NCBI GenBank assembly: GCA_030615855.1
Contig: JAUWYL010000002.1
Span: 1-64,000 of the forward strand
Direction of reading: 5' to 3'
Source of the DNA: a bacterium
Lineage (GTDB): Bacteria; UBP18; UBA7526
DNA: 64,000 bases
In this document: positions 1 through 64,000 of the stretch, one piece after another
How positions within the stretch are numbered: the first letter of the stretch is position 1
Layout: each line of letters starts with the position of its first letter
Made by a program: the position numbers and the translations under genes
Notes under the pieces: model-generated
Databases searched by the model: none
Seen by the model: only the letters and a program-made list of their open reading frames with translations
What the model was told of the DNA's origin: nothing

Positions 1-741
1 TATTCTTGCCCTTATTTTCTTCCTCATATCCCGTACATAGGGGTCATCGATATTTAAAATGGCAACATCATCCTTCCCCAGGGTATACATCAGCTCGGCC
101 TTTGCTAAGGCCACCCTCTCTACATTGCCCAGATACTGTAAGTGAACCTCTCCCACATTGGTCATCACCCCGATCTTGGGAGAGGAGATCCTGGTGAGTC
201 TTTCGATCTCTCCTAAGGCACTCATCCCCAGCTCTAAGACGGCAACCTCATGCTTCCGAGAAAGGCGAAATAGGGTCAGGGGAACCCCGACCTCATTATT
301 GAAGTTCCCTTGGGTTTTTAAGACAGAGAGCTCTAAAGAGAGGATGGAGGCGATCATATCCTTGGTGGTCGTCTTACCCGTTGACCCGGTCACAGCAACT
401 ACTGGTAGATCGAACTTCTCCCGATAGTATTTAGCGATCTGGCCCAAGGCTTTCAAGGTATCCTTTACTAAAATGGTAACGGGTGACGGACGATGGACGA
501 CGGACGACGGACGACGGCGTCCTGGTAATTTAGAGATTAAAATTCCAGAGGCGCCTTTGCCCAGGACTTCCTGAAGGAAGTCTTGGCCATCATATCTCAA
601 TCCCTTTAAGGCAACGAATAACTCGTCCCTCTTTATCTTGCGGCTATCAGTAGAGATTCCAGAGATCTCTCTCTTTAGATCTCCCTGGATCAGTCTCCCT
701 CCAGTAGCCTCTAGTAATTCCCTAACCTTTAGCTTCTCCAT
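1..741 (-). CDS. murF: MurF, UDP-N-acetylmuramoyl-tripeptide--D-alanyl-D-alanine ligase (partial, C-terminus off window)
   Basis: The frame is open to the window edge, giving the first 247 residues. MurF is a cytoplasmic ATP-dependent ligase that adds D-Ala-D-Ala to the UDP-MurNAc-tripeptide. The Mur ligase N-terminal domain covers about residues 1-85. The ATP-binding loop GSTGKTTT is at about 119-126, followed by the family's GNFNNEVG stretch (145-152) and the LGMS and TNVGEVHL segments. The ATG at 741 has a purine-rich upstream region (GCAGGAGAG). It follows murE in the usual dcw order. Residues about 73-88 are encoded by a period-7 repeat (nt 478-524) giving an Arg/Ser/Pro/Val-rich loop that MurF does not normally have. 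The identification is firm; only the C-terminal part is unseen. Confidence 0.95.
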   Translation of the reverse strand, partial: MEKLKVRELLEATGGRLIQGDLKREISGISTDSRKIKRDELFVALKGLRYDGQDFLQEVLGKGASGILISKLPGRRRPSSVVHRPSPVTILVKDTLKALGQIAKYYREKFDLPVVAVTGSTGKTTTKDMIASILSLELSVLKTQGNFNNEVGVPLTLFRLSRKHEVAVLELGMSALGEIERLTRISSPKIGVMTNVGEVHLQYLGNVERVALAKAELMYTLGKDDVAILNIDDPYVRDMRKKIRARI

Positions 742-858
742 CTCTCCTGCTTACTTTCATTTTACATTGAACATTGAACATTAAGCATTGAGCATTTTGC
801 ACTTTGCATTGAACTTCTGCCCTTTCACCGTTTCCCCGTTTCTCCCTTTCTCCGCTTC
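742..858. repeat. Spacer array between murE and murF: two short-period repeat families
   Basis: The whole spacer is repetitive. Around 762-815 there are degenerate 7-mers of the form ACATTGA/GCATTGA/GCATTTT. Around 856-890 there is a TTTCTCAC-type 8-mer run that also encodes the last residues and stop of murE. No promoter or terminator is visible, so murE and murF are probably co-transcribed through it. Confidence 0.75.
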
Positions 859-2337
859 TCACTTTCTCACTTTCTCACCTGCTCCCTGCCTCAAGATTTC
901 CCTGGCAACTTCTCTATCGTCGAAGGAAAGAACCTGGGTTCCAATGGTTTGGGTGGTCTCATGCCCCTTTCCTGCGACTAAGACTAGGTCTCCTGAACCT
1001 GCCTCTTCTATTGCCTTCCTGATGGCCTCCTTCCGATCGAGGATGATGGTATATCTCCCCCCTCCCCTCTTCATCCCTACCTCAATGCTTGAGGCAATAC
1101 TCAAAGGCTCCTCACTCCTGGGATTATCATTGGTGATTATGGTGTAGTCGCTATATTGTGCTGCCACCTCACCCATCAAGGGCCTCTTCGATCTATCCCG
1201 ATCCCCGCCACAGCCAAAGACTAAGATTATCCTTCCCTTTGTCAATTCCCGACAGGTTGAGAGCATATTCTCTAAAGCGTTGTCTGTATGGGCATAGTCA
1301 ATGATCATCCAGAAGTCCTGGCCCTCATCGATCCTCTCAAACCTTCCCGGGATATTCTCTACCCTCTCCAGGCCCTCCTTAATGGCAGTGGGAGGGATTT
1401 TCAGAAGAAAAGCAACCCCGATGGCAGCCAAGGCATTGTAGATGTTATGCTTTCCGGGAAGAGGGAGGTCAATATTCAGATCTCCTCCTTTTGTCTTCAC
1501 CTTAAAACTACTCCCTTTTAGGCTTAGGTTTATTCTCCTCGCCCTGACATCTGCCTCTTTCTCTATCCCATAGGTTAAGATGGAACAGGGGATTCTTTTC
1601 CTCAGGTAATTGCTCTTGGGATCATCGATGTTTATGACGGCGAAGGCTCTCTTCGCCAGCCTGGTAAAAAGCTTGGTCTTCGCCTCTAAGTAATTCTCTA
1701 CTGTCTGGTGGAAGTCGAGATGATCGATGGATAGATTGGTGAAGACCGCTATGGAGAAGTGCACATTTTCAATGCGGGAGAGCTGGAGGGAGTGGCTTGT
1801 GACCTCCATCACCGCATATTTGATTTTCTTCTCTACTAGCTGACTGAGTAGGGACTGAAGATCGAGTGACTCCGGGGTAGTGATCTGGGCGGGGACGGTT
1901 TTACTGCCTATCTTGTGGGCAATGGTACCCAAGAGGCCACAACCCCTCTTATCTGCGGTCAAAATGGCCTCGATAAGATAGGAGGTGGTGGTCTTCCCAT
2001 TGGTACCCGTAATCCCGATGAGTCTAATTTTCCCTGAGGGGTGATGATAGAATCTATCTGCCAAAAGGGCCAGGGTCTTCCTGGTATCTGGCACCCGAAT
2101 CCCGGTTACCCCTTCTCCTAGAGAGACCCCCTTCTCCATGACTACTGCCCGTGCTCCCTTGAGAAGGGCTTCGTTTATGAAGCGGTGACCATCAGTCCGG
2201 AAGCCGGGAATAGCAACAAAGAGTGAATTCCTTTTCACTTTTTTAGAATTATAAGAAATTCCTCTGATCTCTATATCCTGGGGACCGAAGACCTCCTTCT
2301 CCTTTAAGGCCTCCAGTAATTCACTTAGTTGAACCAT
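859..2337 (-). CDS. murE: MurE, UDP-MurNAc-L-Ala-D-Glu:meso-diaminopimelate ligase
   Basis: 492 residues, normal for MurE. It adds the third amino acid to the UDP-MurNAc-dipeptide in the cytoplasm. The P-loop GITGTNGKTTT starts at about residue 108. The middle domain carries TTPESLDLQ and MEVTSHSL. The C-terminal domain carries the substrate-specificity motif DNPR (in TNDNPRSEEP), which in characterised MurE enzymes marks meso-DAP rather than lysine. The ATG at 2337 follows GAGGGCGGA, part of the GAGCGAAGCGAGG motif seen before several starts in this window. The last residues (GAGEKVRK) are encoded by the flanking short repeat, so the array seems to have replaced the original end. Confidence 0.97.
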   Translation of the reverse strand: MVQLSELLEALKEKEVFGPQDIEIRGISYNSKKVKRNSLFVAIPGFRTDGHRFINEALLKGARAVVMEKGVSLGEGVTGIRVPDTRKTLALLADRFYHHPSGKIRLIGITGTNGKTTTSYLIEAILTADKRGCGLLGTIAHKIGSKTVPAQITTPESLDLQSLLSQLVEKKIKYAVMEVTSHSLQLSRIENVHFSIAVFTNLSIDHLDFHQTVENYLEAKTKLFTRLAKRAFAVINIDDPKSNYLRKRIPCSILTYGIEKEADVRARRINLSLKGSSFKVKTKGGDLNIDLPLPGKHNIYNALAAIGVAFLLKIPPTAIKEGLERVENIPGRFERIDEGQDFWMIIDYAHTDNALENMLSTCRELTKGRIILVFGCGGDRDRSKRPLMGEVAAQYSDYTIITNDNPRSEEPLSIASSIEVGMKRGGGRYTIILDRKEAIRKAIEEAGSGDLVLVAGKGHETTQTIGTQVLSFDDREVAREILRQGAGEKVRK

Positions 2338-2565
2338 TCCGCCCTCGCTTCGCTCGGAAGTAAACAGTTAACAGTAAAAAAGTATGAAAGTGTAGAAGCA
2401 GAAGAGTATCAGATCACCAGAATATCAGATGGAGAGGGTCAGTTATCAGAAGGTCAGATTGAAAAAAATGAATCTGGTATTCTGAATTCTCATTCTGATG
2501 TTTTGATACACTGATGTTCTATGGCTTCGCTGGTTACTACAAACGTTGCCGTTCAGTGTTTAACC
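2338..2565. repeat. Inverted short-repeat arrays between ftsI and murE
   Basis: One arm has ATCAGATCACCAGAATATCAG-like units (about 2405-2460). The other has the inverted form with TCTGGTATTCTGA and CTGATGTT units (about 2470-2518). Outside them lie GTAAACAG/TAACAG units. An apparent 61-residue frame here is repeat-derived and not considered a gene. No promoter is evident. Confidence 0.7.
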
Positions 2566-4527
2566 CTACCGGGATGCAAACCAGACGGTACATTCCTTCA
2601 CCCCCTTTAAGGAAACTCCAGGGGAAGGTTTCTGCTTTATCACTCGACCGCTACCAATGAAGTTTGGCTTCAGATTATAATTACTCAAGATGCGAAATGT
2701 CTCTCTCATACTCTTGCTCTTTAGATCGGGCATCTTTCCTCTTCCCTCAATCCCCATTTCTTTTACCTTTGGATCCATATCAGAGAGGCTCACTCTTATA
2801 ATCTCCCCAGCAGAACCCTTCCCGGGAGGGACGTTCAGGTAGTGAAGGGTTCTCTGGGCGACCTCCCTAAATACCGGGGCAGCGATCAGGCCTCCATAAT
2901 GGACCATTCTTCCTTCGTAGGGAAGACCCTTCGGCTCATCAACTACTACCAGGATGAGAATCCTGGGATCATCTGCTGGGACCCAACCGAGGAAGGAGGC
3001 CACCGTCTTATCCTGGCTATACCTCCCGGTTCTAGGGTCTACCTTCTGGGCGGTGCCTGTCTTTCCCGCTACCTCATAGCCCGGAACCTGGGCCCTGGTG
3101 CCCGTACCCCTAAGTATCACCCCTTTGAGAATATCAGTGAGCCTATAGGCTGTCTCCTGGGAGATGACCCGACGCATAGGGATGGACTCAAACTCCTTTA
3201 CTACCCTACCCTCTTTGGAAATAATGGCCTTCACTACCCAGGGTCTCATCAAGACCCCCCCATTGGCTATGGCACTGGCGGCAGTAGCCAGCTGGATAGC
3301 GGTAACCGATATCTCCTGACCGATGGGTAAGGCAGCCATGGAGAGGCCTGACCACTGTCTTGGTTTCCTCAAAACCCCCCGCACCTCCCCCGGAAGGTCG
3401 ATCCCGGTCAGGAAACCGAAGCCGAAGGAACGCAGGTATTCATAGAGCTTTAAAGGGCCCAGCCTCTGACCGAGCTTAATAGTTCCTATATTGGAGGACT
3501 TCTCTATTACCTCAGGAAAGGTGAGCCACTCATACTTTTTGATGTCGTGGACCACATGGTCTTTAGAGACGCGCAGGGCACCCTTCTCACAGTAGAACCT
3601 CTCTTCATATTCTACCACATCTTCTGCTAAGGCTGCTGCAGCAGTAACGAACTTCAATGCCGAACCGGGCTCGAAGAGGTCGGTTATTGCCCGGTTGCGC
3701 CGAATATAGGGGGGGTAATCTTTAAATCTATTGAGGTTATAGGAGGGCTGATTGGCCAGGGCCAGTATCTCGCCCGTCTTGGGATCCATGACGATGATGG
3801 TGGCACTCCTTGCTCCTTGCTCCTCATAGACCTTCTCCAGTTCCCTCTCCGCGATATACTGGATGGACTCGTCTATGGTGAGGATAGTATCATAGCCGCC
3901 AGAGGGAGGATAGAAGCGATATTCTCCGGATAAGACACTCCTTCCCCGAGCGTCCCGGGTGCTCAAGAGCCAACCCGGGGCCCCCTTAATATACTGATTA
4001 TAGAGAAGCTCTATTCCTTCCAGACCTTGGTCATCAAGTCCGGCAAAGCCCAATAGGTGACAGGCAAGAGTTCCCTTAGGGTAGAGGCGCTTGCTCTCTT
4101 CTGTTAACCCAATACCATTAGAGATGCCGAACCCTTTGATCTCTTCTGCCAAATCCTTTGGTATCTTCCTCTCCAGCCAGACAAAGTTTTTCCCTTTATT
4201 GAGTTTCTCTAAAATCTGGGAAGGAGTCTTCTTCAAAACCGGGGAGAGTCTTCTTGCAATTTCTTCTTTATTCTCCATCTCTCTAGGAAGGGCATAGAGA
4301 GAATCCAGGGAAAGACTCACCGCTAACTTGCGCATCCTTCTATCATAGATTATCCCTCGCTGGGGCTCAATTTTGATAGTTCTCTTCTGTTGGCTGTGGG
4401 CCTTTTCTTGTAGTTCAGGTGATTTAATTATTTGGAGGTAGGCCAGGCGGATAGTTAAGGTGAGGAGAAAAATGAAGAGGAAGAAGAAGATCAGGCTAGC
4501 CCGAATCCTCTGGCCCCTTTCAAACAT
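2566..4527 (-). CDS. ftsI: FtsI/PBP3-type peptidoglycan D,D-transpeptidase with C-terminal PASTA domain
   Basis: 653 residues. Class B penicillin-binding protein that cross-links septal peptidoglycan, anchored by one N-terminal membrane helix (about 11-30). The dimerisation (pedestal) domain follows. The transpeptidase has all three active-site motifs: SxxK at about 289-292 (SALK), SxN at about 344-346 (SSN) and KTG at about 489-491. Residues about 590-653 form a PASTA-like domain beginning MPDLKSKS. PASTA on a division PBP is common in Gram-positives and in SpoVD-type proteins, and also occurs in several deep-branching phyla. It sits directly downstream of ftsL with no gap, in the conserved dcw order. 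Confidence 0.95.
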   Translation of the reverse strand: MFERGQRIRASLIFFFLFIFLLTLTIRLAYLQIIKSPELQEKAHSQQKRTIKIEPQRGIIYDRRMRKLAVSLSLDSLYALPREMENKEEIARRLSPVLKKTPSQILEKLNKGKNFVWLERKIPKDLAEEIKGFGISNGIGLTEESKRLYPKGTLACHLLGFAGLDDQGLEGIELLYNQYIKGAPGWLLSTRDARGRSVLSGEYRFYPPSGGYDTILTIDESIQYIAERELEKVYEEQGARSATIIVMDPKTGEILALANQPSYNLNRFKDYPPYIRRNRAITDLFEPGSALKFVTAAAALAEDVVEYEERFYCEKGALRVSKDHVVHDIKKYEWLTFPEVIEKSSNIGTIKLGQRLGPLKLYEYLRSFGFGFLTGIDLPGEVRGVLRKPRQWSGLSMAALPIGQEISVTAIQLATAASAIANGGVLMRPWVVKAIISKEGRVVKEFESIPMRRVISQETAYRLTDILKGVILRGTGTRAQVPGYEVAGKTGTAQKVDPRTGRYSQDKTVASFLGWVPADDPRILILVVVDEPKGLPYEGRMVHYGGLIAAPVFREVAQRTLHYLNVPPGKGSAGEIIRVSLSDMDPKVKEMGIEGRGKMPDLKSKSMRETFRILSNYNLKPNFIGSGRVIKQKPSPGVSLKGVKECTVWFASR

Positions 4528-4896
4528 CTAATCTCCCCCAGAAGGATCTTGGATGGAGGTGATATCCAACAAGATGATCTCCCCCTCCTTTGAAGGCTCA
4601 AGACCGAGACGAGACCGGGCGATTTCCTCTATCCTTTTCAGGGATCTCAAGTGCGAGGTCTTAATCTCCAGCTCTCGATTCCTATCCATTAGGGTCTTTC
4701 TCTCTTTCTCTTTCTTCCCCAATTCATAACCGAGCTCTCTAATCCGGAGGTGCTGCCAGAGATAGAGGAAGACGAGGGATACCAGGAGTAGTGCGTGGCC
4801 AAGATATAGGAGGAACCCGCGAATCCTAAATCTTGCCCTCTTCTTCTGGGGAAGGCCGGGAATCTCGTAATAGCCCCTCTGTAGTATTCTTCCCAT
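4528..4896 (-). CDS. ftsL: FtsL-like cell division protein
   Basis: 122 residues. A basic cytoplasmic N-terminus leads into one membrane helix (about 28-46), then a leucine/charged coiled coil (about 48-100) ending in the IEEIARSRLGLEP signature typical of FtsL/DivIC-family proteins. FtsL bridges FtsB/DivIC and FtsWI at the septum. Its position between rsmH and ftsI is the classical one, and the stop abuts the ftsI start. An overlapping 79-residue frame in another register is a shadow. The family is divergent, so identification rests on topology and synteny. Confidence 0.88.
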   Translation of the reverse strand: MGRILQRGYYEIPGLPQKKRARFRIRGFLLYLGHALLLVSLVFLYLWQHLRIRELGYELGKKEKERKTLMDRNRELEIKTSHLRSLKRIEEIARSRLGLEPSKEGEIILLDITSIQDPSGGD

Positions 4897-5781
4897 TTAG
4901 ATCCTTTCTCCAGCCCTGAGTTTTGCACTTCGCGAACGGGGATTCGTTCTTATTTCCTCTTCCCGGGGAGTAATGGGCTTCTTGGTGAGGATTTTTAGCC
5001 TTCCCTGGCAGGCAAATTCCTTGAAAGAGTTCTTTACTATGCGGTCCTCTAAGGAATGGTAAGAGATAATAGAGATTCTTCCCTTTTTCTTTAAGGAGTC
5101 CACTGCCTGGGGCAGGGCCTCCTTTAGATTCTCCAGCTCCCTATTTACTTTAATGCGTAGGGCCTGAAAGGTCCTGGTGGCGGGATGGATCCTTCCCCGG
5201 TAAGGAACGGCCCTTTCAATGATCTCTGCCAATTGACTAGTAGTAGTAACTGGCCCCTTCTCCCTTTCCCTTACAATTGCTCTTGCGATCCTCTTCGCCC
5301 ACCTCTTTTCCCCAAACTCATAGATTATATTCTGTAAGTCTTCATAAGAGGTTCTATTAACTAAGTCTGAGGCATTAATCTTCTGGGCCTTATCCATGCG
5401 CATATCCAATGGGCCCTCTTTCAAAAAACTGAAACCCCTCTCCTTTCTTGAAAGTTGTGCGCTGGAGACCCCAAGGTCAAATAGAATCCCATCCACCTTC
5501 CCTATTCCTTTCTCTCTTAGTATCTTCTCTAAATTTGTGAAGTTGCCCCAGACCAGGATCACCCTCTTCCCAAAGGAGGCTAGGCGCTTCCTCGCCGCCA
5601 CAAGAGCATCTTGATCCTGATCGATTCCCAAAAGGATACCAGCTGGCCCCAGATTCTCAAGAATTTTTTCTGCATGTCCTCCCTCCCCTATGGTGCAGTC
5701 AACAATTATCTTATTCTCTTCTTTGAGGTTTAAATATTCTATTACCTCATTTAATAGGACCGGTACATGTTCTATATTCAT
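4897..5781 (-). CDS. rsmH: RsmH (MraW), 16S rRNA m4C1402 methyltransferase
   Basis: 294 residues. SAM-dependent N4-methylation of C1402 in the ribosomal decoding site. The SAM-binding motif DCTIGEGGHAEKIL is at about 29-42. The family signatures FDLGVSSAQL and GFSF lie at about 100-120, and YHSLEDRIVK is near residue 240. The C-terminus NPRSRSAKLRAGER is diagnostic. It ends directly at the ftsL start. Between it and mraZ are a terminator and a repeat-filled spacer. A weak TTGACT/TATAAA pair with only 15 bp spacing (5907-5933) might be its own promoter. Confidence 0.97.
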   Translation of the reverse strand: MNIEHVPVLLNEVIEYLNLKEENKIIVDCTIGEGGHAEKILENLGPAGILLGIDQDQDALVAARKRLASFGKRVILVWGNFTNLEKILREKGIGKVDGILFDLGVSSAQLSRKERGFSFLKEGPLDMRMDKAQKINASDLVNRTSYEDLQNIIYEFGEKRWAKRIARAIVREREKGPVTTTSQLAEIIERAVPYRGRIHPATRTFQALRIKVNRELENLKEALPQAVDSLKKKGRISIISYHSLEDRIVKNSFKEFACQGRLKILTKKPITPREEEIRTNPRSRSAKLRAGERI

Positions 5782-5975
5782 TACATAAAATAGGCCTCAC
5801 TCCGTTCGGCAGGACGTAGATTCAAACAGATGTGAGCGGATTCATACGGACTCTTTACTGACTATTTTATCCGTTTACATCTGCCATAATCCGTTTGCAT
5901 CCCTTCTTTATAATCTGTGATTAGACGAGTCAAGCGGGGCGCGTCGTCATAATTTATTCAAATTCTGGAGCTGTA
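5782..5975. repeat. Repeat-filled spacer upstream of rsmH
   Basis: Contains a CTCACTCCGTTCGG motif next to the rsmH start (the CTCGCTTCGCTCGG family), then ATCCGTTTACATCTG/ATCCGTTTGCATC units about 5872-5902 with an inverted counterpart GAGCGGATTCATACGG at 5842-5857. A weak promoter-like pair occurs at 5907-5933. Otherwise nothing recognisable. Confidence 0.55.
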
Positions 5976-6002
5976 AAATAAAAAAGCCCCCTTATCGGGG
6001 GC
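5976..6002 (-). terminator. Rho-independent terminator after mraZ
   Basis: On the minus strand a GCCCCCG-ATAA-GGGGGC hairpin (5986-6002) is followed by a TTTTTTATTTT run (5976-5985). It begins four nucleotides after the mraZ stop. It would separate mraZ from the rest of the division cluster or act as an attenuator, which is unusual because mraZ and rsmH are normally co-transcribed. Confidence 0.88.
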
Positions 6003-6007
6003 AGAGA

Positions 6008-6439
6008 TCATATTCCCAGATCTACTAACTTCTGAGCGATCTCCTCAAAGGATCTCTCGCTTCTCTCTAAGTATTCCTCCCAGCTCCTCTTTGCCCAGAT
6101 CTCGATCCTATTCAGGGCACCGATAATGACTACTTCTTTCTCGATTCGGGCGTATTGGGCGAGGGGTTTGGGAATGAGGAGGCGACCCTGTCTATCCAAT
6201 CTGGACTCTACTGCTCCTGAAACCAGAAGACGTAAGAAGCTGCGCGCCTCCCTCTGGGCCATGGGGAGTTCTCTAATCTTCTTCTCTAATCCCTTCCATT
6301 CATCCAGAGGATAGAGGAAGAGACACCTGTCCAGACCGCGGGTAAGAACAAAGGGGGTAATCTTCTTTCCCCTTAGTTTTGCTGGTAGGACGAGGCGGCC
6401 TTTCTGGTCTAGAGAGTATCTATACTCCCCTAAATACAT
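6008..6439 (-). CDS. mraZ: MraZ, transcriptional regulator of the division/cell-wall cluster
   Basis: 143 residues with two SpoVT/AbrB-like MraZ repeats. The first has the DQKGRLVLPAKLR signature (about 11-23) and the second has SRLDRQGRLLIPK (about 79-91). MraZ binds direct repeats in its own promoter and represses the dcw operon in characterised bacteria. The promoter at 6644-6672 and the triple box at 6610-6634 lie upstream, leaving a structured leader of roughly 170-190 nt. The ATG at 6439 follows CGGGGTGCAAG, a weak ribosome-binding site that may be paired in a leader hairpin. Confidence 0.97.
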   Translation of the reverse strand: MYLGEYRYSLDQKGRLVLPAKLRGKKITPFVLTRGLDRCLFLYPLDEWKGLEKKIRELPMAQREARSFLRLLVSGAVESRLDRQGRLLIPKPLAQYARIEKEVVIIGALNRIEIWAKRSWEEYLERSERSFEEIAQKLVDLGI

Positions 6440-6600
6440 CTTGCACCCCGAAAAATCCGCCGAAGGCGGACTACGGGGTAGACCCGTGGTCGCAAAGCGA
6501 CTTTACGGGTCACCCCAAAGGATGGCCCCTCTCGTAGGGCCCCTCTCAATATATCTTAACCCCCGGAGCCCAATGGGCTCCGGGGGTGCCCAGGACTAAT
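6440..6600 (-). promoter_or_regulatory. Structured 5' leader of mraZ with three predicted hairpins
   Basis: Read on the minus strand there is a near-perfect hairpin with CCCCCGGAGCCCA arms (6561-6587), then GACCCGT...ACGGGTC (6483-6515), then ACCCCG...CGGGGT enclosing a TCCGCC-TTC-GGCGGA stem (6449-6480). The last hairpin includes the only SD-like bases before the mraZ ATG. No U-run follows the first hairpin, so it is not a standard terminator. It could regulate translation or simply be a dispersed palindrome. Confidence 0.45.
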
Positions 6601-6609
6601 TAATTAAGA

Positions 6610-6634
6610 CCCACTTTCTCCCACTTTTTCCCAC
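6610..6634 (-). promoter_or_regulatory. MraZ operator: three GTGGG boxes at 10-bp spacing
   Basis: On the minus strand GTGGG occurs three times (6630-6634, 6620-6624, 6610-6614), exactly ten bases apart, just downstream of the -10 element. MraZ in characterised bacteria binds TGGG(N) direct repeats separated by five bases. The match indicates autoregulation. Confidence 0.88.
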
Positions 6635-6643
6635 TCGCTGAGT

Positions 6644-6672
6644 ATGATATACCACAAAAACCCATTTGTCAA
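6644..6672 (-). promoter_or_regulatory. Sigma-70 promoter of mraZ
   Basis: TTGACA (-35, 6667-6672), a 17-bp spacer, then TATCAT (-10, 6644-6649). The MraZ boxes begin ten bases downstream, so a bound repressor would block the start site. Confidence 0.88.
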
Positions 6673-6692
6673 GTCTTTTTTTAAAAAATTTT

Positions 6693-6724
6693 TAAAAAAG
6701 AAGGCCCCGAGCAATCGGGGCCTT
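6693..6724 (-). terminator. Rho-independent terminator of rnpB
   Basis: Hairpin AAGGCCCCGA-TTGC-TCGGGGCCTT (6701-6724) followed on the minus strand by a CTTTTTTAAAAA run. It lies immediately 3' of rnpB. Confidence 0.9.
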
Positions 6725-6726
6725 CT

Positions 6727-7131
6727 GAAGTAGATCTATAAGCCGGGTCCTGTAAACGCTGATTACCGCAGATTTTTAGCGCTGATTACCGCAGATTAAA
6801 TCCGCGGCCTTCTGCGTATCGATCCGCGTAAATCCGCGTCTCGATGATCATTTGTCTAGTCCGACCATTACTGGACGGATCAAGCAGCCAACCCGGGAAT
6901 AATAACGAGACGGGCCGTCTCTCTCCCTCTATTTGGCCTTGCTCCGCGTAGAGATTGCCTCGTTTCACCCCTCCCCGGCAAAAATCGGGGAGGACTCGTC
7001 TCTGTGGCTCTTATCCGTCCGTCCCTTTTGGGGACGGAGACGGGTGTTACCCGCTACGCTGCCCTGTGGAGCCCGGACTTTCCTTCCGTCCGTCATACTT
7101 ATGACGGACGGACGATCATCCGATCTACTTC
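6727..7131 (-). ncRNA. rnpB: RNase P RNA, class A, with a repeat insertion
   Basis: Catalytic RNA that matures tRNA 5' ends. The minus strand shows the conserved core: GGAAAGTCCGGGCTCCACAG near the 5' side, the GTAAC.CCC element, GGAGCAAGGCCAAATAG in the centre, CCCGGGTTGGCTGCTTGA, and the 3' ACAGGACCCGGCTTAT pairing with the start. The 5' GAAGTAGATC pairs with the 3' GATCTACTTC, defining both ends. Between GACAAATGATCATCGAG and ACAGGACCCGG, where E. coli has only a few bases, there are roughly 90 extra nucleotides (about 6754-6845) made of the CTGATTACCGCAGATT/ATCCGCG repeats found in spacers. Confidence 0.93.
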
Positions 7132-7137
7132 ATAAAT

Positions 7138-7166
7138 ACTATATCATAAAAAGGAGGATTTGTCAA
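7138..7166 (-). promoter_or_regulatory. rnpB: Sigma-70 promoter of rnpB
   Basis: TTGACA (7161-7166), a 17-bp spacer and TATAGT (7138-7143), six bases before the mapped rnpB 5' end. The -35 directly abuts the hairpin that ends the upstream RNase H gene. Confidence 0.9.
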
Positions 7167-7217
7167 CCCCGCCCCTTTTACTTTGAAGTATTTCTCCGTA
7201 GCAGAAAGGGGCGGGGT
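7166..7217 (-). terminator. Hairpin at the 3' end of the RNase H gene (terminator-like, no U-run)
   Basis: Arms ACCCCGCCCCTTT (7166-7178) and AAAGGGGCGGGGT (7205-7217) form a 13-bp stem with a 26-nt loop. The right arm overlaps the stop codon. No T-run follows on the minus strand; instead the rnpB -35 begins, so it is at best a partial terminator. Confidence 0.5.
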
Positions 7218-7840
7218 CAAATTCCGAGGTTTATTCCCTTGTTTGCCAATCTATCTGCTCTCTTATTCTTCTCCCGGGCAATATACCTTATATCTACTTT
7301 TCTGAAGTTCTTTAAATTCTCTCTCGCCTTTTGGTAAAAATCTTTTAAAGTCTTATCCTTCACCCGATACTCACCAGCCATTTGCCTTACCAGTAGCTCA
7401 CAATCGGAATATATGGCCAAGGTTTCTGCCCCCAGACTCCTTGCTCTCTCCAAGGCGATGAGTAATGCCTGATACTCGGCCACGTTATTCGTCGTCTTCC
7501 CGATATACTCACATAGCTCGTCAACCAACTTCTTCTTTTCATCATAGATGATGACTCCCACCCCGGCTGGACCAGGGTTTCCCCGCGAGGCCCCGTCGAT
7601 ATAGATGAATAGTCTTCTCTTCAGAACAGGCAGAGGAGCAACCTCTCTCTTCATTAAGCCCAGAGCATAGGAGAGGGTGGCCCGAATATCCTCTTCAGTA
7701 ACTTTGGGGAATTCTTCACATATCTCCTTGAAAGAAGTGCCACTGGCGAGCAACTCTAAGATGAGTTCACAGGAAATCTTCGTTCCCCTAATATGTGGCT
7801 TTTCTCCCAGAACCTTGGGGTCCTTTATAATTCTACTCAT
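7217..7840 (-). CDS. DUF433-RNase HI fusion protein
   Basis: 207 residues from the ATG at 7840, which overlaps the upstream stop as ATGA. A TTG 12 nt earlier is less likely. Residues about 1-70 are a DUF433 domain (VLGEKPHIRGTKIS, then a helix-turn-helix-like stretch), best known from VapB45-like antitoxins. Residues about 75-207 are RNase HI of the RNase-H-domain type: YIDGASRGNPGP with catalytic Asp82, then NNVAEYQAL with Glu122, YSDCELL with Asp146 and NKRADRLAN with Asp196. All four acidic residues are present, so hydrolysis of RNA in RNA-DNA hybrids is expected. DUF433 presumably gives DNA binding. Such fusions are seen sporadically; the joint function is inferred. Confidence 0.9.
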   Translation of the reverse strand: MSRIIKDPKVLGEKPHIRGTKISCELILELLASGTSFKEICEEFPKVTEEDIRATLSYALGLMKREVAPLPVLKRRLFIYIDGASRGNPGPAGVGVIIYDEKKKLVDELCEYIGKTTNNVAEYQALLIALERARSLGAETLAIYSDCELLVRQMAGEYRVKDKTLKDFYQKARENLKNFRKVDIRYIAREKNKRADRLANKGINLGI

Positions 7841-8544
7841 CCTTTCTTCCAATATAAGATTCTATTGCAGACCTCGCAGGTAACGAACCTGTTGCCTTTC
7901 TTTACTTCACTCACTATCTGGGGAGGAAGGTTCATGTGGCATCCTCCGCAAGAGGAGCCTTCTAAAGGGACGATGGCCAATCCTCCTTTTCCCTGGCGTA
8001 GTTTCTCATATCGGGAAAGAGAGCCAGGACTAACCCCTTTTGCTATCTCTTGGCGGGTAATATTTATCTTGGCAATCTCCTGGTCCAGAACTTTGGTCTC
8101 CTGTTTTGCTTTCTCTTCTTCTCTGGAGAGCTCTTTCTTCTCTTCCTTCAACTCCTCTTCAATCTCTTTAATCTCTTTTATTCTTTCTTCCTCTAACTCC
8201 AGGGACTTCAAGATCTCTTCTTCTGAGGCCTCATTCTTCTCCCTAGTTAGGGCGATCTCCTCTTCCAGAGCAGCATAGGCCTTATTATCCTTAACCTGGT
8301 ATAACTGTCTCTGATACTTCTTTAGCTCCATCTCTCGGGCCTCAAGCTCCCTTTCCTCATGCCTTCTTTTCTTTTGTAAATCCCCCAGTTCCCCTTTCGC
8401 TTCATGAAGCTTTTGGTTTATCCTTTCCACCCCTTCTTTAAAGGGAATGAGTCTCTTGGGTAATCCAGCCTTCTTCTCTTCCCTTTCATCGATCTGGCTA
8501 TCGAGAGTCTGAAGCTGGGCCAAGAGTTTTAGATCCTCTAACAT
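7837..8544 (-). CDS. Zinc-ribbon coiled-coil protein (DUF164/CT398-like)
   Basis: 235 residues. Residues about 1-175 are an almost uninterrupted charged coiled coil (DLKLLAQLQTLDSQIDE start typical of the family). The C-terminus (about 195-230) is a C4 zinc ribbon with CGGC and CEVC pairs. The family (COG1579) is widespread and was linked to CT398 of Chlamydia, which contacts sigma-54 and secretion components; its general function is unknown. It is translationally coupled to the RNase H fusion, a pairing that is common for this family. Confidence 0.88.
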   Translation of the reverse strand: MLEDLKLLAQLQTLDSQIDEREEKKAGLPKRLIPFKEGVERINQKLHEAKGELGDLQKKRRHEERELEAREMELKKYQRQLYQVKDNKAYAALEEEIALTREKNEASEEEILKSLELEEERIKEIKEIEEELKEEKKELSREEEKAKQETKVLDQEIAKINITRQEIAKGVSPGSLSRYEKLRQGKGGLAIVPLEGSSCGGCHMNLPPQIVSEVKKGNRFVTCEVCNRILYWKKG

Positions 8545-8630
8545 ACCATAACCTCACCTTTTATATCACGGAAAATCGTTTTGCGATCTCGGGACACTTC
8601 ACCCCGCAAATGAAATTCTGCGGGGTTTCG

Positions 8631-8707
8631 TGGTGGGCGCAGAAGGATTCGAACCTTCGACCTCTGCCATGTGAGGGCAGCACTCTAACCTACTGAGCTA
8701 TGCGCCC
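8631..8707 (-). tRNA. tRNA-Val (anticodon CAC), CCA encoded
   Basis: The acceptor stem GGGCGCA/TGCGCCC closes the cloverleaf. The anticodon arm CTGCC-CTCACAT-GGCAG gives anticodon CAC, the T-arm contains GGTTCGAATCC, and CCA is encoded at 8631-8633. A CCCCGCA...TGCGGGG hairpin lies just downstream (8602-8625) without a T-run. Confidence 0.95.
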
Positions 8708-8869
8708 GAAACACTGATTACCGCTGACTTTAACATGGGGGGGTAAGGAGGTAAACCACGCCCCTCGTAGAGGAGCGTGGGTAAACCCTCTCTACCTTTT
8801 CTAACCCCTTTCACCCTTCTAGCATATATCTGCGATCATCTGCGTTTTGATCTGTGTCAATCTGCGTCT
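8708..8869. repeat. Repeat and palindrome spacer between the two tRNAs
   Basis: Contains CTGATTACCGCTGA near the tRNA-Val side, a hairpin CCACGCCCCTC...GAGGAGCGTGG (8756-8780), and CTGCGATCATCTGCG/ATCTGTGTCAATCTGCG units (8829-8866). These are the same families as in the rnpB insertion and the rpoD-dnaG spacer. Confidence 0.6.
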
Positions 8870-8945
8870 TGGTGGGCCCTGAAGGATTTGAACCTTCGAC
8901 CGACGGATTATGAGTCCGTTGCTCTAACCACTGAGCTAAGGGCCC
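8870..8945 (-). tRNA. tRNA with CAU anticodon, probably tRNA-Ile2 (lysidine type)
   Basis: Acceptor AGGGCCC/GGGCCCT, anticodon arm ACGGA-CTCATAA-TCCGT giving CAT, T-arm AGGTTCAAATCC, CCA encoded. The 5' half GGGCCCTTAGCTCAGTGGTT and the GGTCG variable region resemble bacterial tRNA-Ile2 more than elongator tRNA-Met. If so, TilS would convert C34 to lysidine. Identity versus tRNA-Met is an inference. Confidence 0.9.
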
Positions 8946-8948
8946 GTG

Positions 8949-8985
8949 CCTCCTCATCCGTCCCCTTCGGGGTCGGATGAGGAGG
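8949..8985. repeat. Long perfect-arm hairpin upstream of tRNA-Ile2
   Basis: Arms CCTCCTCATCCG and CGGATGAGGAGG enclose CCCC-TTC-GGGG, giving a near-continuous 16-bp stem three bases before the tRNA 5' end. No T-run is present on either side. It might be a processing site or a dispersed palindrome. Confidence 0.6.
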
Positions 8986-9199
8986 AAATCCCAAATCCCA
9001 ATATCCAAATTTCAAACAATACCCGATCACCAATAATCAAACTGTCTGAATATTAGAATTTTGAATTCGGGATTTGTTTAGTGATTGTTTCTTGTATCTT
9101 GTATCTTGTCAATTTCGCATTTTGCACTGCTAATTTTTCATTGATAATTTTGTCTGCCCGCCACAGTAAACTATCATAGGCAGGCGGGCATTGTTACTT
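8986..9199. repeat. Repeat-filled spacer between rpoD and tRNA-Ile2
   Basis: Inverted arms AAATCCCAAATCCCAA (8987) and GGGATTTG (9070), and GATCACCAATAATCAAAC against GTTTAGTGATTG. Then CTTGTAT x2/CTTGTCA 7-mers (9092-9110) and a GCCTGCC-type palindrome (9151-9189) beside the rpoD stop. No gene or clear promoter seen. Confidence 0.6.
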
Positions 9200-10900
9200 T
9201 TATTCTATGCCCCAGTCGATGTAGCTTCTGAGTCTCTTACTCCTTAAGGGATGGCGAAGCTTTCTTAGGGCCTTGGCCTCGATCTGACGTACCCTCTCCC
9301 GGGTAACGTTGAAGATGGTCCCCACCTCTTCTAAGGTCCGGGGGGAGCCATCGTCTAGGCCAAAGCGAAGCCTCAGCACCCTTGCCTCCCTCTCAGATAG
9401 TGTGGATAGAACCTTTCTTATTTCTTCCTGGAAGAGTGAGAAGGCGGTAACCTTGGCTGGGGAGGCAGCCTTCTCATCCTCGATGAAATCCCCGAATAGA
9501 CTATTCCCCTCCTCTCCGATAGGGGTCTCCAGGGAGATGGGGTTCTGGGAGATTCTCAGTATCTTCTGCACTTTGACTAGGGGGAACTTCATGACTTTTG
9601 CGATCTCTTCTGGGGTGGGCCCCCTTCCCATCTCCTGAACCAGATGGCGTGAGGTGCGGATCAGTTTATTGATAGTTTCGATCATGTGGACCGGGATCCT
9701 TATGGTCCTCGCTTGATCAGCAATTGCTCTAGTAATGGCCTGCCTTATCCACCAGGTAGCATAAGTAGAGAACTTATATCCTCGTTTATATTCAAACTTG
9801 TCCACCGCCCTCATGAGACCTATATTCCCTTCCTGAATGAGGTCTAAGAAGGAGAGTCCGCGATTCACATATCTCTTGGCAATGGAGACCACCAGTCTCA
9901 GGTTGGCCTGAACCATGGCCGTCTTTGCTCTATGTCTCTTCTCCTCCTCAACCTCAATCTTTCTAGCCAGCTCTTTTAGGGTAGCGGCCTTGTGGCCGGT
10001 CTTCCTTTCTACCTCCCGGATCTTGGCCAGAAGTTTTTTGATCTCACCACTTGTCTTCTTAAGTTTTTCATAATCTATTCTCTTTCTTGGTTTTTTCCTT
10101 AACTTTTTCAGGCGCTTCTCCATCTTCTCATAAGAAAGGCCACATCTTCTCTCAATCTTCTTAATCTCTTTTTCCATCTCTTCTATTCTTTGGACATACT
10201 TCAGCACCTTCTGAGCGATTCTTTCTACTTCCCGGGGTTGAAGGTTGAGCTCCTTTAGGCTCTGAGCAATTCTCTTCTTCTCTACTTTTATTCTCTCTTT
10301 TAATTCTTCCCCTTTCCTCTTCCCCATTCTTTCTTGGAGGAGGCGCTTATTGGCTCGAGCAATAGAGTTCTTTGCCCTTTTAATTCTTCTCGTCAATTGC
10401 AAGACCTTCTGGATCATTTTCTCTTCCTCTTCCTCAATGGTAATAGCCCTCACCAGAAGGTGAGAGAAGTTTTCTATTCTCATTCTTCTCTTTTCCAGGC
10501 GAGTCGCAGTGGAGAGGACCTCATTCGGGGTAAGAGAGATCTTTAGTACAATCTCCTTCAATCTATCCTGGGTCTCTTCTATTCGCGTTGCCAGGGCAAG
10601 CTCCTGGGGACGAGTAAGAAGGGGGGTTCTGCCCATCTGGGTGAGATACATTCTTACCGGGTCCTCAATCCTTCCCTCTGCCGGGGGCAGTTTCTCTAAA
10701 GGAATAGGCCTCTCTTTTAGATCCCTGACCGCTATCCCTTTCTTCTCTAAAGCAATTAGAATATCATCGATTTCGCGGGAGGCGATGACCTTTGGGGGGA
10801 GGGCCTCATTCAGTTCATCCCAGGTGAGATACCCTTTCTTCTTACCTAAGCTAACCAGTTTCTTTAGAATACGGGAAGATATCTTTTTCTTCTTAACCAT
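9200..10900 (-). CDS. rpoD: RNA polymerase primary sigma factor RpoD (sigma-70)
   Basis: 566 residues from the ATG at 10900, chosen for its AGGAGGGAGA ribosome-binding site; the frame is open further upstream only through repeats. Region 1.1-like N-terminus, region 1.2 ([12 protein letters not shown], about residue 82), a long charged non-conserved region rich in Lys/Arg/Glu, region 2 ([19 protein letters not shown], then [15 protein letters not shown]), region 3 ([11 protein letters not shown]) and region 4 ([15 protein letters not shown], then [20 protein letters not shown]). Directs core polymerase to the TTGACA/TATAAT promoters seen in this window. It lies just upstream of the tRNAs and downstream of dnaG, the common macromolecular-synthesis pairing. 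Confidence 0.97.
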
Positions 10901-11076
10901 TCTCCCTCCTTGTAAACGCTGATACTTAATGCACTTCGTTTGCCTTAAGATGTTGCCGCTGATATAGTGCGCAGATTGCCGCTGATAATCTGCGGTCATT
11001 GCTTAATATTTATGCTCTCTCGGATGCCAACGAAGCGCATCCGGCATCTGCGTTTTGATCTGCGGTCATCTGCGTA
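10901..11076. repeat. CTGATAATCTGCGG-type repeat spacer between dnaG and rpoD
   Basis: Units such as GCCGCTGATAATCTGCGG, GCGCAGATTGCCGCTGAT and ATCTGCGGTCATCTGCG fill the spacer in both orientations. An inner palindrome GGATGCCAACGAAGCGCATCC sits at 11022-11042. This family matches the extra sequence in rnpB. Confidence 0.7.
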
Positions 11077-12849
11077 TTAGCCGCGAAAGTGCTTTAAAAG
11101 TTCCAGATAGCGCATCCTCTTTTCTTGGCTAATAGCCCCCTTCTTCTCCAGAACCTCTCTAATCTCTTTCTCTAATCTCCGATACTCCAACTTCAGCTTA
11201 CTATCCTTAATGGCCTTTATTAGATCATTGAGTACTCTCTCCTTTCTGGGATACTCTTTCTTCTCCATGAGAAGGGAGGTGACCATCTGGCTCAAATCGG
11301 GATCCTTTAACTGGTCCATTATCCTAGCTGGGGAAAGAGGTTCTTCTCTGGTGCTCAAATCGAAGATTGCCTGGGCAATCCTTTTATACTCCGGATGAAC
11401 AAAATCATCTGGTCCGAGCTTCTCCTGGACTAAAGGGATAAGGCTTTCATCCTTCAGAAGAAGTTGTATGAGAGCGGCCTCTGCTTTAAGGAGGAGATTG
11501 GAGGGTCTAGAGCCTACCCGCAGGGCTTCTTTTGAGAAAGGACGGCCGCTTCTTATCTTCTTCAATTCTATCCAGAGGATTTCCTCCTCTAAAGAGAGCT
11601 TTTGGGAAAGCCACTTTATCTCCTCCCTCTGGCGGATGAGGTTCCTCTCTTTGGCTATGGTGGGAAGAAGATCCTCTGCTATAGCAATCTTTCCCTCTAC
11701 CTTCTTCGGATCAAACCTGTCCTTGGCCAGCTGAAATCTCCACTCAATTAAAGGGACGGCCTGGAAGAGGAGGGCTTGGGAGAGAAGCTTAGAGAAGGCC
11801 TCTTTGCCCTTATCTTGGACGAAGGTATCTGGATCATAGCCTCTGGGAAGGGAGGTTACCTTTACCCTTACTCCCTGCTCCAGAAAGAGATCCAAGCCCC
11901 TTAAGGTTGTTTGAATTCCAGCCACATCGGCATCATAGAGCATGGTGACCTGAGTGGAGAATCTTTTTAAACGATAGACCTGGCCAGGGGTCAAAGAAGT
12001 CCCCATAGAGGCAATAAAATTCTGAAATCCTTCCTGATGGGGCAGGATGACGTCCATATAACCCTCAACGATTACCGCTTCTCCCTTAGAGCGGATAGCC
12101 TCTTTCGCCCAGTTTAATCCATAGAGCGTCCTACCTTTATCATAGATCGGGGTCTGAGGAGAGTTGAGATATTTTGGCTCACCATCACCCAATACCCTCC
12201 CTCCAAATCCCACCACCCTATTCTGAAGATCAAAGATGGGGAAGATGATTCGATTCCAGAAGTAGGGCTTCCCTTGAGATGTTAGGAGTCCCCCTTTTAC
12301 TAATAATTCCTGGTCAAAGCCTTTCTCCTTAAGCCAGGATAGGAGCCCATTCCAAAAGGAAGGGGCATAGCCCAAATTGAATTTTTCAACCGATTCCTTC
12401 TTTATCCCCCGGCCTCTGAGATATTCATAAGCCTTTTTCCCTAAAGGATGTTTTAAGAAAAGATTATGAAAGTAATTAGCAACCAATCCGTTCAACTGAT
12501 AGAGTCTCTCTTTTTCCTTGGCCAGGATCTCTTCTTTCCCTGTCTTAGTGATCTCTGGGAGGGAAATCCCAGCCTTCTTGGCCAGCCTCCTCACCGCTTC
12601 CGGGAATGAGATATTCTCATACTTCATCAGGAAGTTGAAGACATTCCCCCCGATTCCACAGCCAAAACAATGAAAGATTTGCTTCTCCGGACTGACTATA
12701 AAGGAGGGAGTTTTTTCTGTATGAAAGGGGCAGAGAGCCTTGAAGTTCCTTCCTGTCTTCTTTAAGACAACATAATCCCCAATAACAGAGACGATGTCGT
12801 TTGCTTCCCGGATTCTATCTAAGAGGGCATCAGAAATACGATCACTCAT
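11077..12849 (-). CDS. dnaG: DnaG DNA primase
   Basis: 590 residues. Synthesises RNA primers at the replication fork. The N-terminal CHC2 zinc finger has CPFH (about 41-44) and CFGCG (about 62-66). The catalytic core has the Toprim motifs VIVEGYMDVI and LYDADVAG (about 260-320). The C-terminal domain (about 440-590) is the DnaB-interacting region and is ordinary in length. The start MSDRISDALLDRIREANDI matches the family. The C-terminal residues run into the repeat spacer before rpoD. Confidence 0.96.
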   Translation of the reverse strand: MSDRISDALLDRIREANDIVSVIGDYVVLKKTGRNFKALCPFHTEKTPSFIVSPEKQIFHCFGCGIGGNVFNFLMKYENISFPEAVRRLAKKAGISLPEITKTGKEEILAKEKERLYQLNGLVANYFHNLFLKHPLGKKAYEYLRGRGIKKESVEKFNLGYAPSFWNGLLSWLKEKGFDQELLVKGGLLTSQGKPYFWNRIIFPIFDLQNRVVGFGGRVLGDGEPKYLNSPQTPIYDKGRTLYGLNWAKEAIRSKGEAVIVEGYMDVILPHQEGFQNFIASMGTSLTPGQVYRLKRFSTQVTMLYDADVAGIQTTLRGLDLFLEQGVRVKVTSLPRGYDPDTFVQDKGKEAFSKLLSQALLFQAVPLIEWRFQLAKDRFDPKKVEGKIAIAEDLLPTIAKERNLIRQREEIKWLSQKLSLEEEILWIELKKIRSGRPFSKEALRVGSRPSNLLLKAEAALIQLLLKDESLIPLVQEKLGPDDFVHPEYKRIAQAIFDLSTREEPLSPARIMDQLKDPDLSQMVTSLLMEKKEYPRKERVLNDLIKAIKDSKLKLEYRRLEKEIREVLEKKGAISQEKRMRYLELLKHFRG

Positions 12850-12962
12850 TTGACCTCACTATATATTCTGGGTTAACGGTTTACCCGTCCTTCACTTACG
12901 TTCAGGACTGTTTACCGTCTACCGTTTTTTCACCGTAAACCGTACACCGTTAACCGTAAACG
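12850..12962. repeat. GTTTACC/CCGTAAA inverted 7-mer arrays upstream of dnaG
   Basis: Forward arm GGTTAACGGTTTACC at 12872-12886, centre CGTCCTTCACTTACGTTCAGGACTG palindrome-like, then ACTGTTTACCGTCTACCG. The inverted arm has ACCGTAA, ACCGTAC, ACCGTTA, ACCGTAA units at 12932-12960. Same family as spacers near 21.6, 25.3, 30.8, 32.4 and 33.6 kb. Confidence 0.8.
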
Positions 12963-13922
12963 TTACTTTTTGTGTTTATATCTTCCGAATCCCGAGCAGG
13001 GAATGATGGTGAGTCTTCCCTTCTTCTCTATCTCATCTAAAAGAAGATTTATTCCTAGGGTGTCGCTTGCCATATGGCCGGCAACGATGATATTGATGTG
13101 ATGCTTCTCCGCCTCTTTATAATGTTTCTCAGAGATATGCATGCCCACAATGGTTCCCACCCCGGCAGTAGATAACTTCTCAAATATCTTCTCCGATCCT
13201 TCCGTTCCTCCGGTCATATCGACAAATACCTTTCCTGCGCTCCTTTCCTTCCTTCCAATGATCACCTTGGGGCCGGCATTGCTCTTGAAGGATTCTTTAT
13301 ATTCTGGGATTCTCTTTAGGATCTCCATCACTTCTTCCACAGTATCCGGTTTCTCCCTATCCATGACCTTCTTCAAATAGGTGGCTACCATGTTATCTGC
13401 CGGGGTATGGATGCACAGGAAGGGGATATCCAAAAGCCTTGCCATATCCACAGCCCTCATATAATTGACAGGAAGGACCTTCCTCTCCACTTCCTTTATC
13501 CTGGATTCCAATAAATCCTCTGCCACATTTATTGGGATGCCATACTGGGATAGGATCTGGGCCTGCATGCCCATTACCTCATAGAAGGAGGCATAGGCCC
13601 GGCCAGCAGGATGGTGGGAGAGAGCCAGGTCTATTTTCTTTCCTTGAGCACGTAATCTATCTGCCAAAAGGAGCTCTCCTTCCCCGATATCTATCCCCAC
13701 TAAGAGGGTCTTGATCTCTTTATCTGAATCCCCATAAAGTATCCTGGTATCACTATAGGGATGAGCGAGTTTCTCTAAATCGAAGTCCCTCTTCTCTTCC
13801 TTTGCTAACTTATCATATTCTTTCCTTCGCCTCTTTAGGACTTTCTCTACCTCTCTCTTTCCCCTGGGGTCATTTGCCATTCCCTTTTCCACTGCCAATC
13901 TATGGATTCTCTCCAGTTTCAT
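12963..13922 (-). CDS. NIF3 (NGG1p-interacting factor 3) family protein
   Basis: 319 residues. A basic coiled N-terminal segment (about 1-60) precedes the NIF3 fold with the metal-site SHHPAG motif (about 117-122) and a late GHMASDTLGINLLL (about 283-296). NIF3/YbgI proteins are dimetal proteins often annotated GTP cyclohydrolase I type 2, though function is unproven. This subtype, with a long N-terminal helix and without the usual inserted domain, is commonly labelled NGG1p-interacting factor. Co-orientation with dnaG may be incidental. Role unknown. Confidence 0.85.
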   Translation of the reverse strand: MKLERIHRLAVEKGMANDPRGKREVEKVLKRRRKEYDKLAKEEKRDFDLEKLAHPYSDTRILYGDSDKEIKTLLVGIDIGEGELLLADRLRAQGKKIDLALSHHPAGRAYASFYEVMGMQAQILSQYGIPINVAEDLLESRIKEVERKVLPVNYMRAVDMARLLDIPFLCIHTPADNMVATYLKKVMDREKPDTVEEVMEILKRIPEYKESFKSNAGPKVIIGRKERSAGKVFVDMTGGTEGSEKIFEKLSTAGVGTIVGMHISEKHYKEAEKHHINIIVAGHMASDTLGINLLLDEIEKKGRLTIIPCSGFGRYKHKK

Positions 13923-14030
13923 CCTGTTAGACCTCCTTTCTCAATTTTTATCCTGCAAATATCCTATTTTTTATAAAAATTACTTTTCCTCCTGTTACAC
14001 CTGTGATTTATTTAGGTCTAACGGGATTCA
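13923..14030. repeat. Spacer flanked by inverted CCTGTTAGACCT / AGGTCTAACGGG
   Basis: The spacer begins with CCTGTTAGACCT and ends with AGGTCTAACGGG, arms about 80 bases apart. The interior is AT-rich with CCTGCAAATATCC and CTCCTGTTACACCTG. The same CCCGTTA unit recurs in the dnaK-dnaJ spacer. Confidence 0.6.
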
Positions 14031-14834
14031 TTAAGATTTACCTCCTTCTTTGACCAATTCCTTTAAGATTTGATCTATCTCAATCTTTTCTATCTCCGCC
14101 TTCAATCTCTTTTTAAGTTCTCCCATCTCAATCTCATCAATCGATTTTTTTAAGGCTTCTTTGATCTCCCCCACTTTTTCCTTACTAATTCCTTTTTTTA
14201 CCAGGGTCTCCATCGTCTCTCTATCCAGTTTTTCTCTCAACATCTCCTTGATTTTATTGCGCACCATGGCTTCCTGGTTTTTCTTGGGAAGGACCGGGAC
14301 TTTGGGAAAGAACTTTTGATATTCGAATTTCTTCCCAGAAGGAATTGCCTTGACTACTAAATTGTAAAAGGCTGGGGCAAGGCCCCTTACGGGTTCTACC
14401 AGGAGGGTCTTATTGAATTCGTCTTTCAATCTTTCTTCCATGCTCGGGAGGGGTGAAGAAAGGAGGAGGGAGGCATTTAGGAGGAGACTTAGGATGAGAG
14501 CCAGTTTCAAGACTCCGAATCCTCCTCCTCCAATCATGTCCAGCCACCTTATGGCCAGGAACCTGGTTGCTCGACGCAAGAAGAGGCCCAAGAGATAGCA
14601 GGCTCCGGCAACAATAAAGGAGATTAAAAGGAACCCAACGCCGTTAGCCACCATGACCGGCCAATTGAAGAGGCTTACCAGGTAATTTCCCAAGGTCTGG
14701 AAGTGATGGAAGGCAATGATAACTGCTAAAACAATTCCCAATAACTGAAAGACCTCTCTAAAGAATCCCTTGAATAATCCTCTGATCAGGCCATAGGCTA
14801 AAGCGATAACGATTACTCCATCTAACCAGTTCAT
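14031..14834 (-). CDS. CvpA family membrane protein with long C-terminal extension
   Basis: 267 residues from the ATG at 14834 (GGAGGGGAG ribosome-binding site). Four hydrophobic helices within about residues 1-125, starting MNWLDGVIVIALAYGLIRG, match the CvpA/colicin V production family. Such proteins affect envelope or bile-acid tolerance in enterobacteria, but a biochemical role is not established. Typical CvpA is about 160-180 residues. Here residues 150-267 add a highly charged, probably helical cytoplasmic tail (repeated KEALKKSIDEIE-type stretches). It is the last gene before the yqeY-rpsU pair in map order. Confidence 0.87.
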   Translation of the reverse strand: MNWLDGVIVIALAYGLIRGLFKGFFREVFQLLGIVLAVIIAFHHFQTLGNYLVSLFNWPVMVANGVGFLLISFIVAGACYLLGLFLRRATRFLAIRWLDMIGGGGFGVLKLALILSLLLNASLLLSSPLPSMEERLKDEFNKTLLVEPVRGLAPAFYNLVVKAIPSGKKFEYQKFFPKVPVLPKKNQEAMVRNKIKEMLREKLDRETMETLVKKGISKEKVGEIKEALKKSIDEIEMGELKKRLKAEIEKIEIDQILKELVKEGGKS

Positions 14835-14912
14835 CTCCCCTCCTTCGCTTTGCTCAGTCGGGAGTGAACAGTGAACAGTGAACAGTTTACAATTCGCGTT
14901 GATTCGCGTTGG
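14835..14912. repeat. GTGAACA and ATTCGCGTT repeat spacer
   Basis: Three GTGAACA 7-mers (14862-14885) next to the CTTCGCTTTGCTC motif, then ATTCGCGTTG x2 (14893-14910). The ATTCGCGT family continues into the yqeY coding end (14940-14957), encoding TKRESTRIT near its C-terminus. Confidence 0.75.
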
Positions 14913-15404
14913 TTATTTAGGTTCATCTGCTTCTGTTATTCGCGTAGATTCGCGTTTTGTGAGCCTCTCCCTGACTAGCTGATTAACTACCTTACCATCT
15001 GCTCTTCCCTTAGTCTTTCCCATGACAGCGCCCATTACCTTCCCCATATCCTTCACGTCTTTCGCGCCTATTTCCTCAATCGTCTCCTCTATTATTCTTC
15101 CTAGTTCCTCTGGAGAAAACTCTTTGGGCAGATATTCTTTGATAATCTCGAGTTCTTTGGTTTCTTTCTCCACCAGGTCTTCTCGCTTACCTTTCTTATA
15201 TTCCTCAATTGACTCTTTTCTCTTCTTGGCTTCAGTGCTTAAGGCACCAATGAGATCAGACTCTTTCAGTTCCTTATTCTTCCCCTTAGCGATTTCTAGG
15301 TTTTTAATTGCTGCTAAGAGAAGGCGGATGGTGGAGAGCCTCAAGGTATCCTTCTCCCTCAGGGCCTTTCTCATATCCTCATTCAACTTTTCCTTTAGAT
15401 TCAT
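14913..15404 (-). CDS. yqeY: GatB/YqeY domain protein
   Basis: 163 residues. The YqeY domain is related to the tail of GatB/GatE amidotransferases and may bind tRNA; its own function is unsettled. Seen: [19 protein letters not shown] start, [13 protein letters not shown], and the hallmark [16 protein letters not shown] and [19 protein letters not shown] segments. Start overlaps the rpsU stop by four bases (ATGA). The last 15 residues are encoded by the ATTCGCGT repeat, so the natural C-terminus has apparently been extended by an array. Pairing with rpsU is conserved across many bacteria. Confidence 0.93.
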
Positions 15405-15658
15405 CTTCTCCCTCTCCCCCTCTCTCTTCCTTTTCCTCCTCCTCTTCCTCTTTCTATTCTGCCTCTCCTTGCTCGGGCGAGTCTCTTCCTGCGGCGCTTT
15501 TCGGCCTCAATCTTCTTTCTCCTTCTCTTCTCAGAGGGCTTCTCATAATGCCTTCTCTTCTTTGCTTCTGAAAGGATGCCCGATCTCTGAAGTGCTCTCT
15601 TGAATCTTCTCAGGGCCTCTTCGATAGACTCATGTTCTCTTACTTCTATCTTTGCCAT
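15401..15658 (-). CDS. rpsU: 30S ribosomal protein S21 with basic extension
   Basis: 85 residues. The first about 58 match S21 ([20 protein letters not shown], then [17 protein letters not shown]). S21 sits on the 30S platform near the anti-SD region. The C-terminal 25 residues are an extreme Arg/Gly/Lys tail, longer than in most S21 proteins. An AGGAGG-like GAAGGAGGTGTTTATTG precedes the ATG at 15658. Coupled to yqeY. Confidence 0.93.
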
Positions 15659-15788
15659 TCAATAAACACCTCCTTCTAAACGCGATTTTCTTGTATTGCT
15701 TACTGCTTGGGTCCATAGACCGCGAATAGTCGCGAATTCTTTTATTCGCGTAGATTCGCGTGTTTTTAGATTCGCGATGATTTGCGTC
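15659..15788. repeat. ATTCGCG-family repeat spacer between HIT gene and rpsU
   Basis: Many ATTCGCG/TCGCGAAT units (AATAGTCGCGAATTC, ATTCGCGTAGATTCGCG, TTAGATTCGCGATG) from about 15720 to 15785. An apparent 70-residue frame crossing it is a repeat artefact. Confidence 0.75.
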
Positions 15789-16133
15789 TTAGCCGGGAGG
15801 CCAACCGAGTTTCCTTCCCCCCAATAGATGGAAGTGGATGTGAAAGACCTCCTGGCCAGAATCCGGACCACAGTTGGTTACAATTCTAAAACCACACTGG
15901 GCAGTGGATTTTTCCTTAGCTAATTTATTGGCCACTAAATAGGTATGACCTATTAGCTCCCTATCCTCCTCGCTCAAATCTAAGAGAGTGGAGATATGCT
16001 TCTTGGGAATAATGAGAAGATGAACTGGCGCTTGAGGGTTGATATCCTTTATGGCGATCAGTCTGTCGTCCTCATATGCTATTTCGCTTGGAATCTCCTT
16101 CTTTATAATCTTACAGAAAAGACATTCTTTCAT
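15789..16133 (-). CDS. HIT family nucleotide-binding protein (HinT-like)
   Basis: 114 residues from the ATG at 16133; the frame continues upstream only through repeat sequence. A tandem ATG at 16136 is an alternative, but its GAGG ribosome-binding site is too close. CLFCKIIKKEIPS start with a CxxC pair, HLLIIPKKH in the middle and the histidine triad HIHFH followed by LLGGRKLGWPPG at the end. HinT-type enzymes hydrolyse AMP-lysine or nucleotide phosphoramidates. The C-terminal GW.PG motif is typical. Downstream of mtaB, separated by repeats. Confidence 0.93.
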   Translation of the reverse strand: MKECLFCKIIKKEIPSEIAYEDDRLIAIKDINPQAPVHLLIIPKKHISTLLDLSEEDRELIGHTYLVANKLAKEKSTAQCGFRIVTNCGPDSGQEVFHIHFHLLGGRKLGWPPG

Positions 16134-16209
16134 CATAGCCTCGCTATCGCTCGGAAGTAACAAGTAACAGTGAGCAAGTAGTAATTGTTCATTGTTCAAT
16201 GTTCATTGT
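16134..16209. repeat. ATTGTTCA/ATGTTCA repeat spacer with start-proximal CGAGCGATAGCGAGG motif
   Basis: Next to the HIT start is CCTCGCTATCGCTCGG (a variant of the CTCGCTTCGCTCGG motif). Then AGTAACA-type units, then ATTGTTC/ATGTTCA 7-mers at 16186-16216 abutting the mtaB stop. Confidence 0.7.
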
Positions 16210-17502
16210 TCAATGTAATTTTCCTATAACATATCCTTTCTTTATCTCACCAATCTTCACTTTAACTATCTCATTTACCAAGTCTTCTGGGCCATTAAAA
16301 ATTACTCTGATATAGTTATCAGTGAAACCTGTCAAATAATTATTCCTTTTTCTTTCCACAAGAACCTCTAAGGTTTCACCCAAAAATGACCGGCTAAATT
16401 CTTCTTGCATTTTAAAAGATAACTTTAATAATCTTTCACTCTTTTTCTTAATCTCTTTCTCTCCAGATTTTTTCATAAGTTTTGCGGCAGGTGTTCCGGG
16501 ACGAGGAGAAAATCTGAAGATGTGCATTTTAGAAAACTTCATCTTCTTGATAAAGTTATAGGTATTCCCAAACTCCTCTTCTCCTTCCCCAGGAAAGCCG
16601 ACCATAATATCGGTAGTAATCGCCACCCCTTTAATCTTCTTCCTGATTTTCTCGATTAAATCCTGGTAATAGGAAGAATGGTAAGGGCGATTCATCCTTC
16701 TTAAAACTTCATTATCGCCACTCTGCAAGGGAATATGGAGATGAGAGCAGACCTTGGGAAGCTGGGCAATTCTATCTATTAAGTCCTCATCCAGGTCCTC
16801 TGGTTCTATAGAACTCAATCTAATGCGCCTAAGACCTTCTATCTCATGGGCCTTCTTTAAGAGCAGCGCAAGAGTGAAGCCATTGTTTAGATCCTCTCTC
16901 CAGGAGCCTAAACGAATACCGGTTAAGACGATCTCCTTGAAGCCGTTTCTTACCAGCCCCTCTATTTCTTCTAACGTATCTTTTAGTGGTCGGCTTTTCT
17001 GCTTTCCCCGAACATAGGGGATGATACAGTAGGAACAGTAGTTTTCACAGCCATCCTGTATTTTGACGAAGGCTCTGGAATGAGATCGGTGTTTACTTAC
17101 TGAAAGTGTATCATATCTTGAGCAAGAGTCGACATCTTCCACAAAGATTTCTGGTTCTGGGTTCTTTTCTCCTCCATTAAGAAAGGAGGCTATGCCATTC
17201 TTCTCCCGATTTCCTAAGATTAAGTCCACCCCTTGAATCTCAGCGATCCTTTGGGGAAACCTCTGAGCATAGCAGCCAGTAACAGCGATGAAGGCCTTCG
17301 GGTTTTTTCTTATTACGTTTCTTATCTGTTGGCGAGACTTCTGATCGGCCCTATTGGTCACCGTGCAGGTATTGATGATGTAGATATCTGCTCTCTCTTT
17401 ATTAGAGACTATTCTGCAATCTTTCGCCAGGGCTTCTCGCATGGCCTGGGTATCGTATTGATTCACCTTACAGCCCAGGGTATGAAAGGCAACGCTTCTC
17501 AT
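16210..17502 (-). CDS. mtaB: MtaB, tRNA N6-threonylcarbamoyladenosine(37) methylthiotransferase
   Basis: 430 residues. Radical SAM enzyme converting t6A37 to ms2t6A37. N-terminal UPF0004 domain with VAFHTLGCKVNQYD and two further cysteines for a second 4Fe-4S cluster. The radical SAM motif CENYCSYCIIPYVRG (CxxxCxxC) is at about 150-164. The C-terminal TRAM-like region ends at about 430. The GCKVNQYD signature is typical of MtaB rather than MiaB or RimO. The start overlaps the rsmE stop as ATGA. Confidence 0.95.
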   Translation of the reverse strand: MRSVAFHTLGCKVNQYDTQAMREALAKDCRIVSNKERADIYIINTCTVTNRADQKSRQQIRNVIRKNPKAFIAVTGCYAQRFPQRIAEIQGVDLILGNREKNGIASFLNGGEKNPEPEIFVEDVDSCSRYDTLSVSKHRSHSRAFVKIQDGCENYCSYCIIPYVRGKQKSRPLKDTLEEIEGLVRNGFKEIVLTGIRLGSWREDLNNGFTLALLLKKAHEIEGLRRIRLSSIEPEDLDEDLIDRIAQLPKVCSHLHIPLQSGDNEVLRRMNRPYHSSYYQDLIEKIRKKIKGVAITTDIMVGFPGEGEEEFGNTYNFIKKMKFSKMHIFRFSPRPGTPAAKLMKKSGEKEIKKKSERLLKLSFKMQEEFSRSFLGETLEVLVERKRNNYLTGFTDNYIRVIFNGPEDLVNEIVKVKIGEIKKGYVIGKLH

Positions 17503-18278
17503 CCCATATCACCCAGTTCATACAGAATCATGGCTAAGGTTATCAATCCCGCAGTTTCGGTGCGCAAGAGTCTTGGTCCTAGGCTTACCGGAACCGCCCC
17601 CTTCTCCTTTGCTGCCTCTACTTCTTCGGAAGTAAATCCTCCCTCTGGGCCGATAAAGACCGTGATCGGTAATCGCCCGCCAGAGGCGAGGTCTCGCCCC
17701 TCTGGGGCGGAGTGATCGGTGATTGATTTTAAAACTTCTTTCAGAGAAGTAGTTTCCTCTTCTTCCCAAGGGATGAGGTTCAGATTTTCTTCACTTATAT
17801 TACTGAGTGATTGGACAAAAGTGGTTATTGCATCGACTTCTGGAATGATTGCTCTACCAGATTGCTTTGCGGCCTCAAGGGCAATCCTCTGCCAGCGATT
17901 TCTTCGCGCTCTTACCTTTTCTTCATTCAACTTGACAACCGTTCTCTGGGTGATGACTGGAATTATTCTTTTCACTCCCAGTTCCGTGGCCTTCTGGACG
18001 ATGAGGTCCATCTTATCAGACTTGGGTAATCCCTGAACCAAGGTTATTTCAATTGGTGGCTCAGTATCTAATTTGCTCTCCTTCAGAATTTTCCCTATTA
18101 CTTCTTTTTTGCTGGCTTGAATTATCTCCGTTAAGTATTCTTTTCCTTTCCCAGTGAAGACTTTTATTTTATCTCTCTCTTTTAGTCTCAAAACCTGGGC
18201 GATATGCCTTGCTTCATCCCCCTTTATAGTAACCTGGTTTTCCTTAATATCTTTCTCTTCAACAAAGAAACGCCTCAT
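17499..18278 (-). CDS. rsmE: RsmE, 16S rRNA m3U1498 methyltransferase, with an internal repeat insertion
   Basis: 259 residues. SPOUT methyltransferase acting on U1498. PUA-like N-terminus (MRRFFVEE, then [17 protein letters not shown]), SPOUT core with [19 protein letters not shown] (about 85-102) and the knot motifs [13 protein letters not shown] (about 208-220) and [11 protein letters not shown]. Residues about 186-204 are extra and encoded by a palindromic repeat (17667-17722) just before the knot. The frame is kept, so the protein is probably functional. Overlaps dnaJ and mtaB by four bases at either end. Confidence 0.95.
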
Positions 18279-19450
18279 TTAAAGGTATCTCTTAACTTAT
18301 CAAAAACACTTTTCTCCGGCTTTCCCAGTTTTTCGCCACCTGCTTTGGCAAATTCTCTCAGGATTTCTTTTTGCTTTTCATTGAGTCTGGCAGGTACCTG
18401 AACAATAACCTTTACATACTCATCGCCCTTACCATGGCCATGGAGGGAAGGAACCCCTTTTCCTCTTAATCGGAAAACCCTATCTGTCTGGGTTCCAGGA
18501 GGAATCTTCATGGTTGCCTTTCCCTCTAAGGTGGGAACTTTGATCTCTCCTCCTAAGGTCGCGGTAACGAAATTAAGGGGTACTTCACAGTAGAGGTCGC
18601 TTCCCTCTCGTTCAAATATCTTATGGGGGGTTAGACGAATGGTGACATAGAGGTCACCCGATGGACCACCAAGCTCTCCGGCTTCTCCTTTACCCCTTAC
18701 CCTGATCGAAGTTCCGGTATCCACACCGGAAGGAACCTTCAGAGATATCTTGGAGGCTTTCTTGATCTTTCCTCTACCATGGCACTGGCCGCAGGTCTCT
18801 TTAATCACCTCTCCGGCTCCCCGGCATTGGGGACAGGTAGTAACAGTAGCGATCTGACCAAATATAGAGCTGGAAACCTGCCTGACCTGCCCCTGGCCCT
18901 GGCATTGAAAGCAAGTCTTCTTTCCCGTTCTTGGCTTTGCTCCGCTTCCCTTGCAGGTAGAACAGGTAACGGTATGATAGATACTTATCTTCTTTTCACT
19001 TCCCCTGACGGCTTCTTCCAGGGTAATATCCAAGAGATACTCTAAGTCCGCACCCCGTTGGGGACCCCTTGTTGCCCGGGTACCAAAGAATTCTCCAAAA
19101 ATATCAGAAAAGGTTCCTCCACCACTAAAACCTCTCAGGATATCTTCAAAACCCCGACCGCCAAAGATACTCCCAAAGTCGGCCCCCCGAAAGATATCCT
19201 GATAAGTGTACTGGCCATCGATACCCGCATGGCCAAACTGGTCGTAGGTAGTCTTCTTCTCTGAATCAGAGAGAACAGCATAGGCCTCAGATATCTCCTT
19301 AAACTTCTCCTCTGCTTTCTTCTTCTTATCTGGGGGCACCTTATCTGGATGATTCTGAAGAGCCAGGGTTCTATAGGCTTTCTTTATCTCATCTGAGGAG
19401 GCATTCCGATCTATGCCCAGTATCTCATAATAATCACGCTTTATGGTCAC
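18275..19450 (-). CDS. dnaJ: Chaperone DnaJ (Hsp40)
   Basis: 391 residues, type I. J domain 1-70 with the HPD tripeptide (NHPDKVP), Gly/Phe-rich linker (about 75-120), and four zinc-binding repeats: [24 protein letters not shown] and CGQCHGRG. C-terminal substrate-binding domains follow. Stimulates DnaK ATPase. Together with hrcA, grpE and dnaK it forms the classic CIRCE-controlled set. Repeats separate it from dnaK. Confidence 0.97.
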
Positions 19451-19548
19451 TTTGTAAATACCCTATCGTTATACCTGTTATTCCCGTTAGACCCGTTATT
19501 TCCGTTCAACGGGCAAAACGGGCTCAACGGACGGAACGGACTAAACGC
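19451..19548. repeat. CCCGTTA / AACGGGC inverted arrays between dnaK and dnaJ
   Basis: Forward ATACCTGTTATTCCCGTTAG and CCCGTTATTTCCGTT units (19467-19506), then inverted CAACGGGC, AAACGGGCTCAACGGACGG and GAACGGAC units to 19545. It reads as a large imperfect hairpin inside the heat-shock operon. Confidence 0.75.
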
Positions 19549-21525
19549 CTATTCTTTCTTCTCTTCTTTCTTTTCCTCTTCCTCTTTGTACTCCGCCTCT
19601 ACCACATCTTCCCTCTTCTTCTCCTTGGGTTTCTCTTCTTTGGGTTTTTCTTCTCCCGCTTTAGCGGGGGGCCGCTCTGGCGGTGGCTTCGTCTTCTTTG
19701 CTTGTTCAGCGGCTTTCTTCTGTGCTTCTTTGTAGACCTCCTCTGCCAATTTATGGGAGGCCTTTCCCAGCTCTTCAGAGGCTTTCTTAATTTTTTCTGT
19801 ATCCTTTCCTTTCAGGGCCTCTTTAAGGCTATTCAAAGCATCCTCAATCTTCTTTTTTTCAGAAGCGCTTACTTTGTCCCCATAGTCCTTTAAGGACTTC
19901 TCTACTGAATAGACTAAGGTGTCTGCCTGATTCCTTACCTCTGCCTCTTCCTTCCTCTTCTTATCCTCAGCCTCTTTTGACTCGGCTTCCTTGACCGCCT
20001 TCTCAATCTCTTCCTCCGTCATCTTCTGAGAGGTGATCTTTATGGACTGCTCCTTTCCCGTTCCTAAGTCCTTGGCAGAGACATGGACGATGCCATTAGC
20101 ATCAATGTCAAAGGTAACCTCAATCTGGGGAATGCCTCTGGGTGCTGGAGGAATGCCCACCAGATCAAACTTCCCTAAGGATTTATTATCTATGGCCATC
20201 TGCCTCTCTCCCTGGAGGACATTGATAGTTACCGCTGGCTGATTATCTGCTGCGGTAGAGAAGATCTGGGACTTCTTGGTGGGAATGGTGGTATTCCTGG
20301 AGATGAGGGGAGTTCTGATTTCTCCTAAAGTCTCAATGCCCAAGGTAAGAGGGGTGACATCCAAGAGTAATACATCCTTCACTTCTCCAGTCAATACCCC
20401 GGCCTGAATGGCGGCTCCCTCTGCTACAACCTCATCCGGATTGACTCCCTTATGGGGCTCTCTACTAAACACCTTCTTGACCGTCTCTATTACCAGAGGC
20501 ATCCTGGTCTGACCACCAACTAAGATTACCTCATCAATATCAGAGGGAGATAGTTTGGCATCTGCCAGGGCCTGTTCACAGGGTCCGATAGTCTTCTCAA
20601 CGATATCTGAGGTCAGTTGCTCCAGCTTGGCCCGGGAGAGTTTTTTAACCAAATGTTTAGGCCCGGTCTGATCTGCAGTGATGAAGGGAAGGTTAATCTC
20701 TGTCTCCAAGGTAGTAGATAACTCGCATTTCGCCTTCTCCGCGGCCTCCTTCAATCTCTGTAAGGCCATTCTATCCTGTTTTAAATCAATCCCCTGCTCT
20801 TTTTTGAACTCCTCACAGAGCCAGTCAATTACTTCCTGATCAAGATCATCTCCTCCTAAGTGAGTATTCCCATTGGTAGATTTTACCTGTAAGACACCCT
20901 CGCCCATATTCTCTAAAATAGAGATATCAAAGGTTCCCCCTCCCAGATCGAAGACCGCAATCTTCTGCTCTTTCTTCTTATCCAATCCATAGGCTAAAGA
21001 AGCGGCGGTGGGTTCATTGACAATCCTCAAGACCTCTAAGCCAGCGATCTTACCAGCATCCTTTGTTGCCTGCCTTTGATCATCTCGGAAATAGGCAGGA
21101 ACCGTGACCACTGCTTGGGTAACTTTCTCTCCTAAATATCTCTCTGCCTCAGCCTTCATCTTGGCCAGAATCATACCCGATATCTCGGGAGGAGAATAGA
21201 CTTTGTCCCTGACTTTTATCCTTACATCGTTATGAGGACCTTCTACCAATTCAAAGGGTAGTATCTTCTTATCTCTATCTACTTCCCCCTCATGGAAGCG
21301 ACGACCCATCAATCTCTTAATAGAGAAGACCGTATTCTCTGGATTGGTGACGGCCTGCCTCTTGGCAGGAAGACCCACTAGCTTCTCTCCTGTCTTAGTA
21401 AAGGCGACCACAGAAGGAACAGTCCGCGGGCCTTCAGAAGAAGCGATGACTGTGGGCTTTCCTCCTTCCATAATAGAGACTACAGAGTTTGTGGTTCCTA
21501 AATCAATCCCAATTACTTTAGCCAT
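19549..21525 (-). CDS. dnaK: Chaperone DnaK (Hsp70)
   Basis: 658 residues. ATPase domain with [10 protein letters not shown] (about 5-14), [21 protein letters not shown] and [10 protein letters not shown]. Substrate-binding domain from about residue 390 ([19 protein letters not shown]). The C-terminal tail (from about 600) is unusually Lys/Glu/Pro-rich (many KPKEE-type steps) and ends EKKEEKKE. Start with AAGGAGGTAAAGA ribosome-binding site before the ATG at 21525. Confidence 0.98.
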
Positions 21526-21630
21526 TCTTTACCTCCTTCGCTTCGCTTACTCGGTAGTTAACCGTTTACCCGCTCGGCTTTTAGCCTCGCTGTTTACCGT
21601 ACACCGTAAACCGTTAACCGTAAACTATGC
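21526..21630. repeat. GTTTACC/CCGTAAA arrays between grpE and dnaK
   Basis: Start-proximal CTTCGCTTCGCTTACTCGG, then AGTTAACCGTTTACC, a GCTCGGCTTTTAGCCTCGC centre, CTGTTTACCG and inverted ACCGTAA/ACCGTTA units to 21625. Confidence 0.8.
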
Positions 21631-22170
21631 CTATTTTTTAGTGAACTTCTTGGCTACCTTCACTTGGGCGGGTCTAATTACTTTGCCGCCCAGGATATAT
21701 CCTTTGCGCAGCTCCTCAATGATAAGTCCTTCAGGATGTTTATCGGTCTCCTCATGCATTATTGCCTCATGGATATGGGGATCAAACTTCTTTCCTTTGG
21801 TCTCAATAACTTGTAAACCTTCCTTCTTCAGAATATTGTGGAACTGCCTCTCCACCAGTTCTATTCCTTCTATTATCTTCTTGGGCTCTGCGGTATTCTT
21901 CACATGATGGAGGGCCATCCCGAAATTATCCAGGATAGGCAGAAGTTCGTAGATCAAATCCTCTTTTGAAAATTTGACAAAGTCTTCCCTTTCTTTCTCC
22001 CCTCTCTTCCTATAGTTCTCAAAGTCTGCCGCTAGCCTCTGGAGATGCCTTTTATATTCAGCGGCCAATCTGCGTTCTCTCTCCAATTCGTGCTGAATCT
22101 GATCCAATTCGCTCTTGAGCTTTAGCCACTTTCTTCTTGGCTTCTTCTTCCCTTTTCGCTTATCTGACAT
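21631..22170 (-). CDS. grpE: GrpE nucleotide exchange factor
   Basis: 179 residues. Basic N-terminus, long coiled coil (about 15-65), then [46 protein letters not shown] and the C-terminal [16 protein letters not shown], all GrpE signatures. Promotes ADP release from DnaK. Lies between hrcA and dnaK in the usual order. Confidence 0.96.
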
Positions 22171-22216
22171 CTCTTCCTACCTTGCTTCGCTCCTTCTCTT
22201 CTACTCTCCTATTCTA

Positions 22217-23245
22217 CTAAACCTTCGTGGTATGACTTAAATTTGTTAGAACCTTGCTTACCATCTTGGCCATGAAATCGACGAGAGAAACGACCTTGGA
22301 ATATTCCATCCTTCTGGGGCCAATTATTCCCAGGACCCCTACCGGTCTACCATTTATTCTGTAGGTAGAGGTTACTAGGCTTAAGTCTCTAATCTTTCTA
22401 CATCTGGTCTCTTTTCCGATTAAGACCCTTACTCCCTCGCTGGAGGCAGTTTTACTCAAGACCTCGGCCAATAATCTCTTCTCCTCTAAGGCCTGGAAAA
22501 TGGACTTTGACCGGGCTAAGTCTTTAAACTCTGGATGCTCAAGGATATTAATTCTTCCCCCAAGATAGAGTTCCTCTACCCCATCCCAGGTGAAGATCTG
22601 ATTCATCAATTCCCAAATCTTTCTCGCTGAGGTCTCAATTTTCAATTGGTCAGAGATGAATTCTTTAATTCTTTTTAAAGGCAGGTTAGAGAGTCGATCA
22701 TTAATGAGATTCAGAATCTCTCCCAGTCTTTCCTTGGGAAGAATTTTTTCTGTTTCTATTATCTTATTTTTTACCAATCCCGAGCCAGTGATCAGGATAC
22801 TCAAGATTCTTCCATTTTCCAGGGAGACGAGTTCTAGATGATGGAAGATAGACTTCTCTAAGTTGGGGGCCAGGACGAGGCCGGTATAATGGGAAAGGAG
22901 GGAGAGAACCTGGGAGGTCTCCTCCATTATCTGATCGATCCTATTTATTCTATGGGAGTATTCTTTCTTAATCCTTATCTTTTCTTCTAAGGAGAGGTCC
23001 GCTCTCTCCATTAAACTATTCACATAGAAGCGGTATCCCTTATCTGTAGGGATTCTTCCTGCCGAGGTATGGGGATGGGTAAGATAGCCTGACTCTTCCA
23101 AATCCGCCATACAATTCCTTATGGTAGCTGGAGAGAGGTGGAGTCTGTATTTCTTGGCAACGGTTCTCGAGCCCACAGGTATAGCAGTGGTGATGTAGTT
23201 GTAAACTACGGCTCTCAATATCTTCTTTTTCCTCTCGTTAAGCAT
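22217..23245 (-). CDS. hrcA: HrcA, heat-inducible transcription repressor
   Basis: 342 residues from the ATG at 23245 (GGGAGCTAGG ribosome-binding site); a GTG at 23263 lies inside the CIRCE operator and is rejected. N-terminal winged helix with TVAKKYRLHLSPATIRNCMADLEESGYL and HTSAGRIPTDKGYR, then GAF-like and dimerisation domains ending VSLVDFMAKMVS. HrcA binds CIRCE with GroESL-dependent activity and represses dnaK/groE operons. The first gene of its own CIRCE-controlled operon. Confidence 0.97.
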   Translation of the reverse strand: MLNERKKKILRAVVYNYITTAIPVGSRTVAKKYRLHLSPATIRNCMADLEESGYLTHPHTSAGRIPTDKGYRFYVNSLMERADLSLEEKIRIKKEYSHRINRIDQIMEETSQVLSLLSHYTGLVLAPNLEKSIFHHLELVSLENGRILSILITGSGLVKNKIIETEKILPKERLGEILNLINDRLSNLPLKRIKEFISDQLKIETSARKIWELMNQIFTWDGVEELYLGGRINILEHPEFKDLARSKSIFQALEEKRLLAEVLSKTASSEGVRVLIGKETRCRKIRDLSLVTSTYRINGRPVGVLGIIGPRRMEYSKVVSLVDFMAKMVSKVLTNLSHTTKV

Positions 23246-23256
23246 TCCTAGCTCCC

Positions 23257-23283
23257 TTAGCACTCATTGAATGAAAGTGCTAA
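23257..23283. promoter_or_regulatory. CIRCE operator of the hrcA-grpE-dnaK-dnaJ operon
   Basis: TTAGCACTC, nine bases, AAGTGCTAA: one mismatch from the consensus inverted repeat. It lies between the hrcA -10 element and start codon, where bound HrcA would block transcription. Confidence 0.95.
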
Positions 23284-23287
23284 CAAT

Positions 23288-23316
23288 AATTTAGCACAAA
23301 AAAAATTGCTTGTCAA
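23288..23316 (-). promoter_or_regulatory. Sigma-70 promoter of the hrcA operon
   Basis: TTGACA (23311-23316), 17 bp, TAAATT (23288-23293), with CIRCE beginning four bases further downstream. The arrangement is standard for class I heat-shock regulation. Confidence 0.85.
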
Positions 23317-23400
23317 GTTTTGACACGGATTTTTTTATTCTGCCTACTGCTTGGGTCTATGGAACGCGGATTATCACGGATAAATCCGTGCCTATCCGTG
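23317..23400. repeat. ATCCGTG-type repeat spacer between lepA and the hrcA promoter
   Basis: Units CACGGATTTTTTTATTCTG, TTATCACGGATAAATCCGTG and CCTATCCGTGTCA in both orientations, with the phrase CTACTGCTTGGGTCTA that recurs at 15698 and 34852. No terminator for lepA is obvious. Confidence 0.6.
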
Positions 23401-25176
23401 TCACTCTACTTTTAGGATGCTTAAGAAGGCTTCCTGGGGAAGAGAGACCTTTCCAATTCTCTTCATTCTCTTCTTACCCCTCTTCTGCTTCTCCAAAAGC
23501 TTCTTCTTCCGGGTGATATCTCCTCCGTATAAGGGAGCGGTGACATCCTTTCTCAAAGCTTTTACTGTCTCCCGGGCGATGGTTTTCTTCCCTATCGCCC
23601 CCTGTATGGCAACCGGAAAGAGGTGCTGAGGAATGACCTCCTTTAATCTTGCTACCAACTCTCTTGCCCTATGATAGGCCTTTTCCTTATGGGTAATGAA
23701 GGATAATCCTTCCACCTTCTCATTATTTAAGAGGACATCGACCTTTACCGAATCCGTCTTTCGATAACTGATATGCTCATAGTCAAAGGAGGCATAACCT
23801 CGGGAGACAGACTTTAACCTATCGTAGAAGTCGAGTATCACCTCAGATAGGGGGAGTTCATAGGTCAAAGAGGCGGTATTTTGGTCCAGATACTTAGTAT
23901 CTTTATATACTCCTCTTCTTCCCTGAACTAACTGCATAATGGGTCCTAAGTATTCGGCGGGAGTAATGATGATCGCCTTAATATGGGGCTCCTGAATCTC
24001 TTTAATCTCATTGGGGGAGGGAAGTTTAGAAGGGTTCTCTACCCTTTTGGTCTCGCCTTCTCTGGTGATCACCCTATAGACTACGCTGGGTGCCGTAGTT
24101 ATCAGATCCAGGTCATACTCCCTCTCCAATCTCTCCTGGACGATCTCCATATGTAAGAGGCCTAAGAATCCGCATCTGAAACCAGGGCCCAAGGCTGGGG
24201 AGCTTTCCTCTATATAACTAAAGGAAGCGTCATTCAGTTTCAGTTTCTCCAGAGCCTCCTTCAGTGATCCAAAATCCTCGCTTCTTACAGGATAGAGGCT
24301 GGCGAAGACAAAGGGCTTCACCTCCTTATATCCGGGAAAGGACTTCTGGGCAGGATTTAAAGTGCTGGTAATAGTATCCCCCACCTTGGCATCTTGAAGG
24401 TTCTTTATATTCGCCATTAGGTAGCCCACTCCACCTGTGGAAAGCCCGTCTACCTTTCTCATCTCTGGAGAAAAGATCCCCACTTCATTCACTTCAAAAT
24501 CCCTTCCGGTTCCCATAAGCCTAATCCTATCTCTTGGTTTAATGGAGCCCTGAATGACCCGGATATAGACCACTACCCCCTGATAGGGATTATAGATAGA
24601 GTCGAAGATCAAGGCCTGAAGGGGCTTATTGGTCTCCCCTTTTGGTGGAGGGATCCTCTCAACTATTGCTTCCAGGACATCCTCTGTTCCCATTCCCTTC
24701 TTTGCACTGGTAAAGATGGGGTCCTTTAATCCCAGGACATCTTTTATCTGTTTCTCTGTCTCCTCTGGCCGGGCATTGGGAAGGTCTATCTTATTTATAA
24801 TGGGGATGATGGCGAGGTTGGCTTCCCTTGCTAAGTAGGCATTGGCTAAGGTCTGGGCCTGAACCCCCTGGCTGGCATCGATGATCAATAAAACTCCTTC
24901 ACAGGCAGCAAGAGACCTTGAGACCTCATAGGAGAAGTCCACATGGCCCGGGGTATCTATGAGATTTAAGATATAGTCCTTGTACTTCAGTCTCACTGCT
25001 TTGGCCTTTATGGTAATCCCTCTCTCCCTTTCAAGTTCCATCTCATCCAATACCTGCTCCCTCATCTTTCTGGGAGGAAGGGTCTTGGTATATTCTAACA
25101 GTCTATCCGCCAAGGTGCTCTTCCCATGGTCGATATGAGCAATAATGGAAAAATTCCTAATGCGTTCTGTGGACAT
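23401..25176 (-). CDS. lepA: LepA (elongation factor 4)
   Basis: 591 residues. Ribosome-associated GTPase implicated in initiation/assembly and back-translocation. G motifs [10 protein letters not shown] (about 13-22), DTPGHVDF and NKIDLP, then domain II, and the LepA-specific C-terminal domain ending in the basic [15 protein letters not shown] segment. Full length and unremarkable. It is flanked by repeat spacers on both sides. Confidence 0.97.
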
Positions 25177-25378
25177 CTTTTACTCCAATAGTTTACTGTT
25201 GAGCGGTGCGTTTCACTTGCCCCGCTGGTGAATAATTATTATTCAATTTGCCCGCCCTTCGGACTGTTTACCGTTTACAGTAAAAAAACCGCCTTTCGTT
25301 TTCACTCAAGACTGGGTGATCCTGAATGAAATGAAGGACCGTAAACCGTACACCGTCAACCGTAAACCCCTTCTCTTA
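25177..25378. repeat. GTTTACC/CCGTAAA arrays between a GT4 gene and lepA
   Basis: AATAGTTTACTG near lepA, a GAATAATTATTATTC palindrome (25229-25243), CCCGCCCTTCGGACTG, TTTACCGTTTACAGTAAAA, then inverted ACCGTAA, ACCGTAC, ACCGTCA, ACCGTAA units at 25341-25367. No gene seen. Confidence 0.75.
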
Positions 25379-26599
25379 TTACTTGGTGAGAAGCGGTTCT
25401 ATCCTCTGAGTGAAGATGGATTCCCAGGTATAGTTCCTCAATACCTTCTTGAACATAGGGATAGTGGGCTGTCTTTGATAATACTTAATTATCCCTGAGG
25501 CAAGTTCCTTAGGGCTCTTCTTTAAGTCAAGATAGTGAACATCTCTCTCCCCCACTTCTTTCAAGGGAGGAATATTAGCACAGGCCACAGGAAGGTTAAC
25601 TAATCCAGATTCCAATAGGGGGATACCAAAGCCTTCCTGAGCACTGGGGAATAATAACATATCACATGATAGATAGAGGCTTTTTAGCATAGAATATCCT
25701 ACTTTTATTCCCTCCTCATAGAGAAAGATGACCTTCCTTTTCATCCGGGATCTATTTCTTAGGTCTTTTAGAGATCGATAATACCTCATAGAGTCGATGT
25801 TGTGGGGATCAGGAGGCCCGGTAATAATTAAAGCGGTCTTGAGTTTTTTATTCAATTCCTTGGTAATCTTTATCGCCAGTTCCAGATTCTTTCTCTTCAC
25901 CATCCTGGTGGGAAGAAGCATAACCAGATCTTGTTTAAAGAGATTAAACCTCTTGAAAATTTTCAGAACATCTTCATTTAAATCTAAGAAGCTTCTATGA
26001 TCGACTCCATCAGGAACTACAGTTATCTTTTTGGGATTAATCTTGAGGAGATGAGAGAGCTGCTTTTGGCGCTCTTTAGAGATAACAATATATCTTACTT
26101 CTGGAATGGGCTTGGAGATCATATTCCAGGGGTATTTATTCTTGGCCTTCTTCTTATAGACCGGGTCCTTGAAGGTGGCGTCGTGGCACCAAGCGATGAA
26201 CCTCTTCTTCTTATGTTCCCTGATATATTTCTCTAAGGCGGCGGTAAGGGGAAGGTTGAAGTGCATGGTCAGGACATTATGGATGATGACAAGATCGACA
26301 TTTTTAAACTCACGAGTTAGTTTCCCGTAGATTCTCTCAGTTGCTCGATGGAATTTGGCACTCACTATATCCTTCTCAAGTTCCGCATTTATTCTCTTAT
26401 TCATTTTTGAGAGCGAATCCGCCTCGGGAATAATGATTACCGGGATTTTCTTATGGAATCTCTCTCCCCTTCCGGCAACAACCTTCACCTTATAGCCATG
26501 CTTGAGCATCTCTCTGGCATGAGCCTCCAAGATGAACTCCACCCCTCCGATTACTGGAGGAGAGGAATAATGAACGATAGCAATTCTTGGTTTAGACAT
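25379..26599 (-). CDS. GT4-family glycosyltransferase (possibly MggS-like)
   Basis: 406 residues. GT-B fold: N-terminal IAIVHYSSPPVIGGVEF (acceptor-side glycine loop), C-terminal KKITVVPDGVD, LLPTRMVKRKNLELAI and PSAQEGFGIPLLESG, the E-x7-E type donor site of retaining GT4 enzymes. Soluble, no membrane helix. The neighbours (GpgP-like phosphatase, GpgS, GDP-mannose supply genes) suggest it may add a second sugar to glucosylglycerate, as MggS-type GT4 enzymes do. That is inference from context; other acceptors are possible. Confidence 0.8.
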   Translation of the reverse strand: MSKPRIAIVHYSSPPVIGGVEFILEAHAREMLKHGYKVKVVAGRGERFHKKIPVIIIPEADSLSKMNKRINAELEKDIVSAKFHRATERIYGKLTREFKNVDLVIIHNVLTMHFNLPLTAALEKYIREHKKKRFIAWCHDATFKDPVYKKKAKNKYPWNMISKPIPEVRYIVISKERQKQLSHLLKINPKKITVVPDGVDHRSFLDLNEDVLKIFKRFNLFKQDLVMLLPTRMVKRKNLELAIKITKELNKKLKTALIITGPPDPHNIDSMRYYRSLKDLRNRSRMKRKVIFLYEEGIKVGYSMLKSLYLSCDMLLFPSAQEGFGIPLLESGLVNLPVACANIPPLKEVGERDVHYLDLKKSPKELASGIIKYYQRQPTIPMFKKVLRNYTWESIFTQRIEPLLTK

Positions 26600-26706
26600 G
26601 ATAAACTCCTTTACCTATAGAGTAAAGCAAGAAGTATAACGGTTACTACGCTTCGCTGTTACTAACGGTTACTACGTCCCGATAAGGTCGGGACTGTTAC
26701 TAGCGG
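26600..26706. repeat. Left GGTTACTA array flanking the four-helix-bundle pseudogene
   Basis: ATAACGGTTACTACG, TTACTAACGGTTACTACG and ACTAGCGGTTAC units around a CGTCCCGATAAGGTCGGGACTG palindrome. The right-hand spacer 27110-27174 has the inverted form (AACCGTTAGTAACCG). Confidence 0.75.
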
Positions 26707-27099
26707 TTACTTTTTGAAGCGGGTCTTCCATTTCCCTTCTTTGACTAGTTTGGATAATGAATCCAAATAATGATCAATTTGATACTTCGTTTTTCTAAAT
26801 AAGTCCTTGAGAAGGTTATATTCCTCTTTGGTGATTAGTTAATCCTCAAAACAATCATCTACATCACCTTCGAGTTCATCTAAAGAGCCTCGACTAATCT
26901 TTATTGAATGAGCAAACTCTCCTACAGTATCTTTCCTGTATCCTTCTCTGATGTTCTGTTTGGCACTTCTGGCTGCATCCCTCATCTGGCCCACTAACCT
27001 CATATGGCTCTTAGGAAATCTTTCTGTTATGCGGTAGATTAACCGGCGAATCTTACAGATATTCTGATAAAACCTCAGTTTCTCATAGGCTGCTACCAT
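26707..27099 (-). pseudogene. Four-helix-bundle (S23-like) protein gene broken by one stop codon
   Basis: The first 86 codons (RFYQNICKIRRLIYRI, then QMRDAARSAKQNIREGY and KISRGSLDELEGDVDDCFED) match the four-helix-bundle/23S-intervening-sequence protein family, about 120-130 residues long. A TAA at about 26839-26841 ends the frame. Continuing past it in the same frame gives LITKEEYNLLKDLFRK and so on to a stop at 26707-26709, which is exactly the missing last helix. A single nonsense change therefore explains it. The family's function is unknown; members often occur in rRNA introns or next to retroelement genes. Flanked by inverted GGTTACTA-type arrays. Confidence 0.8.
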
Positions 27100-27174
27100 T
27101 TATTTCCTCGTAACCGTTAGTAACCGTTTAGTAACCCTGCCTGCCGGCAGGCAGGCTTAGTAACCTCTAGTAAC
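27100..27174. repeat. Right TAGTAACC array flanking the four-helix-bundle pseudogene
   Basis: Units GTAACCGTTAGTAACCG, TTTAGTAACC and AGTAACCTCTAGTAACC surround the palindrome GCCTGCCGGCAGGCAGGC (27136-27154). Inverted relative to the left array at 26640-26710. Confidence 0.75.
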
Positions 27175-27738
27175 CTATCTTAGGGGTATTTCCATTTCTT
27201 CCCAGCTTGCCTCCCTGGGCAGTAGTTTCCAGACGTTAGAGAGATTTATTCCTAACAGATAACATTTTATTACCGTATTTATTACCTTATGTCCCACGAC
27301 GATTACCCTCCCTTTGGGATATTTCTTGGTAATTTCTCTTAAAACGTGAAGTGCTCTTTCGTAAAGGTCCAGGATGCTCTCCCCTCCAGGGGGCCTGACG
27401 CTTAAGGGTTCCTCTTCCCATCTTCGGTAAAGATTCTTATACTTCCTTCTGGCCTCTTTTACCAGAAGCCCTTGCCACTTTCCCTGGTTAAGCTCATTGA
27501 GATTAATATCCTTCTTTACTTTCAATCTGTGCGCTCGGGCAATGATTCTCGCTGTCTCGTATGAACGGGAGAGTTCACTGGAGTAGATGGCGTCTATCTT
27601 CTTTCTTTTCAATTCTTTTGCTATTCTTTTTGCCTGTCTTAGCCCCTGCTCATTCAATTTTATATCCAGCCAGCCTTGAATCTTATTTATTGGAGTCCAG
27701 GCCGTCTGGCCATGGCGTACCAGAATAACTTTAGTCAT
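27175..27738 (-). CDS. Histidine phosphatase family protein (GpgP/phosphoglycerate-mutase-like)
   Basis: 187 residues. RHGQT (about 8-12) with the phospho-acceptor histidine, SSELSRSYETARI (about 53-65), and late GHKVINTVI with the second histidine. The superfamily includes cofactor-dependent phosphoglycerate mutases, alpha-ribazole phosphatase CobC and glucosyl-3-phosphoglycerate phosphatase GpgP. Being next to gpgS favours GpgP activity (removing phosphate from glucosyl-3-phosphoglycerate). No cobalamin synthesis genes are nearby to support CobC. Confidence 0.85.
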   Translation of the reverse strand: MTKVILVRHGQTAWTPINKIQGWLDIKLNEQGLRQAKRIAKELKRKKIDAIYSSELSRSYETARIIARAHRLKVKKDINLNELNQGKWQGLLVKEARRKYKNLYRRWEEEPLSVRPPGGESILDLYERALHVLREITKKYPKGRVIVVGHKVINTVIKCYLLGINLSNVWKLLPREASWEEMEIPLR

Positions 27739-27928
27739 CTTATTTTCCTTTCCCTCTTATTACGTCCTACCTAAAGATTAGCCTACAAAGTAACAAGGTT
27801 CCTCCGATGGAATCGGAGGGCTACCTTATTCTACCAACAAATTCAACAAAAATCAAAAGAGGTTTCTGAAAAAAGTTTCAGAGCCCTCTTGGAGATTTCT
27901 GACTTTTTCAGAAATCTCCAAAAAAGGC
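27739..27928. other. Spacer with two hairpins between phosphatase and small basic gene
   Basis: Divergent spacer. It holds CCTCCGATGGAATCGGAGG (27803-27821) and a longer palindrome GGAGATTTCTGA...CAGAAATCTCC (27892-27919) just upstream of the plus-strand promoter. A partly overlapping AGAGGTTTCTGA...TTTCAGAGCCCTCT is at 27859-27886. Neither has a correctly oriented T-run. No gene seen. Confidence 0.5.
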
Positions 27929-27958
27929 TTGACAAATGGAGATTTAGTGTGCTATTAT
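27929..27958 (+). promoter_or_regulatory. Strong sigma-70 promoter for the small basic peptide gene
   Basis: TTGACA (27929-27934), 18 bp, TATTAT (27953-27958) on the plus strand, about 30 bases before the GTG start, with AAGGAGAGGAGGG as ribosome-binding site. It is the only plus-strand promoter noticed. Confidence 0.85.
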
Positions 27959-27988
27959 TAAACTAAATTTAAGGAGAGGAGGGAAAAA

Positions 27989-28099
27989 GTGGCGAAAAGA
28001 AAGAAGAGGGCGAAGAGGAAAAAGAAGGTTGTGAAAAGAAAGAAGGTTGTGAGGAGAAAGAAGAAAAAGGCAAGGAAGAGAAAGAAGAAAAAAAGATAA
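27989..28099 (+). CDS. 36-residue Lys/Arg-rich peptide
   Basis: A GTG start follows AAGGAGAGGAGGGAAAAA. The peptide contains only Met, Ala, Lys, Arg and Val (MAKRKKRAKRKKKVVKRKK...), roughly four fifths basic, with no acidic residue. It has its own promoter and a terminator right after the stop, and is the only plus-strand gene in the window. It does not match bTHX, L36 or the AURKAIP1/COX24-type small protein by eye. Likely roles are nucleic-acid binding (a histone H1 tail-like or ribosome-associated peptide), which is inference. The frame annotated on the opposite strand is a hydrophobic mirror and not a gene. Confidence 0.75.
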   Translation: MAKRKKRAKRKKKVVKRKKVVRRKKKKARKRKKKKR

Positions 28100-28120
28100 T
28101 CAAGACTTAGATAGAGAAAG

Positions 28121-28194
28121 CCCCGCACTTTTTTAATATTCATTTCTTTAGGTTGCTACTTTGAATAGATAAAAGGTGCGGGGTTCTTTTTTAT
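28121..28194 (+). terminator. Terminator of the small basic peptide gene
   Basis: Arms CCCCGCAC (28121-28128) and GTGCGGGG (28176-28183) with a long AT-rich loop, followed by TTCTTTTTTATT on the plus strand. It also abuts the convergent gpgS stop. The same AAAGGTGCGGGG arm recurs around the GIY-YIG gene at 39.2-39.5 kb. Confidence 0.8.
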
Positions 28195-29183
28195 TAGGAT
28201 CTCTTTTGCTTCTTCCTTTTCTCCCGATAGGCTTTCACAGTAATCATAGGGGGGCGCTCCACGATCTTTTTCTCAAAGGTCTCAAAAGAATACCTTTTCC
28301 CCTTCCTTTTAATAAGCCTCATGCTGGGATTTAATTCTTCTAACATCTTTAGTTTCCACAGATCCCCAGCACGGTTCAGAGCCACCTGCAGGATGGAGAA
28401 GGCCATCTTAGACAGGGTAGGGAGGGTATGATTCCTGTGGATGCGCTGATCCAGATCTACCTGGGCAATGGAGTTTAAGCCAAACTTCTTATAGATGTCA
28501 ATTAATAGTCCCGTCTCTACTCCGTAACCGATGAAGAAGGGAACTTTTTCTAATATTTCTCTCCTCCCGGCATACTCCCCGCTCAAGGGTTGGATGAATC
28601 CCGAGAGATCAGGAAAGAAAAGATTAAAGACAGGACGAAGCATGAGCGCTGTTACTCTCCCTCCTCCAGAAGGCCTTAGTGTCTTCTCTGTCTCTAACTT
28701 TATTGGCCTCTCATAGAAAGCCTTTACATAGCCTATCCTGCTATTGGTTAGAAGTGGACCGAGTAATCCATAGACGAACTTGGGATGGATGTTCTTGATA
28801 TCGGCATCGAGCCACAAGATGATATCTCCTTTTAGGAGATAGAGGCTCTTCCAAAGATTCTCTCCTTTGCCAGAATAGATTCCTTCCTCTTTTAAATAAT
28901 CGTCTGTCAAATAGACATCTGCTCCATACTTTGCTGCAATCTCTCTGGTCTTATCCGTTGAGCCAGAATCCACGATGGCTAATTCATCTATTAAGTGGTG
29001 CTTATCCATGAGTTCACTCTTGATCACGATGAGCTCGGTGGCAATGGTCTCTGCCTCATTCAGGGTGGGAAGGCCTACGCTTATGGTTAGGTTCTTCTTC
29101 TTCTTTAACCTCACCAGTTCCTTAATATCCGAGAACTGGGAGTGATGGAAGGTTCTATTTTTAAACCATTTTTCTACTTTCAT
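28194..29183 (-). CDS. gpgS: Glucosyl-3-phosphoglycerate synthase (GT81)
   Basis: 329 residues. Transfers glucose from an NDP-glucose to 3-phosphoglycerate, the first step of glucosylglycerate synthesis. Sequence order matches GpgS closely: SVGLPTLNEAETI (about 36), IVDSGSTDKT, GKGENLWKSL (about 107), WLDADIKNIHP with the metal-binding DxD (about 124), VKAFYERP, GGGRVTALMLRP, QPLSGEYAGRRE and GYGVETGLLIDI, then QRIHRNH. Glucosylglycerate is a compatible solute in nitrogen-limited or salt-stressed bacteria and a precursor of methylglucose polysaccharide. The neighbours supply phosphatase and sugar-nucleotide functions. Confidence 0.92.
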   Translation of the reverse strand: MKVEKWFKNRTFHHSQFSDIKELVRLKKKKNLTISVGLPTLNEAETIATELIVIKSELMDKHHLIDELAIVDSGSTDKTREIAAKYGADVYLTDDYLKEEGIYSGKGENLWKSLYLLKGDIILWLDADIKNIHPKFVYGLLGPLLTNSRIGYVKAFYERPIKLETEKTLRPSGGGRVTALMLRPVFNLFFPDLSGFIQPLSGEYAGRREILEKVPFFIGYGVETGLLIDIYKKFGLNSIAQVDLDQRIHRNHTLPTLSKMAFSILQVALNRAGDLWKLKMLEELNPSMRLIKRKGKRYSFETFEKKIVERPPMITVKAYREKRKKQKRS

Positions 29184-29528
29184 AAATACACCTTACTATA
29201 TTCAACCAAATAGAAATTTGAAACAAACGCATTAAATTTCTAATGTCTAATATCCAATTTCCAACAAGTTAAAAAGCATACCAGGATAGACGCCAGACAA
29301 GCTGGCTAAATTCTTCGCGATGCTCTGAATGCAGCAAATCAGTAGGCAGAATATCAGGATATCAGAACATCAGAAAATTTTTCTTTAGAGCCTAATACTC
29401 TGGTCTTCTGATACCCTTTCTACTGATACCCTGATTCTCTGATCCGCTTATTTCCTTTTGGGGTATTAGGCATTGAGAATTTTATTGGAAATTAGGAATT
29501 GGAAATTAAGTCCAGTAGGATTTAGTAA
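29184..29528. repeat. 345-base spacer made of nested inverted repeat arrays
   Basis: Outer arms: TTTCTAATGTCTAATATCC and CCAATTTCC (29235-29265) against GGAAATTAGGAATTGGAAAT (29488-29507). Inner arms: TATCAGGATATCAGAACATC (29352-29371) against CTTCTGATACCC, ACTGATACCCTGATTCTC (29404-29440). One repeat family thus sits inside another. No gene or promoter is seen. Confidence 0.7.
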
Positions 29529-30770
29529 TTAAACCTCTTCCCACCTTTCGATTAAGTAGGACTTCTCCTTCTCAAAGGCCTTGGCTTGGGCCTCAACCAC
29601 CCTCTCCGCCTCCTTACTGCTCATCCTCAAGGTCTCCTGAGCAAAGGAGCCGGTCTTGGCAAAGTAGAGAGGAGCAAAAAGGCCCAAAACATCCTCTGGG
29701 GAGATCTCTTTCTGATGATAAGCAACGGCAAAGTCATAGACAATCCTCGCCCAGAGATCGAGAGGGAACTTAAAGTTTATTATCTCTTTGGTATGGGCCA
29801 GCTCCCGTACCGCCCGGAAGTTATCCTCAGGCATGATCTCTCTCCAGATGTCATGACAGTCGGAGTAGTGATGAGCAAGCTGGCCGATCATCCCCTCCAC
29901 ATCTACTAAAAGCGCCTCGGGTTCCACAATCTGGCGATGATCGTAGATCCTCACTGGTTTAGAGCCCTTTACTTGCATCCAGTTATATTCATACTTCTCC
30001 ATCAGTTTGAATAATGTTCCTACCACTTCCCGAAACATAGGACCCAACTTTAGAGAAGGCTCTTTGGGATTGTGAATCTTTGTTCCTAATGCTACCTGGC
30101 ATATCCTATATCCCTTATTTATGGCCTCAGTGGTCATCCAGCTATCGATGCCGAAGCGAGCCACATCCCCCATCCAGACATCCTCTATCAGGTAGGCCTT
30201 GGCTAAGTCGCCAGAGAGGGCGAAGTCCCCACCCATGGGCTGTCTGATCCTCAGGCCATATAAGGCCCTGGTTAAGGGATAGGTGATGTTATTGGATATC
30301 GTTCCGTCGTATTTATGGCGAAGATAGTAAGGAGTAACATAGTCATACTTCCCGCTTAAAACGGGATGGACCATGAGCTTTATCCAGAGGGGGGTGATGC
30401 TTCTTAAATCAGAATCCAAGGTTAGAACGACCTTTGCTCCTAATATCTTGCTTGCTTCGAAGACAGATCTGAAGGCGGTCCCCTTTCCTGGAAGGCCCCT
30501 ATAGATGAAGACCATCTTATCCACTCCCTTGGGAACTGGGGCAGCGATGATGATCTCCCGGGTATCGTCTAAGGAGCCACCGTCAGAGACCAGGATGACC
30601 TTCTTATACTTAGGGAAATACTTGGCCAATCCTTCTGCTGCCTGCTGGATGACATAGCCGATGGTATCCTCATCATAGTAACAGGGAATACCGACCACGA
30701 TGTCTGCTCTCTTTATCTTGGTGCGCAGCCTATGCCTGGTCTCATTGCGTAGAGCCACTTTATATCGCAC
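29529..30770 (-). CDS. GT-A glycosyltransferase of the GpgS/GT81-GT2 type with C-terminal extension
   Basis: 413 residues. IVVGIPCYYDEDTIG (about 25-39), LVSDGGSLDDT, GLPGKGTAFRSVF, LTLDSDLRSITP (DxD at about 119-121), PMGGDFALSGDLA and FGIDSWMTTEA follow the same order as GpgS, but the body is longer. A helical C-terminal domain of about 130 residues (290-413) is unlike GpgS. Probably a second glycosyl-glycerate type enzyme or a mannosyltransferase, since GDP-mannose genes lie just upstream. Exact donor and acceptor cannot be read from sequence. Confidence 0.75.
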   Translation of the reverse strand: MRYKVALRNETRHRLRTKIKRADIVVGIPCYYDEDTIGYVIQQAAEGLAKYFPKYKKVILVSDGGSLDDTREIIIAAPVPKGVDKMVFIYRGLPGKGTAFRSVFEASKILGAKVVLTLDSDLRSITPLWIKLMVHPVLSGKYDYVTPYYLRHKYDGTISNNITYPLTRALYGLRIRQPMGGDFALSGDLAKAYLIEDVWMGDVARFGIDSWMTTEAINKGYRICQVALGTKIHNPKEPSLKLGPMFREVVGTLFKLMEKYEYNWMQVKGSKPVRIYDHRQIVEPEALLVDVEGMIGQLAHHYSDCHDIWREIMPEDNFRAVRELAHTKEIINFKFPLDLWARIVYDFAVAYHQKEISPEDVLGLFAPLYFAKTGSFAQETLRMSSKEAERVVEAQAKAFEKEKSYLIERWEEV

Positions 30771-30912
30771 GCTTCCCTCCTTTACAGAAATGTTTACCGT
30801 TTACCAGTCCCGACAGCTGTCGGGACTGTTTACCGTTTACGGTAAAAGATCGTACACCGTAAACCGTTTCAGCCAAAGGCTGATCCGCCTATGGCGGAAA
30901 CCGTAAACCTTT
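30771..30912. repeat. GTTTACC/CCGTAAA arrays around a TCCCGACAGCTGTCGGGA palindrome
   Basis: TGTTTACCGTTTACC, the perfect palindrome TCCCGACAGCTGTCGGGA (30807-30824), CTGTTTACCGTTTACGG, then the inverted CACCGTAAACCG, and a CAGCCAAAGGCTG/CCGCCTATGGCGG hairpin pair near the mutase stop. Confidence 0.8.
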
Positions 30913-32325
30913 TTAGATGCTGAAAGCCAACTCCTTTCCCGCTTCCATAATCTTTTCTAACTTTCCTTCTTCGTCTGATTCAGCATAGATTCTAATGATG
31001 GGTTCTGTCCCCGAGGTGCGAAACAAGAGCCAGCTGTTATCCTTTAAAATAAACTTTATTCCGTCTAAAGCGTCTATCTGCCTTACTTCAATATCTGCCA
31101 ATTCTTTTGGTGGATTTTTCTTTAAGGTAGAAATCAAGATGTCTCTTTTATCCAGAGGATACTCGCTATCGATCCTTTTATAGAGATAGGTGCCGAACTC
31201 TTTTGCCATCTCCTCTTGAATCTGAGCCAATGGTTTCTTCTTTAAGGCTAACATCTCGAGAAGTAACAGGCCAGATAAGAGGCCATCTCTATCCGGGACA
31301 TGATTCTTAACCCCGATTCCTCCCGACTCCTCTCCTCCGATCAGGATATCCTCTTCCAGCATTAATTCACAGATATATTTAAATCCTACCGGGGTCTTAT
31401 AGATTTCTCTCTTATGTTTTTCGGCTATCTTATTTAGCAGAGAGGTAGTGGATATGGTCTTCACTATCCCTCCCGACCATCCCCTGCTCTCAATCAAATG
31501 AAGAGTAAGTAGAGAAAGAACCTGATGGGGATTGACAAAGTTGCCTTCACTATCCATGACTCCTAACCGATCCCCATCCCCATCTGTGGCCAGTCCTAAA
31601 TCTGCCTTCTCTTCCTTTATCTTATCTATTAAGGCGCCTAAGTTCTGAGCAATGGGCTCGGGGTTCACTCCCCTGAAAGAGGGGTTCTCCTCGCCCCGAA
31701 TAGTGATGACCTGACACTTCCCTTCTTTTAAGACCTGGGCAGTATAATCCTTTCCTGCACCATACATGGAATCAACAATCACTTTAAGCGACGCTTCTTT
31801 TATTAATTCCAAATTGACGAAGGATTTCAGAAACTGGAGATAGGGCGGAGTAAAATCTATGGTCTGGATAAGTCCTTTCTTCTCTCCTTCCTCAAAATCC
31901 ATCTCTTGCGGTTTATTCTTATACAAGAAACTCTCGATCTTCTTAGTTGTTGTATCATCTGCGCTTCCCGCATACTCTCCTTTGAACTTTATTCCATTAT
32001 ATTGAAAGGGGTTATGGCTGGCAGTAATCATTATCCCCCCAGCAGCCTTCCTTTCCTTTATGGCGAAGCAGACACAGGGAACGGGCTGAATCCTATCGCT
32101 TAAGATAACCCTTATTCCATTCCCGGCTAGGACAGAGGCTACAAGATGGGCATACTCCTTAGAGAGAAAACGAGCATCATATCCTATGACGATCTCCCTT
32201 TCTCCGATCTTCTCTCCTTTAAGATAATCTGCCATGGCCTGAGAAACGATCTTAACATTCTCAAAGGTGAAATCCTCTGAGATCACCCCCCTCCAGCCAT
32301 CAGTACCAAACTTTATTTTTCCCAT
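30913..32325 (-). CDS. Phosphoglucomutase/phosphomannomutase
   Basis: 470 residues, alpha-D-phosphohexomutase family. Interconverts sugar-6-P and sugar-1-P through a phosphoserine. Active site TASHNPFQYNG (Ser at about 103), metal-binding DGDGDR (about 247-252), sugar-binding GGEESGG (about 337) and the phosphate-binding RTSGTEP near the C-terminus. The start FGTDGWRG is typical. Being next to manC suggests supply of mannose-1-P and/or glucose-1-P to the glycosylglycerate enzymes. Confidence 0.92.
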   Translation of the reverse strand: MGKIKFGTDGWRGVISEDFTFENVKIVSQAMADYLKGEKIGEREIVIGYDARFLSKEYAHLVASVLAGNGIRVILSDRIQPVPCVCFAIKERKAAGGIMITASHNPFQYNGIKFKGEYAGSADDTTTKKIESFLYKNKPQEMDFEEGEKKGLIQTIDFTPPYLQFLKSFVNLELIKEASLKVIVDSMYGAGKDYTAQVLKEGKCQVITIRGEENPSFRGVNPEPIAQNLGALIDKIKEEKADLGLATDGDGDRLGVMDSEGNFVNPHQVLSLLTLHLIESRGWSGGIVKTISTTSLLNKIAEKHKREIYKTPVGFKYICELMLEEDILIGGEESGGIGVKNHVPDRDGLLSGLLLLEMLALKKKPLAQIQEEMAKEFGTYLYKRIDSEYPLDKRDILISTLKKNPPKELADIEVRQIDALDGIKFILKDNSWLLFRTSGTEPIIRIYAESDEEGKLEKIMEAGKELAFSI

Positions 32326-32419
32326 CGTTTACCGTTTACCTGCTCCCCTGATTCATCGGGGTCGCTGTTTACCGTTTACGGTAAAAATACCGTACACCGT
32401 AAACCGTTAACCGTAAATC
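32326..32419. repeat. GTTTACC/CCGTAAA arrays between manC and the mutase
   Basis: TCGTTTACCGTTTACC, a CCCCTGATTCATCGGGG hairpin (32345-32361), CTGTTTACCGTTTACGG, then inverted ACCGTAC, ACCGTAA, ACCGTTA, ACCGTAA units ending at 32416. Confidence 0.82.
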
Positions 32420-33499
32420 TTATTCTGTGTATTTCTTTAGTTTTGGATTCTTGCCGAGTTTATGGACCAGTTCCTTTACTTCCTGGGCCCTATCTTTAGG
32501 GCAGATTAAGGTAGCATCTTCTGTTGAGATGATGATTAAATCTTTTATACCGATTGTTCCCACCATTCCTTTGCCACAGAGAATAATGGAATCTCTGGTA
32601 TCTAAAGAAGAAACTTCTCCCTTGGTAATATTCCCTTCCTTATCTTTAGGCAGGATCCTTTCCAGGGCCTGCCAGTTCCCCACATCGTCCCAGAGATAAT
32701 CTGCCTTCACCACCAGAGTATTCTTCGCCTTTTCCATTATACCATAATCTATGGATACTTTGTCCAATTTCTTATAGACTCTCTCAATTACTTTCTTCTC
32801 TTTTGAGGTGCCCAAGGCTTTTTGAATTTCTAAAAGGCCTCTGTATAGTTTGGGCATATATTTCCTCATCGCTTCCAAAATGACAGAGGTTCTCCAGATA
32901 AACATCCCGCTATTCCAGAGGTACTTGCCACTCTTCATAAACTTCAATGCTTTTTTCCTATCTGGCTTTTCCGTAAACCTCCTCACTCTATGTACTAACC
33001 GTAAACCGTAAACCGTGAACCGTAAACCCATCTCTATATACCCATATCCCGTCTCTGGCCTAGTGGGCATGATTCCCATGGTTACTAAACTATCTGTATC
33101 CTGGGCAGTCTTAATAGCCACTTTTAAGATCTTCAAAAACTTCCTCGGTTCACCAATGACATGATCTGCGGGTAAGACAACCATAACGCTATCTGGGTTT
33201 TCATTCTCTACTAATATCGCCCCCAGGCCAACCGCTGCTGCCGTATCTCGACCAAAGGGTTCAAAAACAATGTTCTTAGTTGGAATTTTGGGAATTTCGT
33301 TCTCGATTCTTGGCCCTAATCCCTTTCGAGCAATAATCAGAATATTCCTTGATTTAACCAAAGGACTTATTCTTTTTACCGTTTCATAGATCATGCTCCT
33401 CTTAGAAGCGATGGGCAAAAGCTGCTTCGGTGTTTTAATCCTTGACTTGGGCCAGAACCTTTCTCCCCTCCCCCCAGCAATAATGACTGCTTTAACCAT
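32420..33499 (-). CDS. manC: Mannose-1-phosphate guanylyltransferase
   Basis: 359 residues, without the isomerase domain of bifunctional forms. Makes GDP-mannose from mannose-1-P and GTP. Nucleotide-binding IIAGGRGERFWPKSR (about 6-20), PFGRDTAAAVGLGA, LPADHVI (about 109-115), RPETGYGYIEMG, FTEKPD (about 175-180), the NSGMF(I)W motif and DDVGNWQAL. Residues about 158-173 are encoded by a CCGTAAA-type 7-mer array (32993-33031). A GAGTGAGGGTGGC precedes the ATG at 33499. GDP-mannose would feed the glycosyltransferases of this region. Confidence 0.93.
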   Translation of the reverse strand: MVKAVIIAGGRGERFWPKSRIKTPKQLLPIASKRSMIYETVKRISPLVKSRNILIIARKGLGPRIENEIPKIPTKNIVFEPFGRDTAAAVGLGAILVENENPDSVMVVLPADHVIGEPRKFLKILKVAIKTAQDTDSLVTMGIMPTRPETGYGYIEMGLRFTVYGLRLVHRVRRFTEKPDRKKALKFMKSGKYLWNSGMFIWRTSVILEAMRKYMPKLYRGLLEIQKALGTSKEKKVIERVYKKLDKVSIDYGIMEKAKNTLVVKADYLWDDVGNWQALERILPKDKEGNITKGEVSSLDTRDSIILCGKGMVGTIGIKDLIIISTEDATLICPKDRAQEVKELVHKLGKNPKLKKYTE

Positions 33500-33620
33500 G
33501 CCACCCTCACTTCGTTCGGAAGTTTACAGTTTACCCGCCCTTCGGGCTGTTTACCGTTAACCGTAAACCTTCTTTTACCACCGTAAACCGTACACCGTTA
33601 ACCGTAAACCCCCTGTTACA
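33500..33620. repeat. GTTTACC/CCGTAAA arrays upstream of manC
   Basis: CCTCACTTCGTTCGG beside the manC start, then AGTTTACAGTTTACC, CGCCCTTCGGGCTG, TTTACCGTTAACCG, and inverted ACCGTAA, ACCGTAC, ACCGTTA, ACCGTAA units at 33581-33609. Confidence 0.82.
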
Positions 33621-33995
33621 TTAGCTGCGCGAAATCAGGTATACCCCAAAACAAATCACCAAAGCCCCTATCCATCTGATGGGACTAACTAGCTCTCGGG
33701 TAACGATTATTCCCCAGCGGGAAGCTAAAAGGACCAGGATATAGCCTGCGGCCACCATGGGATAGACCTTGCTTATGTCCAATCTTGATAAGACCGCCAA
33801 CCATAGAAAGGCACTTAAAACGAAGGAGGCAAATCCAAAGATAACATACCAGTTACCGAAGACCTTAAGGAAGGTAGACCAGAGATGGGAGAAATGAAAA
33901 TAGACAATCCCTACCGTCCACATCCCCTTCTTCAGTAATAACTGCCCCACCACCGCTAAGAATATTGAAATGAAAAGTAAAAGAAAAGCACTCAT
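33621..33995 (-). CDS. Small four-helix SMR/EamA-like transporter
   Basis: 124 residues with four hydrophobic helices (about 2-17, 40-62, 68-88, 98-119). LAVVGQLLLKKGM near the N-terminus, DISKVYPMVAAGYILVLLAS and RWIGALVICFGVYLI resemble EamA/SMR family members such as the ArnE/ArnF-type lipid-carrier flippase subunits and small multidrug transporters. The substrate is not predictable. Its start is 12 bases from the downstream lipoprotein stop, hinting at one transcript. Confidence 0.75.
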   Translation of the reverse strand: MSAFLLLFISIFLAVVGQLLLKKGMWTVGIVYFHFSHLWSTFLKVFGNWYVIFGFASFVLSAFLWLAVLSRLDISKVYPMVAAGYILVLLASRWGIIVTRELVSPIRWIGALVICFGVYLISRS

Positions 33996-34008
33996 GATAT
34001 TCTCCTTT

Positions 34009-34815
34009 CTAAGGTTTAATTTCGGATAAGTAGGCTTTTACTGGGCCAATGGACGTTCTGGCCTTTATCAGAAGCGGAATCTTTCTTTTATCAGCAGTAA
34101 ACCAAACAATTGCTCCTTCTTTCTTAGGACTTCCATTCTGTATAATAGTCGGCTGAACTTTCCAGGCAAGGAATTTCCCGGCCTGGGTTTTAATCTTTTC
34201 TTTTCCTGAAATTTTCACTTTTATCTGATAGTTGTCTTTATGGTTATTAACATCGATGTCAATAACCTCTCCTTCCTTAAACTCTTGTGCTCTAAGATAG
34301 TAAAGGGCAGAGAGGGCATCCTGAACATCGGCAGGAATCTTCACCTTGTAGGTTCTATTCTTTGTTTTGACGGTATACTCTGCAATATGTTTCTTCTGAT
34401 CGTAAATAGTTTCTTTCTCCATAAGATGTCGCCCTTCCCTTAAATGCTCCACAAAACGAAGGCTGTGGAGTCTACGGGCATCAAAATAGGATTCTATACA
34501 ATCCTCCACTTTATAGAAGAAGGAAAGGAAGGGTAAAGATTTTATTTCCACCGTAACGTAGTAAGCCTCTCGCCCTAGATAGGACCACTCCCTCACTTGC
34601 GAAGTAGCAGTTGCTAAGGGAATGATCCCTAAATACTTAAGAGTAAAGGTGAGTTCCTCTTCGTCTTGAAATGCCTTAGTAATCGGTTGCCGGATTTTTA
34701 CCTGAGTCCCAATGGGCTTTACCTCAATGGGAGGAAGGGGTTCCTTTTTAGCACATCCTCCCATCATCAATCCCATCACCAATCCCAGAAAAACCACCGT
34801 TACTTTTTTGTTCAT
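34009..34815 (-). CDS. DUF3108-type lipoprotein (paralogue 1)
   Basis: 268 residues from the ATG at 34815, placed seven bases after AGGAGG; an ATG six bases earlier is too close to it. Signal peptide with lipobox MGGC, so a lipid-anchored envelope protein. The mature part contains EELTFTLKYLGIIPLATATSQV, typical of DUF3108, then beta-rich repeats with LSALYYLRAQEFKEG and AWKVQPTI. Function unknown. Clearly paralogous to the gene at 35126: same domain order and motifs (YYxRxxEFxEG, GxFLAWxVxP). Confidence 0.82.
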   Translation of the reverse strand: MNKKVTVVFLGLVMGLMMGGCAKKEPLPPIEVKPIGTQVKIRQPITKAFQDEEELTFTLKYLGIIPLATATSQVREWSYLGREAYYVTVEIKSLPFLSFFYKVEDCIESYFDARRLHSLRFVEHLREGRHLMEKETIYDQKKHIAEYTVKTKNRTYKVKIPADVQDALSALYYLRAQEFKEGEVIDIDVNNHKDNYQIKVKISGKEKIKTQAGKFLAWKVQPTIIQNGSPKKEGAIVWFTADKRKIPLLIKARTSIGPVKAYLSEIKP

Positions 34816-35125
34816 AATCATACCTCCTCAACACGGATTTTTTTGCTTTGCTTACTGCTTGAGTTTAAAAATACGGATTATTACTGATTAATTTGAATTT
34901 AAAAATCAAATATCAAAAATCAAGATTACATACCATAGTCATATCAAAGATTAAATATAAAATATAAAAAGGACATACCAAAATTCAAAAATTTTAATTT
35001 TTGCATTGTCATTTTGATTTTTGAACTTTCATTCATTTTACTATGTCATTTTGCATTTTGATTTTTGCATTTTGCATTCAGTCATTCGTGCCCATCCGTG
35101 TTGTTATCCGTGTCTATCCGTGTAG
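34816..35125. repeat. 310-base spacer of ATCCGTG and TTTTGATTTTTG arrays
   Basis: Begins with CACGGATTTTTTTGC and TACTGCTTGAGT, continues with AAAATCAAATATCAAAAATC and ATTAAATATAAAATATAAAA units (34895-34970), the inverted TTTTGATTTTTG and GCATTTTG units (35013-35075), and ends in ATCCGTGT repeats (35087-35120). Two families again nested as inverted arms. No gene seen. Confidence 0.7.
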
Positions 35126-35962
35126 TCAAAGTTTAACATCTATTAGATAAAGTGTGGCGGAGCCTACGTTAGTCCTGACCATCATCTTAACCGGTAACTT
35201 TTTTTCATCCGCGGTGAAGTAAATAATGCCTTCTCCCTTTCTTTGCAGCTCATCTCTTTTATAGATACTAATCGGTTCTACTCTCCAGGCAAGGAAAGAG
35301 CCGGCCGGGGTTTTTATTCTCTCTTTTTCTAAGACCTTAAGTTTTACCTGGTAATTATTTCTTCGCTCATTGACATTTAAACTTAAGATTTTTCCCTCCC
35401 TAAACTCCAGGGTGCGAATGTAATAGAGACTGGATAATATATCCTGGGTATTGGGGAGGGTTCGCACCTTCTTTATTTCAGTCTTAACTAATCGGCCTTC
35501 TTTGTCATAGTTAGGTAGGGTAAACTGAGCTAATCTATTCTTCTGATTATAATTTGTATGGCGGTCATAGATATGGCGGCCCATTACAGAATGTTCCTCA
35601 AAGCGATGGGTATATAGCCTTGGGGCGTCAAGATAGGATTTAACCACTCCTTCTGCCGGACAGAAGAAGGAGAAGAGCTTATTTGCTTTAAACTTAACCA
35701 ACGGGGCGTACACCTCATAACCTTGATAAACCATCTCTCTTAGCTCGATACTTATAGTGCCTATTGGGATAATCCGTAAGGCCTTAACGGCGAAAGTAAG
35801 TTTCTCCCCCCCTTTGAAAGCAGTAATCTTCGGTTTGCTAATTGCCCTCTCTATTCCCACCTCAGGCGCTTTGGGAATAGGGATGGGCTCTCTTTTAGCG
35901 CACCCCCCGATTAGAACACCCACCATCAATATTAAGGTAGAAAATAGTCTTTTTTTATTCAT
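35126..35962 (-). CDS. DUF3108-type lipoprotein (paralogue 2)
   Basis: 278 residues. Signal peptide and lipobox IGGC (cleavage before Cys21). GGEKLTFAVKALRIIPIGTISIELRE corresponds to the DUF3108 start; LSSLYYIRTLEFREGK and FLAWRVEPI match paralogue 1. Lacks membrane helices beyond the signal. It probably arose by tandem duplication, with the repeat spacer inserted between the copies. Cellular role unknown; envelope location is supported by the lipobox. Confidence 0.82.
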   Translation of the reverse strand: MNKKRLFSTLILMVGVLIGGCAKREPIPIPKAPEVGIERAISKPKITAFKGGEKLTFAVKALRIIPIGTISIELREMVYQGYEVYAPLVKFKANKLFSFFCPAEGVVKSYLDAPRLYTHRFEEHSVMGRHIYDRHTNYNQKNRLAQFTLPNYDKEGRLVKTEIKKVRTLPNTQDILSSLYYIRTLEFREGKILSLNVNERRNNYQVKLKVLEKERIKTPAGSFLAWRVEPISIYKRDELQRKGEGIIYFTADEKKLPVKMMVRTNVGSATLYLIDVKL

Positions 35963-36004
35963 GCTTTCTCTCTTTAGTTAGTTTAACATAATCCAAACAG
36001 AAGG

Positions 36005-37945
36005 TCAATCTTCAATGGTAGGCTTAGTAGGCTCTGCTACTATTTTATAAACCCGGGTTTCCCTGCCCGCCATCGCCTGCGGCTCAGGCCGTTGGCGGGC
36101 AGGTTCAAAGGTCTTAATAAGTCTTAACCCCTTTTGCTTGCTAACATCTGGTACTTCACCAATCACTGGGACATCCTCACTCTTCAGATACTTATCAGGA
36201 TGAAGAATGACATACTTTGCCCCTAAATACTTCAGGATGCCTGGGGTCTCTGGCTTTAAGATATCAACGATCTCCTTTCCCACTTTATCCGCATAAGTAC
36301 CAGAAAGGGTACCGTTGACTAATCTCTTCTGATGGATCCTCTGCCAGAATAGATACTCATAATCGGTCTCTATGGGATATTCAACAATAGTAAAATCGCC
36401 TTTCTCTTTAGAGAGCCATTCATAAACGGGAGGAGGATGGACTGCATTAACCATTGGTGCGGGTAGAGTAGGAGCGAATTCAATAAAAACGAGTACGAAA
36501 ACTATAGAAAGAAAAATTCTTCTTTTCTTCATACTCCTTATCTTCTCTAAAATTGAAGCAAGGCCTATCCCTGCTAAAACACTTACACATAACATAACCA
36601 CGATACCAAAGCGGGCATAGACCCGAAACATGGGTAGAACCTTATACATAAAATAAGAAGGAAAGAGAATGCGAAAAGGACCGATATCAGTCCAGGGAGA
36701 ATGGGAAAATATCAAAGCCACAATCGCCGCAAAGAGAAAGAAGCTCACCCCCCGCTGGCACCGTGTAACGAGTAACGGGTCTACTTGTTTCCTTGTTAAC
36801 TTATTAACTTGTTTACTTGTCAACTTGTTAACTTGTTTACTTGTCAACTTGTTAGCTAACTTTGACTTTCTTCGCCATTCTCGAACAGCAACAATAGAAA
36901 GCACAATTCCCACCCACCCAAGATAAAGAGTATGCTCTGTGGGATGACCACCATACAAAGGATTCTTAATAAATTTTTTAGTGAATTCTCCAAAGAAAGG
37001 ATTATCCTGAGAAGGCAAGAGATAGCCTAATAGTCGGGCAGAGTTGCTGAAGAGATCCCGCATAGGACGGACATATCTTTCAGGAGTAGCAAATATATTT
37101 CGGAAAGAGTAATAAGCCGGAGGTAGAATAATGGCTGCTGCCACAACTACTGCCACTAAAATTACTTTAAAAGAATGAAAGCGTGTCCCCTTGTTAACTT
37201 GCTTGCCCTGTGATCCCGAAGGGATTTTTCGAGGTCTACTTGTCAACTTATTAACTGGATAACTTGTCAACCCCCGTCCCCTGAAACCCTGCCATATCTG
37301 CCACGCTATAAATGCAGCAGTCAATACCAGTATAAAATATCCATATTGGTAGTCAGAGAAAGTATTTAAAGCAAAGAGTCCCCCGCAAAGAATAGCCCAT
37401 TCATAACGCCTCTCTTCATCTAATTTAGAGAGGGCAAAAATATAGAGGGGCATCCATTGGATATTGGCCAAGGCTATATGCTGAGAGGCATGAACAAGGT
37501 GATAGGGACAAAAGGCGTAAACAATACCCGAAAAGAGACTGGCTAATTTATTCTTAGTAAAATAGTGGACTAAAAGATACATAGTTACTGAGGAAAGTAA
37601 AAAAGTAAGGAGGATAATAAAATTATAGGCAAATATTTCGTTCACTAATATTGATAGCCACTTGCCCATAAAGTTTATTACTACCAACTGTAAAATATGA
37701 CTATAATCTGCTCCAAAGGGAGAAGCTATGATAGGAATGAAACGAGGTGAAACATGATGTAAATAGGCATACTTGAGCCACCAAAAACCATGCACAGTAC
37801 CTAAGGGGTCTCCCCCCGGGCCATAGAGATAGCTTCGCATTTTAAAAATAAGGGGATAAGTAACTATGAGACTTAAGAAGGTAAAGAAAGCAAAAATAAA
37901 GATTTCGGTTCGATGAAATCTAAGTTTGAGTAGTGGTTTTTTCAT
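36005..37945 (-). CDS. Multi-pass membrane protein, GT-C/YfhO-like, with two repeat insertions
   Basis: 646 residues from the ATG at 37945 (GGAG ten bases upstream); an ATG at 37969 is possible. About 10-12 hydrophobic segments, with GTVHGFWWLKYAYLHH and SPFGADYSHILQ in the first loop and YRSFRN-like loops later, as in polyprenol-dependent glycosyltransferase or YfhO-like proteins. The C-terminal about 120 residues are soluble (YEWLSKEKGDFTIVEYP). Two hydrophilic loops are encoded by TTAACTTG/TTTACTTG octamer arrays (36770-36860 and 37185-37280), giving runs such as NKLTSKQVNKLTSKQ. Function unassigned. Confidence 0.7.
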   Translation of the reverse strand: MKKPLLKLRFHRTEIFIFAFFTFLSLIVTYPLIFKMRSYLYGPGGDPLGTVHGFWWLKYAYLHHVSPRFIPIIASPFGADYSHILQLVVINFMGKWLSILVNEIFAYNFIILLTFLLSSVTMYLLVHYFTKNKLASLFSGIVYAFCPYHLVHASQHIALANIQWMPLYIFALSKLDEERRYEWAILCGGLFALNTFSDYQYGYFILVLTAAFIAWQIWQGFRGRGLTSYPVNKLTSRPRKIPSGSQGKQVNKGTRFHSFKVILVAVVVAAAIILPPAYYSFRNIFATPERYVRPMRDLFSNSARLLGYLLPSQDNPFFGEFTKKFIKNPLYGGHPTEHTLYLGWVGIVLSIVAVREWRRKSKLANKLTSKQVNKLTSKQVNKLTRKQVDPLLVTRCQRGVSFFLFAAIVALIFSHSPWTDIGPFRILFPSYFMYKVLPMFRVYARFGIVVMLCVSVLAGIGLASILEKIRSMKKRRIFLSIVFVLVFIEFAPTLPAPMVNAVHPPPVYEWLSKEKGDFTIVEYPIETDYEYLFWQRIHQKRLVNGTLSGTYADKVGKEIVDILKPETPGILKYLGAKYVILHPDKYLKSEDVPVIGEVPDVSKQKGLRLIKTFEPARQRPEPQAMAGRETRVYKIVAEPTKPTIED

Positions 37946-37991
37946 ACCATTTTTCTCCATCGGAGACAATCTTAGATTAAGGGGATACTAT

Positions 37992-39164
37992 TCACCTGGT
38001 CTTATGCTTTTTTATAAAGCCAGGTAAAATTAGCAGCAATAATGTTACAATTGCCATGGATATAACGATGAGTCTGGGCAGATACGAGGTTTTTTCCCTC
38101 TTCTCCGGAGCCACTTCAGGAAGTGCCTTCTCTCTTTTCGGTGCTTTTCCTGCTTGCGGTGCTTCCTTTGGTTGCAGTGCTTCTTCTTTCCCGAACACTT
38201 TCGCCCAAACCGGCTTCAAACCAGCAATAGTGAAATCTAAGGTAACATAATTACCTTTTGTAGTAGTCTTGCTGGTATAATCAATCTTCTCAGCAATAAA
38301 CTTTCTCTTTATGGCCTCTCCTAAAAACCGGGCATCGTCATGGATAGCGGGCAGAGCCTCCTCTTTAGTTGCCCGGAATACTATCTTTCCCTTAGCCCGA
38401 GCCTCATCTATCAGGTCGAAGGAGAGTCCAATGGAAACCATGGATTCCGCAGATAGGAAGAGGGTCATGTGCCAATCCTCTTCCCATTCCCGCAAAGTCT
38501 TAACGAAGCGGGCTTCTTTATTATTAACATAGACAAAGCCGTCCCGGGCTTCAATAGCTTTTGTCCTCATTCTAATGAATTCTTTATCTTCTACTATTGA
38601 ACCGCTCTTGCCTTCTGCCACATCTATTGCTTTCTTCACGACCTCGACTCCCGTACCCAAGATGAGCCTATTGCCCAGCCGGGTATAGGCGCTAATCTCT
38701 TCCGGATCTCTTGTCTGGCGATAGTGACTATAGATGATGTTATGTTTCAGATGGGTTGTCTTCACCATCCTCTCCCCGGGCTTCTTGAGGAGGGTATCCA
38801 GAGATTTGAGGAAAGCCTCAATCTTTTGCGGTTGGTCAGGAGGAAATTCGACAACTACAATGTAGTGGGAAATTCCTTCCGCGCTTAAGGGGAACAGGGC
38901 AGCTGCTACTTCAATAATGTCCAGTTGATACATCTCCCCTACTGCTCTCTTATTGACTTCACTTTCTTCACGCATTAATTTTTCTCTTTCCAATTCCATA
39001 AGAAAGGATAGCCCAGGATTGGTCTTAATCTTACCCAATGAAGAGACGACCATTGCCTCCCGGGGAATAAGGTCCTGGGCCCCTTTGCTCTCCACATCTG
39101 CTTTCTGTGATAAGCCAAAGATAGTAGTCCAGATAATCAAAGTAATGATTAGAATCTTCTTCAC
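37992..39164 (-). CDS. Membrane-anchored DUF3352-like protein
   Basis: About 390 residues. The GTG at 39164 gives VKKILIITLIIWTTIFGLS, a clean signal peptide; a further upstream ATG runs through repeat sequence. The body (LIPREAMVVSSLGKI, then RLGNRLILGTGVEVVKKAID) resembles the DUF3352 pattern of envelope proteins that start with a 'P.dt...v' strand and report 'g..l.ig.....v..a'. One helix at the C-terminus (LIVISMAIVTLLLLILPG) and a Pro/Ala/Lys-rich stretch before it. Function unknown. Paralogous in layout to the gene at 39538. Confidence 0.65.
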   Translation of the reverse strand: MKKILIITLIIWTTIFGLSQKADVESKGAQDLIPREAMVVSSLGKIKTNPGLSFLMELEREKLMREESEVNKRAVGEMYQLDIIEVAAALFPLSAEGISHYIVVVEFPPDQPQKIEAFLKSLDTLLKKPGERMVKTTHLKHNIIYSHYRQTRDPEEISAYTRLGNRLILGTGVEVVKKAIDVAEGKSGSIVEDKEFIRMRTKAIEARDGFVYVNNKEARFVKTLREWEEDWHMTLFLSAESMVSIGLSFDLIDEARAKGKIVFRATKEEALPAIHDDARFLGEAIKRKFIAEKIDYTSKTTTKGNYVTLDFTIAGLKPVWAKVFGKEEALQPKEAPQAGKAPKREKALPEVAPEKREKTSYLPRLIVISMAIVTLLLLILPGFIKKHKTR

Positions 39165-39183
39165 CCCGCACCTTTTAACATAT

Positions 39184-39525
39184 TCACCCCGCACTTTTTA
39201 TATTCCTCTTTTCCCGTGTTCTTGTCAAAAGTGCGGAGTTCAAACTGTTGTTTATTCTATGTTTTAGCTGTCCGTAGGCTTTACCAAAGTATTTAAGACT
39301 TTTTTCTCTTGCTTTAGCATCCTTTAACAAAAGGAAACTTTCGTAGTAAACTAAAGCCCAAGGTGCATATTTCTTAGTATACCCAACCAATCCTTCGTTA
39401 TGTTCTTCCAATCTACGCTTAATATCATTCGTGTAACCAACGTAAAGTGAAGAATTTTTCTTACTCTTCAAAAGATAGACATGATACATATGTCCCTCTA
39501 AGTAAAAGAACCGGACGAATACCAA
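39184..39525 (-). CDS. GIY-YIG endonuclease-domain protein
   Basis: 113 residues. MYHVYLLKSKKNSSLYVGYTNDIKRRLEEHN is the GIY-YIG core (here VYLL...LYVGYT), with the catalytic Arg (KRRLEEH), Tyr and Glu, ending KYAPWALVYYESFLLLKDAKAREK. It is the small UPF0213/YhbQ-like type. The true start is probably the ATG beginning MYHVYLL, at 39489. The gene is bounded by the GTGCGGGG sequence on both sides in inverted orientation, so it may move as a small cassette. Role not known; homing-like mobility is an inference. Confidence 0.85.
   Translation of the reverse strand: MVFVRFFYLEGHMYHVYLLKSKKNSSLYVGYTNDIKRRLEEHNEGLVGYTKKYAPWALVYYESFLLLKDAKAREKSLKYFGKAYGQLKHRINNSLNSALLTRTREKRNIKSAG
39186..39201. repeat. 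Left CACCCCGCACTTTTT arm beside the GIY-YIG gene
   Basis: CACCCCGCACTTTTT here and CACCCCGCACCTTTT at 39163 are inverted relative to AAAAAGGTGCGGGGTCA at 39524-39540, so the GIY-YIG gene lies between inverted copies. A related AAAAGTGCGGAGTTCA lies at 39227. Confidence 0.65.
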
Positions 39526-39540
39526 AAAGGTGCGGGGTCA
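39524..39540. repeat. Right AAAAAGGTGCGGGGTCA arm beside the GIY-YIG gene
   Basis: Inverted copy of the arms at 39163-39201. It also supplies bases of the next gene's stop region (39538). Confidence 0.6.
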
Positions 39541-40494
39541 TCGTTTCTTTTCCTTTACTAAGAGGTTATGGATCACTGATTTCAGCCCAGAAAGCTTGAA
39601 GTTTAGTTTAAGATGATAATTGTCCATTATTATTTCTTCCTCAAAGTTAAGTCCGTTTGCCCGACAGAGGCGTTTCAGGAGTCCGGCTAAGAAGTAAATA
39701 TCCTCTCTCTCTTTTTTGCTATCTACTTTCTCTCTATATTTAAAGAGAAGGCTTCCTCTTAGGCTATCAGCATCAAGGATATCGAAGTAGCCTCCCAGAT
39801 AGTCCAAGAAGTTTACTGTAGGGAATATGGCATAGGCACTCTTTTTTTCTAATCTCTTCACAATTCGGGATAATTCAGAATGGCTATTGTCAATGAAGAA
39901 CATGGCTTCTCCGGTTCTCTGGAGCCCCTGAAAATCACTCAAGGCTTCTCCAGAGATAAAGAAAGTCTCTTTCCCGTATTGATCCAGGGAGGCCTTGAGC
40001 AGAGAAAGATTATTTGAAATAAGGGCAATGTCTCTAAAGAGGGTGTAGGAAGAGACTTCATCATCGTTCCCCGAACCCTTCAGGTAAAGGATGGAGCAAC
40101 CCCTATAATTGATTCTCTCAAAGGGTTCTCCGTCAATCATTGCATTATCTATTGACTTTCTGAAGAGTCGGGAAATTTTGATGAGCCTACTATTCTTAAC
40201 CAAGAAGAGATAGTCCGGTTCTTCTCTGCTAACCGCCAAGGTAGCAAGGGTAGCGATTTCCACCGGGCCCAGAAGACGTGCCCCCCACCTAATCTTCCAG
40301 TCGAAGTTATTAATCAATTCAGATGTCCCGAGATCCTTCAGACCTATCTTTAAAGTGACGAAAGCGAATGTCTCCTGGGGAATGAGCTGGGTTATTTTAA
40401 TCTCCTTGCCTGGAAAGAAAAGCCAAAGGAAGAAAGAGGCTGATAATACAATCAAGACAAGTAGGAGACTTAAGAAAATTTTCTTAGACTTCAT
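39538..40494 (-). CDS. Membrane-anchored DUF3352-like protein (second)
   Basis: 318 residues. One N-terminal anchor (KIFLSLLLVLIVLSASFFLWLFFP, about 5-28), then a periplasmic domain starting LIPQETFAFVTLKIG, parallel to the LIPREAMVV of the gene at 37992, and YTLFRDIALISNNLSLLKASLD. The likely paralogy rests on this shared layout. No catalytic motif seen. The start overlaps the upstream stop by four bases, so it is translated with the TPR-like protein at 40491. Confidence 0.6.
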   Translation of the reverse strand: MKSKKIFLSLLLVLIVLSASFFLWLFFPGKEIKITQLIPQETFAFVTLKIGLKDLGTSELINNFDWKIRWGARLLGPVEIATLATLAVSREEPDYLFLVKNSRLIKISRLFRKSIDNAMIDGEPFERINYRGCSILYLKGSGNDDEVSSYTLFRDIALISNNLSLLKASLDQYGKETFFISGEALSDFQGLQRTGEAMFFIDNSHSELSRIVKRLEKKSAYAIFPTVNFLDYLGGYFDILDADSLRGSLLFKYREKVDSKKEREDIYFLAGLLKRLCRANGLNFEEEIIMDNYHLKLNFKLSGLKSVIHNLLVKEKKR

Positions 40495-41954
40495 CTATCT
40501 TTTTCCTTCCGATTTTCCCTAAAGAAAGCCACTGCCTTCATCACCACTCCAATAACTAACAAGAAATAAGCAAGATTAGCTATCTGCTCTGCAAGCCACT
40601 CGGCTCTAATCATCAAGAGAAAAGCACACAAAACTAAAAGAAGCATAAAATCTAAAATAAAGGCAGAAGAAAGATTTGTTTTGTGATACCGGATGAAAAA
40701 TTTTCTAAAAGTAATGATTTGCTTTTTAAGGAAATAGAAGAAAGACAGGCAGGTAGAATAAGCTCTCTTAATCTCTGAACAAGTTTTTTCTATATCGCAA
40801 AGAATAAATCTAAAAGTAGTCTTAATAATAAAACGGAGGGCTAAATCTTTGTAGGGGAAAAGTTTTAAGACTGCAGTTGGAGCCAGGACTAAAACAAAGA
40901 AAGCCTTAAAGGAACAGACGAAATGATGAGAGGAGAAGAAGGAAATTAAAGCGAGAAGAGATAAAAGAATAATACTGGGAAGATAACTCCAGAGATCAAT
41001 TCTAATTGCTCGGGAAAATTTCATCTTGATGGCAAAGGAGAGAAAGCAGGAATAGAATAGCCAGAAGAAGCAAAGAAGAAAAGCAAAACCAAGAGAATAA
41101 CCTAAGGTGCGAAAAGTCAAATAGTTAGTCCGTCCCTGTTCGGGAGAATCGAATAAAAGATAGAGCCCTTTAAAGCGGAAGGTATAGTTTCGAAATTCAA
41201 GATAATCAAAAGCAATAGGAGATAGATGAGTATCCTGAGTATAGACAAACTTTATGGCATTGGTCTCTTTGACAAAACAATAAGGAATATCTACCGAAAA
41301 CTTCTGCCATTTAGGACTCTTTCTAAATTTCAGCCTATCCAATGCAATATCATCAAAGTATACCTCTATCCTTTGATCTCGAACATCAGGTGGACTACAG
41401 GAGAAGGCCTTTATTACTATCCGGTAGATTTTTTCTTCAGGAAGAGAGATTCTAAGAATGGCTTCTCTTTTGAAAATGGCCTCTTTCTCTTTTGGGGATT
41501 TCCTCTCTCCTTTTCTTTCCGCCCCAATCTTAAATTGAATCTTCCCAAGGTATCTTTTTACTCTCTTATATTCTGGATTGAGTGCTGATACTTTCTGAAA
41601 CTCTTCTCTAGCTTTAAGATACTGACGATTTCTATAGTATTCCTTCCCCAACTGATAATAATCTTCTATTCGCTCCAGTTCTAATAGAGGTTTCCTTTCT
41701 ATTGCTCCCTTGGGAGGCTTTTGAATAATGGTTTTACCGACCAGCCAGACCAGACCCTTCTCTTCTTTCCATCCAGATATTAAATGTTCTCTTCCTTCCT
41801 TTGTTTTCAAGGCTATCTTTATCCTAATCGGCTTTTCTAAAATTTGGGCTCTATTTGCCTGAAAACTAAAAGCAAATATCAACCCAAATATAACAACCCC
41901 CAGCGAATATTTGAAATTTCGCCTCTGCTTTAGAAATCCAATGATATCTTTCAT
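40491..41954 (-). CDS. Membrane protein with TPR-like and carbohydrate-binding-like segments
   Basis: 487 residues, not recognised as a named family. Signal anchor (about 15-32). A TPR-like helix pair occurs at about 95-140 (YYQLGKEYYRNRQYLKAREEF, then LNPEYKRVKRYLGKI). A beta-rich portion follows (about 160-250: FSCSPPDVRDQRIEVYFDD). Then at least five hydrophobic helices from about 285. The last is near the C-terminus (LAYFLLVIGVVMKAVAFF). Probably an envelope assembly or surface-polymer protein, by location only. Confidence 0.6.
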   Translation of the reverse strand: MKDIIGFLKQRRNFKYSLGVVIFGLIFAFSFQANRAQILEKPIRIKIALKTKEGREHLISGWKEEKGLVWLVGKTIIQKPPKGAIERKPLLELERIEDYYQLGKEYYRNRQYLKAREEFQKVSALNPEYKRVKRYLGKIQFKIGAERKGERKSPKEKEAIFKREAILRISLPEEKIYRIVIKAFSCSPPDVRDQRIEVYFDDIALDRLKFRKSPKWQKFSVDIPYCFVKETNAIKFVYTQDTHLSPIAFDYLEFRNYTFRFKGLYLLFDSPEQGRTNYLTFRTLGYSLGFAFLLCFFWLFYSCFLSFAIKMKFSRAIRIDLWSYLPSIILLSLLALISFFSSHHFVCSFKAFFVLVLAPTAVLKLFPYKDLALRFIIKTTFRFILCDIEKTCSEIKRAYSTCLSFFYFLKKQIITFRKFFIRYHKTNLSSAFILDFMLLLVLCAFLLMIRAEWLAEQIANLAYFLLVIGVVMKAVAFFRENRKEKDR

Positions 41955-42095
41955 TTCCTTCTCTTGCAGCTACTTGATAGCTTGCCTGTCCCGTTGTCCG
42001 ATTTATCGGACTTTACGGGGATTGCTCGATAGTTCTCTTTTGCTCTTTTCTCTCCGTTTCCTGCTCTTTGCTCATCTGCTCACTTTCCCACCTGC
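41955..42095. repeat. Spacer with CTGCTCAC-type arrays and a palindrome
   Basis: Hairpin GTCCGATTTATCGGAC (41996-42011), then CTCTTTTGCTCTTTTCTCTCC and CTGCTCACTTTCCCACCTG, CTCACCTGCTC units (42066-42104). The array runs on into the coding end of the downstream 1430-residue gene and encodes its basic tail. It resembles the murE-murF spacer. Confidence 0.65.
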
Positions 42096-45000
42096 TCACC
42101 TGCTCTTTGTTTTCCGCTTCCTTCTCCTCACCCCCGTCCCCACCAAATATCCTATGCACCCCACAAAAGTCGCCCCTGAAATAAACAATCCCAGATAGAA
42201 TAAACTTTGCGGCCAGAAGTATAGAATAATCTCAAATTCCTCAGGTTTGTTTTCTATATCTTTAATTTTTAATTTTTCATTTTTAATTTTAAATTGTTCT
42301 ATTGGAACCCACCACCCATTCGCATATCCATTCACCAAGTAATGTTCCTTTATATCTGCTTTCCGGAACAAATACCTTATATCACCCGGAGTAAACTTCT
42401 GAAGATGCTTTGCCTCTTTCACCCCTAATCCCGGATACTCAGCAATTATTTCATCAAAATTTTCTTCTTTGATTTTTGATTTTTGATTTTTGATTTTTGA
42501 TTTTTTAACGTACGCTCTCCACCCCTCATGATAACTTTCACTAAACACCAACCAAAATGGCTCTGTTGCATTCTTAACCTTCACTCTATACTTAGTAGGA
42601 TTTATCTTCTGAAAAGATATTTCCGGCCCGTCTTTGGACTCTGTACCTTTTATTTGCGTTGATTCGCGTCCTCTTTCTATTCGCGACCATTCGCGTCCCC
42701 CTATAGCCATAAAATCCAACTTACTCTCCAACCCCGGAAACAAGGCTTCTAGATTATGATAGCCCTCTTCTAAATAAATAGGAGAAGCAATATACCAATA
42801 GCCAGATTTAATCAGTAATACCTTTTTCTGGTCAACTTTCAGAATAGGAGGGAGAGGACGGGCTTTTTTATACGGGAGGATCTCTTCATTATATATCTGG
42901 AGATGCTGGAGAAAAACAGATTCACGTCCTTGTTTTTCTTGGCGTCTTTCAGTTTCCTTTTGCGTCTTTGCGGTTGCAATTCGCGTTAATTCGCGTTCCT
43001 CAATATCAAGTTCCGAATTCTTGGATAATCCAATATCCAGTTTGACGAGATAGTAGTGGTCTCTATTGGGAAACTCGATTTTGGCTAATTGAAGAGCCTC
43101 GAGAGGAATATTCTCAGTGGGAATTCCCTCCTGAGTCACTTTTCCGTCAGATTTCCCATCAGCGTCAAAATCGAGATGGAGAGTCATGCTAACTAAGAGA
43201 TTGCGGGGATCCTCATTCTGATGAATGAGATTGATATAAGGATACTTTTCTAAATCCAAGTTTTCAAAGGAACGAGAAAGGATTATCCTGCTCTTCCTTC
43301 TTTTTAGTTTTTTTATTAAACATATCCTTTCATTAAAAGCATAATTCCGACTCTTAACACATTTGTCTTCGCTAAAACCATATAATCTAAAATTCTTAAA
43401 GCTTGTTTTATACCAGCCTTTATCAGAAAAAGTGGAACAATCGAGCCCCTCTCTTTTAGAAATTTTCAAATAAATTTTTACCAAATGAAAAGAAGTATTA
43501 GCAGAAAGGCTCTGACTCAAAGAATTTCTTACCTTCTCATAGAGATTAAAACTATGCCTGCTAAATTGTTTTTTTAAAGTAGCAGGTAATTCCTCAGAGA
43601 TTCTGGTATCTGTCTTTCCATCATTGTCAAGGTCGATCCCTAAAATTATTTCAATCTTCTGAACCCCGGAATTTGTAAGACGATAATTTATCTCAAAAGA
43701 AGGATACTTTTCTAAATCAATTGGCTCTATGTTTCTCTTTAACCCTAGAAACTCTCTTTCCCTTGCATCACCATCAAAGTAGGTGCTCACAGTTAGAATA
43801 TCCTTTCCGGTAGAGGCAAAATATTTCACGTTCCTAGGGACAAAAGACCACCCCTTTCCTATCCTTTCTTTTAAGCCATAGTCCGGTGCTTTAACATACT
43901 GAGGACTGACCTTTGCTCTTAAGGAGTATTTTCCAGAGGAAGGAAGATAAAAAGATCCTTTAAGTGATCTTTCCTCCCAAGAGTCAATATCACTACTAAG
44001 TTCCTTAGAGAAAAGGTGAGTTGGCGAATCCTCAGCCTTCTTTAAATAATCCCGGATTTCATCTTCACCCTGAATAACTTTTTCCTCTGGGACAATCACC
44101 AACTCCTGCGGTGCTTCCTCTACCCTAATCTTATATTTTCCCCTTTTTAACTCAATTTCTCCAATCTTTCTCCACTGGTTTCCTGAAGCTTGGAACTTGG
44201 AGTTTGGAGCTTGGAGTATCCTCTCTCTGCTCTCGGCTCCCTGCTCTAAGCTTTTTATCTCTATCTTGACTTTTTCGTTCTTAGTATATACTTGATAAAC
44301 CCCTTCCTCCTTAGCCTCAAAAACAACCGGCTTCTTACTATCTTCAATCTTAATTCCATAATCGGGTTCTAAAATTTGGAGAGTCAAATCCAAAGGATTA
44401 CTGTTAGAAAATGTAAATGCCTTAGACTGGAAAAGGAGCTTCTCCAATACTTTCTCTTCTTGCTGTTCACTGAAGAAGAGTACTGGTTTATTATCCAAAT
44501 ATCTGGTGTAGGTAAGTGGTACTAAGGTTTTTACATCTCCTTTAATAAAGACGGGGGAAGTGGCGGAATAGATACGAGGCAAAAAGTATTCATCATCAAG
44601 TTTATAAAGGTTGAGTTTGCCAAAATTCCTATCCCGTTTAATTCCCTCCTGAGAATTAAGGAAAGCAGTAAGATTGCCCAGGTTATGTCTAAACCACCAA
44701 GGATGATGCTTAATAAGTGCCCAATTTATATCTCGATGTAAAAGTATATATTTAACATTCAATAATCCGAAAAGTCGCTTAGCACGGACTTGAGTGGGCT
44801 TTTCTTCTATTTGTTTGCTAAGTAACAGTGGAATTTCATATCCTCTTCCCGTATTAGTATAGATGACTGGCTTGGCAGAAAAGAACCTTATGATATCGCC
44901 TCCGGAATAACCAGTATCTTCCCAGAGATAAATAGTATTGTAACTTTTTGACAGGGGTAGAGAAAAAATCCTCTCACTATCTTTACCCTGGCCAGTCCAT

Positions 45001-46388
45001 TCTTTAAATCGATAATAATACTCAGGAATCTTTATTCTGGCAGAAGGGATTATTCCTCCTCCGGCAAAAATAACATCGCCGGTCCAAAAAGGAAAAACAA
45101 GAACCAGAAAAAGTAGCATGAAAATACAGGCGGCAGATAAAAAAGAAAGGCTTCTGCTAAATCTCTTAGATAAAAAGTCAACAGTGGAACTTATTCCTAG
45201 TCCTAAAAGTGGCGTCAGGGCCAAGGTAAGCATTAACCCCCATTTTTGAATATTGGCCTTAAAGGCTGTCCCCAATAAAGGAATATGTTGATAGAACCAG
45301 ATATTTACATTGGCTAAAGGGGGCTTGGCTCCTTTAACTAAAAATAATCCTACGATAGCTAAGATACTAAAATAGATACATCCCGTTCTTTTATATTCCG
45401 ATCTCTTCAATAGGGGTAAGAAACTGAAAAAGGGAATCAAGAAACTTATCAGAATAAAGGGCCGGGTAAGATAAAATTTAGCCCAACGATAGTAAGGAAC
45501 ACCCTCCCATTCGCCATGTAGAGACCAGAGGCCCCCTAATCTTAAGGCACCTAACAATTTTCCACTATTAAGTTTGAAAGTTTCTAAATTCGAAATGAAC
45601 CCTAAGGAGGGGTCAGAAACCGCTCTTTGTTCTTCAAAAATGATGCTCCCATAGGGAATAATCCAGAATAGATTCAGAGATAGCCAGAGGATAATTAAAA
45701 TAGATGTCAAGTAAACGGCCTGTTTTATAAGCCTGCGCTCTTTATTATTTATCAAGCAATAATAAAGTAAGTAAGAGAAGATAATAAACCAATGGACAAT
45801 AGCAAGCGCCGGATTAGCATATCCATAGGTTCCCATAACAAACCAGACAATTGCTAAAATGAAGATATATTTTAATCCCTTAGCAGAATTTAGGGATTTT
45901 ATAAATAATCCTAAGATAAGGGGACTTATGACATACGCTGGCATTAACATGCCAGAGGCCAAATGCCAGGGGATTTGAAGAACATAGGGATTCATCATAT
46001 AGAAAAAAGAAGCAGCAAGTTTCGCTATCCTCTTAAACCCCAGAATAGAACAGAGATAATACATCGCTAAACCAGAAAGGGCAAACCAGAGATAAAACAA
46101 CGATTTTTCAAAGAAGAGTAACGATAATCCAATATGTTCTGTAAGGGCGGCATAGAGGGTATAGGGCATGAGAAAAGCTAATTGGCCTGGAGCAGGATAA
46201 CCCAGAGAAATAGTATGGTCCCAAAAATATAAGGTATTATGAAAAAATTGTATTCTTGATAAAGGAAACCCAAAATCCCCTGTAGCAATAATAAAATTAC
46301 CCCGGAACCAGGTTAGGGATAGAAGGCCTAAGAATAGTATTAATCCCATATCAAGAGATAGGATTTTGGTCCTGGCATTCACTTTCAT
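42096..46388 (-). CDS. Giant multi-pass membrane protein (AftD/DUF3367- or YfhO-like GT-C candidate)
   Basis: 1430 residues. N-terminal half (about 1-440) has a dozen or more hydrophobic helices with FWDHTISLGYPAPGQLAFLMPYTLY near the start, as in GT-C lipid-linked sugar transferases. A large extracytoplasmic part follows (about 450-1350), with several beta-sandwich/jelly-roll-like repeats (EKYPSFEINYRL, LEKYPYINLIHQ) and two DLDNDGKTD/DFDADGKSD calcium-loop-like motifs. A final C-terminal helix pair ends FLGLFISGATFVGCIG. At least five hydrophilic stretches are encoded by short-repeat arrays: 42261-42296, 42468-42506, 42654-42700, 42921-43001 and 44184-44251. Overlaps the next gene as ATGA. 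Confidence 0.75.
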   Translation of the reverse strand: MKVNARTKILSLDMGLILFLGLLSLTWFRGNFIIATGDFGFPLSRIQFFHNTLYFWDHTISLGYPAPGQLAFLMPYTLYAALTEHIGLSLLFFEKSLFYLWFALSGLAMYYLCSILGFKRIAKLAASFFYMMNPYVLQIPWHLASGMLMPAYVISPLILGLFIKSLNSAKGLKYIFILAIVWFVMGTYGYANPALAIVHWFIIFSYLLYYCLINNKERRLIKQAVYLTSILIILWLSLNLFWIIPYGSIIFEEQRAVSDPSLGFISNLETFKLNSGKLLGALRLGGLWSLHGEWEGVPYYRWAKFYLTRPFILISFLIPFFSFLPLLKRSEYKRTGCIYFSILAIVGLFLVKGAKPPLANVNIWFYQHIPLLGTAFKANIQKWGLMLTLALTPLLGLGISSTVDFLSKRFSRSLSFLSAACIFMLLFLVLVFPFWTGDVIFAGGGIIPSARIKIPEYYYRFKEWTGQGKDSERIFSLPLSKSYNTIYLWEDTGYSGGDIIRFFSAKPVIYTNTGRGYEIPLLLSKQIEEKPTQVRAKRLFGLLNVKYILLHRDINWALIKHHPWWFRHNLGNLTAFLNSQEGIKRDRNFGKLNLYKLDDEYFLPRIYSATSPVFIKGDVKTLVPLTYTRYLDNKPVLFFSEQQEEKVLEKLLFQSKAFTFSNSNPLDLTLQILEPDYGIKIEDSKKPVVFEAKEEGVYQVYTKNEKVKIEIKSLEQGAESRERILQAPNSKFQASGNQWRKIGEIELKRGKYKIRVEEAPQELVIVPEEKVIQGEDEIRDYLKKAEDSPTHLFSKELSSDIDSWEERSLKGSFYLPSSGKYSLRAKVSPQYVKAPDYGLKERIGKGWSFVPRNVKYFASTGKDILTVSTYFDGDAREREFLGLKRNIEPIDLEKYPSFEINYRLTNSGVQKIEIILGIDLDNDGKTDTRISEELPATLKKQFSRHSFNLYEKVRNSLSQSLSANTSFHLVKIYLKISKREGLDCSTFSDKGWYKTSFKNFRLYGFSEDKCVKSRNYAFNERICLIKKLKRRKSRIILSRSFENLDLEKYPYINLIHQNEDPRNLLVSMTLHLDFDADGKSDGKVTQEGIPTENIPLEALQLAKIEFPNRDHYYLVKLDIGLSKNSELDIEERELTRIATAKTQKETERRQEKQGRESVFLQHLQIYNEEILPYKKARPLPPILKVDQKKVLLIKSGYWYIASPIYLEEGYHNLEALFPGLESKLDFMAIGGREWSRIERGRESTQIKGTESKDGPEISFQKINPTKYRVKVKNATEPFWLVFSESYHEGWRAYVKKSKIKNQKSKIKEENFDEIIAEYPGLGVKEAKHLQKFTPGDIRYLFRKADIKEHYLVNGYANGWWVPIEQFKIKNEKLKIKDIENKPEEFEIILYFWPQSLFYLGLFISGATFVGCIGYLVGTGVRRRKRKTKSR

Positions 46389-47893
46389 TTTCTCTTATTG
46401 CCGCCCTCCCATAATGCAGCGATTCCTTTCTTCTCTATTGAAGTCGGATTTAAGATAAACCGGGAAAAATTTCTTCCCAGTTTTAAGATATAAGTGAAGT
46501 CTTCGAGAGATCTTATTTTATTCAGATATCGCCAAGGTCTCTTGAGTCGGCTTCTCAAAAAACGAGAGAAGGCCTCTCCCTGGAGCTTTTTGAGTTCCTT
46601 ATGGGTGAAATACTTAGTCTTGCAGCCCCGAACGACATTAAGAGCCCCAGTTTTGGGAAGTAAGCCCTCCTTAAGGTAAATATCATACATTGGAGTTCCG
46701 GGAAGAGGGTTAGCAATATAGAAAATAGCAAAATCCAAGTAAGAATTAATAGCAAAGTTGATGGTATCCTCGATAGAATCAAGCTTTTCATAGGGAAAAC
46801 CAATGATAAACGTTCCGATAGTCCAGAGACCAATATGATGGGCATATTTTATAATTGCCTGCGCATAGTTATAATTGTAATTCTTGCCCAGAAACTTCAG
46901 GGTTTTTTTATTACCAGATTCAAGACCAAAGGTCAGACGATAGCACCCAGCTTGCTTCATTTTTCTCAGCAGTTCTTTATGGAGTAACCAAACCGCTATA
47001 CCATTAGGTGTAGTCCATTTGATATTAAGCTTTCGCTTAATAATTTCTTCGCATATTCCCATAAGTCGTTCCCTATCTACTGAAATACTATCGTCTAAGA
47101 AAGAAATCTCTTCTATATGATAATTCTTCACTAGTTCTTCGATTTCATCAACTACATTTTGAGGTGAACGGGCCCGCCATCTTCGGCCCCAAACCGTCTT
47201 GACGGCGCAAAAGATACAGTTTCCCGGACAGCCTCGGGAAGTAATTACGGTAGCCTCTCGCTTCCTCATTATATAATTGGTTCGGGTAGCAATTTCATGG
47301 AAATAAATATCCATTGGTAAAAGGTGACGTGCCGGAAAAGGCAGACTATTAAGCTCCTTAATAAAGGGGCGAGGTGGATTCTCAATTATCTTTCCCCTTT
47401 TGCGAATAAAGGTTCCCAGAATGTTATCTAAGTTTTTTGTTTTTTTAAAGTTCTTAACAATTTCTAAAAAAGTGATTTCACCCTCTCCTTTAACAACAAT
47501 ATCAACATTTTTATCTTTTAAAACCTCGCAGGGATCTGAAGAAGGGTGGGCACCTCCCATTACCACCAAAATTTTGGGGTCAACCTCTTTGACTATTTTT
47601 GCCGTCCCATAGGCATCTCGGGCATGAAGAGTAGATTGGCAGGTGATACCCACGATCTGAGGGGAATATTCTTTCAAGCGTTTCTTTATCTCTCTTATTC
47701 CCAAACCATAGCGCAATTTTTTTCCTACTATCCTTACTTCATGCGCCCCTTCAGCAGCAATATCTAAGACAAAAACATTAACTCCATGCTGCTCGAGATA
47801 GGCAGCTAAGTAGCCCAATCCCAAAACGGGGCTCACTCCCCCCGGATCATCAGGATAAACGGTTAAAAATGGATTAAGAAGTAAAACCTTCAT
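46385..47893 (-). CDS. B12-binding radical SAM protein (BchE/Methylase-like)
   Basis: 502 residues from the ATG at 47893 (MKVLLLNPFLTVYPDDPGG); the frame extends upstream over the GT2 gene. The N-terminal cobalamin-binding Rossmann domain has VVMGGAHPSSDPCEVL (about 100-115), and the radical SAM core has SRGCPGNCIFCAVK (CxxxCxxC, about 227-240). Members methylate or rearrange unreactive carbons in lipids, hopanoids, pigments and natural products. In this locus the substrate is unknown: a glycolipid, or a phosphonate as in Fom3, are possible. The start follows the GT2 stop by one base. Confidence 0.85.
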   Translation of the reverse strand: MKVLLLNPFLTVYPDDPGGVSPVLGLGYLAAYLEQHGVNVFVLDIAAEGAHEVRIVGKKLRYGLGIREIKKRLKEYSPQIVGITCQSTLHARDAYGTAKIVKEVDPKILVVMGGAHPSSDPCEVLKDKNVDIVVKGEGEITFLEIVKNFKKTKNLDNILGTFIRKRGKIIENPPRPFIKELNSLPFPARHLLPMDIYFHEIATRTNYIMRKREATVITSRGCPGNCIFCAVKTVWGRRWRARSPQNVVDEIEELVKNYHIEEISFLDDSISVDRERLMGICEEIIKRKLNIKWTTPNGIAVWLLHKELLRKMKQAGCYRLTFGLESGNKKTLKFLGKNYNYNYAQAIIKYAHHIGLWTIGTFIIGFPYEKLDSIEDTINFAINSYLDFAIFYIANPLPGTPMYDIYLKEGLLPKTGALNVVRGCKTKYFTHKELKKLQGEAFSRFLRSRLKRPWRYLNKIRSLEDFTYILKLGRNFSRFILNPTSIEKKGIAALWEGGNKRK

Positions 47894-47894
47894 T

Positions 47895-48839
47895 CTATCT
47901 CCAGATATTCTCAACCTTACCGCCCACGACGTATCGCAAGCCGTCAAAGCTTCCTTGCAGATGTGGCTTAAGGAATTGCCAACCACCATGGAAACGAATG
48001 ATTTTATAGATAAAATAAAAGGTGAAGAGAGGAAAAAAGAAAAGCATAAAGATAATAAAATTTAATTTAGGTGCATGGTGCTTCATAAAAATTACCCTGT
48101 TTCTAGCAAAATAATAGGCTCTCATGGGAAAATTAAACCCCATACCCCTGATTCCTTTAATACTCTCCTTTGAGCCCATTCGGTGCCAAAGTTTAGCCGT
48201 GGGACAAAAGATAACTTTAAAGCCGGCTTTTCGTGCCCGAAAACCATAATCAGTATCCCCATAGGTCATAAATAAAGCCTCATTATGCCCCTTAAGTTTA
48301 TTAACTACTTTTCTAGTAGCTAAATAGGCGGTAGGGGCAAATTGCGTTTCCCGAACTTGATCCCACTGTCCTTTATCCTCCTCATTAGCTCCGATATTTT
48401 TTGTTTGACTGGTTAAAAGATTCACATATGAACCAGCGTACCAAATCACATCTTTACAGTCATAGTAATACATTTTGGGGCAAACGACCCCTACCCGAGA
48501 ATCATTTTCGGCTATTTTTGTAAGTTCAGTCAAAAGTTTTTTATCAACAATTGTATCGGAGTCCAGGAACAAGATATATTCCCCTTTAGCATACTTTTGC
48601 CCTAAATTTTTGCCACCATTGAGCCCCAGGTTCTCTTTTGCTACTACTACCTTAACCCTCGGAAATTTTTCTCTTACTGCCTGGGCTGTTCCATCACTTG
48701 AGGCATTATCTACCAAAATCACCTCAAAATTGGGATAATCCATCCTCAGAACCGAATTGAGGCAATCTAAGACAATACTTTTGCGATTTCTGGTGGTAAT
48801 AATTATTGAAGCTAACTTTACATCCATCTTTCTAACCAT
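47895..48839 (-). CDS. GT2-family glycosyltransferase
   Basis: 314 residues (an internal ATG at 48827 is an alternative). GT-A fold: ASIIITTRNRKSIVLDCLNSVL (about 10-31), VDNASSDGTAQAV, LGLNGGKNLG, LFLDSDTIVD with the DxD at about 93-95, then YGDTDYGFRARKAGF and FARNRVIFM. Rhamnosyl/galactofuranosyl-like. One hydrophobic segment at about 255-275 near the C-terminus. The start overlaps the asnB stop, so it is co-translated. Confidence 0.88.
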   Translation of the reverse strand: MVRKMDVKLASIIITTRNRKSIVLDCLNSVLRMDYPNFEVILVDNASSDGTAQAVREKFPRVKVVVAKENLGLNGGKNLGQKYAKGEYILFLDSDTIVDKKLLTELTKIAENDSRVGVVCPKMYYYDCKDVIWYAGSYVNLLTSQTKNIGANEEDKGQWDQVRETQFAPTAYLATRKVVNKLKGHNEALFMTYGDTDYGFRARKAGFKVIFCPTAKLWHRMGSKESIKGIRGMGFNFPMRAYYFARNRVIFMKHHAPKLNFIIFMLFFFPLFTFYFIYKIIRFHGGWQFLKPHLQGSFDGLRYVVGGKVENIWR

Positions 48840-50629
48840 TGCTCAAAAACTAAAAGGGTCCAAATCTGATGGGGGTTATTTCTATTTAAAGTCCTTTCCA
48901 CTTTTTCAGGATTTAAAATTCCCTCTTTCTTGATTTTTTGAAGAGAAAGACTTTCAGATACCAGGGGCTTCAGCTCCTTTTGAAGCCATCTTGCTAAAGG
49001 GATACCAAGGCCCATCTTCGGCCTGAAAACAACCTCTCTTGGCAGAAACTCCCCAGCAATCTCTTTTAAAAGAGACTTGGTCTTAAACCCCTTTAATTTT
49101 AACCGAGCAGGAATTTGGGCACAAAACTCAACCAATTTTCTATCTAAAAAAGGGCAACGCACCTCTAAGGATGTTGCCATGCTGGCCCGATCGGTTTTAA
49201 CCAGATATAAATCGGATAAAGTTAACTTAATGTCCAGAAAAAATGCCTCATCAAGAGCATCTTTACCATTAAAGGCTTTATGGTATCTTCTGATATCTTC
49301 AAACAGTTCCATTTTCTTTCCCGTTAAATTCTCTACTTCTTGGAGAGAAAATGGACTAATCCAGAGTTGGTTGCGGAGATGCAAAGGATAAGAAGAATAA
49401 CGCAAGAAAGTCTTTATTTTCCCTGAGAAAAGATTAGCCAAAAGATATAGGGGGAGTCGATGGATAGAGGTTTTTTTCAAAAACCAGTGAGCCAAATATT
49501 TTGGGTAGCCAGCAAAATTTTCGTCCCCCCCATCACCGGAAAGAGCCACCTTAACGCCCTTTTGGGTAAAAGAAGAAAGCAAAAGAGTGGGCAGAAGTGA
49601 GGGGTCAGCCATGGGCTCATCTAAAAATTGGACTATCTTTAAAACCTGTTCTGAAATTTCTTCTTGGGAAAATATTTTAAGGTGGTGGTCAATCCCAAGG
49701 TGTTTAGCCACTAACTTAGCATAAGGAGATTCGTCAAAACCTTTTTCTTTAAAACCAATGCTGAAAGCTTGAATTTGGGAAGGTGAAATAATCTTGGTCA
49801 TTAAAGCTACTACTATGCTAGAATCAACTCCCCCGCTTAAAAAAACACCCAAAGGAACATCAGAGATTAGTCTTTTCTTAATGGCTTCTTGCAAGAGCAC
49901 AACTACCTTCTTCTTTATTTCCTCTCTACTCAAATCTTCGATTTTCGAAGAATAGTCAAGCTCCCAGTACTTTTCCTCCTTTATCTTGCTGTTTTTCCCT
50001 ACTACCATAAAATGACCTGGTAGAAGTTTTCTTATTCCCTTAAAAATTGTTGCCGGAGCCGGGATAAAGCCATATAAAAGATACTTCGCCAGTGATTTGG
50101 AATCCAGCTCCTTTTTAAATCCGGGATAGGCCAAAATCCCTTTTATTTCTGAGGCAAAGATGAATTTATTACCAAAGATTGCCCAGCAAAGCGGCTTTTT
50201 CCCTAAAGGATCGCGCGCCAAAAATAAATATTTCTTTTTCTCATCCCAAATCGCCAAGGCAAACATTCCATCCAATTTTTTAAGGCATTCTTCTTCCTCT
50301 TCTTCATATAAATGCAAAACTGTTTCTGTATCGCTCCGGGTATAAAATTGATGCCCCCTCTTCTCCAATTCCTCCCTTAGCTTCTGAAAGTTGTAGATTT
50401 CACCATTCGAGACGATCCATAAACTTCTGTCTTCATTATGAATCGGTTGATGGCCAGTGGCCAGATCGATGATACTTAAGCGTCGATTTCCCAGGCCTAC
50501 ATTCTCCTTAAGGTAAATACCCCAATCATCAGGTCCACGATGAACCAGGGTTTGATTCATTGCTCTTAAGGCGTTTTCCTCAACCGCCTTCTTTGAATTA
50601 AACTCTAAAATCCCACAAATACCACACAT
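48818..50629 (-). CDS. asnB: Asparagine synthase (glutamine-hydrolysing), AsnB-type
   Basis: 603 residues. The class II amidotransferase nucleophile Cys2 follows the initiator Met (MCGICGILEF). The glutaminase domain continues with NRRLSIIDLATGHQPIHNE and SNGEIYNF. The synthetase domain has the ATP-binding SGGVDSS at about 266-272 and GDGGDENFAGY at about 380. Such AsnB genes in polysaccharide loci often amidate uronic acids or make asparagine-like linkages. Shares TAATG with a tiny upstream frame. Confidence 0.93.
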   Translation of the reverse strand: MCGICGILEFNSKKAVEENALRAMNQTLVHRGPDDWGIYLKENVGLGNRRLSIIDLATGHQPIHNEDRSLWIVSNGEIYNFQKLREELEKRGHQFYTRSDTETVLHLYEEEEEECLKKLDGMFALAIWDEKKKYLFLARDPLGKKPLCWAIFGNKFIFASEIKGILAYPGFKKELDSKSLAKYLLYGFIPAPATIFKGIRKLLPGHFMVVGKNSKIKEEKYWELDYSSKIEDLSREEIKKKVVVLLQEAIKKRLISDVPLGVFLSGGVDSSIVVALMTKIISPSQIQAFSIGFKEKGFDESPYAKLVAKHLGIDHHLKIFSQEEISEQVLKIVQFLDEPMADPSLLPTLLLSSFTQKGVKVALSGDGGDENFAGYPKYLAHWFLKKTSIHRLPLYLLANLFSGKIKTFLRYSSYPLHLRNQLWISPFSLQEVENLTGKKMELFEDIRRYHKAFNGKDALDEAFFLDIKLTLSDLYLVKTDRASMATSLEVRCPFLDRKLVEFCAQIPARLKLKGFKTKSLLKEIAGEFLPREVVFRPKMGLGIPLARWLQKELKPLVSESLSLQKIKKEGILNPEKVERTLNRNNPHQIWTLLVFEQWLERWM

Positions 50630-50706
50630 TACCTTTTCTTTCTAATAAAACGATGGACAGTCTGAAAAAGCCAACCGAATCTTTTGCCCAAAAAACGACT
50701 CATCAT
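50629..50706 (-). CDS. Tiny basic frame coupled to asnB (25 residues)
   Basis: MMSRFLGKRFGWLFQTVHRFIRKKR, written here in part as MSRFLGKRFGWLF then VHRFIRKKR, is followed by TAATG shared with the asnB start. No clear ribosome-binding site. It may be a leader peptide, or the end of a lost upstream gene. The overlap is the only support. Confidence 0.28.
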   Translation of the reverse strand: MMSRFLGKRFGWLFQTVHRFIRKKR

Positions 50707-50749
50707 CAGAGTAACTAATGATCGATAATTAAGGTTAATAACCTAAGTC

Positions 50750-51682
50750 TTATTTTATGTTTGTTTCACTATTACTTCCTAACAAGAGATAACTAAAGAT
50801 AGGTCCTAAAATGAACACAAAAAATAAGGTAACTACTCTGATCAATCCAGCAACTAATAAACTTTGAGCGGGAGTTATACTAAATATCTTGGCACCTAAT
50901 ATGATAACTCCTTCTGTGATACCTAAAGCACCTGGAGTTAGGTTTATTAAAGTTGAGAAGGATAAAAGGGTAGAAATTAGTAAACTTTTTAGCATTGAAA
51001 TATCAATAGAGAAAGCCTGGAAAGCGAAATAAATACTATACAATTTTACCATAGAAATTAATAGAATTATCACCAGCAACTTAAAAGCAAGTTTCTGGTT
51101 ACTTTTAATGCGGTACCAACTATTTACAAAGTTACTAATGGTATTTAAACATCGATTGCCAAAATTCGGAATCTGGGGTGAAAAGATAATAATCAATGAA
51201 AGTACAAAGAATGCTACGCTAAAAAAAGAAAACAGGGGCAGATTAAAAATACCATAATGGAGATAGATTAACCCCATACATATTAGACCTATCAGGGAGT
51301 TAACAAAAAAAGTTATTAAATATAGGGCAGCCATGGTGCTTAAAAATGTAGCATAAGTGAAGTTGTGTCTTTTCTTTAAGTAAACGGCCCTTATCCCGGC
51401 ACCACCACGGAAGGGCATAAGATAGTTTCCCATAGTAGAAACAACTGATAGGCCAAACCATTCTCTAAAAGTTAGTTTAACTTCAAAAGAATCCAGCAAA
51501 ACCTTTGTGAAACATCCTAACAGAACTAAATTTAAAAAAATCATAAAAACAAGAACCATTAATGGAAAAGGAGAAAGTTGAAAAATTTTTGTAAATTCTG
51601 GTAAATGTTGCTTAACATAAATAGCAATCAAGCCGATAATTATCAGCGAAATTACCCATGATAAACATATTTTTAGCTTCAT
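50750..51682 (-). CDS. Flippase-like membrane protein (UPF0104/LPG synthase TM family)
   Basis: 310 residues, about eight hydrophobic helices. ICLSWVISLIIIGLIAIYV at the start, MPFRGGAGIRAVYLKKRHN (the conserved loop) at about 92, and LTPGALGITEGVIILGA at about 248 are signatures of the UPF0104 family (YbhN, AglD, MprF transmembrane part). Members flip or transfer lipid-linked groups. Next to the CDP-alcohol phosphatidyltransferase it may move the phospho- or phosphono-lipid made there. Confidence 0.82.
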   Translation of the reverse strand: MKLKICLSWVISLIIIGLIAIYVKQHLPEFTKIFQLSPFPLMVLVFMIFLNLVLLGCFTKVLLDSFEVKLTFREWFGLSVVSTMGNYLMPFRGGAGIRAVYLKKRHNFTYATFLSTMAALYLITFFVNSLIGLICMGLIYLHYGIFNLPLFSFFSVAFFVLSLIIIFSPQIPNFGNRCLNTISNFVNSWYRIKSNQKLAFKLLVIILLISMVKLYSIYFAFQAFSIDISMLKSLLISTLLSFSTLINLTPGALGITEGVIILGAKIFSITPAQSLLVAGLIRVVTLFFVFILGPIFSYLLLGSNSETNIK

Positions 51683-51707
51683 TGCTAAATCTTTTCTCCT
51701 ATCAAAA

Positions 51708-52424
51708 CTATCCTTTTATTATTGGATTCTGTTGGTCAAACTGCGTGCTTCTAATTTTTTTATTCAAATATAAAAATGAAAATAGATAAAACAAATAACT
51801 GTAAAGCGCAATCACTAAAAGGTAAAGTTTCATAGCATTAACAATGACAAATATTGTTGTTAGAAAATGAATATTTGTTCTACCATAAAGAAATAACCTC
51901 ACAAACCGGCCTTTCGTTTTTAACTCCCTTTCCAGCTCAGAACTTCCATCAGGTAATTCCAATTTGGTTATAAAAAAAATAGTATCAACCAGCAGCCTTC
52001 CACTAACAGCAAACGCACAAAATACCCATATTAAAGGTTCTGGTTTCATCCGATACAATCCAATAGATATTGCAATAAACAACAATGGATCGACAAATCT
52101 GTCAACAACAGAATCAAGCCATGCACCATACACTGACGTTAAGGATTTCTCCTTGGCTATAAGACCATCGAGAAAATCAAATAATATTGACATATGAATA
52201 CATACCAATCCGGCAAATAAATATCTCCACTCTCCTATCCCGAAAAACAACATCGCCAACATAGCAAGGATAAATCCGGCAAGTGTAATCTGATTAGGAG
52301 TTACCCTAAATTTTACAATTATACCTGAGAGCTTCTTCGTCAGCCACCAATAGGGAAGATTTGAATACTGAACTATATATGGATGAGTGTCTATAAATTT
52401 CTTGCCTTTACTTGTTACCATCAA
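51708..52424 (-). CDS. CDP-alcohol phosphatidyltransferase family protein
   Basis: 238 residues. About six membrane helices. The CDP-AP motif D(x)2DG(x)2AR(x)8G(x)3D(x)3D reads DFLDGLIAK...G...D...D at about 88-117, with Lys where Arg is usual. All acidic metal ligands are present. It transfers a phospho-alcohol from CDP-alcohol to an acceptor (or CMP-phosphonate to a lipid). With a CMP-phosphonate route 9 kb upstream it is a good candidate to attach hydroxyethylphosphonate to a diglyceride, as an inference. Start overlaps the GT4 stop (ATGA). Confidence 0.85.
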   Translation of the reverse strand: MMVTSKGKKFIDTHPYIVQYSNLPYWWLTKKLSGIIVKFRVTPNQITLAGFILAMLAMLFFGIGEWRYLFAGLVCIHMSILFDFLDGLIAKEKSLTSVYGAWLDSVVDRFVDPLLFIAISIGLYRMKPEPLIWVFCAFAVSGRLLVDTIFFITKLELPDGSSELERELKTKGRFVRLFLYGRTNIHFLTTIFVIVNAMKLYLLVIALYSYLFYLFSFLYLNKKIRSTQFDQQNPIIKG

Positions 52425-53587
52425 ATTTTTCCTTTCAATGACATATCCACAATAGTGGGGATTAAATTATCCCAATCGTATCTACGCACTGTCCTCATTC
52501 CATTCTTCTTCAACTTCTTTAACCTATCACTGTCTTCGAACATTTTTATAATTGCTTTTGCTAACTCTTTATAATTACCAGAGTTATAAAAGATAATATT
52601 CGCTCCCTCATTGGAAACTTCTTCGATCCCTTTTAATCTGGACGAGCATACTGCTGTTGCGCTTGCCCAGTATTCAAGGAGTTTTAAAGTCAGTACAAGA
52701 TGATTCGGTAGAATGGGAATGCGTGTTATTACCCCTATATCAGCATCGGAAAGATATTTTTTAACATCTTGGTAAGGTAGCCATCCGGTAAAAACAAAAT
52801 TTCCAGAGATTCCGAGTTCTTCCACTCTTTTCCTAATATCATTCAGACAAGAACCCCCTCCTAAAATATAAATCTTTACACCAGTGCATTTCTTTAATAT
52901 ATAAGGCGTCGCTTCCACAAGGTCTATCAGCCCGTCCCTTTCATCAATCCCTCCATGATGAATAATCCTTCTTTGCCTTCCCATTCTTACATCCGACATT
53001 AAACCTTTTACTTCTGCCCCATCATAAACCACATACATCTTATCTTCTTTTATTCCTTTTTTTACCAGATGTTCCTTCATAGCTTGGGTTACTACTATTA
53101 CGGTATCGCTTAACTTCCCTGTTGTATATTCGAGAAACATCAATAACTTAACTGTACACCTTTTTAATCTTCCCTTAGCGTTAGCCAATAAATATTCGGT
53201 GCTTAAATCGGTAATATCCAAAATTACCTTTTTTCTAAAAATCTTTGCCCAAAAAAGAACAGGTAAGGCAGCGACACTATTATGAACGAAAAATAGGTTA
53301 ACTTTTGTCAAGCGTGGTATCAGAAGAAAAAATAATTGAAACACAAATAGAGCAGAATCAATAATAGGGCTTCTTTTGCCAGATAAGCCAAAAAGCCGGA
53401 TTACTTTTATGCCTGAAAGATAGTTTTTATCAGAAGGAGCCATAATAATCACATTTTCTCCCCTCTTGGCAAACTCAATAGCAACTTTTCTTGTTCTTAA
53501 ACCTCCTCCACGAGGTGGAGAAATTCTATCTTGTGTAGCTACTATGATTCTATTATAAACACCTTTCACGACTCTTCTTCTACCCAT
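52421..53587 (-). CDS. GT4-family glycosyltransferase
   Basis: 388 residues. N-terminal PPRGGGLRTRKVAIEFAKRGENVIIMAP, C-terminal VVYDGAEV, IIHHGGIDERDGLIDLVEA, FTGWLPYQDVKKYLSDADIGV and LKLLEYWASATAVCS (E-x7-E-like donor site). Soluble GT-B. Probably builds the head group or glycan of this locus. Confidence 0.87.
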   Translation of the reverse strand: MGRRRVVKGVYNRIIVATQDRISPPRGGGLRTRKVAIEFAKRGENVIIMAPSDKNYLSGIKVIRLFGLSGKRSPIIDSALFVFQLFFLLIPRLTKVNLFFVHNSVAALPVLFWAKIFRKKVILDITDLSTEYLLANAKGRLKRCTVKLLMFLEYTTGKLSDTVIVVTQAMKEHLVKKGIKEDKMYVVYDGAEVKGLMSDVRMGRQRRIIHHGGIDERDGLIDLVEATPYILKKCTGVKIYILGGGSCLNDIRKRVEELGISGNFVFTGWLPYQDVKKYLSDADIGVITRIPILPNHLVLTLKLLEYWASATAVCSSRLKGIEEVSNEGANIIFYNSGNYKELAKAIIKMFEDSDRLKKLKKNGMRTVRRYDWDNLIPTIVDMSLKGKI

Positions 53588-53667
53588 TCATTTATAACAC
53601 CTTATGAACATTTTATCTGCTTTTTGATTAATGCTGTCCCTCTTTGGCAAAGTAGTCTCGGTGCCTT

Positions 53668-54378
53668 TCAGATTCTCTGGCAACTTATCAGCATTTTTTC
53701 AGCAGCAGGATTATTGAAAAAATCATCCACTATCTCTAATTTTGAATATAAACAAAGTGCAATCTTCACAATAGGATTTATTTTTTGGGGTAAATTCTTT
53801 CTGGATGTTTTTGTGTATACTTTCATAAATAAATTTATAAGTGGCCATCCAATATACCTTACCTTAATATTTTTGTAACCACATTTAATTAATTTATCTA
53901 CAATTTCTGTTTTATTATACCGCCGGATATGTCCTGCCAGTTCGTCGTCAATACTCCAAGCATCAGGATTGTTGGGCACCGTGATAATAATCCAACCGTT
54001 GAGTTTCAAAGCTTTTCTCAAATTGAGCAACGCTTGCGTGTCTTCCCGGATGTGTTCAAGAATTTCTCCGCAGATTATCAAGTCATACTTCTGTGTAAAG
54101 GGGAAAGAAACCAAATCTCCCAAGTAAGTTGGACCATTGGCATATTGCTTCGCGCTCTCGATGCGGTTGGGATCTACGTCAATTCCTTCAACCTCATAGC
54201 CCATTTTTTCGACAACATGCATAAAGTTGCCAGCCCCGCAACCTGCATCAAGAATTCTGATGTTTTTTCTATCTTCAAATATTTTCTTGATGGTTCTGAT
54301 GATGTTTCTTTTTCTATTCTGAAACCTAGGAGAATGAAGCTGAATTCTTTCGCTACTTATTTTTGTTTCGGATTTCAT
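53668..54378 (-). CDS. Class I SAM-dependent methyltransferase
   Basis: About 236 residues from the ATG at 54378. SAM motif I ILDAGCGAGNF (about 40-50), VEGIDVDPNRI (motif II), DLIICGEILEHI, then LKLNGWIIITVPN. O- or N-methyltransferase of unknown target, perhaps a sugar or phospho head group. Adjacent to a second methyltransferase. Confidence 0.85.
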   Translation of the reverse strand: MKSETKISSERIQLHSPRFQNRKRNIIRTIKKIFEDRKNIRILDAGCGAGNFMHVVEKMGYEVEGIDVDPNRIESAKQYANGPTYLGDLVSFPFTQKYDLIICGEILEHIREDTQALLNLRKALKLNGWIIITVPNNPDAWSIDDELAGHIRRYNKTEIVDKLIKCGYKNIKVRYIGWPLINLFMKVYTKTSRKNLPQKINPIVKIALCLYSKLEIVDDFFNNPAAEKMLISCQRI

Positions 54379-54393
54379 CCAGATCAATACCTT

Positions 54394-55191
54394 TTATTTC
54401 TTGCGTGCCTTAATGACTATTGTATGGCCTTTTGCGAACGGACAGAATATTGAATCTATTTTAGCAATGGCAGTTACTAAAGGGAAAAGATTTTTATATA
54501 CAGCAAAAAGTCGGGACTTTTCAATATTTTCGATTTCTGCCCCACCCCAACCTTCTCGCTCGATGATTTTTCTACTCAATATTCTTCTGCTAAGATAAGT
54601 TATCGATCTAACCAATGTCGGAAACAAAAAGTTAACTGTGTACATTTTCTGAACCACAAATTTTGATCCTATTAGCATACGATTGATCTGTTGTTCACTA
54701 TACCCTTCCCTATCATGTCCAATATCCCACTCGGTGATACCTGCAAGTTTTTTAAAGAATTTATAAAACCCAAATGTAGGTTTTAGATTAGGCGTTGTTA
54801 TCACCAAGATTCCATTTGTTTTTAAAACTCTGTATGCTTCTTCAATCAGGGCTAAATCATCCTCAATATGTTCAATAACTTCAGAGCAAATAATTTTATT
54901 GAAGGATTTTTCCTTAAATGGTAAATTAATTGCGCCACCAGTGACGAATGCAGTCGATCTCCAGTGTGCACTCGCTCTTAGATTATTCTGACGATTATAG
55001 TCTATTCCTACAGTAAAATCTACATCTTTCGCTATACGCCCTATAAAATATCCACTCCCAGAACCTATTTCTAAGACTCTATCCTCTTTTTGGAGATTTG
55101 CAAGAGTCAAAATATGAGGCAATCTCAATCTATGGGTGAGACTATACTCAGATATAGAAGGAACATGAGACTTTTCTCTTTTTGATGCCAT
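54394..55191 (-). CDS. Class I SAM-dependent methyltransferase (second)
   Basis: 265 residues. Motif I VLEIGSGSGYFIG (about 39-51), VGIDYNR, ICSEVIEHIEDD and LKTNGILVITTPN. It is clearly of the same superfamily as the neighbour at 53668, though divergent. The target is unknown; the B12-radical-SAM gene directly upstream suggests a modification cassette. Confidence 0.85.
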   Translation of the reverse strand: MASKREKSHVPSISEYSLTHRLRLPHILTLANLQKEDRVLEIGSGSGYFIGRIAKDVDFTVGIDYNRQNNLRASAHWRSTAFVTGGAINLPFKEKSFNKIICSEVIEHIEDDLALIEEAYRVLKTNGILVITTPNLKPTFGFYKFFKKLAGITEWDIGHDREGYSEQQINRMLIGSKFVVQKMYTVNFLFPTLVRSITYLSRRILSRKIIEREGWGGAEIENIEKSRLFAVYKNLFPLVTAIAKIDSIFCPFAKGHTIVIKARKK

Positions 55192-55194
55192 ATA

Positions 55195-56652
55195 TTACTC
55201 CGTTTGCTGCAACATACCTCGATAATACAAATATCTCCTGAAAAAAGAACCAGTACCTCTAATTAATCTCTTCAAATCCTGGAATGAGCTAGAGTATCTA
55301 ATCAATGTCTTAAGAATATAGCTGGGGCGGAGATAGAATTTCTTCCATGCTAAAGCGAAAGCTCTTTCCAAATCCTCTTTGCTCATTTCTGCCGTCACAA
55401 TTACTGCTTTTGCTGCGCCATCAAAATCTCGCCAGTTTTTTGCTTTTAATAAACCTTTTGATTTTAGTTGGCTATAATATTCAGTCCCAGGAAGTGGCGT
55501 CACAATTGAAAACTGAACAGCATAGGGGTCTAATTCTATAGCAAATTCAATTGTTTCATTAACTGTATCCCAATTTTCACCAGACAAACCAAACATAAAT
55601 GTCCCATAATCTTTTATGCCAACCTCTTTTGTTATTCTAAAAGCTTCTCTTACTTGATTTAAGGTTATCTGTTTTTTACATCTATCAAGAATTTTTTGAG
55701 AACCAGACTCCACACCGTACTTGATAAATTCGCACCCGGCTTCCTTCATTGCGCTTAACATCTCTCTGTCTACATCTACTCTTCCAAAACAACTCCAGGA
55801 AATCTTGATGCCTCTTTTTATTATCTCATTGCATATAGATACTACCCTCCTTTTCCCAATGGTAAAAGTATCATCATCAAATTCAATTGCCTTCACTCTG
55901 TACTTATCTTTTAAAATTTCTATCTCATCCACCACATTCTCGGCACTTCTTGTTCTTAATTTATGTCCATACATCACCTGCGGCCAAAGACAGTAAGTGC
56001 AACGATAAGGACAACCTCTGCTGGATATCATAAGGACAGATGGCGATTTATATAAATGTGGGTCATAATATTTCATGTTAAACAAATGCCATGCTGGGAA
56101 AGGTAACTTGTCAAGGTCAGAAATCAACGGACGATCAGGATTCTCAACTACTTCTCCCTCTTTTCTAAAAGATAACCCCTTAATATTCTCTACTTTTTCA
56201 CCATCTCTGAGGCACTTACACAAATCAAGTATAGTATATTCAAATTCTCCTCTCAAAATATAATCAATATAGCCATAAGAGTCTAACAAGTCTTTTGAAA
56301 AATAAGTTGAATGTGCGCCAATCAGAGCAACTTTGGCTGACGAGTTTTCCTTTATCTTCTGTACCATTGATAAATCATTTTCGATAGAAGGAGTTGACGT
56401 TTCGACTATAACTAAACCATAAGAATTCTTCTGGACGATTTCTGCCACCTTCTGTTCATCAAAATCCTCGGCTACCGCATCAACGAAGTCAACAGTAAAC
56501 CCCTCTTTCTCCAACACCACCGCCGTATAGGCCATATAAATCGGGAATGGCAAAACTTTATCTTTCCGAGTATGGGGCCATCTACTATTACTTCTGACTC
56601 CATACCCTGATTCGCTATACCACGGAGGGTTTAAAAGCAAAATTTTAAACAT
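55195..56652 (-). CDS. B12-binding radical SAM protein
   Basis: 485 residues. Cobalamin-binding domain (about 1-150: LLLNPPWYSESGYGVRSNS, then VALIGAHSTYFSKDLL) and radical SAM domain with SRGCPYRCTYCLWP (CxxxCxxC, about 209-222), then DDDTFTIGKRRV and the FGLSGENWDTVN segment. A similar architecture is used by Fom3 to C-methylate CMP-hydroxyethylphosphonate, and by many lipid/polyketide methylases. Which of these applies cannot be read from sequence. Confidence 0.86.
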   Translation of the reverse strand: MFKILLLNPPWYSESGYGVRSNSRWPHTRKDKVLPFPIYMAYTAVVLEKEGFTVDFVDAVAEDFDEQKVAEIVQKNSYGLVIVETSTPSIENDLSMVQKIKENSSAKVALIGAHSTYFSKDLLDSYGYIDYILRGEFEYTILDLCKCLRDGEKVENIKGLSFRKEGEVVENPDRPLISDLDKLPFPAWHLFNMKYYDPHLYKSPSVLMISSRGCPYRCTYCLWPQVMYGHKLRTRSAENVVDEIEILKDKYRVKAIEFDDDTFTIGKRRVVSICNEIIKRGIKISWSCFGRVDVDREMLSAMKEAGCEFIKYGVESGSQKILDRCKKQITLNQVREAFRITKEVGIKDYGTFMFGLSGENWDTVNETIEFAIELDPYAVQFSIVTPLPGTEYYSQLKSKGLLKAKNWRDFDGAAKAVIVTAEMSKEDLERAFALAWKKFYLRPSYILKTLIRYSSSFQDLKRLIRGTGSFFRRYLYYRGMLQQTE

Positions 56653-56676
56653 AACGAAAACCCCACTTATTCTATC

Positions 56677-57540
56677 TTACTCTTCACTCCTCTCCAATCT
56701 TAAGTTGGCTATCTGTTCGGCAATAAGGCCCATCATAAAAATTATCACTGCCGTTGTCATTAAAAATAGTGAAAGTCCGGTATATCTTCCTCCAGGAGTA
56801 GAGAAGATTTTGTAAATAGCGTGGGTCAAGCCCATAACAAAGAACATAAAACTCATAGGTAAAAACACGCGCAAAGGGGTAAACAAGGTGGCAATTCTTA
56901 ATATTATTAGAATAAATTTTAGACCATCGGATACTATATTTATCTTACTTTTTCCACTTCTTCTTTTCCTTGTTTTTATGGGAATATAGCCCACGCTGTA
57001 TCCCGCCCGGAATAAAGCCAAGGTGATGGTTGAAGGGTAGGAAAAATGATTGGGCAAAAGATATATGAACTTCTTTGCTACTTCCGCTTTTATTGCTCTG
57101 AAACCGCTGGTTAAATCCTGAACCTTTTCATTGCTAAGATAAGAAGCAAAACTGTTATATACTTTATTTGCCAATTTCCTATGCCCGGGAGCGGGTGAAT
57201 CTTTCTGCCTTGCACCAACTACCATATCGTAGCGGGTTATCTGCTCTAAAATCCTGGGGATATCATCAGGGTTATGTTGTCCATCGCCATCCATGGTTAT
57301 CCATACATCTCCCCTGGCCTTCCTCATTCCGGTCTTAACAGACGCGCCATTGCCTTTATTATAAGGATGGCTAATCAGTAAGGCACCAGCCTTTTTCGCC
57401 TCCTCCCCGGTATTGTCACAGGAACAATCATCTACCACAACAACCTGGTCATTTTCACCTATGACTGACTTCACCTCTCTCACTAAATTACCGATAACCA
57501 ACTCCTCATTATATGCCGGAATTATAACCGTTACCTTCAT
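56677..57540 (-). CDS. GT2 polyprenol-phosphate glycosyltransferase (DPM1/ArnC-like)
   Basis: 287 residues. VTVIIPAYNEELVIGNLVREV, VVDDCSCDNT, GNGASVKTGMRKA, MDGDGQHNPDD (DxD at about 89-91), DLTSGFRAIK, and two C-terminal helices (about 215-235 and 255-275) as in lipid-phosphate-sugar synthases. Start overlaps the upstream gene as ATGA. Confidence 0.87.
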   Translation of the reverse strand: MKVTVIIPAYNEELVIGNLVREVKSVIGENDQVVVVDDCSCDNTGEEAKKAGALLISHPYNKGNGASVKTGMRKARGDVWITMDGDGQHNPDDIPRILEQITRYDMVVGARQKDSPAPGHRKLANKVYNSFASYLSNEKVQDLTSGFRAIKAEVAKKFIYLLPNHFSYPSTITLALFRAGYSVGYIPIKTRKRRSGKSKINIVSDGLKFILIILRIATLFTPLRVFLPMSFMFFVMGLTHAIYKIFSTPGGRYTGLSLFLMTTAVIIFMMGLIAEQIANLRLERSEE

Positions 57541-59552
57541 TTTGGACTCCCTTCACTAATTTCTATTACTTTGTATAACCTATTAGAATAGAGTATATTT
57601 AGAAACTCTTTTTGTTTCACATGATCCATTAATATTTCGAAATACTTATTATCAACCAGTAATAGCCAATGGGTAAAATATTTTTTAGTCGAATCTGTAA
57701 CCTTTCCTCCGGGAAATTTCTCTTCCAACCATTTTCCCTTATTATCCATTACACACTTGGCTTCTAAATAACGATCTCTATCTGAAATCAGAAAGGTAGC
57801 TATGCAAGACTCATGCTTTCCGCTAGCAAATTTATCACCCAACAGTACCAGACGTTTTTTGATATTGTTTCTTTGAATAAACCGAATAGCTCTAACATAG
57901 TATTCGTTCCACATAATACGTACCTTATATTCTTCATCATAGAAGTATAAATTGTTCACATCATAACACACTTCCTCAAACCAGTGGTCAAGTTCGGTCT
58001 TGGTAGAGGTAGTAATTTGATGAAAATTGTATAAGTAATATTCAAAACCTATGAGGATCATGATTAAAACTAACCAAATATATCTAAATCGTAAATAAAT
58101 AAAATGGCATACGAAATAAATCATCAAGGCTAAAAATAAGGATAAAAAAAGAAATTCAAGAAGATATGTTCGCCCTATACCACCAATAACACTAAGACTA
58201 AGCCAATTAATTATATACTTCGTGCCATAAAAATGTATGCAATAATATAAAATAGCAATAAAACTTATTCCAATGATATACCACGAAAGATGCTTACGAA
58301 TAAAATTGATAAGAGAAGAATAAAATTTCTGAATCAAGAGACACATTGCATATAAAAACAAAAGAACAAAACCAATCAGACAGATAATTTTCATAGGTTC
58401 GTAACGGCCACCCGTCGAATTAAGCTGCATTCCCCAATGATTGATAAATAAAAAAATCATGATAAAAGCTGTATTCAATTTAAATTCTCTACGAGAATCA
58501 TAACCTGAGAACATAATAGGCAGACTTAGCGCAGCGATAAAATAATATAGTGGATTGAAATGATAATAATGGGTTATTAACATAAAATTTACCGAAAGTA
58601 AGATTAGCATATAAACCAATTTCTCTTCCAATGAAAAACTTGTTTGCCCGGAAACATAAATTAAAGAAAAAATTAAAAGAGTAAATAAATAAGTGGCAAT
58701 CCAGGCTCCCAAAAAATTATAAAAATATATAGCCTGTATTACATCAAAACCAAATATACCGGGCAGTCGAAATATTTTGAAGACAACGATAATAACGGTG
58801 AGAATGGTTAAAAAGGAGGAGAGGAAAAAATTCAGATTCGCTTTCGGACGTCGGGTCAACAATAAAAATATCATAACGATATTCAAGATGGAAAGATAGA
58901 TGAACATTGCTATGACAAAATTTAATATCGGGACAAATTGTATTTTACCAAATATTGACAATAAATAAAAAACAGGGGCAAATAGCAAATAATATTTATA
59001 CAATCCGCCAACATTGCTAAAATCAAAGCCATAGCCACCTTCACCAAATTTGTCAAAATAGGACCATCTAAACAACATCATTTGAGCATAATTATTTTCG
59101 TCCACATTCCCGAAAAAAGTATCTGGCTTCTCAAGTGGAATCAAAAAACCTGGAGTAAAATATAGAATGGCAAACAACAAGAGCATTATTAGCGCTAAAA
59201 AACCAATGGATGAATAAGAAAATGATTTAATCCATTTCCAGAATATGTTCTTAACGCTTGAGGTCAATTTTTTAAACGTTGGAAATGCGAGATAGACCAA
59301 AAATGCGCTTCCCAAAAAATATAATATGTCACCAGAAATCATACCGATTGGAGAATCCCAGTAATATATATGATGTTCCCAGGGAATAAAAAGAGAGAAA
59401 AGAAAGGATAGGCCATACTTCCCTTGCCGATGAAGAATGGGACCGATAGCGAATATCCTAATCATAATATAGGCAAATAATAACATGAAGTTAATAATAA
59501 ATGAAGCATAAAAATATGTTGAAAAAAAACTATTCTCAATCTCTTTTTTCAT
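57537..59552 (-). CDS. Multi-pass membrane protein, GT-C-like
   Basis: 671 residues with about 12 hydrophobic helices. Large loop after helix 1 (FAIGPILHRQGKYGLSF, WDSPIGMISGDILYFLG), and a soluble C-terminal region (about 540-671) with KRLVLLGDKFASGKHESCIATF. Matches the general pattern of dolichol/undecaprenol-type sugar transferases or polymerases, without a recognisable named family. The ATG overlaps the stop of a small remnant frame. Confidence 0.65.
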   Translation of the reverse strand: MKKEIENSFFSTYFYASFIINFMLLFAYIMIRIFAIGPILHRQGKYGLSFLFSLFIPWEHHIYYWDSPIGMISGDILYFLGSAFLVYLAFPTFKKLTSSVKNIFWKWIKSFSYSSIGFLALIMLLLFAILYFTPGFLIPLEKPDTFFGNVDENNYAQMMLFRWSYFDKFGEGGYGFDFSNVGGLYKYYLLFAPVFYLLSIFGKIQFVPILNFVIAMFIYLSILNIVMIFLLLTRRPKANLNFFLSSFLTILTVIIVVFKIFRLPGIFGFDVIQAIYFYNFLGAWIATYLFTLLIFSLIYVSGQTSFSLEEKLVYMLILLSVNFMLITHYYHFNPLYYFIAALSLPIMFSGYDSRREFKLNTAFIMIFLFINHWGMQLNSTGGRYEPMKIICLIGFVLLFLYAMCLLIQKFYSSLINFIRKHLSWYIIGISFIAILYYCIHFYGTKYIINWLSLSVIGGIGRTYLLEFLFLSLFLALMIYFVCHFIYLRFRYIWLVLIMILIGFEYYLYNFHQITTSTKTELDHWFEEVCYDVNNLYFYDEEYKVRIMWNEYYVRAIRFIQRNNIKKRLVLLGDKFASGKHESCIATFLISDRDRYLEAKCVMDNKGKWLEEKFPGGKVTDSTKKYFTHWLLLVDNKYFEILMDHVKQKEFLNILYSNRLYKVIEISEGSPK

Positions 59553-59659
59553 GGTTTATCTCTAAACATCTTTCTGCCTTTCTTTGGCCTGTAGTTCCAC
59601 AAGAAGGCCACCAAAACACCAGCAATAAGTGCTCCAGATACCCATAGATAGAAAGGCTT
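59549..59659 (-). pseudogene. C-terminal remnant of a small membrane protein (GtrA-like?)
   Basis: An open stretch of 36 codons directly after a stop, with no start codon: FYLWVSGALIAGVLVAFLWN then YRPKKGRKMFRDKP, ending in an ATGA overlap with the next gene. One transmembrane helix and a basic tail, as at the end of GtrA or similar lipid-linked-sugar flippases. The N-terminal part is missing. A decayed gene is the simplest reading; the family call is weak. Confidence 0.4.
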
Positions 59660-59676
59660 TCAATTTATGATATTTA

Positions 59677-60549
59677 CTACTTTCCAATGTTTTCTAAAAT
59701 TCTCACCATACTTTTTTTGTCTATTCTTCTAGGGCCATCGTTAATCTTATTGTATCCCATAATCTTGTCTGCAATCATTTCAACGTTAAAATTCTTTATC
59801 TTTGGTGGAATAAAGGATCTCTTCAATAATGTAACTAATTCTTCCGTTGAACCAAGATTAAACAATTCTGGTAATCCTTCAAAATCCATATATTCGACAA
59901 AATGAGGAAGTAACATTCCACAGGCAGTTCCATGGCTGACACCATATTTGATTGTGATAGGATAGGATGCAGCATGCACAACATTTGTTTTAGCTATTGC
60001 TATCGCTTGCCCAGCCAGATTTCCAGTAGTTATTAACTTGTTAATATCATTTTTGCTTAAGTGGTGACTGAGCTTATTTAAATATTTGTTAATCAAATAG
60101 ATGGCTTTTTTTGAGTAGTTTTTGCTTTGCAAAGTAGCATTTTTGGACCAAAGAGATTCTATAGCATGAGACAAAGCGTCAAAAGTAGTTGACTGCCTAA
60201 CACTAAAGGAGAGAGCTTTAGGCATCCTGTAATCCATTTTTAGTACTGGCTTTTTTGTAGGGATGGATATTTTTTCTCTTCCCCAGACAGTAGCATAAGG
60301 GGTCATAGATGCTCCGGCAGCAGTTGTGGGAATTGCTATACATCTTTTATCTTTAGAAATAATTTTCGCCGCATCTATAACACTTCCTCCACCAACGCCT
60401 ATAACTACATCTTTACTATTTTTTATCTCTAATACTTCTTCAGTTGGTGGTTTTGTAATCTTTAAAAAACTTACATCTCTATATTTTTTTGAAATCAGTT
60501 TTGCATAATCCTTCGTATGCTTGCTATGAATTATCAGAGCAGATTGCAT
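59677..60549 (-). CDS. Iron-type alcohol dehydrogenase, probable phosphonoacetaldehyde reductase (FomC/PhpC-like)
   Basis: 290 residues from the ATG at 60549, chosen because it overlaps the upstream stop; the longer frame reads through the ppd gene. NAD(P)-binding GVGGGSVIDAAKI (about 51-63), metal-ligand DALSHAIESLWS (D-x3-H at about 124-128) and VSHGTACGMLLPH (H at about 212 and 222). Shorter than the usual 380 residues. Group III metal-dependent dehydrogenases in phosphonate clusters (FomC, PhpC, DhpG) reduce phosphonoacetaldehyde to 2-hydroxyethylphosphonate. The adjoining pepM and ppd genes make that the likely reaction. Confidence 0.82.
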   Translation of the reverse strand: MQSALIIHSKHTKDYAKLISKKYRDVSFLKITKPPTEEVLEIKNSKDVVIGVGGGSVIDAAKIISKDKRCIAIPTTAAGASMTPYATVWGREKISIPTKKPVLKMDYRMPKALSFSVRQSTTFDALSHAIESLWSKNATLQSKNYSKKAIYLINKYLNKLSHHLSKNDINKLITTGNLAGQAIAIAKTNVVHAASYPITIKYGVSHGTACGMLLPHFVEYMDFEGLPELFNLGSTEELVTLLKRSFIPPKIKNFNVEMIADKIMGYNKINDGPRRIDKKSMVRILENIGK

Positions 60550-61000
60550 TTCTAAATCGCCTCTTGATTTGTTTTGGTGACAAAGGTATTCTTGGTGCAT
60601 CGCCTTTTTCTTTGCTAACCTTCAGGACCACTGTATTTGGTGCAATTTTTGCAAAATTAATAACATCAGAGCAAGTTGGCTGTGCGCCAGTCGAACTATG
60701 GCAACCGTTATCTAAAATGTAATGCTTTAGATTTTTTGGATTTAACTTTTTATGCAACGCTAATGTTCCCAGAGACATAAGTGTCTCTGCATCTCCCGAT
60801 ATGACAATAACCTTATGCTTTGAATTAATAGCAATTCCCAGTCCGATTCCTAAAGTGCATCCCATGCTACCTTGCACATAGAAATTTCTCGGCCTGTCTT
60901 TTACAGCATAAAGCTCCCTAGAAATCATTCCTGTAGAAGATATGATTATCTCATCTTTTACATTCTTTACTATTTTTCTAATGGCATCAATTCGTTTCAT
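60524..61000 (-). CDS. Phosphonopyruvate decarboxylase, C-terminal (PP/TPP-binding) subunit
   Basis: 158 residues. SSTGMISRELYAVKDRPRNF, then MGCTLGIGLGIA, VISGDAETLMSLGTLA (the GDG of the TPP-binding motif is GDA here) and LDNGCHSSTGAQPT, matching the second half of Ppd enzymes (typical 'LDN..H.STGGQ'). Ppd converts phosphonopyruvate to phosphonoacetaldehyde plus CO2, driving the unfavourable PepM step. Single-gene Ppd is about 380 residues; here the protein is split from the preceding gene with a four-base overlap, as in the ComDE sulfopyruvate decarboxylase. Confidence 0.88.
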   Translation of the reverse strand: MKRIDAIRKIVKNVKDEIIISSTGMISRELYAVKDRPRNFYVQGSMGCTLGIGLGIAINSKHKVIVISGDAETLMSLGTLALHKKLNPKNLKHYILDNGCHSSTGAQPTCSDVINFAKIAPNTVVLKVSKEKGDAPRIPLSPKQIKRRFRNAICSDNS

Positions 61001-61335
61001 TGTATCAGGAGTTTACAATTTTTGTATTCTAATAGTTTTAACAACCTCTTGGTGATTTTCCCCATAAAAGCGTGATGTTTAGGTTTATTTCTAACACTGA
61101 TCAATAAATCTATTTTTATATCATACGGTTTTAATAATGAGGTTATTATATCAACCATATTTCCTAGTCCACTGTTCTGGAGAAATACAAGGGGCTTCTT
61201 CCCTACCAAATAGGCACCCACAGCTAAAGCCATAGCCTCGTCTTCCCTTGTGCAGGGAATATAGTTCTCTATTTTGTCTGTGAAATCCTTTAATCTTGAA
61301 CCGGGCACTCCCACGATAAAATTATATTTTTTCAT
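60997..61335 (-). CDS. Phosphonopyruvate decarboxylase, N-terminal (Pyr) subunit
   Basis: 112 residues. GVPGSRLKDFTDKIE (about 9), CTREDEAMALAVGAYLVGKKPLVFLQNSGLGNM (about 28-60; the Glu of REDEA activates TPP) and KPKHHAFMGKITKRLLKLL (about 83-101). These match the Pyr domain of Ppd. The active site would form between this subunit and the one at 60524, so a heteromer is expected. Overlaps both neighbours by four bases (ATGA), implying a fixed ratio. Confidence 0.88.
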   Translation of the reverse strand: MKKYNFIVGVPGSRLKDFTDKIENYIPCTREDEAMALAVGAYLVGKKPLVFLQNSGLGNMVDIITSLLKPYDIKIDLLISVRNKPKHHAFMGKITKRLLKLLEYKNCKLLIQ

Positions 61336-62612
61336 CTTGTTCCATACCTCCGGTCAATCTCTTCCACTTCTCTAATTGGCGTTAAGTCTCTCATATCATC
61401 CAAAGTAGCAGATAATTCTTTCTCTACAGGGTAGACAGAATCGTGTTTTTTTATAATTTTCAAGCTTTCTCTTATTGCTTTGATTTTAACCCTTTCTGTC
61501 TGGTTAGCCAGAACTATCACCGAGAATCCCGCATTAAATAATTGTTTATTTGTAAGTTGGGGAAATTTAGTGGGAACTATAACTAATGGAATCTTTGATT
61601 TCCAATACTTGGGTATTTCCAAAGCCTCTTTACCAGTCGATTCCCTACTATGGGTTAACACCATATCTGCCCCGGACTTAACATAATGCTCTGCTCTTTT
61701 AATAGCCTCAGCCATTCCATAACCTCTTATCAACGCTTCTGTTCTTGCTACTATTACAAAGTCCTTCGTTTTTTGGGCATCTTTTCCAACTCTAATTTTT
61801 GCCCCATGTTCTTCCATAGACAACAATGGTATTTTCCCGCCCCACAGTGAATTTATTTTGGGAAAAATATTATCTTCCACACAAATCCCCGAGCATCCTA
61901 TTTTTTCAAATTCTTTTACGGTTCTTATGAAATTATGAAGCCCTCCATATCCATTGTCCACGTCTACCAAAACCGGAAGGCTGGTAGCGTCAACAATTGT
62001 CTTGGCTGCGTTTAACATTTCAGTCATAGTGATACATCCATTATCCGCCAAGCCCAATCTTGCCGATGCTTCAAATCCGGAAACCCAGATTCCATCAAAT
62101 TCTGCTTCTTCTATCAACTTAGCAGTTATCGCATCACCGGCCGAAACTATCACCAGCTTTTTCTTCTTTTCTAATAAGTAGTTAAGTCTTTTTGTTCTTC
62201 TTATTTCCTGTAGCAGTTTTGTAGTTGTAATATATGGATAACATTCAACCTGTACAACTCTACATAATTTCTGTTCTTCTGCTTTTTTATATAAAGGTGG
62301 AAGCCAGTCATCTCCATGAACAGCTATTGATACTTTATATTTCTTCAGATTATCAAACATTGTTGGCTCTCTTAAATCCATGCAGTCTTCCACGACTTTA
62401 TCAACTTCCCTTATAGACTCTATTATCTTTTTTCTGTCTTCAAAAGGTATGAGTGGTTCTCTTTTGTATCTTTTGATGACATCATCTGGATGTAAACCAA
62501 TAATCAAGAAATCCCCTAATTTCTTCGCCTTTTTTATAAGTTCTAAGTGGCCGCGATGAAATAAATCACCGCCCATAGTTGCATATACCACTTTTTTATT
62601 TTTCATTTTCAT
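61332..62612 (-). CDS. pepM: Cytidylyltransferase-PEP mutase fusion (Fom1-like)
   Basis: 426 residues. Residues 1-140 are a nucleotidyltransferase of the HxGH type (GDLFHRGHLELI at about 15-26, YITTTKLLQEI near 130), as in CTP:phosphoethanolamine and glycerol-3-P cytidylyltransferases. Residues about 150-426 are PEP mutase/isocitrate-lyase superfamily: VSAGDAITAKLIEEAEFDGIWVSGFE, LVDVDNGYGG (metal Asp pair) and CVEDNIFPKINS. The usual EDKxxxxxNS motif has Asn for Lys in position 3, but the catalytic Lys (of FPK) and Asn (of NS) are kept. Fom1 of fosfomycin pathways has this same fusion: the PepM part makes phosphonopyruvate, and the N-terminal part attaches CMP to hydroxyethylphosphonate. Confidence 0.9.
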   Translation of the reverse strand: MKMKNKKVVYATMGGDLFHRGHLELIKKAKKLGDFLIIGLHPDDVIKRYKREPLIPFEDRKKIIESIREVDKVVEDCMDLREPTMFDNLKKYKVSIAVHGDDWLPPLYKKAEEQKLCRVVQVECYPYITTTKLLQEIRRTKRLNYLLEKKKKLVIVSAGDAITAKLIEEAEFDGIWVSGFEASARLGLADNGCITMTEMLNAAKTIVDATSLPVLVDVDNGYGGLHNFIRTVKEFEKIGCSGICVEDNIFPKINSLWGGKIPLLSMEEHGAKIRVGKDAQKTKDFVIVARTEALIRGYGMAEAIKRAEHYVKSGADMVLTHSRESTGKEALEIPKYWKSKIPLVIVPTKFPQLTNKQLFNAGFSVIVLANQTERVKIKAIRESLKIIKKHDSVYPVEKELSATLDDMRDLTPIREVEEIDRRYGTR

Positions 62613-62620
62613 TTCCTCCT

Positions 62621-63745
62621 TTAGTTGACTTCTTCATTAGTTCTACCTCCAAAATCCTGAATTAGCAAAGCAGCAATATCTTTATTCTCACTTATTTGCG
62701 AAGCATTAAATCTACTCCCATAAGCAATGAGGGGAATCTTTTGTTCGTGGATTGAACCGTGGGATCTAATATTTACCTCTTCAAAATCCTTCCTTAATCT
62801 TCCAAAGACTGTATTCTTATCAGCTAAAACAAAAATATCTCCTATTCTTTGAGGAAACAAATTATATCTTTGGCTGGCCTCCTGTCGGGAAATCACTTCC
62901 TCTACGCCCTCAAGATGCAATAGGATGGCTATGGCTTGATCAAAATCGGACTTCTTCTCAAGATAGATATAAGCAGCACCCCCCATATTCTGATGATGGA
63001 TAATATAGCGGTCCTTAATAATAGGAATTACTTCACATTGAATTTCCTGATCTGCCAAAATTCTACCAAGATCCAATGCTTTCGTCTTATTAGACATTCC
63101 GTGATCTGCGGTAATAATAGTTTCTATATTAGAATCAATATTTACTATTTTGCCTATTAACCTATCGATTTCTTGTAGATAATACTCAGATTGTGCATCC
63201 CCGGGTTTAAACTTATGCATAACATAATCCGTAGTACTAAGATACATCAAATCAATGAATTTTTTAGATAGAAGCTCACAGGCGGCCTTCAAGAGCCATA
63301 GATCTGCTTCTATTGAATAGATCGAAGGAGGAGGTCCAATTTTATCAATAATCCACTTTAAAGGTCTTTCTACTGACATAGAGATACTTGTTCCTCTATT
63401 TAAAAGTATTCTTAATTTATCTTTTGAGGTCAGGAGAGCAGAACTTCTCCCCACCGCTTTCCCTTTTTCAAAAATAGTCTCAGTCAGAATATAGTCCGCT
63501 GATTCCATATAAGTCCCTTTACCAGTTTTGGGATTCAAAAAATAATTTGCCGTAATACCGTGGATTTTGGGATAGGTACCGGTCACCAATGAGACATTAT
63601 TTATATTGGTCACCGTAGGCACCATAGCCCGAATTTCTTTATAAAATCCTTCTTTTGCCAGGCGGTCCAGATTAGGAGTAGGGCTCTTCTCAATATACTC
63701 TGGACTACATCCATCCAGGCAGATAAAAAGTAACTTCTTATTCAC
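62621..63745 (-). CDS. PhnA-like phosphonoacetate hydrolase family (alkaline phosphatase superfamily)
   Basis: 374 residues from a GTG at 63745 (GGAGAGA ribosome-binding site). Metal Asp11 in FICLDGCSPEY, nucleophile Thr46 in PTVTNINNVSLVTGTYP, HGITANYFLNPKTGKG, LLTSKDKLRILL, later STTDYVMHKFKPGD, TADHGMSNK and RSHGSIHEQKIP for the remaining zinc ligands. This order and the TN.NN.S.VTG..P..HGI.(G/A)NYF stretch match PhnA, which splits phosphonoacetate to acetate and phosphate. A related phosphonate ester or diester activity cannot be excluded. Odd in a biosynthetic cluster: possible proof-reading, detoxification, or a transferase. Confidence 0.82.
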   Translation of the reverse strand: MNKKLLFICLDGCSPEYIEKSPTPNLDRLAKEGFYKEIRAMVPTVTNINNVSLVTGTYPKIHGITANYFLNPKTGKGTYMESADYILTETIFEKGKAVGRSSALLTSKDKLRILLNRGTSISMSVERPLKWIIDKIGPPPSIYSIEADLWLLKAACELLSKKFIDLMYLSTTDYVMHKFKPGDAQSEYYLQEIDRLIGKIVNIDSNIETIITADHGMSNKTKALDLGRILADQEIQCEVIPIIKDRYIIHHQNMGGAAYIYLEKKSDFDQAIAILLHLEGVEEVISRQEASQRYNLFPQRIGDIFVLADKNTVFGRLRKDFEEVNIRSHGSIHEQKIPLIAYGSRFNASQISENKDIAALLIQDFGGRTNEEVN

Positions 63746-63834
63746 TCTCTCCAGTTTCTCCTAAAATTAGTTATGCCATCCGCTATGGGATGCATACGTA
63801 GCGCCCTTCCCGCAGCAACAATTATTGCCTTCAT
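63742..63834 (-). pseudogene. Remnant of a nucleotidyltransferase (30 residues)
   Basis: MKAIIVAAGRALRMHPIADG is the start of NTP/sugar-nucleotidyltransferases (MKAI.LAAG.G.R..P.), but the frame ends after 30 residues with ITNFRRNWRE. The GTGA at the end overlaps the PhnA-like GTG start, as a natural gene end would. It looks like both ends of a gene joined by an internal deletion. Transferases of this kind (LicC/PntC-like) are common beside pepM. Confidence 0.5.
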
Positions 63835-63942
63835 CTATCCTCCTCTTTGTGGTAATTTGGCAGACAAAGCATTATGGGCGCCAACAAGAATAATTGGTTC
63901 TCTTCTTTTAAGTAATCTGCGGAATGCAGCTGCCTTAGTCAT
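63835..63942 (-). pseudogene. Remnant of a second pepM (35 residues)
   Basis: RRLLKRREPIILVGAHNALS then AKLPQRGG and a stop. The AHN.LSAKL is the N-terminal signature of canonical, unfused PEP mutase. The ATG follows GAGGGAGA and the TAG touches the next ATG. The body of the mutase is missing, so this is an internally deleted copy, not a functional one. Confidence 0.55.
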
Positions 63943-63971
63943 TTCATTCTCCCTCATTCTTTAAGGTTTGC

Positions 63972-64000
63972 TTACTTCTGAGCGGCTACTAAAATCATGG
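63972..64000 (-). other. Possible 3' end of an upstream gene
   Basis: The minus strand reads MILVAAQK then TAA at 63972-63974, a plausible C-terminus of a methyltransferase or other enzyme whose body lies beyond the window. Only eight codons are seen. Confidence 0.2.

Follow-up and report, generated by a model that had tools for sequence, protein, structure and literature searches.

The window analysed here, the whole 64,000-nucleotide stretch of contig JAUWYL010000002.1 from a UBP18 bacterium, encodes a cytidylyltransferase-PEP mutase-like fusion, two decarboxylase-like proteins and an alcohol dehydrogenase in a locus that also carries glycosyltransferase and flippase-like genes, which raises the question of what these four genes make and where their product goes. 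Our reading of the sequence is that they likely form a compact donor cassette for CMP-2-hydroxyethylphosphonate (CMP-HEP), feeding surface glycan or lipid assembly.

Layout of the locus and predicted pathway

The four ORFs lie on the minus strand (62612-59677) and overlap or nearly do so (Table 1). An initial annotation had described this interval as a fusion, a phosphonopyruvate decarboxylase (Ppd) pair and a reductase, and both its coordinates and its assignments are borne out by the ORFs and domain matches; the interval takes in all four genes but omits the PhnA-like gene and the CDP-alcohol transferase. The G+C content of the locus was 36%, in comparison to 46% in a housekeeping stretch.

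Table 1. Features of the cassette and of the surrounding locus in the window
Feature	Coordinates	Strand	Remarks
Cytidylyltransferase (N-terminal, PF01467)-PEP mutase-like (PF13714) fusion	61332..62612	-	motif EDNIFPKINS
Phosphonopyruvate decarboxylase-like alpha half	60997..61335	-	TPP enzyme N-terminal domain; aligned glutamate in TREDEA kept
Phosphonopyruvate decarboxylase-like beta half	60524..61000	-	TPP enzyme C-terminal domain
Short Fe-type alcohol dehydrogenase, presumed phosphonoacetaldehyde reductase	59677..60549	-	290 aa; start probably 60549 over 60600
PhnA-like (phosphonoacetate hydrolase) gene, alkaline phosphatase superfamily	62621..63745	-	8 bases upstream of fusion
Divergent CDP-alcohol phosphotransferase (PF01066), candidate CMP-HEP transferase	51708..52424	-	
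Flippase-like LPG_synthase_TM protein	50750..51682	-	
Polyprenyl-phosphate-type GT2 glycosyltransferase	56677..57540	-	
671-aa membrane protein, apparently multi-spanning	57537..59552	-	directly after reductase; no family match

In the pathway that we propose, the PepM-like domain would turn PEP into phosphonopyruvate, the split decarboxylase pair would yield phosphonoacetaldehyde, the short Fe-type alcohol dehydrogenase (Fe-ADH) would give HEP, and the fused cytidylyltransferase, with HEP as its presumptive substrate, would form CMP-HEP from HEP and CTP. A separate CDP-donor-class transferase, here probably that at 51708-52424, would then move HEP onto a lipid or glycan of the surrounding locus. 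The route from PEP to CMP-HEP had been suggested in the initial annotation and appears to be the best reading, as an enzyme whose active site looks intact is present for each step.

The PhnA-like gene retains many residues common to both solved phosphonoacetate hydrolases, including (T)xKDKLR and TADHGM, and a full-length match to it was found solely in the window genome among 11 genomes searched. The same island holds two radical SAM-type genes, one (55195-56652) with a B12-binding domain and a resemblance to HpnJ and another (46385-47989) assigned by eye from sequence.

The fusion protein and its PEP mutase-like domain

The 426-aa fusion matched CTP_transf_like (PF01467) at residues 16-123 (63.7 bits, cut-off 21) and PEP_mutase (PF13714) at residues 146-386 (181.7 bits, cut-off 31.5), and scored 252.5 bits against the PepM model TIGR02320, under its equivalog cut-off of 319.55. 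The cytidylyltransferase domain retains the HRGH and TTTK motifs and resembles the Fom1 cytidylyltransferase (5x3d) as well as ethanolamine-phosphate and glycerol-3-phosphate cytidylyltransferases.

All seven copies of the clade to which this fusion belongs carry EDNxFPKxNS in place of the mutase signature EDKxxxxxNS. EDK was present in the 76 other loci, and the single EDN among the 77 non-clade rows was that of L028, a duplicate of clade member L027. In Mytilus edulis (M. edulis) PepM numbering, S46, G47, D58, D85, D87, E114, K120, N122, S123, R159, H190 and N239 are kept in all clade copies; the changes relative to canonical PepM are K116 (of EDK) to N in all copies, L48 to F and W237 to L. 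The gating-loop NS is mutase-type, in comparison to TS in the solved phosphonopyruvate hydrolase. Because testing found neither the EDK feature nor a score above the model cut-off, we place the EDN clade apart from canonical PepM, although its function is predicted to be the same.

The three substitutions, of which L48 to F is shared with phosphonopyruvate hydrolase, would fit an alternative in which the PepM-like domain is another enzyme of the isocitrate lyase superfamily, a hydrolase or lyase, and no phosphonate is made; the position of the clade outside the canonical PepMs in our tree and the existence of relatives with FPK(R/K)CS loops point the same way. We consider this alternative unlikely, given that K120, N122 and S123, like all residues for metal and substrate, are of the mutase type, that a cytidylyltransferase is fused and a decarboxylase pair adjacent in six copies, and that the best fold matches of the PepM domain in the fusion model were solved PEP mutases. 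The predicted structure of the fusion (pLDDT 82, pTM 0.66) was weaker than that of the alcohol dehydrogenase.

A second PepM-like group, consisting of L139-L144 from an Omnitrophota-type phylum and L165-L170, has a nucleotidyltransferase-like C-terminal region and the motif ED[NAS]xFPK[RK]CS. In L170 the PepM-like gene adjoins Ppd-like and PhnW-like genes, so this group may also make phosphonates outside the published motif.

A split decarboxylase and a short alcohol dehydrogenase

The 112-aa ORF corresponds to the N-terminal half of a TPP decarboxylase and the 158-aa ORF to the C-terminal half; together they amount to 270 aa, in comparison to about 375 aa in one-chain enzymes, with the aligned glutamate and the GDx...N TPP motif present. 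Both halves matched TIGR03297 as well as sulfopyruvate decarboxylase alpha/beta, all under curated cut-offs: the two chains scored 86.1 and 140.7 bits against TIGR03297 (cut-off 312.5), and the beta half fared marginally better as sulfopyruvate decarboxylase (146 versus 141 bits).

The short Fe-ADH had the phosphonate-associated TIGR03405 as its best family, with 111.4 bits and thus under the equivalog cut-off of 423.7. Its start is probably at 60549 and not at 60600, the former being preferred because MQSAL is also where the relatives in L029 and L030 start. The protein is without an N-terminal stretch and without the loop after the GGGS region, and retains D124, H128, H192 and H206, with the metal-site residues and the nucleotide-binding GGGS present. 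An AlphaFold2 model (pLDDT 90.1) matched Fe-ADHs in Foldseek with TM scores of 0.73-0.86 of the query, and a sulfoacetaldehyde reductase was among these matches.

The likeness of the halves to sulfopyruvate decarboxylase and of the ADH fold to sulfoacetaldehyde reductase could be interpreted as a sulfonate route, in which a ComDE-like pair acts on sulfopyruvate and the reductase gives isethionate. Cytidylylation requires a phosphate or phosphonate group. On a sulfonate route the fused PepM and cytidylyltransferase would have no function, and we regard such a route as very improbable. Several observations nevertheless count against CMP-HEP as the product: the PepM lacks EDK, all four proteins score under the equivalog cut-offs of the pathway models, the beta half slightly favours sulfopyruvate decarboxylase, and in one genome with a clade copy (G784) the beta half was not detected genome-wide. 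The G784 genome may be incomplete.

Another CMP-phosphonate could also be the product, such as CMP-AEP formed via an unlinked aminotransferase, and PhnW does replace the ADH at 7 of the 76 related fusion loci. This outcome is distinctly unlikely, since every one of the six complete copies has the Fe-ADH beside the decarboxylase and PhnW scored above cut-off in none of the six genomes. No PhnW was found in the cluster, and genome-wide searches gave just sub-cut-off TIGR02326 matches, as in all 14 control genomes; the AEP route was rejected on these grounds.

Distribution and horizontal spread of the cassette

Scanning 84,980 species genomes gave at least 583 candidate stretches encoding a relative, the best 80 of which were retained. 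Identity to the window fusion was 77-84% in four of these 80 loci (two of them being one contig under two names) and 31-37% in the rest. Extra searches covered 384 genomes of an Omnitrophota-type phylum, 340 of an Elusimicrobia-type phylum, 16 of a further, small phylum and 6 of the phylum to which the window belongs, after which the clade comprised seven copies in six genomes from at least four phyla: G000 (the window), G060 (L027), G061 (L029), G062 with two copies (L157 and L158, the latter being the same contig as L030), G316 (L156) and G784 (L159). Within the clade, identity of the fusions to the window protein is 72-85%. Among the six genomes searched in the window's phylum, the cassette was absent from the window's five relatives.

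Six of the seven copies, from at least four phyla, share the gene order fusion, alpha half, beta half, short ADH, with one gene inserted within the module in L030. Module proteins are 61-88% identical to their window counterparts, the exception being the ADH of L156 (47%); the seventh copy (L159) has only the fusion of the module genes. A search of other genomes for a conserved neighbourhood, which the initial annotation had called for, thus recovered the same module in five further copies, and the four-gene arrangement is not due to chance because the same genes recur in the same order in these unrelated genomes. LepA of the window genome is 51-54% identical to that of G060, G061 and G062, in comparison to 77-85% for the fusion there and 72% in G316. 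The fusion is far more alike between phyla than LepA, and the cassette has therefore spread horizontally.

Relationship to Fom1 and to other phosphonate gene clusters

The cassette had been likened to Fom1, Fom2 and FomC of fosfomycin biosynthesis, and the likeness holds for the predicted chemistry (PEP to CMP-HEP) and the domain order of the fusion, but judged from the sequences its kinship to Fom1 is uncertain. The clade PepM domain is about 31-38% identical to Fom1-type fusions, 38-47% to many PepMs without this cytidylyltransferase and 36-38% to others. In our tree all Fom1-type fusions grouped together, and the EDN clade fell outside the branch (95/97) joining them to canonical PepMs. Tree and identities favour the possibility that the fusion arose independently in the EDN clade, albeit not significantly, as forcing both kinds of fusion together was 6.1 log units worse and not rejected (AU test, p 0.27). 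The cassette further differs from the fosfomycin system in its split decarboxylase, shorter enzymes, EDN-clade PepM and glycan/lipid locus, and no later fosfomycin genes were seen near it.

The initial annotation was aware of no published system having exactly these genes, a statement that is not supported. PF01467-PepM fusions are already on record, the domain being reported as fused to 23.6% of PEP mutases (PMC6697681), and an Fe-ADH lies near the fusion in 59 of the 76 next-best fusion loci from many phyla, a share that is no population estimate as these loci were picked by likeness to the window protein. Most of the 59 have a full-length Ppd, TagF-type genes occur in a substantial minority of the 76, and median lengths in other fusion loci are 375 aa for Ppd and 369 aa for ADH. 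The gene set is therefore not new, and pathways of this general kind are both known and widespread; what is new is the compact EDN variant. The earlier interpretation is supported in part, its general pathway being the best reading, and missed the EDN motif, the compact enzymes, the horizontal spread and the PhnA-like gene.

Among the closest known counterparts are PEP mutase operons with PF01467 fusions, linked to phosphonoglycans or phosphonolipids (PMC6697681; our loci L031-L106), which share the fusion, decarboxylase, Fe-ADH and sometimes a TagF-type transferase, and differ in having EDK, mostly a GLKKNS-type loop, full-length Ppd and ADH, and PepM domains of just 31-38% identity to those of the EDN clade. 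Clusters for CMP-AEP tailoring (PntC; PMC6697681) likewise activate a phosphonate by cytidylylation for surface tailoring, but use AEP and a LicC/MobA-type cytidylyltransferase, where the present cassette would use HEP made via the ADH and a TagD/ECT-type enzyme. Marine producers of HEP and methylphosphonate (Prochlorococcus SB, SAR11; PMC8931226) also have an HEP intermediate near glycan assembly genes and are defined by an EDK-motif PepM, in contrast to the EDN found here.

Published inventories of phosphonate producers required EDKXXXXXNS (PMC6697681, PMC8931226), and one survey (PMC6697681) reports that the motif was absent from 22 of 905 domain-fused proteins, which it set aside. The EDN clade would be dropped by such a filter, and the phosphonate capacity of candidate phyla may thus be undercounted.

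Matches to the fusion in a phage collection were of low identity. The two best entries, labelled Bacteriophage sp. (L023, MT837901.1; L024, MT836947.1), carry cytidylyltransferase-PepM and Ppd genes together with genes for glycans or the AEP pathway, L024 having PhnW and apparent surface-polymer genes, and both look like bacterial contigs.

Transferases and surface assembly

Six of the seven copies have a CDP-donor-class headgroup transferase at their locus, of TagF type in three and of CDP-alcohol type in three. In L157 and L158 the gene immediately after the ADH is of TagF type (PF04464). In L159 a TagF-type gene comes immediately after the fusion, and a second such gene is present, the EDN fusion being flanked by both. 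The four PF04464 genes above cut-off genome-wide in the six module genomes all lie at the module, either immediately behind the ADH or no more than four genes away from that for PepM, and the window genome had none above cut-off genome-wide. Divergent PF01066 genes lie directly after the ADH in L027, four genes on in L029 and seven genes on in the window. The distance of this candidate from the window cassette, and of the CDP-alcohol phosphotransferase in G316 (about 25 kb from the module), weighs against the CMP-HEP reading.

TagF-type and CDP-alcohol-type transferases use CDP-linked donors. Both classes therefore fit a CMP-phosphonate product, and the role in surface decoration put forward earlier appears to be the best reading, as CDP-donor-type transferases travel with the cassette; we infer the acting transferase and the acceptor on the lipid or glycan. 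Little is known of how an activated phosphonate is transferred to a surface polymer or lipid, and the tight link of the cassette to two unrelated CDP-donor-type transferase classes provides candidates for this step. A more ambitious account, which we offer tentatively and would not yet favour, is that the CMP-HEP cassette evolved separately, is reduced in size and horizontally mobile, contains a PEP mutase without EDK and serves varied surface loci of candidate phyla through interchangeable TagF- or CDP-alcohol-type transferases.

Several CDP-alcohol phosphotransferases near PepM genes (L027:5085-5816, L029:15200-15997, L075, L057 and L097) are without the last Asp of the motif DxxDGxxAR...GxxxDxxxD, which is replaced by G, H, H, S and S, respectively; the window enzyme retains it.
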